Assembly: GCA_015485495.1 (NCBI GenBank)
Contig: WFTL01000081.1
Coordinates: 1-44,473, forward strand
Source of the DNA: Planctomycetaceae bacterium
GTDB lineage: Bacteria > Planctomycetota > Planctomycetia > Planctomycetales > Planctomycetaceae
Direction of reading: 5' to 3'
Length of the DNA: 44,473 nt
Notes under the pieces: generated by a model
What the model was told of the DNA's origin: nothing
Database searches by the model: none
The model's input: the letters and a program-made list of their open reading frames with translations, nothing else
Position numbers and translations under genes: made by a program
Shown: positions 1 through 44,473 of the stretch, one piece after another
How positions within the stretch are numbered: position 1 is the stretch's first letter
How the letters are laid out: every line of letters begins with the position of its first letter

Positions 1-300
1 AATCGTCGAAGCGGGCCGCCCGTGGAGCTTCGATGGACCAGAGACCACCACGCCGTCGGCACTGCCCCGATGCGGCGGACGGGCAAAGGACAGCTCCCCC
101 CAAACACATCTCTCGCACTGGTACGCACTTCGATTGCTCTTTGCAGCAGCAGGGCAGTCGCACGTGGCGAGCAGCGTTTTGGACCGAGCATGAATCTGGT
201 CGGCTTCGTCATCCGTCTGCGGCAGAAACTCACCGCTCCAATGACCTGTTTATCCGGCTCGGCGTTCGGGAAACCCCAACGGACTGCGATGCGTTTTCGA
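1..300. other. Left edge, no supported gene
   Basis: Several short open frames exist here on both strands, but none shows a recognisable domain. One frame is open from base 2 to a TGA at 191-193 with G/C-rich third positions, so it could be the tail of a gene that starts outside the window. I cannot identify it. The stretch lies next to a decayed transposase end and may be part of the same degraded insertion. Confidence 0.2.
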
Positions 301-307
301 CCATTAA

Positions 308-505
308 AGTAATGGGATAACGTCGAAATACGGCGTGTTGAAGCGCCCACTCGACGATGAAGCGTATGCAGAACGTAATCGCATCGGACGGATCGTCCAT
401 GTCACGCTGGTTCAGGGGTTCAGGTTGTACCAGGCAGGTGAAGACGACAGCCATTGCACGATGTCGGGCTTTCCTTTTACGGTGGAAGGCGGCATAATGA
501 CATAA
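308..505 (+). pseudogene. Decayed IS5-like transposase C-terminal remnant
   Basis: The frame open from 308 to 505 encodes the string DDEAYAERNRIGRI at about 353-394. This closely resembles the region around the last catalytic Glu of IS5-type DDE transposases, usually of the form YDxxxYxxRNxIERxFxxLKxxRRxATRYxK. The expected continuation (ATRYxKTA...AFL) appears only after a shift into the neighbouring frame, as TRQVKTTAIARCRAFLL at about 431-481. That frame is itself broken upstream by stops. The C-terminal part of the enzyme is therefore visible but frameshifted, and I could not find the N-terminal DDE motifs or terminal inverted repeats. The call rests on motif recognition by eye, so an intergenic coincidence is possible. 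Confidence 0.42.
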
Positions 506-601
506 AACACATCGGTCAGTTGCTGCAGCGGCCGGGCATGTTGTCTGTATTATTTTCGACATTTGCCGGACGGCTGAGTCCGGAACGGAGAGGAATCTGC
601 C

Positions 602-1060
602 ATGTCTGAGAATTCGGAACCGGATGGGTATCGAATCCAGCGGACACAGGTTGCCCGCTATTTCTTCTGGAAACATGTGCTGCTCATTTTGCTGACCGGC
701 ATCTGGTTTTTCGGTGCCGGGATTGTTGTGGCCATCATCTATGCGTTCGCGATCGGAACGTGGCTGCCCCGGAAACAGGCAACTGCCCTTCGATACTGGC
801 TCGATGATTCCACGCTGCGTATCGATCAGGGTGTGTTTTTTCTGAAACGGAAGGCCATTCCGCTGGACCGCATCACCGATGTCGCGCTGGCTCAGGATCC
901 GCTGCTGCGGCGTTTCGGACTCTGGACTCTGAACATCCAGACAGCGGGCAGCGGAGGACGTCCGATTCCCGAAGGCGTGCTGGTCGGACTGGAATCCCCC
1001 GAACAGGTACGCGATGAACTGCTGAAATCCAGAGATGTGGTCTGCAGGAACGCCGCCTGA
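602..1060 (+). CDS. Small membrane protein with bacterial PH domain (bPH_2/YdbS-like)
   Basis: A 152-residue protein. A hydrophobic hairpin lies near residues 22-55 (two short membrane segments, LLILLTGIWFF and VVAIIYAFAIG). A bPH_2 (DUF304-type) domain follows over about residues 65-140, with the typical pattern LRIDQGVFFLKRKAIPLDRI then a turn and LNIQTAGS. This architecture is common in the YdbS/YdbT family of membrane-anchored PH proteins, whose molecular role is mostly unknown. The ATG at 602 is preceded by a GGAGAGGA-like ribosome site about 8 bases upstream. A perfect 10-bp inverted repeat follows the stop, so it is probably monocistronic. The domain call is firm; the function is not. 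A second, unrelated-looking PH protein lies at 29484-29939. Confidence 0.85.
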   Translation: MSENSEPDGYRIQRTQVARYFFWKHVLLILLTGIWFFGAGIVVAIIYAFAIGTWLPRKQATALRYWLDDSTLRIDQGVFFLKRKAIPLDRITDVALAQDPLLRRFGLWTLNIQTAGSGGRPIPEGVLVGLESPEQVRDELLKSRDVVCRNAA

Positions 1061-1071
1061 CGACTCGTTCA

Positions 1072-1106
1072 CACGGCCCGGATGAGTCCCCGTTTCCCGG
1101 GCCGTG
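1072..1106 (+). terminator. Hairpin after the PH-domain gene
   Basis: A perfect 10-bp inverted repeat (CACGGCCCGG at 1072-1081, CCGGGCCGTG at 1097-1106) with a 15-base loop begins 11 bases after the stop codon. There is no U tract, so this is a hairpin-only terminator candidate or a transcript-end stabiliser. Confidence 0.45.
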
Positions 1107-1249
1107 AACGATGGTCCTGTTTCCGGTGCCGGCTCAGACAGACTTGCCGGCACCACCGCAAACGACTGTCCAGACACCCCCGTTGCTGCTGACCGAGATG
1201 GTCTCTCCGGGTTCGAACGAAGAACGTTTGTTTGATGGAGGGACACGCA

Positions 1250-1456
1250 ATGAAAGTGTCGATCCTCTGACTGATACTGCCGGCATTCATCATCGGCCGC
1301 GACATCCGCGACCAGGAAGTGCAGAAGCGTATCGTCGAACCGGAGGCTGAAGCAGAACGACACGCTGCGCACGCTCAGGCGATGGAAGAAGAGGCCCGGC
1401 AGGCTCTGGCCGCCGAGCAGGAGGCGCGGGAGCAGAAACCTGCTGGCGCGGACTGA
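1250..1456 (+). pseudogene. Small frame with a start, ribosome site and an in-frame TGA at codon 7
   Basis: An ATG at 1250 follows a good GGAGGG ribosome site at 1237-1242 and starts MKVSIL, then TGA at 1268-1270. The same frame continues as LILPAFIIGRDIRDQEVQK and then an Ala/Glu/Gln-rich, probably coiled-coil segment (EAEAERHAAHAQAMEEEAR...) to a TGA at 1454-1456. With a tryptophan codon in place of the first TGA it would be a 68-residue protein with an N-terminal membrane segment. After the second TGA the same frame continues with a Gly/Asn/Gln-rich coding-like run. The simplest explanation is a recently inactivated small membrane-anchored protein gene. Recoding or a sequencing error are alternatives. 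I do not recognise the family. Confidence 0.4.
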
Positions 1457-1611
1457 GGCGGCAACGAGCAGACCGGGGCAGGAAACGCAGCGACTCCGGC
1501 CTCGCAGAGCCCTGGACAGGACGGCCTGAAGCGGCGTCGTTCATCGGTGCCGGAACAGTGCGCAGGCCACGCGGATGACCGCCGGCCGGAACGCTCGGCG
1601 GTCACGACAGT

Positions 1612-1647
1612 CATTGAAAAATGGGAGATAGCCTCCCATTTTCAATG
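1612..1647. terminator. AT-rich inverted repeat, possible terminator
   Basis: The arms 1612-1627 and 1633-1647 pair over 15 bp with a single bulged A, around a 5-base loop. The arms carry A runs on one side and T runs on the other, so transcription in either direction would give a hairpin flanked by A/U. It stands alone in the gene-poor stretch and is the most AT-rich structure nearby. Confidence 0.5.
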
Positions 1648-1934
1648 CTTGAACTCTCAGCCTGCCCCCCGGCGCCAGGCGGGAGACCGTTCGTCCGAAC
1701 CGGACCGGAACACGTCCGCCACCCGCTTCCCCGCCTTCCTTTTTTCGGGTCCGTCTGTCGCTTTCGTCCGCCGGGATCTCAGGTCTCAGGATCACGGAGA
1801 CACATTCTGGCGTTTTGCTTCCGCCGCAGCCCGCCGGTAGAATAGCCGGTCCCCGTCCCGGTCTTCCCTGGAACACCCCGTTTCGAATGATCGGCCGGAT
1901 CCATCCTTCCTGACGGCCTGCTTCGGGTGTCTTC

Positions 1935-4900
1935 ATGATTCGTTTGTTCCTGCTGAGCGTGTGCGTCCTGACGGCATCGGCGACGGCCGAAGAGCGGGTG
2001 TCGTTTTCCCGTCAGATTCGGGGCATCCTGTCGGATCGCTGTTTCCAGTGTCACGGACCGGATGAAGCCGAACGCCAGGCCGGTCTGCGGCTGGATCAGA
2101 AGGAATCGGCCTTCGCCGAACTGGACAGCGGGCAGCGGGCCATTGTTCCGGGCGACCCGGAATCCAGTGAAATCCTCCGCCGGCTGACCGCTGACGACCC
2201 CGATCTGCGGATGCCGCCGGCAGATTTCGGCAGGTCCGTGAGCCAGGCCGAAATCGAACTCATCCGCACCTGGATTCTTCAGGGAGCTTCCTGGGGACAG
2301 CACTGGGCCTTCGAACCGGTGGTGCGTCCGGAACTTCCCGAATCGGCTGCGGAATCCGATCACCCGATCGATGCGTTCGTGGCGGCGCGGCTGCAGCGGG
2401 AAGGCCTGTCGATGTCTCCGGAAGCCGACCGCATCACGCTGCTGCGGCGGGTGAGTCTGGATCTGACCGGGCTGCCGCCCACTCCTGAAGAAGTCGACGA
2501 TTTTCTGGCAGACACATCGCCGGACGCCTGGGAACGCGTGGTCGACCGTCTTCTCGATTCGCCCCGCCATGGCGAACACATGGCCCGCTACTGGCTGGAC
2601 ATCGCCCGCTACGGCGACACGCACGGACTGCATCTGGACAATTTCCGCGAAATGTGGGCCTACCGCGACTGGGTGATTCGCGCCTTCAGCAGCAACATGC
2701 CGTGGGACGTGTTCATCACGGAACAGCTTGCCGGCGACCTGCTGCCGAATCCCACCGATGATCAGCTCATCGCCAGCGGCTTCAACCGCTGCAATGTGAC
2801 CACGAACGAAGGCGGATCGATCGCCGAAGAAGTCCATGTCCGGAATGTCGTCGATCGCACCGTGACGGCCGGAACCGCCTTCATGGCACTCACTCTGGAC
2901 TGCAGCCGCTGTCACGATCACAAATTCGATCCGATTTCCATGAAGGACTTTTATGCGCTGTACGCGTTCTTCAACAGCTTCGACGGCAACCCCATGGACG
3001 GCAACCAGAAAGACCACCCGCCGACCATCCGGGTGTTCACCGACGAACAGAAATCCCGTCTGGCCGACCTGCAGCAGCGCCGCGCCCATGTGGAATCTCA
3101 GATCAGTGCCCGTCTGGCCGACATCGTCTGGAAAGAACCGGACACGCCGGATCCCCGACGGCTGGAGGAACCGGAAGATGTCGTCTGGATCGAGGACGCC
3201 CTTCCGGAAGGCGGCCGGGTGTCCGGAAAAGAATGGACGTTCGTCAAAAAGCCGCAGCCGGTTTACAGCGGAAACCTGAGCATCGAACTGACGGCCGACG
3301 GTCTGGAACAGAATGTGGTGACAGACATCCCCGTTCCGCTGGTCATCGCCGAAGACGACAGCCTGTTCTGTTACGTGTGGCTGGATCCGGACAGTCCGCC
3401 CCGGGAAATCATGCTGCAGTTCCACGCGGCCGACTGGAATCATCGTGTCTACTGGGGAGCCAACCGGATCGACTGGGGCCAGGACGGCACGCCGTCCCGC
3501 CACCATGCCGGACCGCTGCCGGCGACCGGCCGCTGGGTGCGGCTGGAAGTGGCGGCCGCTGACGTGGGCCTGACTCCGGGAACCGCCGTCAACGGCTGGG
3601 CCTGCACTCAGTTCGACGGCCGCGCTTTGTGGGACCATGCGGGACTGCGGACACGAACGGTTCAGTCGCCCTGGTACGATTCGTTTCAGGTCTGGCTGAA
3701 CGACATGAAACGGCGCGGCGGAGGCGGCCTTCCCGAAGACATCGCGGAAGCCGTTGTGCGATCAGAAAGACCGGACAGTGCGGCTGAACCCGATCGGCGG
3801 CTGCTGCGTTATTTTCTGCGTCACGCATGGATCGGCATGAAGGACGTTCTGGCGCCGCTGCGGCAGGAACTGGCGGACATCACCGCGGCCATCGACACCA
3901 TTCACAAACAGGCCGGCACGACACTCATTTATCGCGAAACGGCCGAACCGAAACCCGCCTGGATCCTGGTTCGGGGGGAATACGACAAAAGGGGCGAACC
4001 GGTCTCGCGGGATGTTCCCGGTATTCTGCCTCCGTTCCCGGCGGATGCTCCAAGAAACCGGCTCGGGCTGGCCCGCTGGCTCACTCTGCCCGAACATCCT
4101 CTGACGGCCCGCGTCGCGGTCAACCGATTCTGGCAGCAGTTTTTCGGCATCGGTCTGGTGCGCACGTCGGAAGATTTCGGGTCGCAGGGGGAGCCTCCCA
4201 GTCATCCGCAACTGCTGGACTGGCTGAGTGCCGAATTTCAGGATCCGCAGCTTCCGGGAGCCCGGCATCGCTGGGACGTGCGGCACATCATTCGGCAGAT
4301 CGTGCTGTCGCGCACCTACCGGCAGTCCGCCGTCGTCCGGCCCGAACTGCGGGATCGGGATCCGGAAAACCGGCTTCTGGCCCGCGGCCCGCGATTCCGA
4401 CTGGATGCCGAAACCCTGCGCGATCAGGCTCTGTTCGTCAGCGGTCTGCTGTATGAAAAAACGGGCGGCCCCGGCGTGAAGCCGCCGCAGCCGCCCGGTC
4501 TGTGGAATGCGGTGGGATATACGGATTCCAATACTGCGAACTTCACTCCGGACACCGGACATGAACGCGTGCACCGCCGTTCGATCTACACGTTCATCAA
4601 ACGGACGTCTCCGCCGCCGCAGATGAGCACCTTCGACGCACCGTCGCGGGAAAGCTGTGTGGTGCGGCGGGAACGCAGCAACTCCCCCATGCAGGCTCTG
4701 CTGCTGATGAACGATCCGCAATACGTGGAATGCGCCCGCGGACTGGCCGAACGCTGCCTGCGCGAAGCCGGCCCCGGGGAGCAGGACCGCGTCCGATTCG
4801 CCTTTCGGCAGTGCCTGCTGCGGTTTCCTTCAGAAGAAGAAATCCGCGGGCTGATTCAGGATTATCACGATTTTCTGGCAGAATTTCGGGCGGATCCCGA

Positions 4901-5027
4901 AGCCGCCAGGCAGCTCATTCACGTCGGAGAAGACCCGCCGGCCGACGATGCGGATCCCGCACAACTGGCGGCCTGGACCATGGTCTGCAACCTGCTGATG
5001 AACCTGGACGAGTTTCTCTGCAAATGA
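1935..5027 (+). CDS. Exported PSCyt1 / DUF1549 / DUF1553 protein
   Basis: A 1030-residue protein of the planctomycete-typical family. Residues 1-18 form a signal peptide. A cytochrome-c-like PSCyt1 domain follows, with the haem-attachment pattern CFQCH at 36-40. DUF1549 spans about residues 145-355 and contains a second CxxCH (CSRCH, about 323). A beta-rich insert occupies about 400-640, and DUF1553 covers about 690-1000. Length and order match the family. Family members are exported or envelope proteins, often found with a DUF1501 sulfatase-like partner and linked by context to polysaccharide breakdown; the reaction is not established. No DUF1501 gene is adjacent here: the next gene is convergent htpG. 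The start at 1935 gives a clean signal peptide although no strong ribosome site is visible. Confidence 0.93.
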   Translation: MIRLFLLSVCVLTASATAEERVSFSRQIRGILSDRCFQCHGPDEAERQAGLRLDQKESAFAELDSGQRAIVPGDPESSEILRRLTADDPDLRMPPADFGRSVSQAEIELIRTWILQGASWGQHWAFEPVVRPELPESAAESDHPIDAFVAARLQREGLSMSPEADRITLLRRVSLDLTGLPPTPEEVDDFLADTSPDAWERVVDRLLDSPRHGEHMARYWLDIARYGDTHGLHLDNFREMWAYRDWVIRAFSSNMPWDVFITEQLAGDLLPNPTDDQLIASGFNRCNVTTNEGGSIAEEVHVRNVVDRTVTAGTAFMALTLDCSRCHDHKFDPISMKDFYALYAFFNSFDGNPMDGNQKDHPPTIRVFTDEQKSRLADLQQRRAHVESQISARLADIVWKEPDTPDPRRLEEPEDVVWIEDALPEGGRVSGKEWTFVKKPQPVYSGNLSIELTADGLEQNVVTDIPVPLVIAEDDSLFCYVWLDPDSPPREIMLQFHAADWNHRVYWGANRIDWGQDGTPSRHHAGPLPATGRWVRLEVAAADVGLTPGTAVNGWACTQFDGRALWDHAGLRTRTVQSPWYDSFQVWLNDMKRRGGGGLPEDIAEAVVRSERPDSAAEPDRRLLRYFLRHAWIGMKDVLAPLRQELADITAAIDTIHKQAGTTLIYRETAEPKPAWILVRGEYDKRGEPVSRDVPGILPPFPADAPRNRLGLARWLTLPEHPLTARVAVNRFWQQFFGIGLVRTSEDFGSQGEPPSHPQLLDWLSAEFQDPQLPGARHRWDVRHIIRQIVLSRTYRQSAVVRPELRDRDPENRLLARGPRFRLDAETLRDQALFVSGLLYEKTGGPGVKPPQPPGLWNAVGYTDSNTANFTPDTGHERVHRRSIYTFIKRTSPPPQMSTFDAPSRESCVVRRERSNSPMQALLLMNDPQYVECARGLAERCLREAGPGEQDRVRFAFRQCLLRFPSEEEIRGLIQDYHDFLAEFRADPEAARQLIHVGEDPPADDADPAQLAAWTMVCNLLMNLDEFLCK

Positions 5028-5051
5028 ACCGGACCGGGACGGGGGCGGAAC

Positions 5052-5082
5052 CGGCTGCCGAATCAGTCCGAATCGGCAGCCG
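5052..5082. terminator. Bidirectional hairpin between the DUF1553 gene and htpG
   Basis: A perfect 10-bp inverted repeat (CGGCTGCCGA at 5052-5061, TCGGCAGCCG at 5073-5082) with an 11-base loop lies in the 94-base gap between two convergent genes. It has no U tract on either strand, but its position suggests it ends both transcripts. Confidence 0.5.
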
Positions 5083-5121
5083 ATCTCCATGACGAACGGA
5101 ACCAGCCGGTTCGGCTCTGCT

Positions 5122-7041
5122 TCACGCACCCGCGATGGCCGACCGTTGCCGGGCCAGTTCCAGCATGAACCCCTGAGTCCGTTCGGCCAGTTCGTTGCCG
5201 TCCGGAGCCAGACCGGCCAGGACCATGGCGTTCGCGTGGAGCTGCCGTCCGCAGGTACGGATGAACTCCGCATGGTCTTCATTGACGACGATTTCGCACA
5301 GCCGGGATATGAGCGGCGTCTGCGGGTTGATTTCCAGAATCATCTTCGACAGTTCGAAGTCCGGAATGTTCATCTGCAGCACCTTCTGCATCGTGGTGCT
5401 CATGGCCCCCTGGCTGTTCACCAGGCAGCAGGTGCTTTCGGTGAGCCGTTCTGATCGGCGCACATCCTCGACGCGGTCGGCGAGAGCCTCCCGGAACAGT
5501 TCGAGCACCCGGTCGAAGCCGGCAGGAAGGTTCTCGCGATCGGCATCGTCTTTTTTCGGATCGTCATCATCCGCATCGGTGTCGGATTCCGAATCGCGCG
5601 GCGGCAGCTTCAGGTCGGCCGAATCGATCGACACGATGCGCCGTTCTTCGAATTCTCCCAGAGCGGACAGCACGTATTCGTCCGCCGGATCGGTGAGAAT
5701 CAGGACTTCCAGGTTCCGTTCCTGAAAGATCTCCAGATTCGGATCTCTGCGGGCCGCCGCTTCATCGACAGCCGTGACGAAGTAGATCTGCTTCTGCTGT
5801 TCTCCGGCCCGTTCGCAGTAACCGGCCAGAGAAACCAGTCCGTCTTCTGCCAGACTGTCCGTCGACCGGAATCTCAAAAGCCGCGCGATGCGGTCGCGGT
5901 TGTCGAAATCTTCGTTGATCCCTTCCCGCAGAATCCCGCCGAATTCCCGATAAAAGTCGGCATAGGCGGCCGCGTCTTCCTCAGCGATTCGTTCCAGGTG
6001 CTCCAGAACCCGTTTGGTGATCACCTTTTTCATGCGGATGAACACCGAATGGTCCTGCAGGGCTTCGCGGGAGACATTCAGAGGCAGATCGGCCGAATCG
6101 ACGATGCCTCTGAGAAACCGCAGATAGTCCGGCAGCAGGTCGCGATTGTCGTTCTGGACGAGAATTCGCTGAGCACACAGGTGCAGGCCGTGATCGACTT
6201 TTCCGAAACCCATTTTTTCCAGGTTCGTGTCCGGACAGTACAGAATGCACGAAAACTGAAACGGCGAATCGGCCGACAGGTGCAGATGCCATTTCGCTTT
6301 CTGTCCGGGATGAGTCAGATATTCGTAGAATTCCTGATACTGCTGTTCCGACAGCGAACCTTTCGGTTCCACCCAGATCGGATCCTGGTCGTTGACATGT
6401 TCTTCGTCGAGATACACCGGCCAGGGGACGAACGTCGAGTAGCGGCGGAGAATGTATTTCAGCCGCGTTGCGTCGGTGAATTCCTCCATGCCGTCCTTCA
6501 GGTGCAGCCGCACTTCGGTCCCCGGTTCCGGGATGTCCGCAGCCGGTTCGATTGTGAATGAACCGTCGCCGGTCGATTCCCAGATCCAGCCGCTTTCTTC
6601 ATGAACACTGCGGGTCCGCACTTCCACCCGATCGGCCAGCATGAAGGCCGAATAAAAGCCCACTCCGAACTGACCGATCAGCGACACATCGGCGCTGCCG
6701 TCGGACGACTTCTGAAGCTGCTCCAGAAACTCCAGGGAACCGCTGTGAGCGATCGTTCCCAGGTTGCGAACGAGTTCGTCGCGGGTCATGCCGATTCCGT
6801 TGTCGCAAATCGACAGCACCTTCTCATCCGCATGGGGCGAGATCGTGATTTTCAGGTCATCTGCGGAGATGTTCGTGTCGGTCAGAGCGGCGTGCCGCCT
6901 TTTGTCCAGAGCGTCGGACGCATTGGACACCAGTTCCCGAATCGTGATTTCACGGTTCTGGTAGAGCGATTCCGACAGCAGACGCAGCAGCCGGCTGATT
7001 TCCGCTTCGAATGTGAACTGTTCTTTGGTGGCTTCCGTCAT
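5122..7041 (-). CDS. htpG: Molecular chaperone HtpG (bacterial Hsp90)
   Basis: A 639-residue ATP-dependent cytosolic chaperone. The N-terminal GHKL ATPase shows NASDALDK, the DNGIGM box and GQFGVGFYSAFM. The middle domain carries DLPLNVSREALQ. A highly charged Asp-rich loop (about residue 495-515) precedes the C-terminal dimerisation domain. Length fits the family (about 620-650). The frame opens eight codons earlier, but the ATG at 7041 (MTEATKEQF) aligns with the family start and has a GAAAGGG ribosome site about 10 bases upstream, so it is preferred. The gene lies 30 bases downstream of rsmD on the same strand and is probably co-transcribed with it. Confidence 0.97.
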   Translation of the reverse strand: MTEATKEQFTFEAEISRLLRLLSESLYQNREITIRELVSNASDALDKRRHAALTDTNISADDLKITISPHADEKVLSICDNGIGMTRDELVRNLGTIAHSGSLEFLEQLQKSSDGSADVSLIGQFGVGFYSAFMLADRVEVRTRSVHEESGWIWESTGDGSFTIEPAADIPEPGTEVRLHLKDGMEEFTDATRLKYILRRYSTFVPWPVYLDEEHVNDQDPIWVEPKGSLSEQQYQEFYEYLTHPGQKAKWHLHLSADSPFQFSCILYCPDTNLEKMGFGKVDHGLHLCAQRILVQNDNRDLLPDYLRFLRGIVDSADLPLNVSREALQDHSVFIRMKKVITKRVLEHLERIAEEDAAAYADFYREFGGILREGINEDFDNRDRIARLLRFRSTDSLAEDGLVSLAGYCERAGEQQKQIYFVTAVDEAAARRDPNLEIFQERNLEVLILTDPADEYVLSALGEFEERRIVSIDSADLKLPPRDSESDTDADDDDPKKDDADRENLPAGFDRVLELFREALADRVEDVRRSERLTESTCCLVNSQGAMSTTMQKVLQMNIPDFELSKMILEINPQTPLISRLCEIVVNEDHAEFIRTCGRQLHANAMVLAGLAPDGNELAERTQGFMLELARQRSAIAGA

Positions 7042-7071
7042 CGGTGTCAGACCCTTTCCGTGCATGAATAA

Positions 7072-7698
7072 TCAGTGATCGTCGCGGCGTTCCGGCCCGC
7101 CGGCGGGTTCCGGAACCGCAGAACGGACAAGATTCCAGATGTGCATCGTCGAGAGCCGCCAGCATTCCTTCAGTTGCCATTCCGGCGGAACATCCAGTTC
7201 GAAATGCTGAGGCGTTCGGACCAGAAGCAGGGCATCGGACGCTGAAACGGCCGGACGGGCCAGACGGCTGACCGCCCGCGACAGCACGCCGCCAAATTTC
7301 AGCAGGCGGCAGTCGGCGTAGGGCGGATCGAAAAACAGCAGCGAATACGGCACCATGCTGTCTGCCCCTCGGGGCAGAAACGACGTGTACCGCACATCCG
7401 TTTTCCAGCAGATGACCGGAACACCGGTCACCAGGGACTCCACGTTGCTGCGCAGCATCCGGTGCACCTTCGCGGATCCTTCGAAAAACACGCACGATGC
7501 GGCTCCCCGGCTGATGGCTTCCAGGCCCATCGTTCCCACGCCGGCGTAGATGTCGGCCACCCTGGCTCCCGGTACCCGGTCGGCAATCCGATCGAACACG
7601 ATCTGCCGAACCCGATCCGTGTAGGGCCGGGTGAGGATTCCGCGGGGCGTTTTCAGGTGCCGCCGCCGCAGTTCACCGCCGATGATTCGCAGACTCAT
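7072..7698 (-). CDS. rsmD: 16S rRNA (guanine(966)-N2)-methyltransferase RsmD
   Basis: A 208-residue SAM-dependent methyltransferase that modifies G966 of 16S rRNA in the 30S subunit. The N-terminal RIIGGELRRRHL and TRPYTDRVRQIVFD blocks are family hallmarks. The SAM-binding motif I appears as VADIYAGVGTMGLEA, and the catalytic motif IV as FDPPY at about residue 133-137. The family is usually 180-200 residues; the extra length is a short polar C-terminal tail (GGPERRDDH). It is the upstream gene of a probable two-gene unit with htpG. No clear ribosome site precedes the ATG at 7698. Confidence 0.93.
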   Translation of the reverse strand: MSLRIIGGELRRRHLKTPRGILTRPYTDRVRQIVFDRIADRVPGARVADIYAGVGTMGLEAISRGAASCVFFEGSAKVHRMLRSNVESLVTGVPVICWKTDVRYTSFLPRGADSMVPYSLLFFDPPYADCRLLKFGGVLSRAVSRLARPAVSASDALLLVRTPQHFELDVPPEWQLKECWRLSTMHIWNLVRSAVPEPAGGPERRDDH

Positions 7699-7871
7699 AA
7701 CGGCTGACCATATCTCAGGTTACACAGCCCCGTGATGTCCGGAATCCCGGGGATCCGTCCGTGCTCATCCAGGAGAACACCGGTCCGGACAGCCTCGGTC
7801 CGAGCCGGTGCCGATGCAATTGGAGCCCCTGAGAAAACAGGGTTTTTGTCCGATTTGCCGTTTCCCGGACG

Positions 7872-7899
7872 TTGACAGCCAGGCGGATCGGGAGATAAG
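7872..7899 (+). promoter_or_regulatory. Sigma70-type promoter for the HU gene
   Basis: A perfect -35 TTGACA at 7872-7877 is followed, 16 bases later, by GATAAG at 7894-7899 (four of six to TATAAT). Transcription would start near 7906 and give a leader of about 105 bases before the HU start codon. The rest of the 314-base gap between rsmD and HU holds no recognisable gene. Confidence 0.5.
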
Positions 7900-8012
7900 T
7901 TCGCCGGCCGGAAGCCCGTATTTTACCGGTCATTTCCGATTCGGTGGAGGAAGTCGCCAGAAGGGTTCCTTCTCCCTGCCCGCCATGAACCACCCAAAGG
8001 AGTCCTGTCACG

Positions 8013-8321
8013 ATGGCAAAGGATAAACCGCGTTCCAAGTCTGAAATTCTGAACGCTCTCGCAGAAATGACGGAGTTGAGCCGGAAAGAAGTGGCTGCCG
8101 TTCTGGACTCTCTCGAAGAACTCATCGAGAACGATCTCACCAAAGGCTGCGGAATCTTCAACCTGCCGGGCATGCTGAAGATCTATGTGCACAACAAACC
8201 GGCCACCAAAGAGCGCATGGGACGCAATCCGGCCACCGGCGAAGAGATCCTCATCAAGGCCAAACCGGCCTCCAAAGTCGTCAAAGTTCGTCCCCTGAAA
8301 AAGCTCAAAGGGATGATCTGA
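8013..8321 (+). CDS. HU/IHF-family DNA-binding protein
   Basis: A 102-residue histone-like protein that bends and compacts DNA as a dimer. The N-terminal helices (SEILNALAEMTELSRKE) and the family core (FNLPGMLKIYVHNKPATKE, then RNPATGEE) are clear. The RNPxTGE beta-arm motif is intact. The tail is Lys-rich (KASKVVKVRPLKKLKG type). The length is slightly above the usual 90-95. The ATG at 8013 has a strong AAAGGAG ribosome site at 7996-8002. A promoter lies at 7872-7899 and a hairpin at 8337-8365, so the gene is probably monocistronic. HU versus IHF subtype cannot be decided by eye. Confidence 0.93.
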   Translation: MAKDKPRSKSEILNALAEMTELSRKEVAAVLDSLEELIENDLTKGCGIFNLPGMLKIYVHNKPATKERMGRNPATGEEILIKAKPASKVVKVRPLKKLKGMI

Positions 8322-8336
8322 CCATCCGGTCCTGGA

Positions 8337-8365
8337 CAGCGCCGGCCTCTCTCGAGTCGGCGCTG
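8337..8365 (+). terminator. Hairpin after the HU gene
   Basis: An 8-bp perfect stem (CAGCGCCG at 8337-8344, CGGCGCTG at 8358-8365) with a 13-base loop starts 15 bases after the HU stop. It is not followed by a U tract. Confidence 0.45.
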
Positions 8366-8479
8366 ACCGTTGAAATCCCTTTGACACCAACAGGTTATGT
8401 CGAACAAGAAAACCCGGATTCACGTTTCCGGCGTTTTCTCTGTTTTGACATCCGGTGTGGCTCCTCGGCCTTCGGGTGG

Positions 8480-8508
8480 TTGACGGATCGATCCGGCATG
8501 CGTAGAAT
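8480..8508 (+). promoter_or_regulatory. Strong sigma70-type promoter for csrA
   Basis: TTGACG at 8480-8485 (five of six to consensus) is separated by exactly 17 bases from TAGAAT at 8503-8508 (five of six to TATAAT: the only mismatch is G for T at the third position). It is the best housekeeping-type promoter on the plus strand of this window. It would give csrA a leader of about 70 bases. Confidence 0.7.
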
Positions 8509-8582
8509 CCCGCCGTTGCAGTGATGCGCGCGGAATGGGCGCCCTGTGTCGGGGCGCATCCGCACCAGGCGAGGTTGTCACC

Positions 8583-8786
8583 ATGTTGGTTCTGTCACGT
8601 AAGAAGAACGAAAGTATTGTGATCAATGACAACATCATGATCACGATCGTCGAAATCCGCGGCGACAAAGTGCGCCTGGGAATCGAAGCGCCGCGGGACG
8701 TGCCCGTGCATCGGCGTGAAGTGCTGGACGCGATTCTTCGCGAGCAGGAACTTGCCGGCCAGTCGGGCGACTCTTCTGTGGGATAA
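8583..8786 (+). CDS. csrA: Carbon storage regulator CsrA
   Basis: A 67-residue RNA-binding post-transcriptional regulator. The family signature is intact: MLVLSRKKNESIVI at the N-terminus, ITIVEIRGDKVRLGI in the middle, and EAPRDVPVHRREV, which carries the conserved Arg used in RNA contact. The family acts as a homodimer on GGA-bearing hairpins in mRNA leaders. The frame opens 48 bases earlier, but the family start is the ATG at 8583. CsrA is often encoded beside flagellar genes; here it stands alone between HU and tRNA-Glu. Its leader contains GGA triplets (for example near 8532), so autoregulation is possible but not shown. Confidence 0.96.
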   Translation: MLVLSRKKNESIVINDNIMITIVEIRGDKVRLGIEAPRDVPVHRREVLDAILREQELAGQSGDSSVG

Positions 8787-8888
8787 TTCTGCGTGACACT
8801 TTCGGAAAACGGACGCCGGTTCGGCTCATGTTTTCCAGCCGCTTCAGCCGACAACGGAACTGCCGATCGCCACGCAATCATCTTCTGG

Positions 8889-8963
8889 GGCCCCATCGTC
8901 TAGTCAGGCCTAGGACACTGGATTTTCATTCCAGCAACGGGGGTTCGAATCCCCCTGGGGTCA
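8889..8963 (+). tRNA. tRNA-Glu(TTC)
   Basis: The acceptor arm GGCCCCA (8889-8895) pairs with TGGGGTC (8956-8962) with one G-U pair. The anticodon arm CTGGA-TTTTCAT-TCCAG gives anticodon TTC. The T arm GGGGG-TTCGAAT-CCCCC is perfect. The discriminator base is A at 8963. The 3' CCA is not encoded. A textbook intrinsic terminator follows 8 bases later, so the gene is a single-tRNA unit. Confidence 0.96.
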
Positions 8964-8970
8964 TCCACTG

Positions 8971-9005
8971 CACCTCCTTCGCTTTGTCGAAGGAGGTGTT
9001 TTTTT
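8971..9005 (+). terminator. Intrinsic terminator of tRNA-Glu
   Basis: A perfect 11-bp stem (8971-8981 with 8988-8998) with a 6-base loop is followed at once by seven T (8999-9005). This is one of only two textbook Rho-independent terminators found in the window. Confidence 0.95.
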
Positions 9006-9190
9006 GTCCGGACGTTGTTGTCCCGACTGTTCCAACCTGGACAGCTTCGACCAGGGCAGGCCCGGCCTGATCAAAACGGACGGTCCGTCCGTTTCCGGCC
9101 CTTCCGAAAAACCCCCATGGGAACGGAGATTTCCTGAACCTACAATCCTGGACGATCCAGGGTTTCAGGCTGTCAGGTATTCCGGTTCTC

Positions 9191-10210
9191 ATGTCCCGCA
9201 CCACCCGCCGCATTCGTCCGCCGCTGCCTTCCCGGCCCCTGCTGAAGCCGCTTCTGCCCAGCGCCCTGGCATCCGTGGTTCTGCATGCCGCCATTCTTCT
9301 GGGGCTGCTGCTGTCGGCCCGAGGATGCCGGGACGGCATCCAGGCTCAGCCGGGCGGAGAAATGTTCCGGCAGATCGGGCTGGCCCGGCTCCCCGATCCG
9401 GCATCCGACCGCGCGGATGCTCCGACTTCCACTGCCGCCGCCGATTCACCGGCTTCTGCCCCCTCGCTTCCCCTTCCGGATGTGGAGTCCGTGGTTCCGG
9501 ATGAACTGCCGGACGACATCCCGCCTGTTTCGCCGCCCCGGCCGAGCGACTCCCTCCATCCGGAACCGGTGCAGATCCTCGGGCCGGGCATGTCGCTGGC
9601 GGAACGGATGCTGCGTTCTGTCGAGCCGCCGTCGGCAGCCGGCAGCCGGCAGGGAGGCGGCTCCCGAACGCCGGGTCCGGGCGAAACGTCATTCATGGAC
9701 ATCCCGGACAGCGGCAGGCGAATCGTCTACGTGATCGATACGTCCGGCAGCATGAATGACGACGGCCGCATGGGTCTGGCCCAGGCTCAGCTCGAAAAAA
9801 GCCTGACTCTGCTGAGACCTGATCAGAGCTTTCAGGTGATTTTTTATGGAGATGCCCCGCAGGAAATGATTCTGCGCGGGCGGGCCCGGGGACTGCACCA
9901 GGCGACACTGCCCAACATCCGCATGGCCGTCAGCCGCATTCGGCAGGTGATTCCCGGCGGCGGCACATCGCACCTGCCGGCTTTGAGCCGGGCGTTCGCT
10001 TTGCGGCCCGACGTGATCTATTTTCTGACGGACGGACGGAACGCGAGCCACACGCGGCGGGAATTCGAAGACGTGCTGCGCCAGAACCGATCCGGTGCCC
10101 GCATCCATGTGATTGAGTTCGCCGGAGGACCGCCGGAGTCCCGGGAACTCACCTGGCTGCACCGTCTGGCAGCCGAAACCGGCGGCCAATACCGGCGTGT
10201 GGAACTGTAG
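9191..10210 (+). CDS. Membrane-anchored von Willebrand factor A domain protein
   Basis: A 339-residue protein. A basic N-terminus precedes one membrane segment (about residues 22-43, ASVVLHAAILLGLLLSA), followed by a Pro/Ser-rich linker of about 130 residues. A VWA domain occupies about 175-335. The metal-ion-dependent adhesion site is intact: DTSGSM at about 183-188, GGGTSH at about 257 and FLTDGR at about 278. The C-terminal half is therefore predicted to bind a divalent metal and a protein ligand in the periplasm-like space. The linker style resembles TonB-like envelope proteins. No MoxR ATPase or other usual VWA partner is adjacent. No good ribosome site precedes the ATG at 9191. Confidence 0.88.
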   Translation: MSRTTRRIRPPLPSRPLLKPLLPSALASVVLHAAILLGLLLSARGCRDGIQAQPGGEMFRQIGLARLPDPASDRADAPTSTAAADSPASAPSLPLPDVESVVPDELPDDIPPVSPPRPSDSLHPEPVQILGPGMSLAERMLRSVEPPSAAGSRQGGGSRTPGPGETSFMDIPDSGRRIVYVIDTSGSMNDDGRMGLAQAQLEKSLTLLRPDQSFQVIFYGDAPQEMILRGRARGLHQATLPNIRMAVSRIRQVIPGGGTSHLPALSRAFALRPDVIYFLTDGRNASHTRREFEDVLRQNRSGARIHVIEFAGGPPESRELTWLHRLAAETGGQYRRVEL

Positions 10211-10353
10211 CCACCGACTGTCGGATTCGCACCGGAACCGGGAGAACGGGGCGGTATGACAGAATCGGGCAGAATCAGAGCAACACCCGGGAATCCGGTG
10301 AGCTCGGTTCGCGGATGGCAGGAGGAACCGGGGAACAACAGCGTCAGGACCTG

Positions 10354-10830
10354 TCAGGAGACATCCTGGCGTCCCGCGGCCGACACACCGAACCGCATGG
10401 CCAGTGGATTGATCTGTTCAGCAATGTCGTCTTCGGACATGAACTCCCGCTTGTGGTATTCCACCTGTTCATTCGGGGTGTGATTGCGAACGGCTTCATC
10501 GCTGAGGACGAAATGTCCGTCCGGATCGGGACGGAAGAACATCCGGAACCACAGCATCTGTTCGACATTCGGCTGCGGAGAATGGAGCTGGATTTCGATG
10601 CCTTCTTCGTACCATTCGAACAGCATTCCGAAGAAGCCACTGGGGATGTATTTCACCGAGGCCAGGTCCACGCCGATGGATCGGTATTTCTCCTGTTCGA
10701 TGAGTTCCGACAGGACTTCCCGAAGGAGTGCCAGATCGGCACCGTCCCAGATTTCGATGTGGTCCAGAGCCACGACGGCCGTCGTGTCATCCGAATGGAT
10801 TTTCAGTCGCTGACGTTTCTTGGGATTCAT
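10354..10830 (-). CDS. STAS-domain-like (anti-anti-sigma type) protein
   Basis: A 158-residue cytosolic protein. Residues about 15-115 resemble a STAS domain: a beta strand (TAVVALDHIEIWD), helix (LREVLSELIEQEK), strand (SIGVDLASVKYIPSGFFGML) and later helix. The Ser in IPSGFFG sits where anti-anti-sigma factors of the SpoIIAA type carry their phosphorylated Ser/Thr. A C-terminal extension (about 115-158) of unknown role follows. The frame opens 43 codons upstream, but the ATG at 10830 has a GGAGG ribosome site 9 bases away. No anti-sigma kinase gene is nearby. Similar STAS-like proteins are common in planctomycetes; partner and process are unknown. Confidence 0.7.
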   Translation of the reverse strand: MNPKKRQRLKIHSDDTTAVVALDHIEIWDGADLALLREVLSELIEQEKYRSIGVDLASVKYIPSGFFGMLFEWYEEGIEIQLHSPQPNVEQMLWFRMFFRPDPDGHFVLSDEAVRNHTPNEQVEYHKREFMSEDDIAEQINPLAMRFGVSAAGRQDVS

Positions 10831-11266
10831 TGTGCGGAGCCTCCGGTCATGTGCCTGCAGCCGGATGCTGCAAACCCGAAACCGGACAGGCCGAAGAAAA
10901 AAGGCGGGATTCTGCAAGTGGAGTCGCCATAATGGTTTATCCCCCGAATCGCATGTCAATCCCTGATTCGCCCGTAGGCCGGAATGATGTTTCGGGGCAG
11001 CAACTGTGGCGAAGCTGCAACACGGAATACGCCGATCGTCGCCTTCAAAGAACAGATGAACACCTGGACGAAACGCGTGTCTTTTGAAGACGCCTGCGAC
11101 CCGGACACTCTGGCATTCGCCGGCCGTTCGGCGCGCCGGCCGGCCGGGAGCGTCGTATCAGGATGCCGGCGGAGTCTTGCCATCCGGCGGACGTCCGCGT
11201 ACAAGGCAGCATCCGGCATCTTTTTCGTTTCACTCTTGTTTCTGCTGCCGTCCGGCAGGACGGCTC
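10831..11266. other. Divergent intergenic region between the STAS gene and phoH
   Basis: About 436 bases. It holds the minus-strand promoter candidate at 10929-10959. Short plus-strand frames (for example from 10984 and 11084) read into phoH or overlap it, but lack family similarity. I see no further gene. Confidence 0.4.
10929..10959 (-). promoter_or_regulatory. Promoter candidate for the STAS gene
   Basis: On the minus strand TTGACA (10954-10959) is followed by CATTAT (10929-10934, four of six). The spacer is 19 bases, longer than ideal. It would give a leader of about 90 bases. Confidence 0.35.
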
Positions 11267-12256
11267 ATGTGTATGGCCGAAGCTTCCATACGGCTTGCTG
11301 ATCAGGAACAGGCGCGTGCTCTGTTCGGCCCTCAGGACGAGTTTCTGCGGCGTGTCCGGGCGGCCACTTCGGCCAGTGTGGTTCTGCGGGGCAATGAGAT
11401 TCGGGTATTCGGAACGCAGTCGCAGGTGAACGACTGCTGCCGCATCCTGAACGACTGGCAGAATCTGATTGCCGCCAACGGGGAACTTCTGGAAAGCGAC
11501 GTGCTGCGCACTCTGAATACCGACCGGCTCTCTCCGACAGATGAAGACAGGGAACGGCGTCGCAACGGGGCCATGGATGCCACTGCTGGTCGGACTCCGG
11601 CACCGCGCAGTGCGGGAGCAGTTCGTCCACGGACGGAAGGTCAGCGCCGTTACATGCAGGCCATGAGGGATCAGTCGCTGGTCTTCTGTGAAGGGCCGGC
11701 CGGATCCGGAAAAACCTACCTGGCCGTGGCCATGGCTTTGCAGGCACTGGAATCCGAAGATGTCCGCAAGGTCGTCCTCGTGCGGCCGGCCGTGGAAGCC
11801 GGGGAGAAACTGGGGTTCCTTCCGGGCGACATGCAGGCCAAGGTCAATCCGTATCTGCGGCCCCTTCTGGATGCCATCAACGACATGCTCGATTTCGATC
11901 AGGTGCGGCGTTACATGAGCAACGACGTGATCGAAGTGATTCCTCTGGCCTTCATGCGGGGACGGACACTGAACGACACGTTCATGATTCTGGATGAAGG
12001 ACAGAACACGACGGTCACTCAGATGAAGATGTTTCTTACCCGAATGGGAGTGAATTCCCGTATCGTGGTGACCGGAGACTGCACGCAGAACGACCTGCCG
12101 GACCACGCTGCCAGCGGCCTTACGGACGGAATTCGGCGACTTTCGGGAATCGACGGGGTTGCCATTGTTCGCCTGACGGGAAAGGATATTGTGCGACACC
12201 GCCTCGTGCGAGAGATTGTTTCGGCCTACGACGACGGGGAAGCGGCGGTCTGCTGA
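11267..12256 (+). CDS. phoH: PhoH-family ATPase
   Basis: A 329-residue cytosolic P-loop ATPase of the PhoH/PhoL family, linked in other bacteria to RNA metabolism and phosphate or stress response. A KH-like N-terminal domain spans about 1-105. The PhoH ATPase follows: Walker A GPAGSGKT at about 144-151, the RPAVEAGEKLGFLPGD block, Walker B MILDEGQN, and TGDCTQNDLP. Family length is 310-350. The frame opens 61 codons upstream, but that extension is low-complexity and unlike PhoH, so the ATG at 11267 (or 11273) is preferred. The pairing with a PgpH-type gene 78 bases downstream is a widely conserved arrangement that usually also includes ybeY, which is absent here. Confidence 0.93.
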   Translation: MCMAEASIRLADQEQARALFGPQDEFLRRVRAATSASVVLRGNEIRVFGTQSQVNDCCRILNDWQNLIAANGELLESDVLRTLNTDRLSPTDEDRERRRNGAMDATAGRTPAPRSAGAVRPRTEGQRRYMQAMRDQSLVFCEGPAGSGKTYLAVAMALQALESEDVRKVVLVRPAVEAGEKLGFLPGDMQAKVNPYLRPLLDAINDMLDFDQVRRYMSNDVIEVIPLAFMRGRTLNDTFMILDEGQNTTVTQMKMFLTRMGVNSRIVVTGDCTQNDLPDHAASGLTDGIRRLSGIDGVAIVRLTGKDIVRHRLVREIVSAYDDGEAAVC

Positions 12257-12270
12257 TCTGACGTCGGGTG

Positions 12271-12290
12271 TTCGCCGGATGGCCGGCGAA
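12271..12290 (+). promoter_or_regulatory. Intercistronic hairpin between phoH and the pgpH-like gene
   Basis: A perfect 8-bp stem (TTCGCCGG at 12271-12278 with CCGGCGAA at 12283-12290) with a four-base loop lies in the 78-base gap. There is no U tract, so it may modulate transcript stability or partial termination rather than end the operon. Confidence 0.4.
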
Positions 12291-12334
12291 ACAGTGCCAG
12301 CGCGACGGACGCAACTCCGTCGGCAGTCGATCAT

Positions 12335-14605
12335 ATGACATTCTTCGGCACACGCCGTGCCCGACAGACCCGGGTCTTCCGGCCGACTCAGTCGTGGTGG
12401 GAACGCATCCAGGAGTCCCTGCAGGACTACCGCATCGTCCGGCTGCTGACGGTTGCGGTGATCACGGTGGTCCTTCTGCTGCTGGCTTTGCAGTCCTGGC
12501 GGATGCAGTTTCCGTATCGGGAAGGCCAGTACATCACGGACGGCGTTCTGGCCCGCGTCAGTTTTCAGGTACGGAACGAACAGGAGACGCAGCGGGCCAG
12601 TGACGAAGCCCGGCGCAGCGCACCGCTCGTGTTCGTCCAGCACAACGACGTTCTGGACAGTCTGGCGGCCACGTTCCGCAGTCAGCTCAGCCAGGTCGCC
12701 AACGCATCCGAACTGAAAGAGCTGGACGAATCGGTCGCTGAAGCCTTCGGCCTGAAGGAAAACCCGGACGAATTCGTGAAGCTGCACGCGCTGCTGACCG
12801 GGACAGATTCGGTGGGAGAACACCTGGATCAGATCGTGCTGGAGTATTCTCAGTGGATCAGCGGTGCGCGGATGACGGGCATCCTCGACCCGACCACGCT
12901 CGCTCAGCTTCCGCAGCCCTATCCGGATGACACCCGCATCGAGGTGGTGAATGAATCCGGCATTCTGCAGAACGTCACCGTCCTGTCGGACGTCATTCTG
13001 GAAAACCAGCTCCTGGCCACCGGAGCGCTGGGCAAGGCCTGGCCCGGCCACCCCGCCCTGCGTCCTCTGCGTCCCTGGGTGGAACGCTGGACGCTCAGCA
13101 GCCTGACCGGGCACCTGGTGTACGACGAAAACGCGACCAACGAACGCCGCCAGGAAGCGGCCGACGCCACGGAAGTGCAGTACGACTTCTATCCGGCCGA
13201 TACGGTTCTCATCCCGGCCGGTCAGCTCGTCACTCCGGACAACGAACGGCTTCTGTTTTACGAATTCGAAGCCTGGGAAGCCACGCGGACAACGGGAGAA
13301 CGGCTGCGGCGGGTAGCCGGTGCCGTGGTTCTGGTGACCGGACTGGTCCTTCTGGTCGGGCTGTTTCTGGCATCGGCCCGACGACCGCTGCTCAATGATC
13401 TCACCCAACTGATGGCTCTGGTCGCCATGTCGGCCGCCGCCGTGGGCGCCAGTCGTCTGCTGAGTGCGGATTCCTGGCGGGCGGAAATCATTCCTCTGAT
13501 GGCCACCGTCATCATCATTGCGATCGTGCACGACCGCGTTCTGGCGGTTCTGATCGGTTTCTGCCTGACGCTGCTGGTGGCCTTTTCCACTCTGGGACGC
13601 CTGGACCACTTCGTGTCTCTGTTCGTTCTGTGTGTCACGGTCGTGATTCCGCTGCACACCGTGTCATCCCGAAGCACGATGATCAAAATCGGGTTCGCCG
13701 CTGCTGCCACGGGATTCGTCGTCGTCTGGGGACTCAACCTTCTTCAGGCCCATTCTCTGCCGGATTTCTGGGGGAACCCGGCCATTCTCACCTCCAGCCT
13801 CACCCTGTCCGTGTGGTCGCTGGTGTGCTGTTTTCTGGTGGCCGGCATCCTGCCGTTCATCGAAAAGGCCTTCGGCATCGTCACCGACATCAGTCTGCTG
13901 GAACTGACGAATGTGTCCCACCCGCTGCTGCAGGAACTGGTCCGTCGGGCTCCGGGGACCTACAACCATTCTTTGAGCGTGGCCACGATCGGAGAGGCCG
14001 CGGCCGATGCCATCGGCGCCAACGGCCTGCTGGTGCGGGTGGGCGCCTACTTTCACGACATCGGCAAGATGCTCAAGCCGGAATACTTCATCGAGAACAT
14101 GATCGAAGGGCAGGACAATCCGCACAACAACCTGACTCCGGCCATGAGTGCTCTGATCATCATCGGTCATGTGCGCGACGGGGCAGAACTGGCCGAACAG
14201 CACAACCTGCCCCAGAACCTGATCGATTTCATCGAACAGCACCACGGCACCACACTGGTGGAATACTTCTATCACGAAGCGGCCGCGCACGCTGATGAAG
14301 ATCACCGCACCGATGCGGAAGAATCGACGTTCCGTTATCCGGGGCCCCGGCCGCAGTCGCGGGAAACCGGCGTGATGATGCTGGCCGACGCGGTGGAAAG
14401 CGCCAGCCGGACGCTCAGCGATCCCACCCCCAGCCGCATTCAGTCTCTTGTGCGCGAAATCACGCTCAAACGTCTTCTGGACGGTCAGTTCGACGACTGC
14501 GGACTGACGATGAACGATCTGCGGGTCGTGCAGGAATCCATCGTCAAGACGCTGCTGGCCGTCCACCACGGCCGCATTCGCTATCCCGATCAGAAAACCG
14601 CCTGA
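12335..14605 (+). CDS. PgpH-type membrane HD phosphohydrolase (7TMR-HDED + HDIG)
   Basis: A 756-residue integral membrane protein. One membrane segment (about residues 34-56) is followed by a large extracytoplasmic 7TMR-HDED domain (about 60-320). A bundle of about six or seven membrane helices runs through about 325-530. The cytoplasmic HD domain (about 540-735) carries HSLSVATIGEAAA and the signature YFHDIGK at about 573, with IIGHV and later EQHHGTT. Characterised PgpH proteins hydrolyse cyclic di-AMP to pApA; that activity is inferred here from architecture. It follows phoH at 78 bases and is probably in the same transcript. The start at 12335 lacks a clear ribosome site. Confidence 0.92.
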   Translation: MTFFGTRRARQTRVFRPTQSWWERIQESLQDYRIVRLLTVAVITVVLLLLALQSWRMQFPYREGQYITDGVLARVSFQVRNEQETQRASDEARRSAPLVFVQHNDVLDSLAATFRSQLSQVANASELKELDESVAEAFGLKENPDEFVKLHALLTGTDSVGEHLDQIVLEYSQWISGARMTGILDPTTLAQLPQPYPDDTRIEVVNESGILQNVTVLSDVILENQLLATGALGKAWPGHPALRPLRPWVERWTLSSLTGHLVYDENATNERRQEAADATEVQYDFYPADTVLIPAGQLVTPDNERLLFYEFEAWEATRTTGERLRRVAGAVVLVTGLVLLVGLFLASARRPLLNDLTQLMALVAMSAAAVGASRLLSADSWRAEIIPLMATVIIIAIVHDRVLAVLIGFCLTLLVAFSTLGRLDHFVSLFVLCVTVVIPLHTVSSRSTMIKIGFAAAATGFVVVWGLNLLQAHSLPDFWGNPAILTSSLTLSVWSLVCCFLVAGILPFIEKAFGIVTDISLLELTNVSHPLLQELVRRAPGTYNHSLSVATIGEAAADAIGANGLLVRVGAYFHDIGKMLKPEYFIENMIEGQDNPHNNLTPAMSALIIIGHVRDGAELAEQHNLPQNLIDFIEQHHGTTLVEYFYHEAAAHADEDHRTDAEESTFRYPGPRPQSRETGVMMLADAVESASRTLSDPTPSRIQSLVREITLKRLLDGQFDDCGLTMNDLRVVQESIVKTLLAVHHGRIRYPDQKTA

Positions 14606-14626
14606 ATCCGAATCGGTACCTTCCGA

Positions 14627-15943
14627 TCACGGATCAGACGGGGCCGCCGCAGTTTCCCGCAGCCGTTCGCGCAGCCAGGCCAGAGCCGCATTCATCTGGA
14701 TGTCTTCGAATGCGGCGGAACGGTCTCCGGCGGTCCCGTCTTCCAGAAACACTTCCCGCCTCTGCACGGAAAGCGCCCAGTCGCGAAACTGCTCGTTCGT
14801 GAACCGGCATTCCAGTCCCGGATTCGGCCGCACGCCCCAGTCATCGTCCTCAGTCGCCTCACTGCTCCGGTGAATGTTGACACCGCTGGGCCGATGGTAC
14901 CAGGCCATGGTGAGTTTCAGCCGGCTGCCGCCCTGCCCCAGACGGATCACGTTCTGCACGCTTCCCTTCCCCCACGTGCGTTCTCCGACAACGACGGCCC
15001 GCCCGTGGTCCTGCAGAGCCGCACTGACGACTTCGCTGGCAGAAGCACTGTAGCGGTTGACCAGCACGGCCATCGGAAAATCCGGAAACGTGCCTTCGGC
15101 CGATGCGAGCCACTTCTGTTCATCCACGTTGCGGCCGCGCACACTGACAATCAGACCTTCCGACAGAAACAGGTCGCAGATTTCGATCGCCACATCCAGA
15201 AGGCCGCCCGGATTCGACCGCAGATCGAGAATCAGTCCCCGGAGTCCGTCATCCACAAGACCACTCACGGCAGACCGCACTTCATCGGCCGACATGCGGC
15301 TGAAATGCGACAGATGGATGTAACCGATCTTCTCATCCGGCGCATACATGAAGTCCCAGGTGTCATCATCCCGCAGACGGATCCCGTACACGGTCGGAAT
15401 CTGAATGACTTCCCGTTCCACGGTCAGTTCCACCGGCTTTTCTCCTTCCCCGGCGTGCAGAATGAGCAGGCGGACGGGGCGACCGGCCGGTCCCTGAATC
15501 ATGCTGACCGCTTCCTGCGGATCGACGTTTTCCAGAGACGTGCCGTTGACCGCGAGGATCACATCGCCGGACCGGATTCCCGCCCGGGCGGCCGGACTGC
15601 CCGGCAGCGGACTCATCACCCGAAGAACTCCGTCGCGCGTGTCCACATGCACACCGATTCCGCCGAATCTCTGGTCGACCGACTGCGTGAAACGGCGTTC
15701 CGTTTCCGGCGGAAGATAGGCCGAATACGGGTCCAGATGCCGCACCATGCCGCGGATGGCCGCTTCGATCAGTTCCCGCCGATCGACTTCCGTCACATAG
15801 TTCGTTTCGATCTGCTGAAACGATTCCACAAACAGCCTCATCAGCTCATACTGTTCGCGGGACGGGTCGTCCGTGAATCCGGCCGGGATCAGGACACAGA
15901 ACAGGCAAAGACAGCTCAGACAGGTCACGATTCTGCTGTGCAT
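14627..15943 (-). CDS. S41-family carboxy-terminal processing protease (CtpA-like)
   Basis: A 438-residue exported serine protease. A signal peptide spans about residues 1-24 (CLSCLCLFCVLIPAG). An N-terminal helical region is followed by a PDZ domain (about 85-165, with GGIGV and GIRSGDVILAVNG). The S41 core covers about 175-360. The catalytic dyad is visible: Ser in RYSASASEVVSAALQDHG and Lys in ERTWGKGSVQ. Members cleave C-terminal tails of envelope proteins. The ATG at 15943 has an AGGAAG ribosome site 7 bases upstream. It is convergent with the pgpH-like gene (22-base gap) and divergent from the aminotransferase gene. Confidence 0.94.
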   Translation of the reverse strand: MHSRIVTCLSCLCLFCVLIPAGFTDDPSREQYELMRLFVESFQQIETNYVTEVDRRELIEAAIRGMVRHLDPYSAYLPPETERRFTQSVDQRFGGIGVHVDTRDGVLRVMSPLPGSPAARAGIRSGDVILAVNGTSLENVDPQEAVSMIQGPAGRPVRLLILHAGEGEKPVELTVEREVIQIPTVYGIRLRDDDTWDFMYAPDEKIGYIHLSHFSRMSADEVRSAVSGLVDDGLRGLILDLRSNPGGLLDVAIEICDLFLSEGLIVSVRGRNVDEQKWLASAEGTFPDFPMAVLVNRYSASASEVVSAALQDHGRAVVVGERTWGKGSVQNVIRLGQGGSRLKLTMAWYHRPSGVNIHRSSEATEDDDWGVRPNPGLECRFTNEQFRDWALSVQRREVFLEDGTAGDRSAAFEDIQMNAALAWLRERLRETAAAPSDP

Positions 15944-16044
15944 CGAATTCTTCCTGAAATCGATCGTTCGGGATCAGACAGACTCAGGATACCCCGGCAG
16001 CAGGGGGCGGGTCGAGCGTCTGCCGTTCCTGCAGGATCGGTGTC

Positions 16045-16953
16045 ATGACGGGTGACGGCCCCGTGGCATGGCTGAACGGACATGTGCTGCCGGCTGCCGA
16101 CGCCCGCCTTCCGGTTCAGGACCTGGGAATTGTCGGCGGAATCAGCGTGGCGGACATGGCCCGCACGTACGGTCATCGGCCGTTCCGCATGGAACAGCAC
16201 GTCGAACGCCTGCTCGCTTCCTGCCGGGAACTGGGATTTCCGCCGGTTCGTCCGAAACAGGACCTTCTGGACGCGGCCGAAACCATCGCCGAACACAACG
16301 CCCGGAATCTGCCGGAAGGCGATGATCTGGGAATCGTGTGGTTTGTCACGGCCGGACTCAATCCCACCTACACGGGCGATGCCGGTCTGTCCGAATCGAC
16401 CGTCTGTGTTCACACGTTCCGGCTCCCGCTGGCCCGCTGGAAACCGGCCGTGGATTCGGGAGTCGTTCTGACAATCCCCGAACAGAAACATCTCCCGGAA
16501 GAATCGTTTCCGGTTCGGCACAAGACGCGCAGCCGCATCCACTGGTGGCTGGCGGATCGCCAGGCGGCCGCCGGACGCCCCGGCTCCCGCGCTCTGCTGC
16601 TGGACGAACAGGGCCGCATGACCGAAACGGCCACCGCCTGCTTTTATGCCGTCCGGGACGGAACGGTCCACACGCGTCTGTCGGGAGTCCTGAACAGCAT
16701 CACACGCCGCATTGTGCGGGAACTGTGCGCCGACCTGGACATCCCCTTTCAGTTCAGTGATCCTGATGTGGCGTTTTTGAGGCAGTGTGAGGAAGCGTTT
16801 CTGTCGTCCACCCCCTGTGGCCTGCTGCCGGTCGCATCGATCGACGAACAGCATCTGGCCGGACCGGACGGCCCGGTTCTGAAGCGTCTGCAGGCCGCCT
16901 GGACACAGCTCACAGGAATCGACACGTTCGCTCAGATTCGGGAAGCGCGATGA
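16045..16953 (+). CDS. Class IV PLP aminotransferase (IlvE/PabC fold)
   Basis: A 302-residue fold-type IV PLP enzyme. The N-terminus has the family pattern WLNGHVLPAADARLPVQDLG. Lys160, in PVRHKTRSR, is the expected Schiff-base lysine. Glu194 in MTETATACFY sits where the PLP pyridine-nitrogen Glu lies, and LSGVLNSITRR forms the phosphate-binding turn. Substrate cannot be assigned: branched-chain amino acids (IlvE), aminodeoxychorismate (PabC) and D-amino acids all use this fold. The usual Asn after Glu194 is replaced (TATACF), which is mildly atypical. An AGGA site precedes the ATG. It overlaps the next gene by 4 bases (ATGA), so the two are translationally coupled. Confidence 0.87.
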   Translation: MTGDGPVAWLNGHVLPAADARLPVQDLGIVGGISVADMARTYGHRPFRMEQHVERLLASCRELGFPPVRPKQDLLDAAETIAEHNARNLPEGDDLGIVWFVTAGLNPTYTGDAGLSESTVCVHTFRLPLARWKPAVDSGVVLTIPEQKHLPEESFPVRHKTRSRIHWWLADRQAAAGRPGSRALLLDEQGRMTETATACFYAVRDGTVHTRLSGVLNSITRRIVRELCADLDIPFQFSDPDVAFLRQCEEAFLSSTPCGLLPVASIDEQHLAGPDGPVLKRLQAAWTQLTGIDTFAQIREAR

Positions 16954-18047
16954 CGGATTTCTGCGTCTGCACGGTTCCGCTGAAGAACACACCGCGCCGC
17001 ATCGCGGTGCGGACCGGTGTTCCGCCCGCGGCCTTCATCCTCACAGCCGTTCTGCTGTCGACCGGATTGTCTCCGGCTGCGGACGATGAACTGGAACGAC
17101 AGATCGACGCATCGATTGCCGCAGCGCTGCCATGGCTGGCAGACGCGCAGCAGCCGTCCGGGGCCTGGACACTGGAACACTCGTCTCAGGAATCCACCGC
17201 CATCACATCCCTGGCCGTGCTGGCTTTCCTGGCGGCCGGACAGGTGCCGGACGAAGGCCCGTGGGGCGATCATGTGACGCGCGGGGTCGACTGGGTGCTG
17301 CAGCAGCAGCGGGAAGACGGACTGCTGCAGGACATTTTCGGACACGGCCCCATGTACGGTCACGGAATTTCGACACTGATGCTGGCAGAAGTGTCGGGAA
17401 TGCTGCCGGAAGACCGGGAACCGGCCTGCCGCCGCGTTCTGGAACGCGCCGTACGGCTGATTATCGACGCTCAGAATCAGCCGCGCAGTCCGGCGGCGGA
17501 CGGCGGCTGGCGATACCAGCCGACCAGCCGCGATTCGGATCTGAGCGTGACGGCGTGGCAGCTTCTGGCACTGCGGGCTGCCCGCGATATCGGATGCGAT
17601 GTGCCTGTGGAAAACATCGACCGGGCCACGGCCTACATTCGTCGTCTGAGTGTGCCTGGGGGCGGCTTCGGATATGTTTCGCCGCGCGGCACGACGGCCA
17701 CACGGGCCGGCACCGGAATCGTCGCTCTGGAAGTCTGCGGAGAACACCGGTCGCGCATCACGCTCGCGGCAGCCCGGTACCTGCAGCAGAATCCGCTGAC
17801 TCCGGACGAAGGCTACTTCTACTACGGTGCGTACTACTGTACGGTGGGGATGTACAAAACAGGCGGTGACGAATGGATGCGGATTCGTCCGGCGCTGTAT
17901 TCCACCATTCTGAATGCTCAGCAGCCGGGCGGATTCTGGGAACCCCGCGGCGGCAGCGAATCGGCGGCCGGACGGGTTTACGCCACGTCGCTCAGCCTGC
18001 TGGCTTTGTCTGTGGAATACGCCTTTCTGCCGATTTATCAGCGCTGA
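16950..18047 (+). CDS. Exported prenyltransferase/squalene-oxidase-repeat (alpha/alpha toroid) protein
   Basis: A 365-residue protein. Residues about 25-45 form a signal or anchor segment (FILTAVLLSTGLSP). The rest consists of repeats of the squalene-cyclase/prenyltransferase type: LADAQQPSGAWTLE, LQQQREDGLLQD, GGWRYQPTSRDSDLS, GGGFGYVSPRG and QQPGGFWEPRGG. These build an alpha/alpha barrel. The acid motif of true squalene-hopene cyclases (DXDD) is not apparent, so a non-cyclase envelope role is more likely. It overlaps the aminotransferase by 4 bases and precedes a Cys-rich protein by 23 bases, giving a probable three-gene unit. A larger protein with the same fold is encoded at 32863-35241. 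Confidence 0.85.
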   Translation: MTDFCVCTVPLKNTPRRIAVRTGVPPAAFILTAVLLSTGLSPAADDELERQIDASIAAALPWLADAQQPSGAWTLEHSSQESTAITSLAVLAFLAAGQVPDEGPWGDHVTRGVDWVLQQQREDGLLQDIFGHGPMYGHGISTLMLAEVSGMLPEDREPACRRVLERAVRLIIDAQNQPRSPAADGGWRYQPTSRDSDLSVTAWQLLALRAARDIGCDVPVENIDRATAYIRRLSVPGGGFGYVSPRGTTATRAGTGIVALEVCGEHRSRITLAAARYLQQNPLTPDEGYFYYGAYYCTVGMYKTGGDEWMRIRPALYSTILNAQQPGGFWEPRGGSESAAGRVYATSLSLLALSVEYAFLPIYQR

Positions 18048-18070
18048 CCCCCGCCGCCATTCGAAATGCG

Positions 18071-18664
18071 ATGAACGATTCGTCTTCGTTTCCCCGACTC
18101 CGCCGCATCCCGGTCCCGCCTCTGTTCTGGTCCGCGTACCACGAGGCTCCGTTCCGGCACTGCATCGACTGCGGCGGACCTCTTCTGGAAGCGGACTGTC
18201 ATTTCATTCAGCGGGCGTTCGTCGGAAACCAGCCGGTGTTCGAACTGGCCATCTGCCGCCGCTGCCACGAACATCTGCTGGAACAGTTTTCCAGGCAGAC
18301 CTGCCAGGCGATGGACGAACACCTGATGAACTGCTGCGCAGACCGCCCGGTCGATGAATCCGATCGGATATCAGACGAACAGCTCCTGACCGCCTGTGTC
18401 GACTGCTGTCTGATCTGCGGCCGGAACCGGTCGGAATGCCATCGCTTCTGTGTGGGCGGGGCGTGTGCGGCCGGTGATCTGCTTCTGCAGGCCGGAACGT
18501 TCATCCGCAGCCCGGTGATGATCTGCGACCGCTGTCTGTCGGACATGTCTGATCTGATATCCACACAGACGCGGGATGCATGGGATCGGTTCGTGGAACA
18601 GCATTTCGACGGCCCGCCCGCCGTCGGTCAGGACGTTCCGGACCGAACACCGCTGCTGATCTGA
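18071..18664 (+). CDS. Cys-rich putative zinc-binding protein of unknown function
   Basis: A 197-residue cytosolic protein rich in paired cysteines: CIDCGG (about 34), CRRCHEH (about 65), CVDCCLICGRNRSECHRFC (about 114-132) and CDRC (about 159). The spacing suggests two or three zinc sites, but it is not a family I can name. The frame opens upstream inside the previous gene; the first plausible start is the ATG at 18071, just after the toroid gene's stop. Its position suggests co-expression with the aminotransferase and toroid genes. The 3' end is convergent with the gene at 18734, 69 bases away. Confidence 0.72.
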   Translation: MNDSSSFPRLRRIPVPPLFWSAYHEAPFRHCIDCGGPLLEADCHFIQRAFVGNQPVFELAICRRCHEHLLEQFSRQTCQAMDEHLMNCCADRPVDESDRISDEQLLTACVDCCLICGRNRSECHRFCVGGACAAGDLLLQAGTFIRSPVMICDRCLSDMSDLISTQTRDAWDRFVEQHFDGPPAVGQDVPDRTPLLI

Positions 18665-18733
18665 CAGCAGAACGGTCCTTCGGGATTGCAGACACGATTC
18701 GGCTGTGGTTCTGTCGTCGAGCGGACAGATCGT

Positions 18734-20599
18734 TCAGGGTTCGCGGATGAAGCGGGCCGCGTAGCTGCGAACATGCTGCCCGTTGAGCACGTGAAAGGTT
18801 CTCAGTCGCTCGATCGTGGCGGTTCCGAAACGGTTCAGCGGGACGTGGATGAGCTTCTTTCGGAAACGCCGTGCCAGGCGCCGCCAGCCGGCCCCCGGCG
18901 GAGCAGGGCTGAGCAGGGCGATGTGCGTTTCACGACTGTGAAACATGGCCGCCGCCAGCAGACGCTCTTCCAGCGTGTTCGTGAAGTCGAACCGCGGATC
19001 CCGAAAAATATCGGGAATCGGACGCGGGGGAAACAAAAACATGCAGCCTCCGTAACGGGCCAGAGCGATTCCAGGGCCGATCAGCTCCTGCCTGAAATCC
19101 GTGGCGAACAGAGACAGCGTCGATTCGTCATGGCTTTCGGCATGCCAGGTGATCCGCCAGGGATAGTCGCGCGGATCGGCCGGCGAATCGAACAGCATCA
19201 CGACGCAGTCCAGATTCCCCCGCACCGGCGGGTACTCGCGCACATACAGATCCCCCGTGTGCCAGTTCCGCAGAGTTTCCCGCAGGTCCAGGCCGTCTTT
19301 CAGACTGGTGCAGAATTTTTCCGTTCGCGCCAGATCGTTCCCCAGCAGAGTCAGGGCCGTGTCCTTCACGTGCGTGCGGAACCGTTCGATGGATGCATCT
19401 TCGGGCGGCCAGCTGCACTGACCGAACGGGTTCCACGCTTTTCTCCACTGCGCCCGCTGCCGACGGTCGGGCGGTGCCTGCAGGCGGCAGGTCCGCCAGA
19501 CGACCGGATGCCCGGGAAGCCGGCTGACGGCGCGAAAGATGCGTCCGTCCGGCAGCCGCAGCCGGTCAATCGAAAAGGCCGCCTCCTGCCCTTCTGCGGT
19601 GTCTTCCGAAAACGGATAACTGCGTGCCACTTCCGCCGCGTGAATGGCGAACGAATCGCCCATCGTCTGCCGGACCGCCGTGACCAGCGTGTACAGATCG
19701 GGCGTGAACCGGCGGTCCAGCAGAGACAGATTACGCATGTACTTCAGAGACACTCTCAGCAGATGCGGCGTGACCGGCCGCGCGCGGCGTCCCAGGTGGC
19801 TGCGATAACGGTCCCGCGCCGCCAGCAGCAGAGCCTTGACGCCGTCGATGGACAGGTTTTCGTCGTCGTCCAGCTGAACCCGGGCCTGTTCATACAATCC
19901 GGTGATGAAAGGCAGTTCTCCCAGCACGAACAGCAGCGTGTTCGCGGCGATCGAATACAGTTCCGGTCGGGACAGCGACGGCGGGGGTTCCGGCGGACGG
20001 TCGACAGCCGACTGAAAGGCATCACGAATCCAGGGCCATTCCTGCATCCCGCACACCAGCAGAATCGCTTCGTACCGCTGCGTCAGTCGGTGCAGTTCGC
20101 AGGCCATCCAGCGGATGCGATCCGTCTGCAGATCGTTTCGGGGCGGGTGCAGTGTCGGCAGGACGGCGGCGGCAAAACGTTCTGCAGACACCCGGCGAAC
20201 CGCCCACGGATCCGGCAGCACGGTTCCGGGCACATCGAACGATTCTTCATCGATGTCGATGAACGCACGGGGAATGCGTTCCTGCAGGGCGATCCGCAGA
20301 GCCGCAATGACGGGCTGACAGGGATCCACGGGAACGTATGACGCGGTCGCATGATCTTCAGAATCCGGCTGAAAGCCGATTTCCGGCGGGCAGATCACGG
20401 CACCGGTCCGGGGCAGCCTGTCGGTTCCCCGTTCGGTCGCTTCCTGGAAAGAAGGCGGCAGCGGCACCGCCAGGCAGTCGAAGCGGTGCTGCAGCATGAA
20501 CCGCCGCACGGCCACGGCGAAATCGCCGCTTCCGTGAATCACCGGAAACACGGTCACACGGCGGCCCAGTCGAAACACGCTGGAAATTTCCCGAGTCAT
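18734..20599 (-). CDS. Large putative TraB/TIKI-like (DUF5682-like) protein
   Basis: A 621-residue cytosolic protein with no signal peptide. The N-terminal third resembles the ChaN/TraB/TIKI-type fold as seen in DUF5682: an early HGSGD turn (residues 22-26), then FDCLAVPLPPSF, YVPVDPCQPVIAALRIALQ, PRAFIDIDEE, and a late strand-turn YEAILLVCGMQEWPWI. DUF5682 proteins have the same order, with xxHHGPGS, 'P..E..A.R.A.e..IP..fIDl' and 'i..V.Ga.H' blocks, but in this protein the second His is replaced. The C-terminal 350 residues are not recognised. DUF5682 is normally found with MoxR, VWA and SWIM genes; none is adjacent. The relation is an inference from pattern, not from a search. Confidence 0.55.
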   Translation of the reverse strand: MTREISSVFRLGRRVTVFPVIHGSGDFAVAVRRFMLQHRFDCLAVPLPPSFQEATERGTDRLPRTGAVICPPEIGFQPDSEDHATASYVPVDPCQPVIAALRIALQERIPRAFIDIDEESFDVPGTVLPDPWAVRRVSAERFAAAVLPTLHPPRNDLQTDRIRWMACELHRLTQRYEAILLVCGMQEWPWIRDAFQSAVDRPPEPPPSLSRPELYSIAANTLLFVLGELPFITGLYEQARVQLDDDENLSIDGVKALLLAARDRYRSHLGRRARPVTPHLLRVSLKYMRNLSLLDRRFTPDLYTLVTAVRQTMGDSFAIHAAEVARSYPFSEDTAEGQEAAFSIDRLRLPDGRIFRAVSRLPGHPVVWRTCRLQAPPDRRQRAQWRKAWNPFGQCSWPPEDASIERFRTHVKDTALTLLGNDLARTEKFCTSLKDGLDLRETLRNWHTGDLYVREYPPVRGNLDCVVMLFDSPADPRDYPWRITWHAESHDESTLSLFATDFRQELIGPGIALARYGGCMFLFPPRPIPDIFRDPRFDFTNTLEERLLAAAMFHSRETHIALLSPAPPGAGWRRLARRFRKKLIHVPLNRFGTATIERLRTFHVLNGQHVRSYAARFIREP

Positions 20600-20681
20600 C
20601 CCGATGGGTTCCGTGAAGCCGCAGGCTCATGGTTCCCGGCCGCTGCAGCCGGGCGCCGGCCGTCTGACCGGACCGTCCGAA

Positions 20682-21569
20682 TTATGCGGGATTCCGCTGC
20701 GTCATCCACTCCAGGTACCGGCGGGCACAGGCATCCAGGTTGTCCATGCTGCCTCCGCCGCGGACAGGTGAACAGATTTCGTAGGAAGCAAAGCCGCGGA
20801 ATCCGCCTTCCCGCAGCCCCGCGAAAAACGCTTCGAAATCAATGAAGCCTTCTCCGAAGGGAACCGCACGCACCAGGTCCGGCTGCGTCCGCATGTAGTT
20901 GACCAGATCCGGTTCGTACCGGTAACGAGGAAAACGCACGTAGTCCGCATTCGTCGTCATGATCGTATACGGTGCCATGCGGCGGGCCGTTTCGTAAAGA
21001 TCTTCGCCGCGCAGGGCCGGCGACCAGGCATCGAAACCCAGCCGGCAGGCGGGATGATCGATATCGGCCAGCAGGTCCAGCAGCGCGTCGGAATGCACGG
21101 CCGTGTCATGATGATTCTGGACGGCAATGGTGATCCCGTATGCAGCCGCCCGGTCACACATTTCCCGCAGCACTGTGACCACATTCTGCCATGTCTGCAG
21201 CGGACTGCTGCCGGATGATTCATAGGCAGTGAACACCCGCACGACGGATGCTCCCAGGCGGGCCCCGATGCGGGCCAGAGACTCCACGCAGGCGATCTGC
21301 ATTTCCCCGTACGGAATTTCCGACACATCGGGTTTCAGATCGGTGTAGGCAGCAATGATCGGGCACGAGACGCCGTGCCGATCCAGCACCGCCTTCAGAT
21401 CGGCCGTTCGTTCGTCGTCCATGTCCAGGGGCGACAGATGCGGCCGTTTTCCGGCCAGCATCACGGCTTCGTAACCGGTCTGCGCCGCTTTGGCGATGAA
21501 ATCGGTCAGGCTGAGCCGGGCCTGTCCCCAGAATCCCGCGTAACTGACCGAAAACAGGCATGGTTTCAT
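20682..21569 (-). CDS. Sugar phosphate isomerase/epimerase-like TIM barrel protein
   Basis: A 295-residue protein of the xylose-isomerase-like TIM-barrel superfamily (AP endonuclease 2 family). Visible blocks include the N-terminal FSVSYAGFWGQ, the MLAGKRPHLSP segment, VVRVFTAYE, ITIAVQNHHDTA (metal-binding His pair), LGFDAWSPAL and a C-terminal FASYEICSP, whose Glu is a typical metal ligand. Substrate unknown; planctomycetes have many such proteins linked to sugar or inositol metabolism. It lacks a signal peptide and so is cytosolic. A GGAAG site precedes the ATG. It lies 133 bases downstream of the DUF4838 gene on the same strand and may act on sugars released by that protein's pathway. Confidence 0.85.
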   Translation of the reverse strand: MKPCLFSVSYAGFWGQARLSLTDFIAKAAQTGYEAVMLAGKRPHLSPLDMDDERTADLKAVLDRHGVSCPIIAAYTDLKPDVSEIPYGEMQIACVESLARIGARLGASVVRVFTAYESSGSSPLQTWQNVVTVLREMCDRAAAYGITIAVQNHHDTAVHSDALLDLLADIDHPACRLGFDAWSPALRGEDLYETARRMAPYTIMTTNADYVRFPRYRYEPDLVNYMRTQPDLVRAVPFGEGFIDFEAFFAGLREGGFRGFASYEICSPVRGGGSMDNLDACARRYLEWMTQRNPA

Positions 21570-21702
21570 AACAGGTCTTCCGGTTCAGGTTTCATGCCTT
21601 CGGCGGTTCACGCGGCTCCGAACGGCCCGGCTTTCATGACGCCTCCTGCCGCCGGCACATCCGTTCCGGACGGCAGCCGCTGTCCGCAACGGACACCGGT
21701 GG

Positions 21703-23601
21703 TTACCAGTCCTGGTAAAGAAGCCAGGGAGCGTGAATGACACGGGTCGGTCCGAGTCGGCCGAAAAACAGGGTACGCCGCACAGCGGCCGCCGTGTGCC
21801 GCCGCCGGTCCCATTTGTTTCCCGCTTCGGCAGCCGCCTTCGTCACCAGATAGTCTCGACAGATCGGCGCGTAATCAAGTCCCTGACGAAGAAAGCGGAT
21901 CCGATCGGCCACCTGAGCATCCGCGCCGGCCGCCTGAGCGGCCTCATCGAGAAGCCCCGACAGCCGGGCCAGAGCCGCATCGCTGTAGTGCCGGGCCACG
22001 GTGTCCGCATCGGGACGACGATTTTCGGCAGCGATCGCATCGGAAATCCGTTCGAGTTCTTCGAACCACCGGCGAACTGCGGGAGCTGCCGGTCCGAAAC
22101 CGGCCCGGCAGTAGTCATCGATGAGCTGATCCACGTCGAGATACGGGTCCCACAGCAGCTTGACGGCCACGTAGTAATTCAGACCGTTTGTGGCCCAGTG
22201 ATGAAAATGACAGTCGAACAGGGCCATCAGCATGCCGTGGTCCGCGTAGAAACGCATGTCTTCAGCGAGCCGATGGACGATGACGGTCGGCAGCGCGTGC
22301 AGCCCCATCAGACCGTTGGAATAGACATGCAGTTTCCGGCACCGCTGCGACCACTGCAGCCAGTTGTCACGGGCCTGGCGGCGTTTGTCTTCGTTGAAAT
22401 AGATCTTTGAACCATGCACGAATCCGATGATGACAGCCGGGTGAAGCGTTTCCCGTTTCGGTGCCAGTGAATACACCGAATAGGCGTAGGCACCGATATG
22501 CCGGCCGGGACACTGCGCCGCGACGATCTTCGCGACTTCCGAATAAAAGCGGGCATACCGATCGGAAAAGGACACGTGCGGAATCGGCCCCTGACGGCTT
22601 CTCATCTGAACGATCTGGCCATCGGGAGCGTCCCAGGATTCACAGCGGTCGCACAGACAGAATGTCTGCAGACCGCCGTCGTTCGGCGATACCGACACGG
22701 CATCCAGTGTGGGATTGTTCTGCAGAGCCGTGATGGCATCCTGCGCGACCTGACGAATGAGTCCGGGGCTGGACACACACAGCCGGTGCGACGGATACCC
22801 GTCGGTTTCCGGCTGGCTGTTGTCCCGGGTGCCGTCCGGCTGCAGAGCGAACCAGTCCGGATGGTCCTCATGAAATCGATCCCAGTAGTCTCCAAAGGCA
22901 TGGGAGTAATTTCCCGTGTGGCTGCCGCCAGGACGATGAAAGCGAAACCACAGATCCGCCTCTTCTGCAAAACGGCGGTACGGATCGCGGTCCCATCCGA
23001 GGGCATCGATGTAGATGTGCGTGACGCCGTTGAAGGCATGATTTCCCATGCTGCGTCCGATCAGGGCAGGTGCGTCCCGGATCCGGACGTCGCCGATCCG
23101 GACCGTTTCCTGCTGCGGAACGATTTCTCCCAGCGGTCCCGGCCACAGCATCCGCACCCCCAGGACCTGCTCCACAAAGGCACTCACCGCCAGTTCGGTC
23201 CCCGCCAGGGGAACCCCGTCCGGCCGGGCATCGTCCCCCGTGATGACCAGGGCATCCGGAAACGTCTGCACGACGATTTCTTCGAGCTGGAAGTCTTCCG
23301 GAATCAGACCGAGTTGCCGGGTGCGGCGCGTGTCGCCCACCAGAATCGGCACACCATCCGCGCTTTCCGGAACGTCGGATTCGCGAAACACCGGCACGAC
23401 CGCGCCGCTGATCCGTTCGAGCCACATCTGCAGATCGTCGGCCGCTCGAACCGCCGCGGCACTCGGAACATCACCGGTCACGATCATCGCCCTGGGATGA
23501 CCGTTTTCTGCGAGAATCAGCTCACCCCGGCAGCAGGACACGGCCATCCAGAAAACCGTTCCTGCGAAAACCGTCCGCCTGAACCAGCCAATGGTTTCCA
23601 T
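21703..23601 (-). CDS. Exported DUF4838 / glycoside-hydrolase-like protein
   Basis: A 632-residue protein. A signal peptide spans about residues 1-26. An alpha-glucuronidase-like N-terminal beta/alpha domain (about 30-165) has AADDLQMWLERISGAVVPV, a standard opening in GH67/DUF4838 proteins. A DUF4838 TIM-barrel-like core follows (about 175-480), with HAFGDYWDRF, HPDWFALQPDG and the Asp/Glu-rich VSPNDGG turn with CLCDRC. DUF4838 proteins are predicted carbohydrate-active enzymes of the envelope; the substrate is unknown. An AGGAG site 9 bases upstream supports the ATG at 23601. Its downstream neighbour is the sugar isomerase-like gene, so a sugar-degradation pair is plausible. Confidence 0.9.
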   Translation of the reverse strand: METIGWFRRTVFAGTVFWMAVSCCRGELILAENGHPRAMIVTGDVPSAAAVRAADDLQMWLERISGAVVPVFRESDVPESADGVPILVGDTRRTRQLGLIPEDFQLEEIVVQTFPDALVITGDDARPDGVPLAGTELAVSAFVEQVLGVRMLWPGPLGEIVPQQETVRIGDVRIRDAPALIGRSMGNHAFNGVTHIYIDALGWDRDPYRRFAEEADLWFRFHRPGGSHTGNYSHAFGDYWDRFHEDHPDWFALQPDGTRDNSQPETDGYPSHRLCVSSPGLIRQVAQDAITALQNNPTLDAVSVSPNDGGLQTFCLCDRCESWDAPDGQIVQMRSRQGPIPHVSFSDRYARFYSEVAKIVAAQCPGRHIGAYAYSVYSLAPKRETLHPAVIIGFVHGSKIYFNEDKRRQARDNWLQWSQRCRKLHVYSNGLMGLHALPTVIVHRLAEDMRFYADHGMLMALFDCHFHHWATNGLNYYVAVKLLWDPYLDVDQLIDDYCRAGFGPAAPAVRRWFEELERISDAIAAENRRPDADTVARHYSDAALARLSGLLDEAAQAAGADAQVADRIRFLRQGLDYAPICRDYLVTKAAAEAGNKWDRRRHTAAAVRRTLFFGRLGPTRVIHAPWLLYQDW

Positions 23602-23721
23602 CGAATGGTGCTCCTGCCATACGAAATCAGCACCATCATCAGCCGGACATTTATCCGATGCAACGGAGAACCGGAACGACTTCGCCGGCGGGCAGTCGGC
23701 GACACAGGTGGCTGCCGGACG

Positions 23722-24414
23722 TCAGTTCTGCAGCCGGCCGTCGGCAGCCGCCAGGCCGGTGTCCGGATCGGCCTGCAGGTGCTGCACCCAGGCCGGCGGC
23801 AGATTGAGCAGGATGCTGTCCCGGGCCACGCCCTGCCGGCCGATCCAGGATTCCACAATCCGACTCACTTCGCGAACCCGCTGCCCGCCCGCTCCCCGCG
23901 CCAGCCGACATCTCAGCGGACGAATGTACATGTATTCGAAATAGCTGAGCGTGCCGCCGGGTTTCAGCAGACGGAAATAGTGTTCCATGATTTCCGCCAC
24001 GAGCTGCGCCGGGAAATTGACCAGCGGCAGTCCGGAAATGATGTAGTCGTAGGGCGCCTGCGGTTCGAAATCCTGCACGGGGATTTCGTGGATCTGCGAC
24101 TGATCCTGCACCGCCGCCCAGCGGGATTCACAGGAGAACCGTTCCTTCAGGACATCGACGAAGGATTCGTTGATCTCCACCAGATCGAACGTGTCGCCCG
24201 GCCGCAGATGACGGATGATCCGATCGGTGAAAGCCCCCGTTCCAGGCCCGCATTCCAGCACACGAATCGGCCGGTCCGGGCGATCGGCCAGATAGCGCGT
24301 CACGGAGCGGGCCAGAAAGCGGCTGCTGGGGACGAGAGATCCGGTGGTTTCGAACTGTTTTCCGAACTGCGTCAGAAAAATCATCTGATTCCGCAGTGCT
24401 GCCAGCATGTTCAT
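23722..24414 (-). CDS. Class I SAM-dependent methyltransferase, PmtA-like
   Basis: A 230-residue methyltransferase. SAM-binding motif I is VLECGPGTGAFTDRI at about 52-66, and an acidic residue ends strand beta2 (FDLVEINES). A YDYIISGLPL block follows at about 123. N-terminal FGKQFETTGSLVPSSRFLA and the SGLPLVNFP segment are typical of PmtA-like phospholipid N-methyltransferases and of rRNA-adenine-dimethylase-like relatives. Function as a phosphatidylethanolamine N-methyltransferase is a family-based guess. The gene is read away from fba, and its ATG at 24414 has an AGGA site. The C-terminal tail (about 200-230) is Ala/Gly/Asp-rich. Confidence 0.85.
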   Translation of the reverse strand: MNMLAALRNQMIFLTQFGKQFETTGSLVPSSRFLARSVTRYLADRPDRPIRVLECGPGTGAFTDRIIRHLRPGDTFDLVEINESFVDVLKERFSCESRWAAVQDQSQIHEIPVQDFEPQAPYDYIISGLPLVNFPAQLVAEIMEHYFRLLKPGGTLSYFEYMYIRPLRCRLARGAGGQRVREVSRIVESWIGRQGVARDSILLNLPPAWVQHLQADPDTGLAAADGRLQN

Positions 24415-24549
24415 GCGAACGGTCCTGCCGGAATCACCAGGAACTGTCCCGGATGTCTGCTGAAAAACGGCCTGCCGACCGCTCCGATTCGATGGCCGCG
24501 CCGAACGGACAGCGCGGCAGACACAAAAACCGATCGGGTCGGGAGATGC

Positions 24550-25581
24550 CTACACGCTGCCGAAGATCGAACGGCCGCTGCTTTTCAGGTCGTCACAGGC
24601 CTGCTGCAGCCGCGCGGCGACTCCCGCTTCCGCCAGCTTCATGGCCGTTCGCGGATCATACGCCTTCTTGTTGCCGATTTCGCCGTCGATCATCAGGACT
24701 TCGTCATAATGCTTCATGATGAAATCGACGACCGGGCGTGTGAACGCGTACTGGGTGTCCGTGTCGATATTCATTTTCACAACACCGTATTCCAGCGTCT
24801 CCTGAAGCTGCTCCTTCGGTGTTCCGGATCCTCCGTGAAACACGAGATCGAATTCGGCGTCGGCCCCGTACTTTTCCATGACGGCCTTCTGCCCGTCGCG
24901 GAGGATTTCCGGACGCAGTTTGACGGCTCCCGGTTTGTAGTGCCCGTGGACGTTTCCGAACGTGGCGGCGAACATGAAGCGGCCCAGACCGTTCAGAGAT
25001 TCATAGACCTGAACCATGTCTTCGGGTGTGGTGTACAGTTTTTCGTCTGCCACACCCGAATGATCGATGCCGTCCTCTTCTCCGCCCACCACACCAGCCT
25101 CCACTTCGAGGATGATGTCGTTTTCCGCACAAAGCTTCAGCAGCTCACGGCTCTGTTCCAGGTTCTGTTCCAGCGGCAGTTCCGAACCGTCGTACATGTG
25201 GGAATTGAACAGATTGCCCTGTCCGGCCGCGCGGCGGGCCGCGGTTTCGGCGATCAGCGGTCTGAGAAACGAATCCACCTTCTTCGGCTGACAGTGATCT
25301 GTGTGCAGGCCGATGAGGATATCGTATTTTTCGGCCAGCCGGTGAGCGGCTTCCGCCAGCACGATGACACCGTGGACGGCATCTTTGACGTTCAGTCCGG
25401 ATGCGAATTCTCCGGCGCCGGTGGAAAACTGAATGATCCCGTCGGATCCGGCATCCGCAAATCCCTTGAGGGCACCGTTGAGCGTCACAATGGACGTGAC
25501 ATTGATGCCGGGATAGGCGTACCCGCCCTGCTGGGCGGCATCCAGCATCTTCGCGTACTGTTCGGGGGTTGCGATGGGCAT
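24550..25581 (-). CDS. fba: Class II fructose-bisphosphate aldolase
   Basis: A 343-residue zinc-dependent aldolase that cleaves fructose 1,6-bisphosphate to dihydroxyacetone phosphate and glyceraldehyde 3-phosphate in glycolysis and gluconeogenesis. Visible features: YPGINVTS at the start, the LHTDHCQPKK zinc and catalytic region (about 107-116), EVEAGVVGGEEDG, FGNVHGHY zinc site, FHGGSGTP and VVKMNIDTDTQYA. The length and sequence fit the longer class IIA enzymes. A GGAAGG site stands 8 bases before the ATG. It is separated from the large exported protein upstream by 123 bases. Confidence 0.95.
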   Translation of the reverse strand: MPIATPEQYAKMLDAAQQGGYAYPGINVTSIVTLNGALKGFADAGSDGIIQFSTGAGEFASGLNVKDAVHGVIVLAEAAHRLAEKYDILIGLHTDHCQPKKVDSFLRPLIAETAARRAAGQGNLFNSHMYDGSELPLEQNLEQSRELLKLCAENDIILEVEAGVVGGEEDGIDHSGVADEKLYTTPEDMVQVYESLNGLGRFMFAATFGNVHGHYKPGAVKLRPEILRDGQKAVMEKYGADAEFDLVFHGGSGTPKEQLQETLEYGVVKMNIDTDTQYAFTRPVVDFIMKHYDEVLMIDGEIGNKKAYDPRTAMKLAEAGVAARLQQACDDLKSSGRSIFGSV

Positions 25582-25704
25582 CCGGGAAACCTTCCGTTCG
25601 TGCAGCAGAATCCACCAAAGAAACTCGAAACCAGAGTGCCGGAATTCGGCGAAAGCCAGCCTATCGACTGGGAAAACGGCTGCAAGCTTCCGGACCGTTT
25701 CAGA

Positions 25705-28557
25705 TCATCTGGACGATGATTCCCGGTCAGACGACGGAAATGCGTGCCCGCCGTCCTGCATCCGGGAACCGGAAACCGACCGGACCGGCCTTCCGGAACG
25801 CCCCGTCTCCCAGACCGCCTGGCCGCATTTCCGCACCGCCAGGCTGTCCAGATCGAGATGGACGTCCGCCTGACCCTGCAGAGCCAGAGAAATGCGGAAC
25901 GGGCCGGTCTGAGCGGCCTGGCGGTACATCCGGAATGTCCGCCAGGAACTTTCCAGAGCCGGTCGAACGGCGAATTCCGGCCCCAGTTCACTGTCGAAAA
26001 TCAGCAGCGGGTGTTCGCTGTCCGGCCGAATCCGACTGCCGATACGCACACGCCCCGTGATTTCGATGAGGTCTCCTGCGGTCACCGACAGCAGCGGCCC
26101 CCTGACAGCCACGGACGGCTCTGCCGGCTGCAGAACCCGGGCGGATGCCGGGCGTGATGCCGCCAGCCGCAGAACATGCACCCGGTTGCGGGCATCGAAA
26201 CGAACATCCGCCCAGGTCGTCCAGGGACTGTCTTCGGAATTCAGAAACTGCCATCCGGCATCCTCCAGCGCCTGACGACGCTCAAACAGCCCGGCCGGCA
26301 GCAGACTGTCCGACGGCGATGCCTGATCGATCGTGTTTCGCATCTGCCAGTGTTCGGGCAGAGAATCGAAGGCGACGGTGAACGGACTGGCCGTGGGAGT
26401 GGGCAGTTCCCGAATGGCATCCTGCCAGTACAGATTCTGAACACGCCTCAGATAACGCAGGCAGCGATCCGCCTGCCGACTGGCATCGGCGAACCGTCCG
26501 CGATCGTGAGAAGCCTGAGCCGACTGCAGAAAACGGTCGGCCTGCCGCAGCCATGATTCTGCCGATGGCGGAGGCGTGGGGCGCAGCCGATCGATCTGTT
26601 CGGTGATCCTCAGAACCCGTTCGTATTTCAGACGGGCCATGCGGGTCTTCAGATCGGCCGCCTGGGGGGCCACCTTCTGAATGCGCTGTCCCATCCGCCG
26701 AAAAGCGGCCGGATCGGACGACACGAGCAGCACGGCGAACTGGTCGAGATCCTTCAGAGTGACCGCCAGGCCGCCGGCCGTTTCCACACGCCGCTGGCCG
26801 CGGATTCCGGTCACCGTAATCTGCGATGCGGAAGCGGTTTCCCGGGCACCGACCGTCATCCGGGCTTCGGGAGCATACAGAGACCCCGGCACGAACTGTG
26901 ACGACGCATCCCACATGACGGCCAGAATGAGGGATCCGTGCGGACCGGAAATCACGCAGGCATCCGGCCGCCGCGGAAGCCGGGTCTCCAGCGGATTCAG
27001 AGACACCAAAGAACTGCCGATCGTCTGCTGCAGAACCGACTGCGGCCGGCCGCTTCGCCCGCGACGTCCGCTGTCGATGTCCACGGCGATCCACGACTGA
27101 ACCTGTCCCTGAACCAGCCAGTCTTCCAGCAGATCGATGTGCAGATTCGCCAGACCGACCGCCAGACCGGCTTCGGAATCCCCCGCACCATCGCCGCTCC
27201 AGGATGCCGTTTTCCAGTATCCAATCGCTCGTGATCCGGCCGAAAGAGCCGCCATGACCTGCATGAGAATCTGTTCCGGTTCCACCGGAAGCGGCGGCAG
27301 TCCCAGTTTCGCCCGCCAGGCAGTCATCGATCCGGGCGATTCGGTCTGAATCCAGCACCAGGGCAGGGTGAGCTGCGAAGCCTGACGGCTTCGCAGCAGA
27401 ATCTGATTGCGAAACTGGCCCAGTGTGAGATTGCGGTGAATCGACGGCAGACCAATACCCACCATGTCGCTGCAGCGGGACGCCAGACCTTCGGCTCCGA
27501 TCACATCGACCATCAGCGGACGACGGCGGATGCGATCCGCACTGCGCACTTCACGTGCCCAGGCCTGCAGATGCGGAAGCTGTGACGGTGGCACCCGCGT
27601 TCCCAGCAGCCAGATGTCGACCACGTCGGACGCCTGGTCCAGCGGCATCAGTCCGGCAATCGGTTCACTGAAGTCCCCCGGATCGAACTGAGGATGCGGC
27701 GGCGTGGCAGCCAGCATGAATCCGGTCTCCGCCAGATCCTGGAGACGATCGTCCGATCGGTAATCCGGCACCCACAGCGTGTTGACGCGCCACGCAGCGA
27801 GTTGTTCCGCAGGTTCTCCATGCCAGGGCATCAGCCGCAGAAAGGCCCGGCGGTCGCCGAAGAACACCTGGTTCCGTTCCACCCGAACGCGCGTCCGTTC
27901 CGCCGCGCGAACATCGTCCGCAGGCCGCTCCATCGTCTCATCTGCCGGCGTTTCTGCAGATGTCATCCTGCGAACCACCGGCCCGTACCGAACCGGTTCC
28001 GCATCGATCACGCAGACTCCGGTACTGAATTCCGCCATCAGTCCCAGTCGATCGATGTACAGCCCGTCGGCATCGATCTTTTTGGGAGCCAGCTGCGATC
28101 GGACCAGCACGAGCTGCCGTCGAATGGCTGCATCCGACAGGGACACGGACAGCTCCTGCCACTCAGCCGCTTCCGTCGACCGGCTGCCGGAAATCCATGT
28201 CGTCAGAGGCTGCCCGGTTCGCGGATCGAGCTGCCGCGGAAGAACCAGCCGCACCGCCAGCCGAATGCCGGCATGAGTCGCATTGACGCGGGTCGATGCC
28301 CGGAATTCTTCAAGGGGCAGCAGAGGCGGCAGAGGAGCTTCGATGCGGCACGACTGAAAGTCGCCTGCGGATTCAAAACGGAATCGCTGAAAGGACCGCC
28401 CGGCCTCCGACTGAGACTCCACGTTCAGAAACCGCAGCCCGTCGGAAACGACCGGCTGTTCCTGCCACGGAACCACATCGTCGTCTGCCCGTCCTTCCGA
28501 ACGGAATCCTGCCGGAACGAACAGCAGCCCCATCACCACGACAGCCGCGCGGCGCAT
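25705..28557 (-). CDS. Large exported protein of unknown function (possible glycoside-hydrolase-like core)
   Basis: A protein of about 950 residues. The start taken here (28557) gives a clean signal peptide (MRRAAVVVMGLLFVPAGF). An ATG at 28602 gives a longer N-terminus, and neither has a good ribosome site. Residues about 55-200 look like a beta-sandwich (carbohydrate-binding type). About 235-520 contains alternating strands and helices consistent with a TIM barrel (LRLMPWHGEPAEQLAAWRVN..., LMVDVIGAEGL, LPWCWIQTESPG, AIGYWKTASWSG). A helical region with coiled-coil tendency (about 650-740) and a C-terminal beta-sandwich (about 820-930) follow. The layout resembles exported carbohydrate-active proteins, but no family was recognised. 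It is the first gene on the minus strand after the divergent gap at 28558-29178. Confidence 0.65.
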   Translation of the reverse strand: MRRAAVVVMGLLFVPAGFRSEGRADDDVVPWQEQPVVSDGLRFLNVESQSEAGRSFQRFRFESAGDFQSCRIEAPLPPLLPLEEFRASTRVNATHAGIRLAVRLVLPRQLDPRTGQPLTTWISGSRSTEAAEWQELSVSLSDAAIRRQLVLVRSQLAPKKIDADGLYIDRLGLMAEFSTGVCVIDAEPVRYGPVVRRMTSAETPADETMERPADDVRAAERTRVRVERNQVFFGDRRAFLRLMPWHGEPAEQLAAWRVNTLWVPDYRSDDRLQDLAETGFMLAATPPHPQFDPGDFSEPIAGLMPLDQASDVVDIWLLGTRVPPSQLPHLQAWAREVRSADRIRRRPLMVDVIGAEGLASRCSDMVGIGLPSIHRNLTLGQFRNQILLRSRQASQLTLPWCWIQTESPGSMTAWRAKLGLPPLPVEPEQILMQVMAALSAGSRAIGYWKTASWSGDGAGDSEAGLAVGLANLHIDLLEDWLVQGQVQSWIAVDIDSGRRGRSGRPQSVLQQTIGSSLVSLNPLETRLPRRPDACVISGPHGSLILAVMWDASSQFVPGSLYAPEARMTVGARETASASQITVTGIRGQRRVETAGGLAVTLKDLDQFAVLLVSSDPAAFRRMGQRIQKVAPQAADLKTRMARLKYERVLRITEQIDRLRPTPPPSAESWLRQADRFLQSAQASHDRGRFADASRQADRCLRYLRRVQNLYWQDAIRELPTPTASPFTVAFDSLPEHWQMRNTIDQASPSDSLLPAGLFERRQALEDAGWQFLNSEDSPWTTWADVRFDARNRVHVLRLAASRPASARVLQPAEPSVAVRGPLLSVTAGDLIEITGRVRIGSRIRPDSEHPLLIFDSELGPEFAVRPALESSWRTFRMYRQAAQTGPFRISLALQGQADVHLDLDSLAVRKCGQAVWETGRSGRPVRSVSGSRMQDGGHAFPSSDRESSSR

Positions 28558-29178
28558 CGATCGAGAACGCTGTGGGAAATCGTGTCGTCTCACTCCGGAC
28601 ATCCGTGTCGTGGTGATCGCTGCTTTCGGCCCGTCGAACGTGCGCCACCGGATGCCTCCCTGAAACCATGCCAGTCCGGCGGACAGGCGGAGCGTAGCGA
28701 AAACCGGCGTATCTGCCGAGATCACTCCGGGAAAACGGCCCTTCTGTCTCTCTTCTCTGGAATGCAGAGACCCGGTCTGAACGGGCTCGAAGTGCCCCCA
28801 TTTTCTGTCCCACAGGTATATGACAGTGCCGACAGTGCCGGTTGATCGAAAGGATTCAGCAGTGCCGTGCCGGAGCCAGGGCGTCGCCGGTCAGGCCGCA
28901 GATCCTTCGGACGAGGCCGGCCGCGACACCGGGGAGCGGCAACCTTTTCCCGCGCAGATGGACCGGTCCGCCTGGTCCGAATGCAGCGATTATGCGGCCA
29001 GATTCGGGGCGCTGCAGAATCTCACCCGGCAGCAGCGGGAAAATTCGTTGAGACGGCTTCGGAGGATTATCACAATTGGCGCACTCGGAACCGGACGTTC
29101 CCGACACTTTTTCCAGGGAGTCAGGCATCCCGAACGGACTCGGCAGCCGCCTGCCGACCGGAAACCAGGCGAGAGACG
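28558..29178. other. Divergent gap with no recognised gene
   Basis: About 620 bases between two divergent genes. Alternative starts of the minus-strand protein reach to about 28725. A short tandem 9-mer (GACAGTGCC twice) occurs at about 28826-28843. A good plus-strand promoter lies at 29048-29076. No protein-coding frame of known type was seen. Confidence 0.4.
29048..29076 (+). promoter_or_regulatory. Sigma70-type promoter for the small coiled-coil gene
   Basis: TTGAGA (29048-29053, five of six) and CACAAT (29071-29076, four of six) are separated by exactly 17 bases. The resulting leader would be about 95 bases. Confidence 0.5.
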
Positions 29179-29472
29179 ATGACGCACCACAGGCGCCTCC
29201 AGGACGACGGCAGCAGTGCCCTGCCCTCGGAACTCGTCGAGCTGGGGCGTCGGATCGACGCTCTGCAGGGGGAGGAACGGCGGGAACTCCAGGCCGCATG
29301 GGCGCGCGTGGCCGAATCCGTGCGCCGTCGCCGCCGTATCCTGAATCTTGTTCAGGAAGCGCTGTCTCAACTGCGGCTGGACGTCAAATACCTCATGTTC
29401 GATCTGGAAATCACGCGGCGGGAACGCGACGAACTGCAGGCTCAGATCGAAGAAGACGATCCCGGATTCTAA
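29179..29472 (+). CDS. Small charged coiled-coil protein, unknown
   Basis: A 97-residue soluble protein. It is mostly helical and highly charged, with heptad-like patterns in about 15-50 (LVELGRRIDALQGEERREL) and 60-92 (LRLDVKYLMFDLEITRRER). It ends in an acidic EEDDPGF tail. No domain was recognised. The ATG at 29179 follows a weak GGCGAG site, and a promoter sits at 29048-29076. The stop codon lies in the loop of an 8-bp hairpin shared with the end of the convergent PH gene, 11 bases away. Codon use matches its neighbours, so it is probably a real gene. Confidence 0.65.
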   Translation: MTHHRRLQDDGSSALPSELVELGRRIDALQGEERRELQAAWARVAESVRRRRRILNLVQEALSQLRLDVKYLMFDLEITRRERDELQAQIEEDDPGF

Positions 29473-29479
29473 ATCCGGG
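29461..29479. terminator. Compact hairpin over a stop codon between convergent genes
   Basis: CCCGGATT (29461-29468) pairs perfectly with AATCCGGG (29472-29479) around a three-base loop containing most of the TAA stop of the upstream gene. The gene on the other strand ends at 29484, so the structure can serve both transcripts. Confidence 0.45.
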
Positions 29480-29483
29480 CGGA

Positions 29484-29939
29484 CTAACCGCGGGCCCTGA
29501 TCGTGTCCATGGCTGCTTCCACCATCTGCCGCGACTCGATCATTCTTTGAATGGCGTTGGCGAAGGATGGCGCGTCCGGCACACCATGCAGCCGGACCAG
29601 AACCTCACCGGATGCGCCGCGGAGCAGAAGATCGGCCGCCCGATAGAAGACCTGTCCCGGGGCCTGCACGATGTCGATTTCCGCGATCTTCGACAGTTCC
29701 ACCGCTTCCAGACGCTGCCCGGAAAGGGCCGACCGGACCTGGACGCTTCGGTTCGTCAGCACGTAACGCCGGCCGAACACCTTGTGCCAGAAATACAGCA
29801 GCACGGCAATCGGAGCGGTCGGCAGCGCAAACAGAAGGTGCGACAGCTTCAGGCCGAAAATCGGAATCGGCAGACTGTTGTACAAAGATCCGAGAACCTG
29901 GCCCGCAGGACCTGCAGCGATCGACGGATACTCCGTCAT
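29484..29939 (-). CDS. Membrane-associated PH-domain (bPH_2) protein
   Basis: A protein of about 151 residues. One hydrophobic segment (about residues 32-50, LLFALPTAPIAVLLYFW) precedes a bPH_2 domain: RRYVLTNRSVQVRSALSGQRLEAVELSKIAEIDIV, then FYRAADLLLRGASGEVLVRLHGV, with the final helix ANAIQRMIES. Start uncertain: the ATG at 29939 is used here, while ATG at 29990 (or TTG at 29996) would add a polar N-terminus. Neither has a strong ribosome site. Function unknown beyond the fold. It is convergent with the coiled-coil gene and lies downstream of the DsbD-alpha-like gene, about 250 bases away. Confidence 0.75.
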   Translation of the reverse strand: MTEYPSIAAGPAGQVLGSLYNSLPIPIFGLKLSHLLFALPTAPIAVLLYFWHKVFGRRYVLTNRSVQVRSALSGQRLEAVELSKIAEIDIVQAPGQVFYRAADLLLRGASGEVLVRLHGVPDAPSFANAIQRMIESRQMVEAAMDTIRARG

Positions 29940-30245
29940 CACCACAGACTCATTTCGCGGGCTGACACCGGCAATAGGCTGCACCGACATGAGCAATCCG
30001 ACACCTGAACAGACAGCAGGACAGAACAGACCGAAAAAATTATCAGGGCCGCCGGAGCCACGCCACTGATCCGGCCCTCCCCGGAAAACGATTCGCGGTA
30101 TCGGGAAGTCCGGTCCCGGCGCGATGGAACCGGACAGGACAGGCCTGAAACGGCCGATCCCACGGAAATTCCCGCCTGTCTCGCCGCGGCCATCCCGTCG
30201 CGGCCGACCTGCCGCAGCCGTCTCGACCTGCCGCCGAAACCGGGA

Positions 30246-30884
30246 TCAGCCGGACGATTTTTCTTTGGTTTTTCGGGGCTGAGGGAACTTGTCGGCATGG
30301 ATTTTGCGCACCGGTTCGTCCGGATTCGCCAGCGGCAGACGCCCCCGCATCACCACCGTGGCCGGCTGAATACACTGCTCGTCGTTGCAGGCCTGGTACC
30401 GAATGTGGAATTCCAGTTCGGCCTTTTCGGCCTGTTCCGCAGCGTCCGGTTCCAGAACCAGGTACACCATCACCGTGCCGTCATACACATGGTACGGTTC
30501 GGATTCGGACTGCATCCGGTGCAGTCGATGACGCGGATAGCGGATTTTCGTCAGACGGATTTTCTGACGGGTTTTCAGCGTGACTTCCGTGGGAATCGTG
30601 AAGTCCGGGTGCGACGGATTGGCATTGATGTGCCAGCCGTCCTGGACGGTGAGTTCGAGTGCCACCAGACACTTTTCGCCGCGCACCAGTTTGTCGTACA
30701 GGGGATAAACCTTCACGGTGAGCAGTTTCGACCGCTCCTCCGGTATCGGTTCCGGACTGATCCCGGGCCGGAACACCGTCTGCTCGCGGCCCGACGTCTC
30801 TTCGTCTGCCTGAAGCAGACCGACGACAACCAACCAGCCGACCACCGCAACCATCCATTTGCTTTGTAGATTTTTCATCGTCAT
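30246..30884 (-). CDS. DsbD alpha-domain-like exported protein
   Basis: A 212-residue protein. A signal peptide spans about residues 5-26 (WMVAVVGWLVVVGLLQA). The rest resembles the N-terminal immunoglobulin-like domain of the thiol:disulfide interchange protein DsbD: LTVQDGWHINANPSHPDFTIPTEV, then HIRYQACNDEQCIQPA. Two cysteines at about residues 169 and 174 match the redox pair of that domain. The membrane and thioredoxin parts of DsbD are missing, so it may be a stand-alone partner of a CcdA-type protein or a receiver in envelope redox chemistry. The start at 30884 (or ATG at 30878) is chosen because the longer open frame adds sequence unlike the family. Confidence 0.82.
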   Translation of the reverse strand: MTMKNLQSKWMVAVVGWLVVVGLLQADEETSGREQTVFRPGISPEPIPEERSKLLTVKVYPLYDKLVRGEKCLVALELTVQDGWHINANPSHPDFTIPTEVTLKTRQKIRLTKIRYPRHRLHRMQSESEPYHVYDGTVMVYLVLEPDAAEQAEKAELEFHIRYQACNDEQCIQPATVVMRGRLPLANPDEPVRKIHADKFPQPRKTKEKSSG

Positions 30885-31373
30885 CGGCCCAGCCAGGACA
30901 ACCTGAAGAAAATGCAGAATATGAACAAACGCAAAAGATCGAGAGTTTCGCGCTGACTGCGGCACCATCCGAAACCGCGGAGTGCGGAATCCGAATGGAG
31001 CCCGGTCGGTTCCTGCCGGAATCTGCTGTCCCTGAAGAATGCCATTTTCGGCCTGCAGCAGCAGGCCGGCAAGCAACCGGGCCCGTTTTTACACACTCGA
31101 GTGCATCTCTCATGCCGATTCTGCCATTCCGCTCACAATTCCCGCGACCGTCACACTCTGAACAGCCTGCGCAGAATACGGGCCTCGCGAAGCCTGACGA
31201 ATAGTGTCAATCGGTGCATTCCGAAACGCCGATAAAAAGGAGCAGCGATTCGGAGACATCTGCGCGCCGGCAGATCCCCTGCCGCATCGTCATGCCGGGG
31301 GCAGGGGAACTTCCTGATCCACCAGGATGCTGTCGGCCCGCCGGAAGCGCATTGAGAACGACGGAACCGCATC
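30885..31373. other. Divergent gap upstream of the HhH-HlyD gene
   Basis: About 490 bases between divergent starts. Longer open frames cross it on both strands, but none has recognisable content. A TTGACA occurs on the minus strand near 31204-31209 but has no well-spaced -10 partner. I see no gene or RNA here. Confidence 0.35.
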
Positions 31374-32852
31374 ATGGCTTCTACCGCTCGTCACAGTCTG
31401 CCTGCCGGGTTCCACATGGATCCCCGATTCGGGGCCGTGTACGCGTCTCCGCCTGCCGGCGCCGACGATCTGACGGCCATTCGGGGAATCGGAACGCAGG
31501 AAGCAGCGCGGCTGAACCATCTGGGGATCTACTACATCGATCAGATCGCCCTGTGGACCGATGCCCAGGTCGTTGCCGTGGCCGATGCGGTCGGTGTGTC
31601 GGCGGCCGCCATTTTTCGGGACCGCTGGGTGGAACAGGCCAGGCTGCTGATCACGCCGGATCCACAGCCTGCGGCTGCAGCCGTCGCGGTTCCGTACCGT
31701 CCGAAGCAGGATGCACCGCCGGCACCAGGGACCCGCACCATTGCCGTTCTGGTCACGGCGCTTCTGATCGGCTGCTTCATTGTCACGTGGCTGAACCGCC
31801 ATTCTCAGCCCGCCCTGACAGGCGTTCTGGCGGCCGACATCACATCGCTGCGGGTGCCGGCCGATTCCCGGCTGCTGGCCTGCTATGTGTCCCCCGGTGA
31901 CGAAGTCTTCACCGGTGAAACCCTGCTCACTCTGGAAAAATCAGAACACCTGGAACAGATCGCCCGTCAGACGCGGCGGGTCGAAGAACTCCGGAGGGCT
32001 CTGAAACAGGCGGAACTCCAGGCAGAACTCGATCTGGAATGGCGGCAGTACGAACTGAACCAGGAACTGTCGGAATCTCAGGCCCAGGCCCGGCTGTTCG
32101 GCATCCTGCAGCCATTGTGTGCAGCCGGTCCCCAGACGACAGAAGCGCCGCACGCCCTGCGGACCGTGGCCCGTCCCCGGTCTCTGCCGGAACATCCGGC
32201 CGCTCCGCCCCGATCGCTGCTGTTCATCAGCGGGGCCACGGGGACCAGCAACCTGAACGGTCTGAAGCCGATTCCGCCGGATGAGCGGGCACCGGAAACG
32301 GCGACGGACGACCTTTCGGAATCTGAGGTTTCCGGACCGATTGCTGAGCTGCTTCAGATGGAAGTGCAGCGCCACGCGGCGCGTCTGGAACAACTGGAAC
32401 AGATGCGCCGCCGGCTGCCGGAACATGTGCGCCTGGCCGCCGGCGTGGTGGCTCTGAAAACCCGTTATGAACAGGAAGCCGCCCGGCTGACCGAAATGGA
32501 GAGTCTGAGCCGGGAAACGGCCGTACTCTGTCCCGGATACGGCCGCATCAGCCAGGTGCGGTACCGACCGGGCGATCGCATGGTCTACGGAGAAGTGATG
32601 CTCCGCATTCTGCACACCGACCGGCGCTGTGTTCTGGTAGATGTTCCTTCAGAACGCGCCGGAGAACTGCAGCCGGGAACAGCCGTTCAGGTTCTGTTTC
32701 CCGGTCAGGATGCCTGCACGGGGACCGTGACCGAACTGCCCACGGCCGACAGCACGTCCACAGCCACCGCCGTGACCGTGCGGGTGGAATCGGACGAAGC
32801 CGACTGGCCGGACGTGCCCATCGGCAGCCGGACTCACATTCGCCTGCCCTGA
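31374..32852 (+). CDS. Helix-hairpin-helix / HlyD-type membrane-fusion adaptor fusion
   Basis: A 492-residue inner-membrane protein. Residues about 30-92 form a helix-hairpin-helix domain of the 'DDL..I.GIG...A..LN.LGIY..DQIA.WT' type, seen in predicted nucleic-acid-binding proteins. A Pro/Ala linker and one membrane helix (122-140, IAVLVTALLIGCFIVTWL) follow. The rest is HlyD-like: a lipoyl/barrel half (VPADSRLLACYVSPGDEVFTGETLLTLE), a long alpha-hairpin with coiled-coil character (about 190-235 and 330-395), a second lipoyl half (CPGYGRISQVRYRPGDRMVYGEVMLRIL) and a beta-barrel tail. The cytoplasmic HhH thus sits in one chain with an extracytoplasmic adaptor. No ABC or RND pump genes are next to it. 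It is convergent with the toroid gene at 32863. Confidence 0.82.
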   Translation: MASTARHSLPAGFHMDPRFGAVYASPPAGADDLTAIRGIGTQEAARLNHLGIYYIDQIALWTDAQVVAVADAVGVSAAAIFRDRWVEQARLLITPDPQPAAAAVAVPYRPKQDAPPAPGTRTIAVLVTALLIGCFIVTWLNRHSQPALTGVLAADITSLRVPADSRLLACYVSPGDEVFTGETLLTLEKSEHLEQIARQTRRVEELRRALKQAELQAELDLEWRQYELNQELSESQAQARLFGILQPLCAAGPQTTEAPHALRTVARPRSLPEHPAAPPRSLLFISGATGTSNLNGLKPIPPDERAPETATDDLSESEVSGPIAELLQMEVQRHAARLEQLEQMRRRLPEHVRLAAGVVALKTRYEQEAARLTEMESLSRETAVLCPGYGRISQVRYRPGDRMVYGEVMLRILHTDRRCVLVDVPSERAGELQPGTAVQVLFPGQDACTGTVTELPTADSTSTATAVTVRVESDEADWPDVPIGSRTHIRLP

Positions 32853-32862
32853 ACGCGGTTCG

Positions 32863-35241
32863 TCATTCCGGATCACTCATTCGATACAGCGGCAGCAGAC
32901 GGTAATAGACTTCCAGAGTGAGCGTGGCCAGAGCGGTGGAATACAGGCGGCCGCCGTAACGTCCCCAGGGCCCGTTCGGATCCCAGCTTCCCGCCAGCGG
33001 GCCGGAAGCGACCTGCTCGGCAATCAGCGTGTCGCGCACGGCCGCGTTCCATTCGTCCCAGGCCGGTCCGCCGAACTGGTACATGGCCAGGGTGCCGTAG
33101 TACCAGTAGTACAGATTCAGTTCAGACAGCCGCGGCAGATGATCGAGCAGGTAACGGACGGATTCTCTGCTGCGTGCCGTATCCCGTCGGAATCCCAGCA
33201 TCTGCTGACAGAACAGAGCTTCCGCCGTCATGGCCGGAGTGACCGGTTCCCCCGGACGGTAGCCGAACAGTCCGCCCCGCGTTCCCTGGCGGACACTGCT
33301 GATGAACCGAAACATCCGATCTTTGGAAGCCCGCGGAATTCGGACCCCTGCGATTTCCGCGCTTTTCAGGGACATCAGCTGCCACCCGAACATACTCACA
33401 TCTCCCGCCTGACCGCGGGCATATCGCCAGCCGCCACCTTCACTCTGCTGCCCGATCGTGAAGCGCACGGCACTGAGCAGGGCGGTGCGCAGACGCAGTT
33501 CGTCCACGCGCCGCAGCGACCAGGCATGAGCGTCGGCCAGAGCCGTCGCGGACAGCATCCACAGACGGTTCCGGACCAGGACCGCCTGCCCGGTGGACAC
33601 GCTGCCGCCGGGAACCGCGGCGGCGATCGTGACCGCCGGCGCCAGCAGGTCGGGATCCACAATGGGATCCGGCACGGCTTCCTCCTGCATTCCCAGAGCT
33701 TCGGCCAGGGCATACGTGGCCATGGCATGGCAGTACATCCGCGCGTACTTGCGGGCCGGTCCGGCCAGACTGCCGTCATCGGCCTGCTGGCGGATGATCC
33801 AGTCCAGGGCCCGATCCACCTGAATCGCATAACGGCCCTGTTCGTGCGTGTATCCGGCGCCCAGGAATGCCAGCGTGACCAGAGCCGTGATTCCCGTGTC
33901 CGCATCGCGGCCGGAATAATCCCGGTCGACCTTCAGTTCATCGATTTTCACCAGCCCGGCTCCGTGAGCGCTGGCGTCCCAGCGCCCATCCGGAAGCTGC
34001 TGGCGCGACAGCCAGGCCAGACTGCGTTCCACCGTGGCTTCGGACCGTTCCGTCCCGCCGAACCGATACACCGCCTCCCGTCGGTATTCCCGGCTGCGCA
34101 GACGGTATGCGGCCGGCTGCCGATCGCGGCGGCGAATCCGAATTTCTTCCGGCAGCGTCAGATCGGCTTCCAGCCGTGCGGCGCCGTGGCGGTCCGGGAC
34201 CCGCATCCCGACCCGAACGTCTTCGTAGCCGGACGACAGCGAAAGGGGCGTCCGTGATTCCGAAGATGTCATCCGGGACGGACGGAGCCGATCCGGTGCC
34301 GGCCGACGCGACCGACCGGCCCGGGGCAGACTGCGGGCAAGGGACGCGGCCGGGCCTGTCGGCCCGGCCGCCGGTTCCGATCCGGCTTCGGATGACTCGA
34401 CCGGTTCCGATGCGGACACCGGAGCCGACCGGCGGCGGATGTCTTCATCGAACTGCGGATCCCGGACCGGCCGCGCCGACCGGACATCGCTGACAGCCAG
34501 ATCCGGACCGACCGATTCCAGCTCCACCCGCGGATCGATCCGTTCCATCCGCCCGGCCGTCTCCGGACGTGCCGGAACGGACGGATCTTTTTCCGGCCGC
34601 CGGATCTGCGAAGCCATGCGCTGTGCCGGAACCTCGGGACCATCGCGGCCGTGATGTTCGTGCCGGATATCCAGGTCTGCGGCCGGGTCCTGAGCGGCCG
34701 ATTCGCGGGGTTCCGGCAGATCGGTGTCTTCCGGGAAATCGGACGTCGGTTCCTGACGGTCCAGAAACTGGTCAGCTTCCGGCAGGTCAGCCTGCAGCGC
34801 CGGCGGCCGTTCCGCCTGGCGCTGCGGCGGCGGGGCGGCCGTCAGGGTCCGGGCCGGCGGCGGCAGACGGTCCAGGTCGATTTCCATCCGTGTGGGTTCT
34901 TCCGGAACAGGCGTGTTGCCGGATTCGCGAAACGTCAGCTCCTCGTCGCTCTGCACGAGCACTTCTGTCAGCACCTGCGCCGGTTCGAACACCTTTCGCG
35001 GCCTGCGGGCCGGCAGCGGTTCGAAGACTTCCAGTCCCAGCAGGCAGACGCTGTGCACGAGCAGCGATGCGATCAGCGACTTGATGGCGATGTTGCGGTC
35101 TCCCCACCGCGTGACGAGCATCGTGACCAGATGGATGAGCGATGCGGCCATGGCCAGCAGCAGCAGCAGCACGATGACGTCATCCCCGCTCAGGGGACGT
35201 CCGTACCAGAGTCTGCGGAGGACAGGCTGCACCACCGTCAT
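32863..35241 (-). CDS. Membrane-anchored TonB-like linker + alpha/alpha toroid fusion
   Basis: A 792-residue protein. Two N-terminal membrane helices (about 22-43, VIVLLLLLAMAASLIHLV; about 53-70, SLIASLLVHSVCLLGLEV) precede a Pro/Glu/Arg-rich linker of about 330 residues, of the kind seen in TonB and other envelope-spanning proteins. The C-terminal half (about 410-785) consists of squalene-cyclase-type repeats: LSRQQLPDGRWDAS, IIRQQADDGSLAGP, IGQQSEGGGWRYARG, RQGTRGGLFGYRPG and ASGPLAGSWDPNGPWG. It overlaps the end of the exbD gene by 4 bases (ATGA) and is translationally coupled to it. The pairing suggests that this protein is moved or gated by ExbD, but an ExbB motor subunit is not adjacent. 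Enzymatic cyclase activity is not indicated. Confidence 0.85.
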   Translation of the reverse strand: MTVVQPVLRRLWYGRPLSGDDVIVLLLLLAMAASLIHLVTMLVTRWGDRNIAIKSLIASLLVHSVCLLGLEVFEPLPARRPRKVFEPAQVLTEVLVQSDEELTFRESGNTPVPEEPTRMEIDLDRLPPPARTLTAAPPPQRQAERPPALQADLPEADQFLDRQEPTSDFPEDTDLPEPRESAAQDPAADLDIRHEHHGRDGPEVPAQRMASQIRRPEKDPSVPARPETAGRMERIDPRVELESVGPDLAVSDVRSARPVRDPQFDEDIRRRSAPVSASEPVESSEAGSEPAAGPTGPAASLARSLPRAGRSRRPAPDRLRPSRMTSSESRTPLSLSSGYEDVRVGMRVPDRHGAARLEADLTLPEEIRIRRRDRQPAAYRLRSREYRREAVYRFGGTERSEATVERSLAWLSRQQLPDGRWDASAHGAGLVKIDELKVDRDYSGRDADTGITALVTLAFLGAGYTHEQGRYAIQVDRALDWIIRQQADDGSLAGPARKYARMYCHAMATYALAEALGMQEEAVPDPIVDPDLLAPAVTIAAAVPGGSVSTGQAVLVRNRLWMLSATALADAHAWSLRRVDELRLRTALLSAVRFTIGQQSEGGGWRYARGQAGDVSMFGWQLMSLKSAEIAGVRIPRASKDRMFRFISSVRQGTRGGLFGYRPGEPVTPAMTAEALFCQQMLGFRRDTARSRESVRYLLDHLPRLSELNLYYWYYGTLAMYQFGGPAWDEWNAAVRDTLIAEQVASGPLAGSWDPNGPWGRYGGRLYSTALATLTLEVYYRLLPLYRMSDPE

Positions 35242-35660
35242 GACGATTCATCCTGAACCGGACGGAAGGCCAGCGAAAAGCGGTGAATCCGCGCCTGATG
35301 ACACACGCTCATCACATCGATGATCGACTGATACAGCGACTGTCCGTCGCCGCGAATGAGGACGGTCTGCTGAGCGAATGTGCGGCGGGCATTTTCCAGA
35401 CGATCTTTGAGTTCAGCCAGAGTCAGCTCAGTGGATCCGATCGTGATGCGTCCGGAGCGTGTCACATTGACCACGATCGGATCCGGAGCCCGGGACATGG
35501 GAGCCACCGCGGGAGCCTGCGGCATCTCGATGTCGAACTGCTGTTCGATTTCGCTGAATCTCGTCCCCACCATGAAAAAGATGATCAGCAGGAACACGAT
35601 GTCGATCATCGGGGTGAGATTGAGGGCCGGTTCTTCCAGTGATTCCGTCCGCAGAGGCAT
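35238..35660 (-). CDS. exbD: ExbD/TolR-family proton-motive-force transducer
   Basis: A 140-residue protein. One membrane helix (about 21-40) carries the ion-pathway aspartate in NLTPMIDIVFLLIIFFM. The extracytoplasmic ExbD/TolR domain follows, with SRAPDPIVVNVTRSGRITIG, then VLIRGDGQSLYQSIIDVMSVCH. The start at 35660 is decided by a perfect GGAGGT ribosome site and matches the family length of about 140; the open frame extends 48 codons further upstream but without support. ExbD normally works with ExbB in a 5:2 complex that uses the proton gradient to drive TonB-type partners. Here it is followed, with a 4-base overlap, by a TonB-like linker/toroid gene. Confidence 0.92.
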   Translation of the reverse strand: MPLRTESLEEPALNLTPMIDIVFLLIIFFMVGTRFSEIEQQFDIEMPQAPAVAPMSRAPDPIVVNVTRSGRITIGSTELTLAELKDRLENARRTFAQQTVLIRGDGQSLYQSIIDVMSVCHQARIHRFSLAFRPVQDESS

Positions 35661-36074
35661 GGCGGCGACCTCCGATTTCATGCTCGAACACCACCGGAAC
35701 CGCTCAGGCGGCCCGGAGCAGCCTGGCCGCATTGTATGCGCCCGGAGCTGCGGCGCAGACCCCGGTTTGAACCGATTTCCGACCGCGGCAGGGACCGCCC
35801 GCACTCACCCGAACGCCCCGCGGGGCGTCCGATTGTTCCGGATCTGACGCGCCTGACGGCTCTGCGGACGGCAGCAAAGTCTGGCGGAACCCTCTGTTCC
35901 GCGTGCCTGCAGAACGGAACCCGGGGAAATGGGCCGCGTTGCCGATTCCCGGCTGTTCCCCCGTTTTCACGTGCTAGGGTTGCACCGAATTCCTCAGAAC
36001 TCCGTCCGGAAGCATCCGCGGCAGGAGTCTGTTCGCGACACGCAGATGATCCCAGAACCAGCGGCGAGGTCCCG
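35661..36074. other. Divergent gap between exbD and the following plus-strand gene
   Basis: About 410 bases. Both long frames that cross the gap are extensions of the flanking genes and lack similarity. There is no exbB-like frame here. No convincing promoter was found. Confidence 0.4.
35668..35673 (-). promoter_or_regulatory. Ribosome binding site deciding the exbD start
   Basis: GGAGGT on the minus strand stands 7 bases before the ATG at 35660. It is one of the strongest ribosome sites in the window and argues against the longer upstream frame. Confidence 0.75.
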
Positions 36075-36758
36075 ATGGGCTTTCTGAAGAAGTTTCTCAA
36101 GACGACAGCACGCGACGGCGAAGCCCCGCAGGCACTCAGCAGCTTCCGGAATGTGTCGGAAGATGAACTGAATGCCCACATGGAAGTGGCCCGCTACGGC
36201 GATTTCACACTCACCGACGCCGTGCGCCCGTCGTACTCGCTCGAGGTCATCCCCCGTACCGGGTACCGGCGCGAATGGTACGTCGATCAGAATTCCGGGA
36301 CCCGCATCCCGGTCCTCATGGCATCCGTGACCCGGGAACGCCTGTTCGACACATTCCTGTCGCTGCTGGATCCGCTGGGCGAATCCGTCGATGTGGTTCT
36401 GGAAACCAGTCACTGCGGCACGACCGCCAATCATACGGATCTGTACCGGGAACACATCGATCTGGCGGTTCTGCAGAGTGTGCTTTACGACTTTGAAGAC
36501 ATGCTGCTGGACGACGGCTGCTGCGGCATCGCGGTGCTGAATCCCCGCACGCCCATGGAAGTGCAGCTTGATGAACACAAACTGCTGTTCGTCTATGGCC
36601 ACAACAACGCCGAATACGAAGCCGCTCTGCAGAACAACGGCGTTCCCGCGTGCGACGATATTCGCTTCATCACAGAAGCCGAACATGTCCACTCATCCAC
36701 CGATGAGTTCCAGGAACGTTTTGCACAGCTGTGCTGGCAGCTGGGAATCGACGAATGA
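36075..36758 (+). CDS. Unknown soluble protein, 227 residues
   Basis: The protein starts MGFLKKFLKTTAR, an amphipathic basic helix, and continues as a mixed alpha/beta domain: SYSLEVIPRTGYRREWYVDQ, SVTRERLFDTFLSLLDPLG, VVLETSHCGTT and GIAVLNPRTPMEVQLDEHKLLFVYG. The last segment resembles a sandwich or ferredoxin-like core with many acidic residues. No catalytic motif or family was recognised. The open frame extends 113 codons upstream; the ATG at 36075 follows GCGAGGT and is the first start with a plausible ribosome site. The next gene on the same strand is 33 bases away, so they are likely co-transcribed. High conservation of coding style suggests a real gene. Confidence 0.72.
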   Translation: MGFLKKFLKTTARDGEAPQALSSFRNVSEDELNAHMEVARYGDFTLTDAVRPSYSLEVIPRTGYRREWYVDQNSGTRIPVLMASVTRERLFDTFLSLLDPLGESVDVVLETSHCGTTANHTDLYREHIDLAVLQSVLYDFEDMLLDDGCCGIAVLNPRTPMEVQLDEHKLLFVYGHNNAEYEAALQNNGVPACDDIRFITEAEHVHSSTDEFQERFAQLCWQLGIDE

Positions 36759-36791
36759 TCGATTCCCGCAATCCGTGATGAAAGGAACACG

Positions 36792-37841
36792 ATGGCTCAG
36801 TCCCCTCCTGCAGCCGCACGGTTTCATGTGATCGCCGCGCCGCATCGCACGGATCTTTTCCCGGACACTTCGCGCCGAAAGCATCGCGCCGTCGCTGCCG
36901 GCCTGCTGATTGCCGTTTCCCTGTCCGCCGGCTGTGCAGCCTTTGTTCCCTCGTCGCTGCACACTGCATCCCGGGCGGACAAACCTGCTTCCTCAGACGC
37001 CCCGCCGACAGACCGCATCGCGGCGACCGGACAGCCCCGCGGCCTGCTGACAGCCGCGCCTCCCTTCGCCTGGCAGACGGGAGGACGGACGGACGCCGGA
37101 CAGCCGCTGGAAATCGTCACCATCGGCCGCGGCGGTTTTCGGACTCTGCTGGTCGGAAGCGTGGGCGGACACGACCCGGCCGCCGTGCGGCTGACCGAGA
37201 AAGTCGCCCGCTATCTGCACCGGAACCAGGCCATTCTGGGCGGCATCTTCGTCCGCGTCATCCGGACACTCAACCCGGACGGACAGCAGCGGCGCCAGTA
37301 CACGAATGCCGATCGCATCTATCTGAATTCCCGCTTCCCTTCCGACGGCCGCATCCCTGCCGGGCAGTCGCTTCCGAAAGAAGTGCAGTTCCTGTTCCGC
37401 CAGGTCCAGGACCTGAAACCTCAGCGAATTCTTCACCTGCGGACCATCCCTGGAGACCAGGGGCTGATCGCCGCCAGTCCCGGAGCAGCCGAATCGGCCC
37501 GGGATGCCGCGCAGTGGCTCGGCTTCCGCCTGAAGTCTCTGCCGGATGCCGTCCGTGACGGAACCCTGGAAGCCTGGGCCGCCCGGCGGCCGGACTGCGA
37601 CATGATCACTGTCGCCATTCCGGCATCCACCGATCCCGGCGACGTGTGGCCGCTTTACGGCGATGCGATTCTGAGCCTGCTGCTCGATGGCAGCGCAGAC
37701 AGCCGCCGGATGGCACGGGAACAGGAACACCGCCAGGCCCGGCAGGCGCAGCGATTCCGGCGATCTCGTGCGGCCGGATCTGCGGCCGGTTCCTTCCACG
37801 ACGACACGGCCTTCGACGAAGTCACCGCTCCCCGGGAGTAG
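36792..37841 (+). CDS. Putative lipoprotein with degenerate M14 carboxypeptidase-like fold
   Basis: A 349-residue protein. A membrane/signal segment (about residues 32-47) ends in the lipobox LSAGC, so Cys48 is a likely lipidation site. The core (about 90-300) is M14/MpaA-like: the PLEIVTIG strand, LLVGSVGGHDP where active enzymes have GxHxxE, and TLNPDGQQRRQYTNADRIYLNSRFPS where active enzymes have NPDGxxxxxRxNxxGVDLNRNFP. The Glu of the HxxE zinc ligand set is missing, and the later catalytic Glu could not be located, so activity may be lost or changed. The C-terminus is Arg/Ala-rich. An AAAGGA site precedes the ATG. It overlaps the next, convergent gene by 20 bases. Confidence 0.72.
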   Translation: MAQSPPAAARFHVIAAPHRTDLFPDTSRRKHRAVAAGLLIAVSLSAGCAAFVPSSLHTASRADKPASSDAPPTDRIAATGQPRGLLTAAPPFAWQTGGRTDAGQPLEIVTIGRGGFRTLLVGSVGGHDPAAVRLTEKVARYLHRNQAILGGIFVRVIRTLNPDGQQRRQYTNADRIYLNSRFPSDGRIPAGQSLPKEVQFLFRQVQDLKPQRILHLRTIPGDQGLIAASPGAAESARDAAQWLGFRLKSLPDAVRDGTLEAWAARRPDCDMITVAIPASTDPGDVWPLYGDAILSLLLDGSADSRRMAREQEHRQARQAQRFRRSRAAGSAAGSFHDDTAFDEVTAPRE

Positions 37842-38256
37842 CCCCGGAATCGACCGATCGACCGGGGTGACGGCATCCGCGCCAGACGATGGCCGCCAGA
37901 GGCCACCACCAGGCGAGGTCGTTCAGCGGCACCAGCCGGAGCACGTCTGCGGGAATCTCGCCGCGCACAACCGCCGTGACCACGCCGATCGGGCCCAGAA
38001 TTTTCGCCAGCAGTCCCGTGGCGATGACCGCCCAGTGCCGTTCCGGATCCGTCGCCGCGATGAAGTACCCCACGCCGGCCAGCAGAATCACCAGGCCGGT
38101 ACCCTGCCACAGGAACAGATCGTGCGGCACCTTCGGAAGCCCCCACACCCGGGCGGCCGGATCCGGCAGCAAAATGATAAAGGCTCCCCAAAGAACGCTG
38201 TGCAGGCCGGCCAGCAGCAGAATTCGGCGCATCCACGGCGGAACGGAACGGGACAT
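37822..38256 (-). CDS. Small four-helix membrane protein, unknown
   Basis: A 144-residue protein with about four hydrophobic helices: ILLLAGLHSVLWGAFIILL, LVILLAGVGYFIAA, WAVIATGLLAKILGPIGVVTAVV and LNDLAWWWPLAAIVW. The motif VWGLPKVPHDLFLWQGTG and the short charged DPERHW loop between helices are likely conserved features. No enzyme motif was seen. The ATG at 38256 (MSRSVPPWMRR) is preferred over a GTG nine codons upstream because the first helix follows a normal basic N-terminus. The 3' end overlaps the lipoprotein gene by 20 bases on the opposite strand. Confidence 0.68.
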   Translation of the reverse strand: MSRSVPPWMRRILLLAGLHSVLWGAFIILLPDPAARVWGLPKVPHDLFLWQGTGLVILLAGVGYFIAATDPERHWAVIATGLLAKILGPIGVVTAVVRGEIPADVLRLVPLNDLAWWWPLAAIVWRGCRHPGRSVDSGATPGER

Positions 38257-38306
38257 GGCGGACACATCAGAAACCGCCCGCACGACGGGGGCCGGAACAG
38301 CGGATC

Positions 38307-38345
38307 AAAAAAGGCATGGTTCCTGAGGGGACCGGAACCATGCCT
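38307..38345 (-). terminator. Intrinsic terminator of the small acidic gene
   Basis: A perfect 12-bp stem (38334-38345 with 38312-38323) with a 10-base loop is followed on the minus strand by a run of six T (38307-38312, partly in the stem). It lies 35 bases after the stop codon. Confidence 0.93.
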
Positions 38346-38379
38346 GAAGCAGGGAGTGTTCTGTGGAAACGCGCCGGTG

Positions 38380-38706
38380 TCAGGCGAGTTCGAAATCTTC
38401 TGCGTCTTCTGTTTCGGACGCGGCAGCCGGCAGATTGTCGTCGACAATCAGGTTGCCCACACTGCCGGGACCGTGATCATAACAGTCGTCGTGATGCCAC
38501 AGCGGCAGGCCGGCTGCATAACGGGCTGCCAGCATCATGACTTTTTCTTCAGAACCCGGTTTGGCTGCCGTGGGAGCAGACGGGTCCACACCGAGCGACT
38601 TCAGTTCCTCCTCAAACCCGACATCCAGATCACTCAAGAATTCATAACCCTCGATTCCGGCCAGGGAATCCAGGGCCACACCTTCGTCGACGTACGATGA
38701 CGACAT
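38380..38706 (-). CDS. Small acidic protein of unknown function
   Basis: A 108-residue, strongly acidic, probably cytosolic protein. Recognisable features are a helical first half (VALDSLAGIEGYEFLSDLDV, then FEEELKSLGVDP), a central KVMMLAARYAAG helix and a His/Asp cluster LWHHDDCYDHGPGS at about 69-82 that could bind metal. The tail is nearly all acidic (ASETEDAEDFELA). No family was recognised. It is a self-contained unit: a near-consensus promoter at 38981-39009, about 265 bases of leader, and a textbook terminator at 38307-38345. That suggests strong and specific expression. Confidence 0.72.
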   Translation of the reverse strand: MSSSYVDEGVALDSLAGIEGYEFLSDLDVGFEEELKSLGVDPSAPTAAKPGSEEKVMMLAARYAAGLPLWHHDDCYDHGPGSVGNLIVDDNLPAAASETEDAEDFELA

Positions 38707-39106
38707 TCACTGACTCCAAAGCGTGTGAGACCACAACAAAACTGCCTCCATTCCATTGGTCACTTTTCGAACATCCGACCGAAATGCATCTGCACAGGAA
38801 CGGGATCGACTGCTGACGCGCCCTGCCCTCCGGGCTTCTCTTCTGGCGTCCCGTCAGTATCGATCGGTTTCAGACTGTCTGCATGACAGATGCCCGCGCG
38901 CAGACTACCTGAGAATATCACACTCAAAGGAACGGCCCGCGCTGCCGGTGTCGGATCTTCGTCAATCCGTTTGGGGGCCGATTCTTGAGTCGCCGTGGCG
39001 GAATGTCAACAAAAAAGAATGCCGCGGCCCGGTGATTCTGACGGAAGCTGCCGCCCCTTCTGTCGGCCCGTCGGCAGCCGGCCCGACACGGGCCCGGGAC
39101 ATCGGA
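38707..39106 (-). other. Long leader region of the small acidic gene
   Basis: About 265 bases lie between the predicted transcription start near 38974 and the start codon at 38706. The transcript would carry a 5-bp hairpin near 38875-38889 and a nine-codon upstream frame at 38760-38789 (MHFGRMFEK). Neither is a known riboswitch. The bases from 39010 to 39106 simply separate it from the end of the sigma54 regulator. Confidence 0.35.
38981..39009 (-). promoter_or_regulatory. Near-consensus sigma70-type promoter
   Basis: On the minus strand a perfect TTGACA (39004-39009) is followed after exactly 17 bases by AAGAAT (38981-38986, four of six). It points to the small acidic gene and lies just past the end of the sigma54 regulator gene. 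Confidence 0.6.
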
Positions 39107-41131
39107 TCAGCCCCCTGCGGAATCGGCGGAGGAACGATCCGGACGGGAAACCTGGTAGCGTTTCAGTTTCCGATCCAGCGTCGACCGTTCGATGCCGAGA
39201 ATCTGAGCGGCCCGTGATTTGTTCCAGTCCGTGTGTTCCAGCGTGGCCAGGATGTGCTCCCGCTCAATGTCCGCCAGAGACACGGCGCGATACCCGCCGG
39301 AACGGACGGCCGCCGCTCCGGCCGGACGCAGCCGGTCCGACAGACTGGACAGTTCGATGTCGTCCGCTCGGATCTGTTCGGAACGGCACAGGATCACGGT
39401 GCGTTCCATCGTGTTCTGCAGTTCCCGCACATTGCCCGGCCAGTCGTATTCCAGCAGCCGTGCTTCGGCGTCCGGAGTCAGTTCACGGATGACGCGGCCC
39501 GTTTTTTCCGCGTATTTCTGCAGAAAGAACCGAGCCAGCGGGATGATGTCGTCGCGGCGTTCCCGCAGGGGTGCTGCGACCAGTTCCGCCACATGCAGAC
39601 GAAAATACAGATCCCGGCGAAACTGTCCGTCTTCGACGGCCTGTTCCAGATCGCGGTTCGTGGCCGCAAGGATGCGGACATCCACGTGAATCGGTTTGCG
39701 GCCGCCCACGCGTTCGAACGGATGGCCCTCCAGAACGCGCAGGAACTTGGCCTGAATCGCGGAACTCATTTCCCCCACTTCGTCCAGAAACAGCGTCCCC
39801 TGATCGGCCTGCTCGAATCGCCCGATTTTCCGTTCCGTGGCTCCTGTGAACGCGCCTTTTTCATGCCCGAACAGTTCGCTTTCCAGAAGGCTTTCGTTGA
39901 GTGCAGCGCAGTTCAGGCAGACGAACGGGCCGTCGCGCCGGGGACTGGCCGAATGAATCATGCGGGCGATCAGTTCTTTGCCGCAGCCGCTTTCTCCCCG
40001 AATGAGCACACTGGCGTCGGTTTCCGCAACCAGCCCGATCCGTTCCTTCAGTTCCCGCATCACCGGACTGTCCCCGATGAGCTGCTGGCCGGATTCGAGC
40101 TGTCGCCGCAGCGTGCGGCTGACGGACCGGGCCTGAGCCACTTCAGACTGCAGGGATTCCTTCTGAAGCTGCGTTTCCAGAGAAATGGCCAGCTGACCGG
40201 AAACCGCCAGAGTGAACTCCAGATCCTGCCGGTCCAGAGCGTTGTCGGGATTCGTCGCATACAGGTGAATGAGACCCAGCAGGCGGTCTCCGCGCACCAC
40301 CGGAGTACAAATGACGCTCCGCGCCCGCATTTCCCCCAGACTGTCGAACGAAGCCAGATTCCGGTCGTCGCTGACATCCCGCGCCAGCACGGCCTCCCGG
40401 CTGGACAGAACCACTTCGGACAGACTTTCCGACACCCGCCGATAAGGCAGATCGTCGGTGCTGTGCCAGGCCAGAAGCTGCAGGTCGTTCGGAGTCGGCT
40501 GCTCGGGACCATCCGGTGCGGCCAGCAGAACGGCCGCAATGTCGGCGACCGTTTCGCGAACCAGACTTTTCAGAACCACATCGATCAGTTCCTGACGCGT
40601 TGCCGCCGCCCCCATTTCCAGACCAAGCTGATACAGGCGCGTCAGTTCCTTCTGAACAGCACCGGACGGGATGTCGGCCGTCAGAAAATCGGGCTGCGTG
40701 CTGCGGTGAAGAATCGCAGGAGCTTCATCATTCAGCCCCGAATAGGTGGCCGTGTTGGCTTCCTGAGCAGAACGGTCGGGATCCGGCGGCGGCGGCATCC
40801 GCTGCAGATCGTCGACGAAGGCCAGGCGGCACTGTCCGATTTCGATCAGATCGCCGGACTCCAGAACCCGGTCGCCGGTGATCCGTTCGGACCCCAGACG
40901 CGTTCCGTTGCGGCTGTCCAGATCGCGCAGTTTCCACCCTTCCGGCGAATGAAACACTTCACAATGATGGCGGCTGCACGCTTCATCCTGCAGAACGACC
41001 CGATTCGTGGCCGCCCGGCCGATCGTCACAATCTGACCGGGCCTCAGCCGGATCACGTCCCGCCAGGTCATTCCGTCCCAGCTCAGAAGGTAAGCTGTGC
41101 CGGATGGATCTTTTGTCGGTTCACTGGGCAA
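39107..41131 (-). CDS. FHA-GAF sigma54-dependent transcriptional activator
   Basis: A 674-residue regulator with domains in order: FHA (about 30-105; [23 protein letters not shown] and RDLDSRNGT, phosphothreonine-binding), GAF sensor (about 165-330), AAA+ sigma54 activator (about 350-590; Walker A GESGCGKE, the sigma54-contacting GAFTGA loop, Walker [10 protein letters not shown]) and a Fis-type helix-turn-helix (about 625-665; [20 protein letters not shown]). It should bind upstream of -24/-12 promoters and drive sigma54 polymerase. It replaces the usual receiver domain with FHA, so phosphorylation of another protein is the probable input. The first codon appears to be TTG at 41131; an internal ATG at 41071 would cut off the FHA start. 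A 15-codon frame (41121-41168) overlaps the start. Confidence 0.95.
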
Positions 41132-41168
41132 CAGTCTGTTCCACTGCCTTTTCCACTGAGGATTTCAT
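41121..41168 (-). other. Short 15-codon frame overlapping the start of the sigma54 regulator
   Basis: ATG at 41168 opens [15 protein letters not shown] and ends with TGA at 41121-41123, in a different frame and 8 codons past the regulator's TTG (41131). The composition looks like a real N-terminus. It could be a translationally coupled leader peptide, or the true N-terminus joined by a frameshift. It has no strong ribosome site. Confidence 0.3.
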
Positions 41169-41675
41169 CACACCGGCCGCCGGCTTCGCCCGGCGGCTGA
41201 TGCATCCCGTTTCCCCCTGCAGACGGCGACAACCGCCAGGCAGGCAGCATACCGGGTCCGGCAGCCGCCTGCACCTCCGACTTCGGCACAGCAGTTGCAC
41301 CCCTGCAGGTACGTGCGTTGACTGCCGACCGGAAGGAACCGGAGTCTGATGACGCGCACACGGACTTCATGGACGCACTCAGCCTGTCCGGAGTCCCCTC
41401 AGCGTCCGCTTCCGGCCGCCCGGCGGGCATTCCCGGAAACGGCGCAACGTTTTTCTCCGGAACAGGTTCCGGCATTCCGGCTGTCGTCGGAGTGCCGCCG
41501 TCAGGGATGGTGGTCACTGAGTGTTGTCTTCGAAAACTCAGGTGCGTTAGACTGTCAGGCCGACATCGAAATCTCATTTTTTTGACTGAGCTCCGGTCCC
41601 CACGGCGCGTCATCGTACGACAGCGGGTGTTGCATTGTGCGGCAGTTGTTTGCTGCCACTGTACCGGAGTCCATC
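41132..41675. other. Divergent gap between the sigma54 regulator and the zinc-ribbon gene
   Basis: About 540 bases. It contains the short leader-type frame at 41121-41168 and the promoter candidate at 41524-41553. Other frames here (for example from 41318 or 41349) show no domain. No -24/-12 element was spotted by eye. Confidence 0.4.
41524..41553 (+). promoter_or_regulatory. Promoter candidate for the zinc-ribbon gene
   Basis: TTGTCT (41524-41529, four of six) and TAGACT (41548-41553, four of six) are 18 bases apart. The leader would be about 115 bases. A 6-bp inverted repeat (CTGAGT/ACTCAG) overlaps the -35 side. Confidence 0.33.
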
Positions 41676-42164
41676 ATGAGCAGTACGTATCCTTTGCAGT
41701 CTGATTCCTCCGACTCCCAGGAAATCCCCAGGGAGGTCCGGGAGGCCTGGCAAGGTGGCCCCTGTCCTCAGTGCGGCGACGACATGCCGGCCAATCTGGT
41801 CCACTGCCAGACCTGTCGCGCCCTGCTCAATCCCGCCCTGTCCGAAGACAGCGTGGAAATCCCCAAATTCGTCCCGCTGAAGGAAATCAGTCCCACTCGG
41901 ATCGTTCCGGCCGTCGGTCACTACGTCGTGTGTCCCGGGTGTTCGGAAGAACTGCGGATCAGCGCGAAGTATCGAGGTGCCACGGTGGCCTGCCGGCTGT
42001 GTCGGCACACATTCGACTACGACCGCAGCATCCAGATCCAGGCCATGTACGCGAACTGCCCCCACTGCCAGAAGGAACTGCGGGCGGCCATGAAATACGC
42101 CGATCAGAGCGTGGCCTGCCGATTCTGTTCCGGCCCGCTGATGCTCACCGAACGCCACCGGTGA
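41676..42164 (+). CDS. Zinc-ribbon protein with tandem CxxC units
   Basis: A 162-residue soluble protein. Three zinc-ribbon modules are visible: CPQCGDD...CQTC (about 31-52), CPGCSEE...CRLC (about 87-110) and CPHCQKE...CRFC (about 129-151). The second and third are tandem copies (ELRISAKYRGATVACRLC and ELRAAMKYADQSVACRFC). This resembles the MJ0042-type zinc ribbons common in planctomycete and deltaproteobacterial proteins. No enzyme domain is attached, so a nucleic-acid or protein adaptor role is possible. The GTG at 41637 could extend the frame by 13 codons, but the ATG at 41676 has a GGAG site 8 bases upstream and is preferred. It is divergent from the sigma54 regulator, which may control it. 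Confidence 0.78.
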   Translation: MSSTYPLQSDSSDSQEIPREVREAWQGGPCPQCGDDMPANLVHCQTCRALLNPALSEDSVEIPKFVPLKEISPTRIVPAVGHYVVCPGCSEELRISAKYRGATVACRLCRHTFDYDRSIQIQAMYANCPHCQKELRAAMKYADQSVACRFCSGPLMLTERHR

Positions 42165-42190
42165 CAGCTCACACCCTGCAGCCGGACGAA

Positions 42191-42208
42191 CGCCCTCCGA
42201 CGAGGGCG
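42191..42208. terminator. Hairpin between the zinc-ribbon gene and pheS
   Basis: CGCCCTC (42191-42197) pairs with GAGGGCG (42202-42208) around a four-base loop, in the 90-base gap between convergent genes. There is no U tract, but the position suits termination of both. Confidence 0.42.
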
Positions 42209-42254
42209 ATGCGCTCCGCCTGGACGAACGGCTGCGGTATCAGCCGGCGGGGGA

Positions 42255-43262
42255 TCACTGGAGCTGACTGAGAAACCGCACGTCGTTTTCGTAGAATCGC
42301 CGAATGTCGTCGACTTCGAAGTGCTTCATGCAGAACCGTTCGATGCCCAGTCCGAACGCGAAGCCCGTGACTTCTTCCGGGTCGTAACCCACGGCGCGAA
42401 ACACGTTCGGGTCGACCATGCCGGCTCCGCCGATTTCCATCCAGGAATCGCCCCACTTCATGTCGACTTCCACAGACGGTTCCGTGAACGGGAAGAAGGA
42501 GGGACGAAAACGGATTTTCACATCCGGTCCCAGAAACGCCCGGGCAAACAGAGTCAGCAGTGTTTTGAGCTGCGCCATGGTGACATTTCGGTCCACCATG
42601 AGGCCTTCCATCTGATGGAACATGCACGAATGCGTCCGATCGATCGTGTCCGGGCGGTAAACACGCCCCAGCGACACGATGCGGACCGGCGGCGACTGTT
42701 TTTCCATCGTCCGGATCTGAACGGTCGACGTCTGGCTGCGCAGCAGCACCGGACCTCCGGACGTCGTCCTGGCCGTGGCAATGTAGAAGTTGTCGAGGGG
42801 GTCCCGGGCCGGATGATCGGGAGGAATGTTGAGCGCTTCGAAGTTGTGCCGTTCGTCTTCCAGTTCCGGGCCCTCCACAACCTCGAAACCGAACCGGCCC
42901 ATCAGATCGCGAAACCGATTGATCGTCTGCGTCACCGGATGCAGTGCTCCCAGACGCGGCGGCGTTCCCGGAAGCGTCACATCGAACCGTTCCTGATCCG
43001 CGGCCTCCTGAACGGCCACCGCATCCGCACGTTCCTGAAGACGCTGCGTCACCACCGTGCGTACTTCATTGAAACGGCGGCCCACCGCCGGCCGCTCTTC
43101 ACCGGCGGCCTGGCCGATCAGCGCCTGCAGTTCGCGCAGCCGGCCTTTTTTCTGCCCCAGAAACTCAATCCGCACCTGTTCCAGTTCGGCAGCCGTCTGC
43201 GCTGAAGCAATCGCCGCCAGGGCGGCCGTTTCGTAATCATCGAAGGGCTTCAGGATGTCCAT
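42255..43262 (-). CDS. pheS: Phenylalanyl-tRNA synthetase alpha subunit
   Basis: A 335-residue class II aminoacyl-tRNA synthetase subunit; with PheT it attaches phenylalanine to tRNA-Phe. The N-terminal coiled coil ([20 protein letters not shown]) is followed by the catalytic core: [26 protein letters not shown], motif 2 [23 protein letters not shown], and motif 3 [13 protein letters not shown]. Length matches bacterial PheS (320-345). The frame opens 19 codons earlier; the ATG at 43262 (MDILKPFDD) matches the family start and has a GGAAG site. pheT normally follows pheS but is absent here: the next downstream gene is a convergent zinc-ribbon gene. Confidence 0.96.
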
Positions 43263-43345
43263 GAACAGCGCTTCCGATCCGGCCACGACAACAATCCACC
43301 GGCCTGTGCCCGGCCGCACAGAAACCCCTCACCCGACACACCCCG

Positions 43346-43364
43346 GCGGGAACCGAATTCCCGC
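43346..43364 (-). promoter_or_regulatory. Hairpin in the rplT-pheS spacer
   Basis: GCGGGAA pairs perfectly with TTCCCGC around a five-base loop in the unusually long (207-base) gap upstream of pheS. A short GGATGC triplet repeat lies beside it (about 43400-43417). It could be a processing or attenuation element; no leader peptide rich in Phe was seen. Confidence 0.3.
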
Positions 43365-43469
43365 TTCCGCCGAACACCCGGCCGGACAACGGCCCCGGCG
43401 CATCCGCATCCGCATCCGTCCACCCGGACAGCAGACCGCGGAATGCCGCACCGTGAATCGGCCACAGCG

Positions 43470-43823
43470 TCACGCGGGAACCGATTTCACCGCATCCACC
43501 ACTTCATCGAACACGTGCGGATCACTGATCGCCAGTTCGCTGAGCGTTTTGCGGTTGAGTTCGATGTGAGCGGCCTGGAGCCCGTGGATGAACGCCGAAT
43601 ACGAAATGCCGCGTTCCCGGCAGGCAGCCGTCAGACGCGTGATCCACAGACGCCGGAACATCCGCTTGCGAACCCGCCGATCCCGATAGGCATAGGCACG
43701 CGAACGGACCACGGTTTCCTTGACCGTTCGCAGCAGCCTGCCGCGTCCGCCCACGTTTCCACGCGCTTCACGAAACAGCCGCTTTTTCGAGCGACGCCGC
43801 GCCTTACCGACTCGAACTCGCAT
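43470..43823 (-). CDS. rplT: 50S ribosomal protein L20
   Basis: A 117-residue 23S rRNA-binding protein needed early in 50S assembly. The basic N-terminal tail ([14 protein letters not shown]) and the core blocks [18 protein letters not shown] and [18 protein letters not shown] are all family marks; the length is standard. The ATG at 43823 follows a GAGGTGG ribosome site. In many bacteria L20 represses its own operon by binding upstream RNA. It sits 213 bases after rpmI, which is much longer than usual for this pair. Confidence 0.97.
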
Positions 43824-44036
43824 GATTCCACCTCAGACAGGCTGCCGCCGACATTTGTGATTCATTCGCCGGCAGCTACCCCTACTTGTTTTCGCAATCT
43901 GTTTGCCGCGTCGACCTGACTTCTGCTGCGACGATCTGCTGCTGCCGACAGCGGTTTCCCGGGGGGAAAGCCCGCGGGAATCGGATCCGGCCCGCTCCAT
44001 CCGGCCCGCTCGCCACGCGGACGCCATCTGCCCGCA
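43824..44036 (-). other. Long rpmI-rplT spacer
   Basis: The 213-base spacer holds no gene. It has several GC-rich self-complementary stretches, such as CCGCGG and CCCGGG around 43960-43980, but no clean hairpin-plus-U-tract. In most bacteria rpmI and rplT are only tens of bases apart. Confidence 0.35.
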
Positions 44037-44237
44037 TCACAGTGACGGCCGCAGAGCCTCCACAACGTGCTTCGCATCCGCACCGTCCACGATGCCGCTG
44101 TTCCGCAGACGCCGCTTGCGTTTCGCGCTCTTGGCACTGAGCAGATGGCCGCGAAACGCACTGCGGTGCCGCGCTTTTCCGGATGCCGTCACCTTGAAGC
44201 GACGCTTCATCCCCTTGTGTGTCTTTTGTTTGGGCAT
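44037..44237 (-). CDS. rpmI: 50S ribosomal protein L35
   Basis: A 66-residue basic ribosomal protein. MPKQKTHKGMKRRFKVTASGK at the N-terminus, then HLLSAKSAKRKRRLR, are diagnostic for L35, and the length (64-67) is standard. It is the first ribosomal gene after a likely infC tail, so the order infC-rpmI-rplT is kept. A promoter-like and hairpin structure lies 46-93 bases upstream. Confidence 0.96.
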   Translation of the reverse strand: MPKQKTHKGMKRRFKVTASGKARHRSAFRGHLLSAKSAKRKRRLRNSGIVDGADAKHVVEALRPSL

Positions 44238-44282
44238 TGCTGTATCATCCTGGCGCAGGACGGAGCGCCTCTGCAGACCTGA

Positions 44283-44330
44283 CCGGAATTCGGGCCGCGC
44301 ACTATAACGACGCCCGATTCCGGAAGTCCA
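44283..44330 (-). promoter_or_regulatory. Promoter-like element inside an inverted repeat upstream of rpmI
   Basis: On the minus strand TGGACT (44325-44330, four of six) and TATAGT (44301-44306, five of six) are 18 bases apart. An imperfect 11-bp inverted repeat (44283-44294 with 44313-44323, one bulged base) encloses the -10 element. It may be a promoter inside the operon, an RNA hairpin for regulation of L35-L20, or a terminator-like remnant. Confidence 0.35.
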
Positions 44331-44382
44331 GCCGGTTCCCGGCGATCTCCCAAAAATCGAATCGCTGCCCCGATATTCGGTG

Positions 44383-44473
44383 TCAGGCCGAATCCCCTGG
44401 CGGCGTCGCCGACCGCAGATGCTCCCGGTCCGGGACCGGTTCCGACAGCTTCTGCCCGGCGGATCCCGGTTCC
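44383..44473 (-). CDS. infC: Partial C-terminal tail, probably translation initiation factor IF-3
   Basis: The last 30 codons of a minus-strand frame enter from the right edge and stop at TGA 44383-44385 (ends REHLRSATPPGDSA). The codon use is coding-like. The identity rests only on position: infC precedes rpmI in most bacteria. The visible residues are polar and Pro-rich, unlike the usual IF-3 end, so if this is infC it has a C-terminal extension. Confidence 0.4.
   Translation of the reverse strand, partial: EPGSAGQKLSEPVPDREHLRSATPPGDSA

Follow-up and report, generated by a model that had tools for sequence, protein, structure and literature searches.

A candidate ExbD-linked force transducer with a predicted alpha/alpha-toroid head in Planctomycetota

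Transducers on ExbBD and TolQR motors

Planctomycetes have unusual envelopes. A TPR protein, CpoB, is encoded in tol-pal operons, and PD40 is the repeat of TolB. The closest described relatives of the locus considered here are ExbBD-TonB and TolQR-TolA. According to the available part of the account by Celia et al. (PMC12215075), TonB and TolA share the motif Ser-x3-His-x6-Leu-x3-Ser (SHLS), Ser16 and His20 of TonB touch ExbB, and the Leu and Ser that complete the motif are less conserved in Ton. A different head on a TonB-like helix is found in transducers ending in a vWA domain, including some from Planctomycetes, and their operons hold a TPR gene, a TolQ-like gene and two TolR-like genes (Williams-Jones et al., 2025, PMC12204202, available sections). 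The Tol-Pal system of Planctomycetes was called largely reduced in the accessible portion of a 2022 paper (PMC8871954). Neither 'toroid' nor 'squalene' appears in the text of PMC12204202, and no paper on a toroid-headed transducer was found among the open-access papers searched.

The protein described here resembles TonB and TolA in its ExbD-type partner, its S-x3-H(-x6-L) helix, its long Pro-rich disordered linker and its C-terminal globular head. It differs from them in ending in an alpha/alpha toroid, about 400 residues long, where they have the small TonB/TolA domain, in carrying one more membrane helix ahead of the motor helix, and in the TPR gene that leads the toroid operon in many relatives. 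With the vWA transducers it shares a non-TonB head on a TonB-like helix (SHLS) followed by a disordered linker; against the available description of that family, it has a toroid as its head, usually one ExbD rather than a TolR-like pair, and an extra first helix. As to gene order, TPR, ExbB and ExbD genes precede the toroid gene in 37 of 108 relatives, with one ExbD where the vWA operons have a pair, and the set is split in the source genome. The Pfam scan returned no vWA family. The toroid set runs parallel to the vWA transducers, with another head and apparently the same principle.

The exbD-toroid gene pair and its products

The window, by which we mean the whole stretch of DNA analysed, is the complete contig C81 (44473 bases). 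The exbD-toroid pair and its features lie on the minus strand. An exbD-like gene (35238..35660) encodes 140 residues with one membrane helix and matches PF02472 at an E-value of 9.4e-28 (97.3 bits, above the curated cut-off of 25.4), or 2.9e-27 in the search of its own genome. Its conserved membrane Asp (codon 35601-35603) lies within LTPMIDIVFLL of the translation, and GGAGG, read from the sequence as a ribosome-binding site (35669..35673), stands 8 nt before the ATG at 35660; the first-pass annotation had thus correctly recognised an ExbD with its membrane Asp and a good ribosome site. It had also noted a 4-base overlap with the next gene, and the exbD stop codon TGA does share ATGA at 35238-35241 with the start codon ATG of the toroid gene (32863..35241; 792 aa by translation, with orthologues in relatives). 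Its remark that the window holds no ExbB is true and carries little weight, because the window is one complete contig and the absence is uninformative by itself; the genome-wide search gave 7 ExbD and 8 MotA/ExbB matches in the source genome.

The full-length toroid protein was folded with AlphaFold from an alignment of 35 sequences, and model and translation bear out the annotated architecture, in which 792 residues comprise two membrane helices, a long linker and a toroid. Helix 1 (residues 19-44; 35110..35187) is a predicted helix of hydrophobic sequence. Helix 2 (residues 51-72; 35026..35091) is TonB/TolA-like and contains the candidate motor-binding motif S59-x3-H63 (35053..35067) which, with L70, gives S-x3-H-x6-L by the definition in the available part of PMC12215075; the final Ser position of SHLS is occupied by Glu74. 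S59 and H63 are invariant in alignment A1, an invariance that is partly circular because A1 was selected with an S-x3-H filter, and two ORFs excluded by that filter (L051, L070) do carry S-x3-H. Past helix 2, a conserved short segment (residues 89-112; 34906..34977; A1 consensus GNxPVW) is a candidate motor box, and its strand-like pattern, seen in 20 of 112 toroid ORFs and in 15 of 403 control windows, is a weak signal. The Pro/Glu/Arg-rich linker (residues 79-371; 34129..35007) has pLDDT <50 over most of its length and is taken as disordered; the AlphaFold model revises the 330 residues annotated earlier to about 300.

How general the motor helix is can be read from a sample of 132 loci, taken from 40 + 20 fetched stretches plus the best 80 of 560 from genome contigs and yielding 120 distinct toroid ORFs. 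The sample consists of the best matches in relatives, class-level places picked for frames of at least 670 aa, and those best 80 of 560; it favoured long frames, and short toroid paralogues are therefore under-represented among the 120. In 112 of them a hydrophobic stretch ahead of the toroid contains such a His (S-x3-H in 110, A-x3-H in 2), and the remaining eight comprise six cut at the locus edge and two frames of 455 and 489 aa. Among membrane windows of neighbouring unrelated genes, S-x3-H was found in 7 of 395, under criteria slightly different from those of the toroid count. The motif is not tied to the toroid fold, since 13 uncut short toroid relatives (357-432 aa) from 9 genomes have no S-x3-H inside a hydrophobic stretch, contexts being judged by eye; in the same 9 genomes, S-x3-H is present in 11 of 16 toroid ORFs of at least 520 aa, and two of the five misses are cut at the locus edge. 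Within the order, a query of the first 118 residues, lacking the toroid, finds matches in 133 of 150 genomes (E <= 0.001), and some of the 17 genomes lacking such a match (G005, G025, G031) do have a toroid gene.

The C-terminal domain (residues 384-785; 32887..34092) is predicted to be an alpha/alpha toroid, which agrees with the annotation of a toroid in place of the TonB C-terminal domain. In the full-length model its pLDDT is mostly >90, except around residues 524-545; folded alone from an alignment of 99 sequences, it reaches a mean pLDDT of 92.4 and a pTM of 0.90. Among solved structures the predicted domain aligns best with squalene-hopene cyclase (2sqc), over 291 residues at Z 27.5, with rmsd 3.0 and 19% identity, and further matches include sugar epimerases and glycoside hydrolases at Z 21-23. 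Foldseek against the pdb library gave 11 matches at E 0.001 or better, and the viral structure library gave no toroid match at E 0.001 or better. Pfam and NCBIfam match the toroid solely below their cut-offs, as with NCBIfam TIGR01507, whose 19.7 bits do not reach the required 431.1.

The fold, including what we take to be QW-like repeats, is that of squalene-hopene cyclase and the other type II terpene cyclases. DxDD is the catalytic motif of squalene-hopene cyclase. The toroid protein differs from these enzymes in being without a conserved DxDD, whose letters occur in the last 430 residues of 6 of the 120 toroid ORFs, and in being anchored through a TonB-like helix and linker. The thioester letters CGEQ occur in none of the 120, so that terpene cyclases and thioester proteins were both set aside as identities for the domain: the fold agrees and the motifs do not. 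Across 99 diverse toroids (alignment A2), 22 columns are invariant, including Tyr, Trp, Asp and Glu, and a His is nearly so; a binding pocket is likely on the strength of this conservation. As the cyclase motif is not conserved, the toroid probably serves as a head that binds and pulls.

Conserved neighbours and the likely motor partners

The toroid-protein search gave matches in 59 of 59 genomes, the source genome included, with 5 to 20 matches per genome. Of the 112 ORFs that carry a membrane His, neighbours were counted for the 108 whose locus extends 700 nt or more upstream of that residue, and TPR and ExbB calls required at least 100 bits as well as limits on distance. An ExbD lies upstream on the same strand in 92 of these 108 distinct long toroid genes. 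In 89 of the 92 it is at most 450 nt from the codon of the motif Ser, and in the other three, all long propeller forms (L191, L200, L220), it is at 1173-1206 nt; one of the 92 calls (L083) is a weak profile match of 36 bits. The upstream set is ExbD alone in 49 of the 108, TPR, ExbB and ExbD in 37, ExbB and ExbD in six, TPR and ExbB in seven, and none of these in nine; the order TPR-ExbB-ExbD-toroid is kept in all 37 complete cases. A missing TPR or ExbB gene can be an edge effect, since the loci are limited by flanks of 5-9 kb and by contig ends. The pairing of ExbD and toroid is not chance. It had been asked whether the two genes are conserved neighbours, and 92 of 108 with ExbD and 37 of 108 with the full run answer that they are. 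To the related worry that toroids might be common without ExbD, the short relatives and the 16 long genes with no ExbD detected upstream (seven with TPR-ExbB, nine with no motor gene nearby) lend some substance, whereas the 92 long genes that do have ExbD speak against it.

The ExbB counterpart appears to be encoded elsewhere in the source genome, where three contigs share the set, with the TPR gene on C139, ExbB on C143 and the ExbD-toroid pair on C81. The ExbBs that stand directly before ExbD-toroid in five relatives (L058, L077, L079, L081, L082) match the C143 type at E-values of 1e-63 to 1e-83 and the C132 protein at 6e-26 to 8e-29. C132 also carries two ExbDs of its own. The ExbBs of C125 and C132 were rejected as partners, because the ExbBs adjoining ExbD-toroid in relatives score closer to the C143 type. 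Kinship of this kind makes the C143-type ExbB the most likely partner and is no proof of partnership. The proposal to look for ExbB/MotA genes beside homologous pairs thus bore fruit: the type found there in relatives exists in the source genome.

The C143-type ExbB is present in 50 of 59 genomes (E <= 1e-30). In seven of the nine genomes without it (G038, G039, G043, G047, G051, G053, G056), the toroid frames listed are all of at most 613 aa; the other two (G045, G054) have longer toroid frames, in G054 with a separate ExbB-ExbD-toroid run. Two loci deviate further. At L060, the nearest upstream ExbB is about 5 kb off, of C125 type and with its own ExbDs, and the TPR match is weak. At L084, a TPR-ExbB operon with no detected ExbD, the ExbB matches the C143 type at 2e-25 and C132 at 9e-08, and its third helix is without the usual TT. 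The Trp that TonB and TolA contact in E. coli ExbB (Trp38) varies among the candidate ExbBs and was dropped as a criterion.

The TPR protein encoded upstream of ExbB has about 1000-1160 residues and a signal-like start, with matches in 24 of 30 genomes (E <= 1e-20). It forms the sole widely shared extra neighbour cluster, at 11 of 52 loci, with the next best at 4. TPR and C143-type ExbB genes lie side by side in 10 of 19 same-family genomes (G006, G007, G009, G010, G011, G013-G017), as reading of the loci confirmed for L227, L231 and L232 (G013, G009 and G007), and apart in the other nine (G000-G005, G008, G012, G018), including two (G001, G002) in which about 16 kb separates them on one contig. 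G011 has its TPR-ExbB pair on C44, whereas its best toroid match, a long propeller form, comes with a TPR-ExbB-ExbD set of its own. Co-occurrence with a HlyD-like gene (31374-32852) had been proposed as a check; this gene is convergent and, among 41 loci, was matched only in the window and in two same-genus genomes (L046, L047), and it was discarded as a partner.

A proposed mechanism and its competitors

We consider it likely that the protein is a proton-driven periplasmic force transducer, in which a TonB/TolA-like anchor and linker carry a toroid as the working end. In such an envelope motor ExbD would be the axle and the toroid protein the transducer, with ExbD (a dimer by analogy) inside a pentamer of an ExbB encoded elsewhere, most likely on C143. 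Helix 1 would serve as an extra anchor, helix 2 would dock on ExbB via S59-x3-H63 in the manner of TonB and TolA, the disordered linker would span the periplasm, and the toroid would be the head that is pulled or turned. The TonB motor helix runs from cytoplasm to periplasm, so that linker and toroid would be periplasmic, and the sequences of the long propeller forms fit a toroid on that side. The first-pass suggestion, a device of ExbBD type that moves or energises the toroid, gains support from the neighbours and the S-x3-H helix; docking on ExbB and force passing through the linker are what we infer by analogy. Counting against the mechanism are the 16 of 108 genes without a detected ExbD, the split set, the variable Trp of ExbB, Glu74, the weak motor box and the arrangements in G011 and at L060.

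As to the load, our guess is Tol-like envelope stabilisation with the exported TPR protein as partner. The lean towards a Tol-like role comes from the lack of any match to a TolA/TonB-type head in the source genome, the TPR protein of tol-pal operons and the PD40 propeller of some long relatives. In five such relatives (L135, L137, L191, L200, L220), ExbB-ExbD is upstream and, as in the window protein, the toroid occupies the C-terminal part; they differ from the window protein in the first hydrophobic stretch and PD40 propeller that precede. Their order is PD40 propeller, hydrophobic helices, S-x3-H helix (in L137, L191, L200 and L220), linker and toroid; inspection of residues 1-620 of L135 showed no S-x3-H. 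Whether the set amounts to an undescribed class of PMF-driven trans-envelope transducers across Planctomycetota, with a toroid head and an exported TPR protein (in some lineages a fused PD40) doing Tol-Pal work without a recognisable TolA, we hold to be evenly balanced.

If real, a conserved motor and transducer with a new head would show how the planctomycete outer membrane may be energised. The toroid would be the second non-TonB head, after vWA, on ExbBD/TolQR motors, and heads would therefore look like exchangeable modules on one motor. Proteins matched in databases solely by a cyclase or prenyltransferase domain below threshold would also gain a role. The set comprises just four genes and one diagnostic His.

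Among specific functions, a Tol-Pal-like device for tethering and constricting the outer membrane, with the toroid replacing the TolA head, is a serious possibility that falls somewhat short of even. It would account for the TPR partner gene and for propeller and toroid in one chain in the long forms, and it suits a lineage whose Tol-Pal is described, in the accessible portion of PMC8871954, as largely reduced; PD40 and TPR are nevertheless common, and the essential-gene paper on P. limnophila (PMC10632474) gives no support, as its main text names none of ExbB, ExbD, TolQ, TolR and TonB. A substitute for TonB that energises outer-membrane import, with the toroid recognising receptors, seems rather unlikely. 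Anchor and linker are indeed TonB-like, and the source genome (G000) has no match to either TonB-type head domain, PF03544 or PF13103. Against this, TonB_C proteins occur in 14 of the 59 genomes (the three from this genus have none), all 14 of which also have toroid matches, with TonB_2 in 5 of 40 at genes also matched by TonB_C; moreover, the TPR gene is the only extra neighbour shared widely.

A third reading takes the toroid for a membrane-tethered enzyme, such as a terpene cyclase, a prenyltransferase or a sugar-active alpha/alpha barrel, with ExbD as a bystander or minor regulator. The structural neighbours are indeed enzymes, and the (nearly) invariant Tyr, Trp, His, Asp and Glu of A2 resemble a pocket; the scarcity of DxDD and the absence of CGEQ weigh on the other side, the S-x3-H helix and the ExbD/ExbB neighbours are left unaccounted for, and we judge this improbable. 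Mere chance, with the overlap reflecting compact genes and S-x3-H a coincidental motif, might draw on the many toroid matches per genome, some without motors, but is scarcely credible beside the frequency of upstream ExbD and of the membrane His relative to background.

The preferred reading, a force transducer on an ExbBD-type motor, concerns a set whose carriers are, by record title, Planctomycetota. Among the best 80 of 560 loci, a few carriers are labelled 'bacterium' alone. Fuerstiella is among the closest, and further carriers include Gimesia, Schlesneria, Planctomicrobium, Thermoguttaceae, Pirellulales, Isosphaeraceae and Phycisphaerales MAGs. One carrier MAG is labelled Verrucomicrobia (L209).

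Propeller-toroid fusions

In five of the loci (L135, L137, L191, L200, and L220), a propeller of PD40 repeats and the toroid are joined in a single chain, encoded by frames of 1293-1790 aa. All five frames are preceded by ExbB and ExbD, and in L135, L137, L191, and L200 by a TPR protein as well. Each of these loci holds, within one operon, a Tol-like set of parts.

Runs without a recognized ExbD

The order TPR-ExbB-toroid is found in L084, L123, L126, L127, L215, L221, and L223, and no ExbD was found within these seven runs. The motor may have lost its axle, or its axle may have escaped recognition. The ExbB of L084 has a third helix without the usual TT.

Further motor and toroid genes in the genome

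On contig C132 (L228, 406-7313) of the window's own genome, two ORFs with TPR-model matches, ExbB, and two ExbD genes form a single run, directly after which the ORF list holds no same-strand ORF. The window that carries the main exbD-toroid pair also encodes a second toroid-family ORF of 418 aa (16791-18044, + strand), with no S-x3-H listed for it and no ExbD, ExbB, or TPR match adjoining it. Convergent to the main toroid gene lies the gene for the HlyD-like protein (31374-32852, + strand), in which residues ~20-94 match a stretch common to the NCBIfam L21, S2, NuoE, and phasin models, each under its cut-off.

Long and short transducers

The toroid transducer frame of L062 (5087-9160; 1358 aa) carries S-x3-H near its start, and its linker is thus unusually long. 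In L136 (2282-8954), ExbB-ExbD-ExbD and one further ORF are followed by two tandem toroid proteins of ~550 aa with a single S-x3-H helix, which perhaps represent a second, shorter class of toroid transducer. A relative lies on contig C58 (L131) of the window's own genome.
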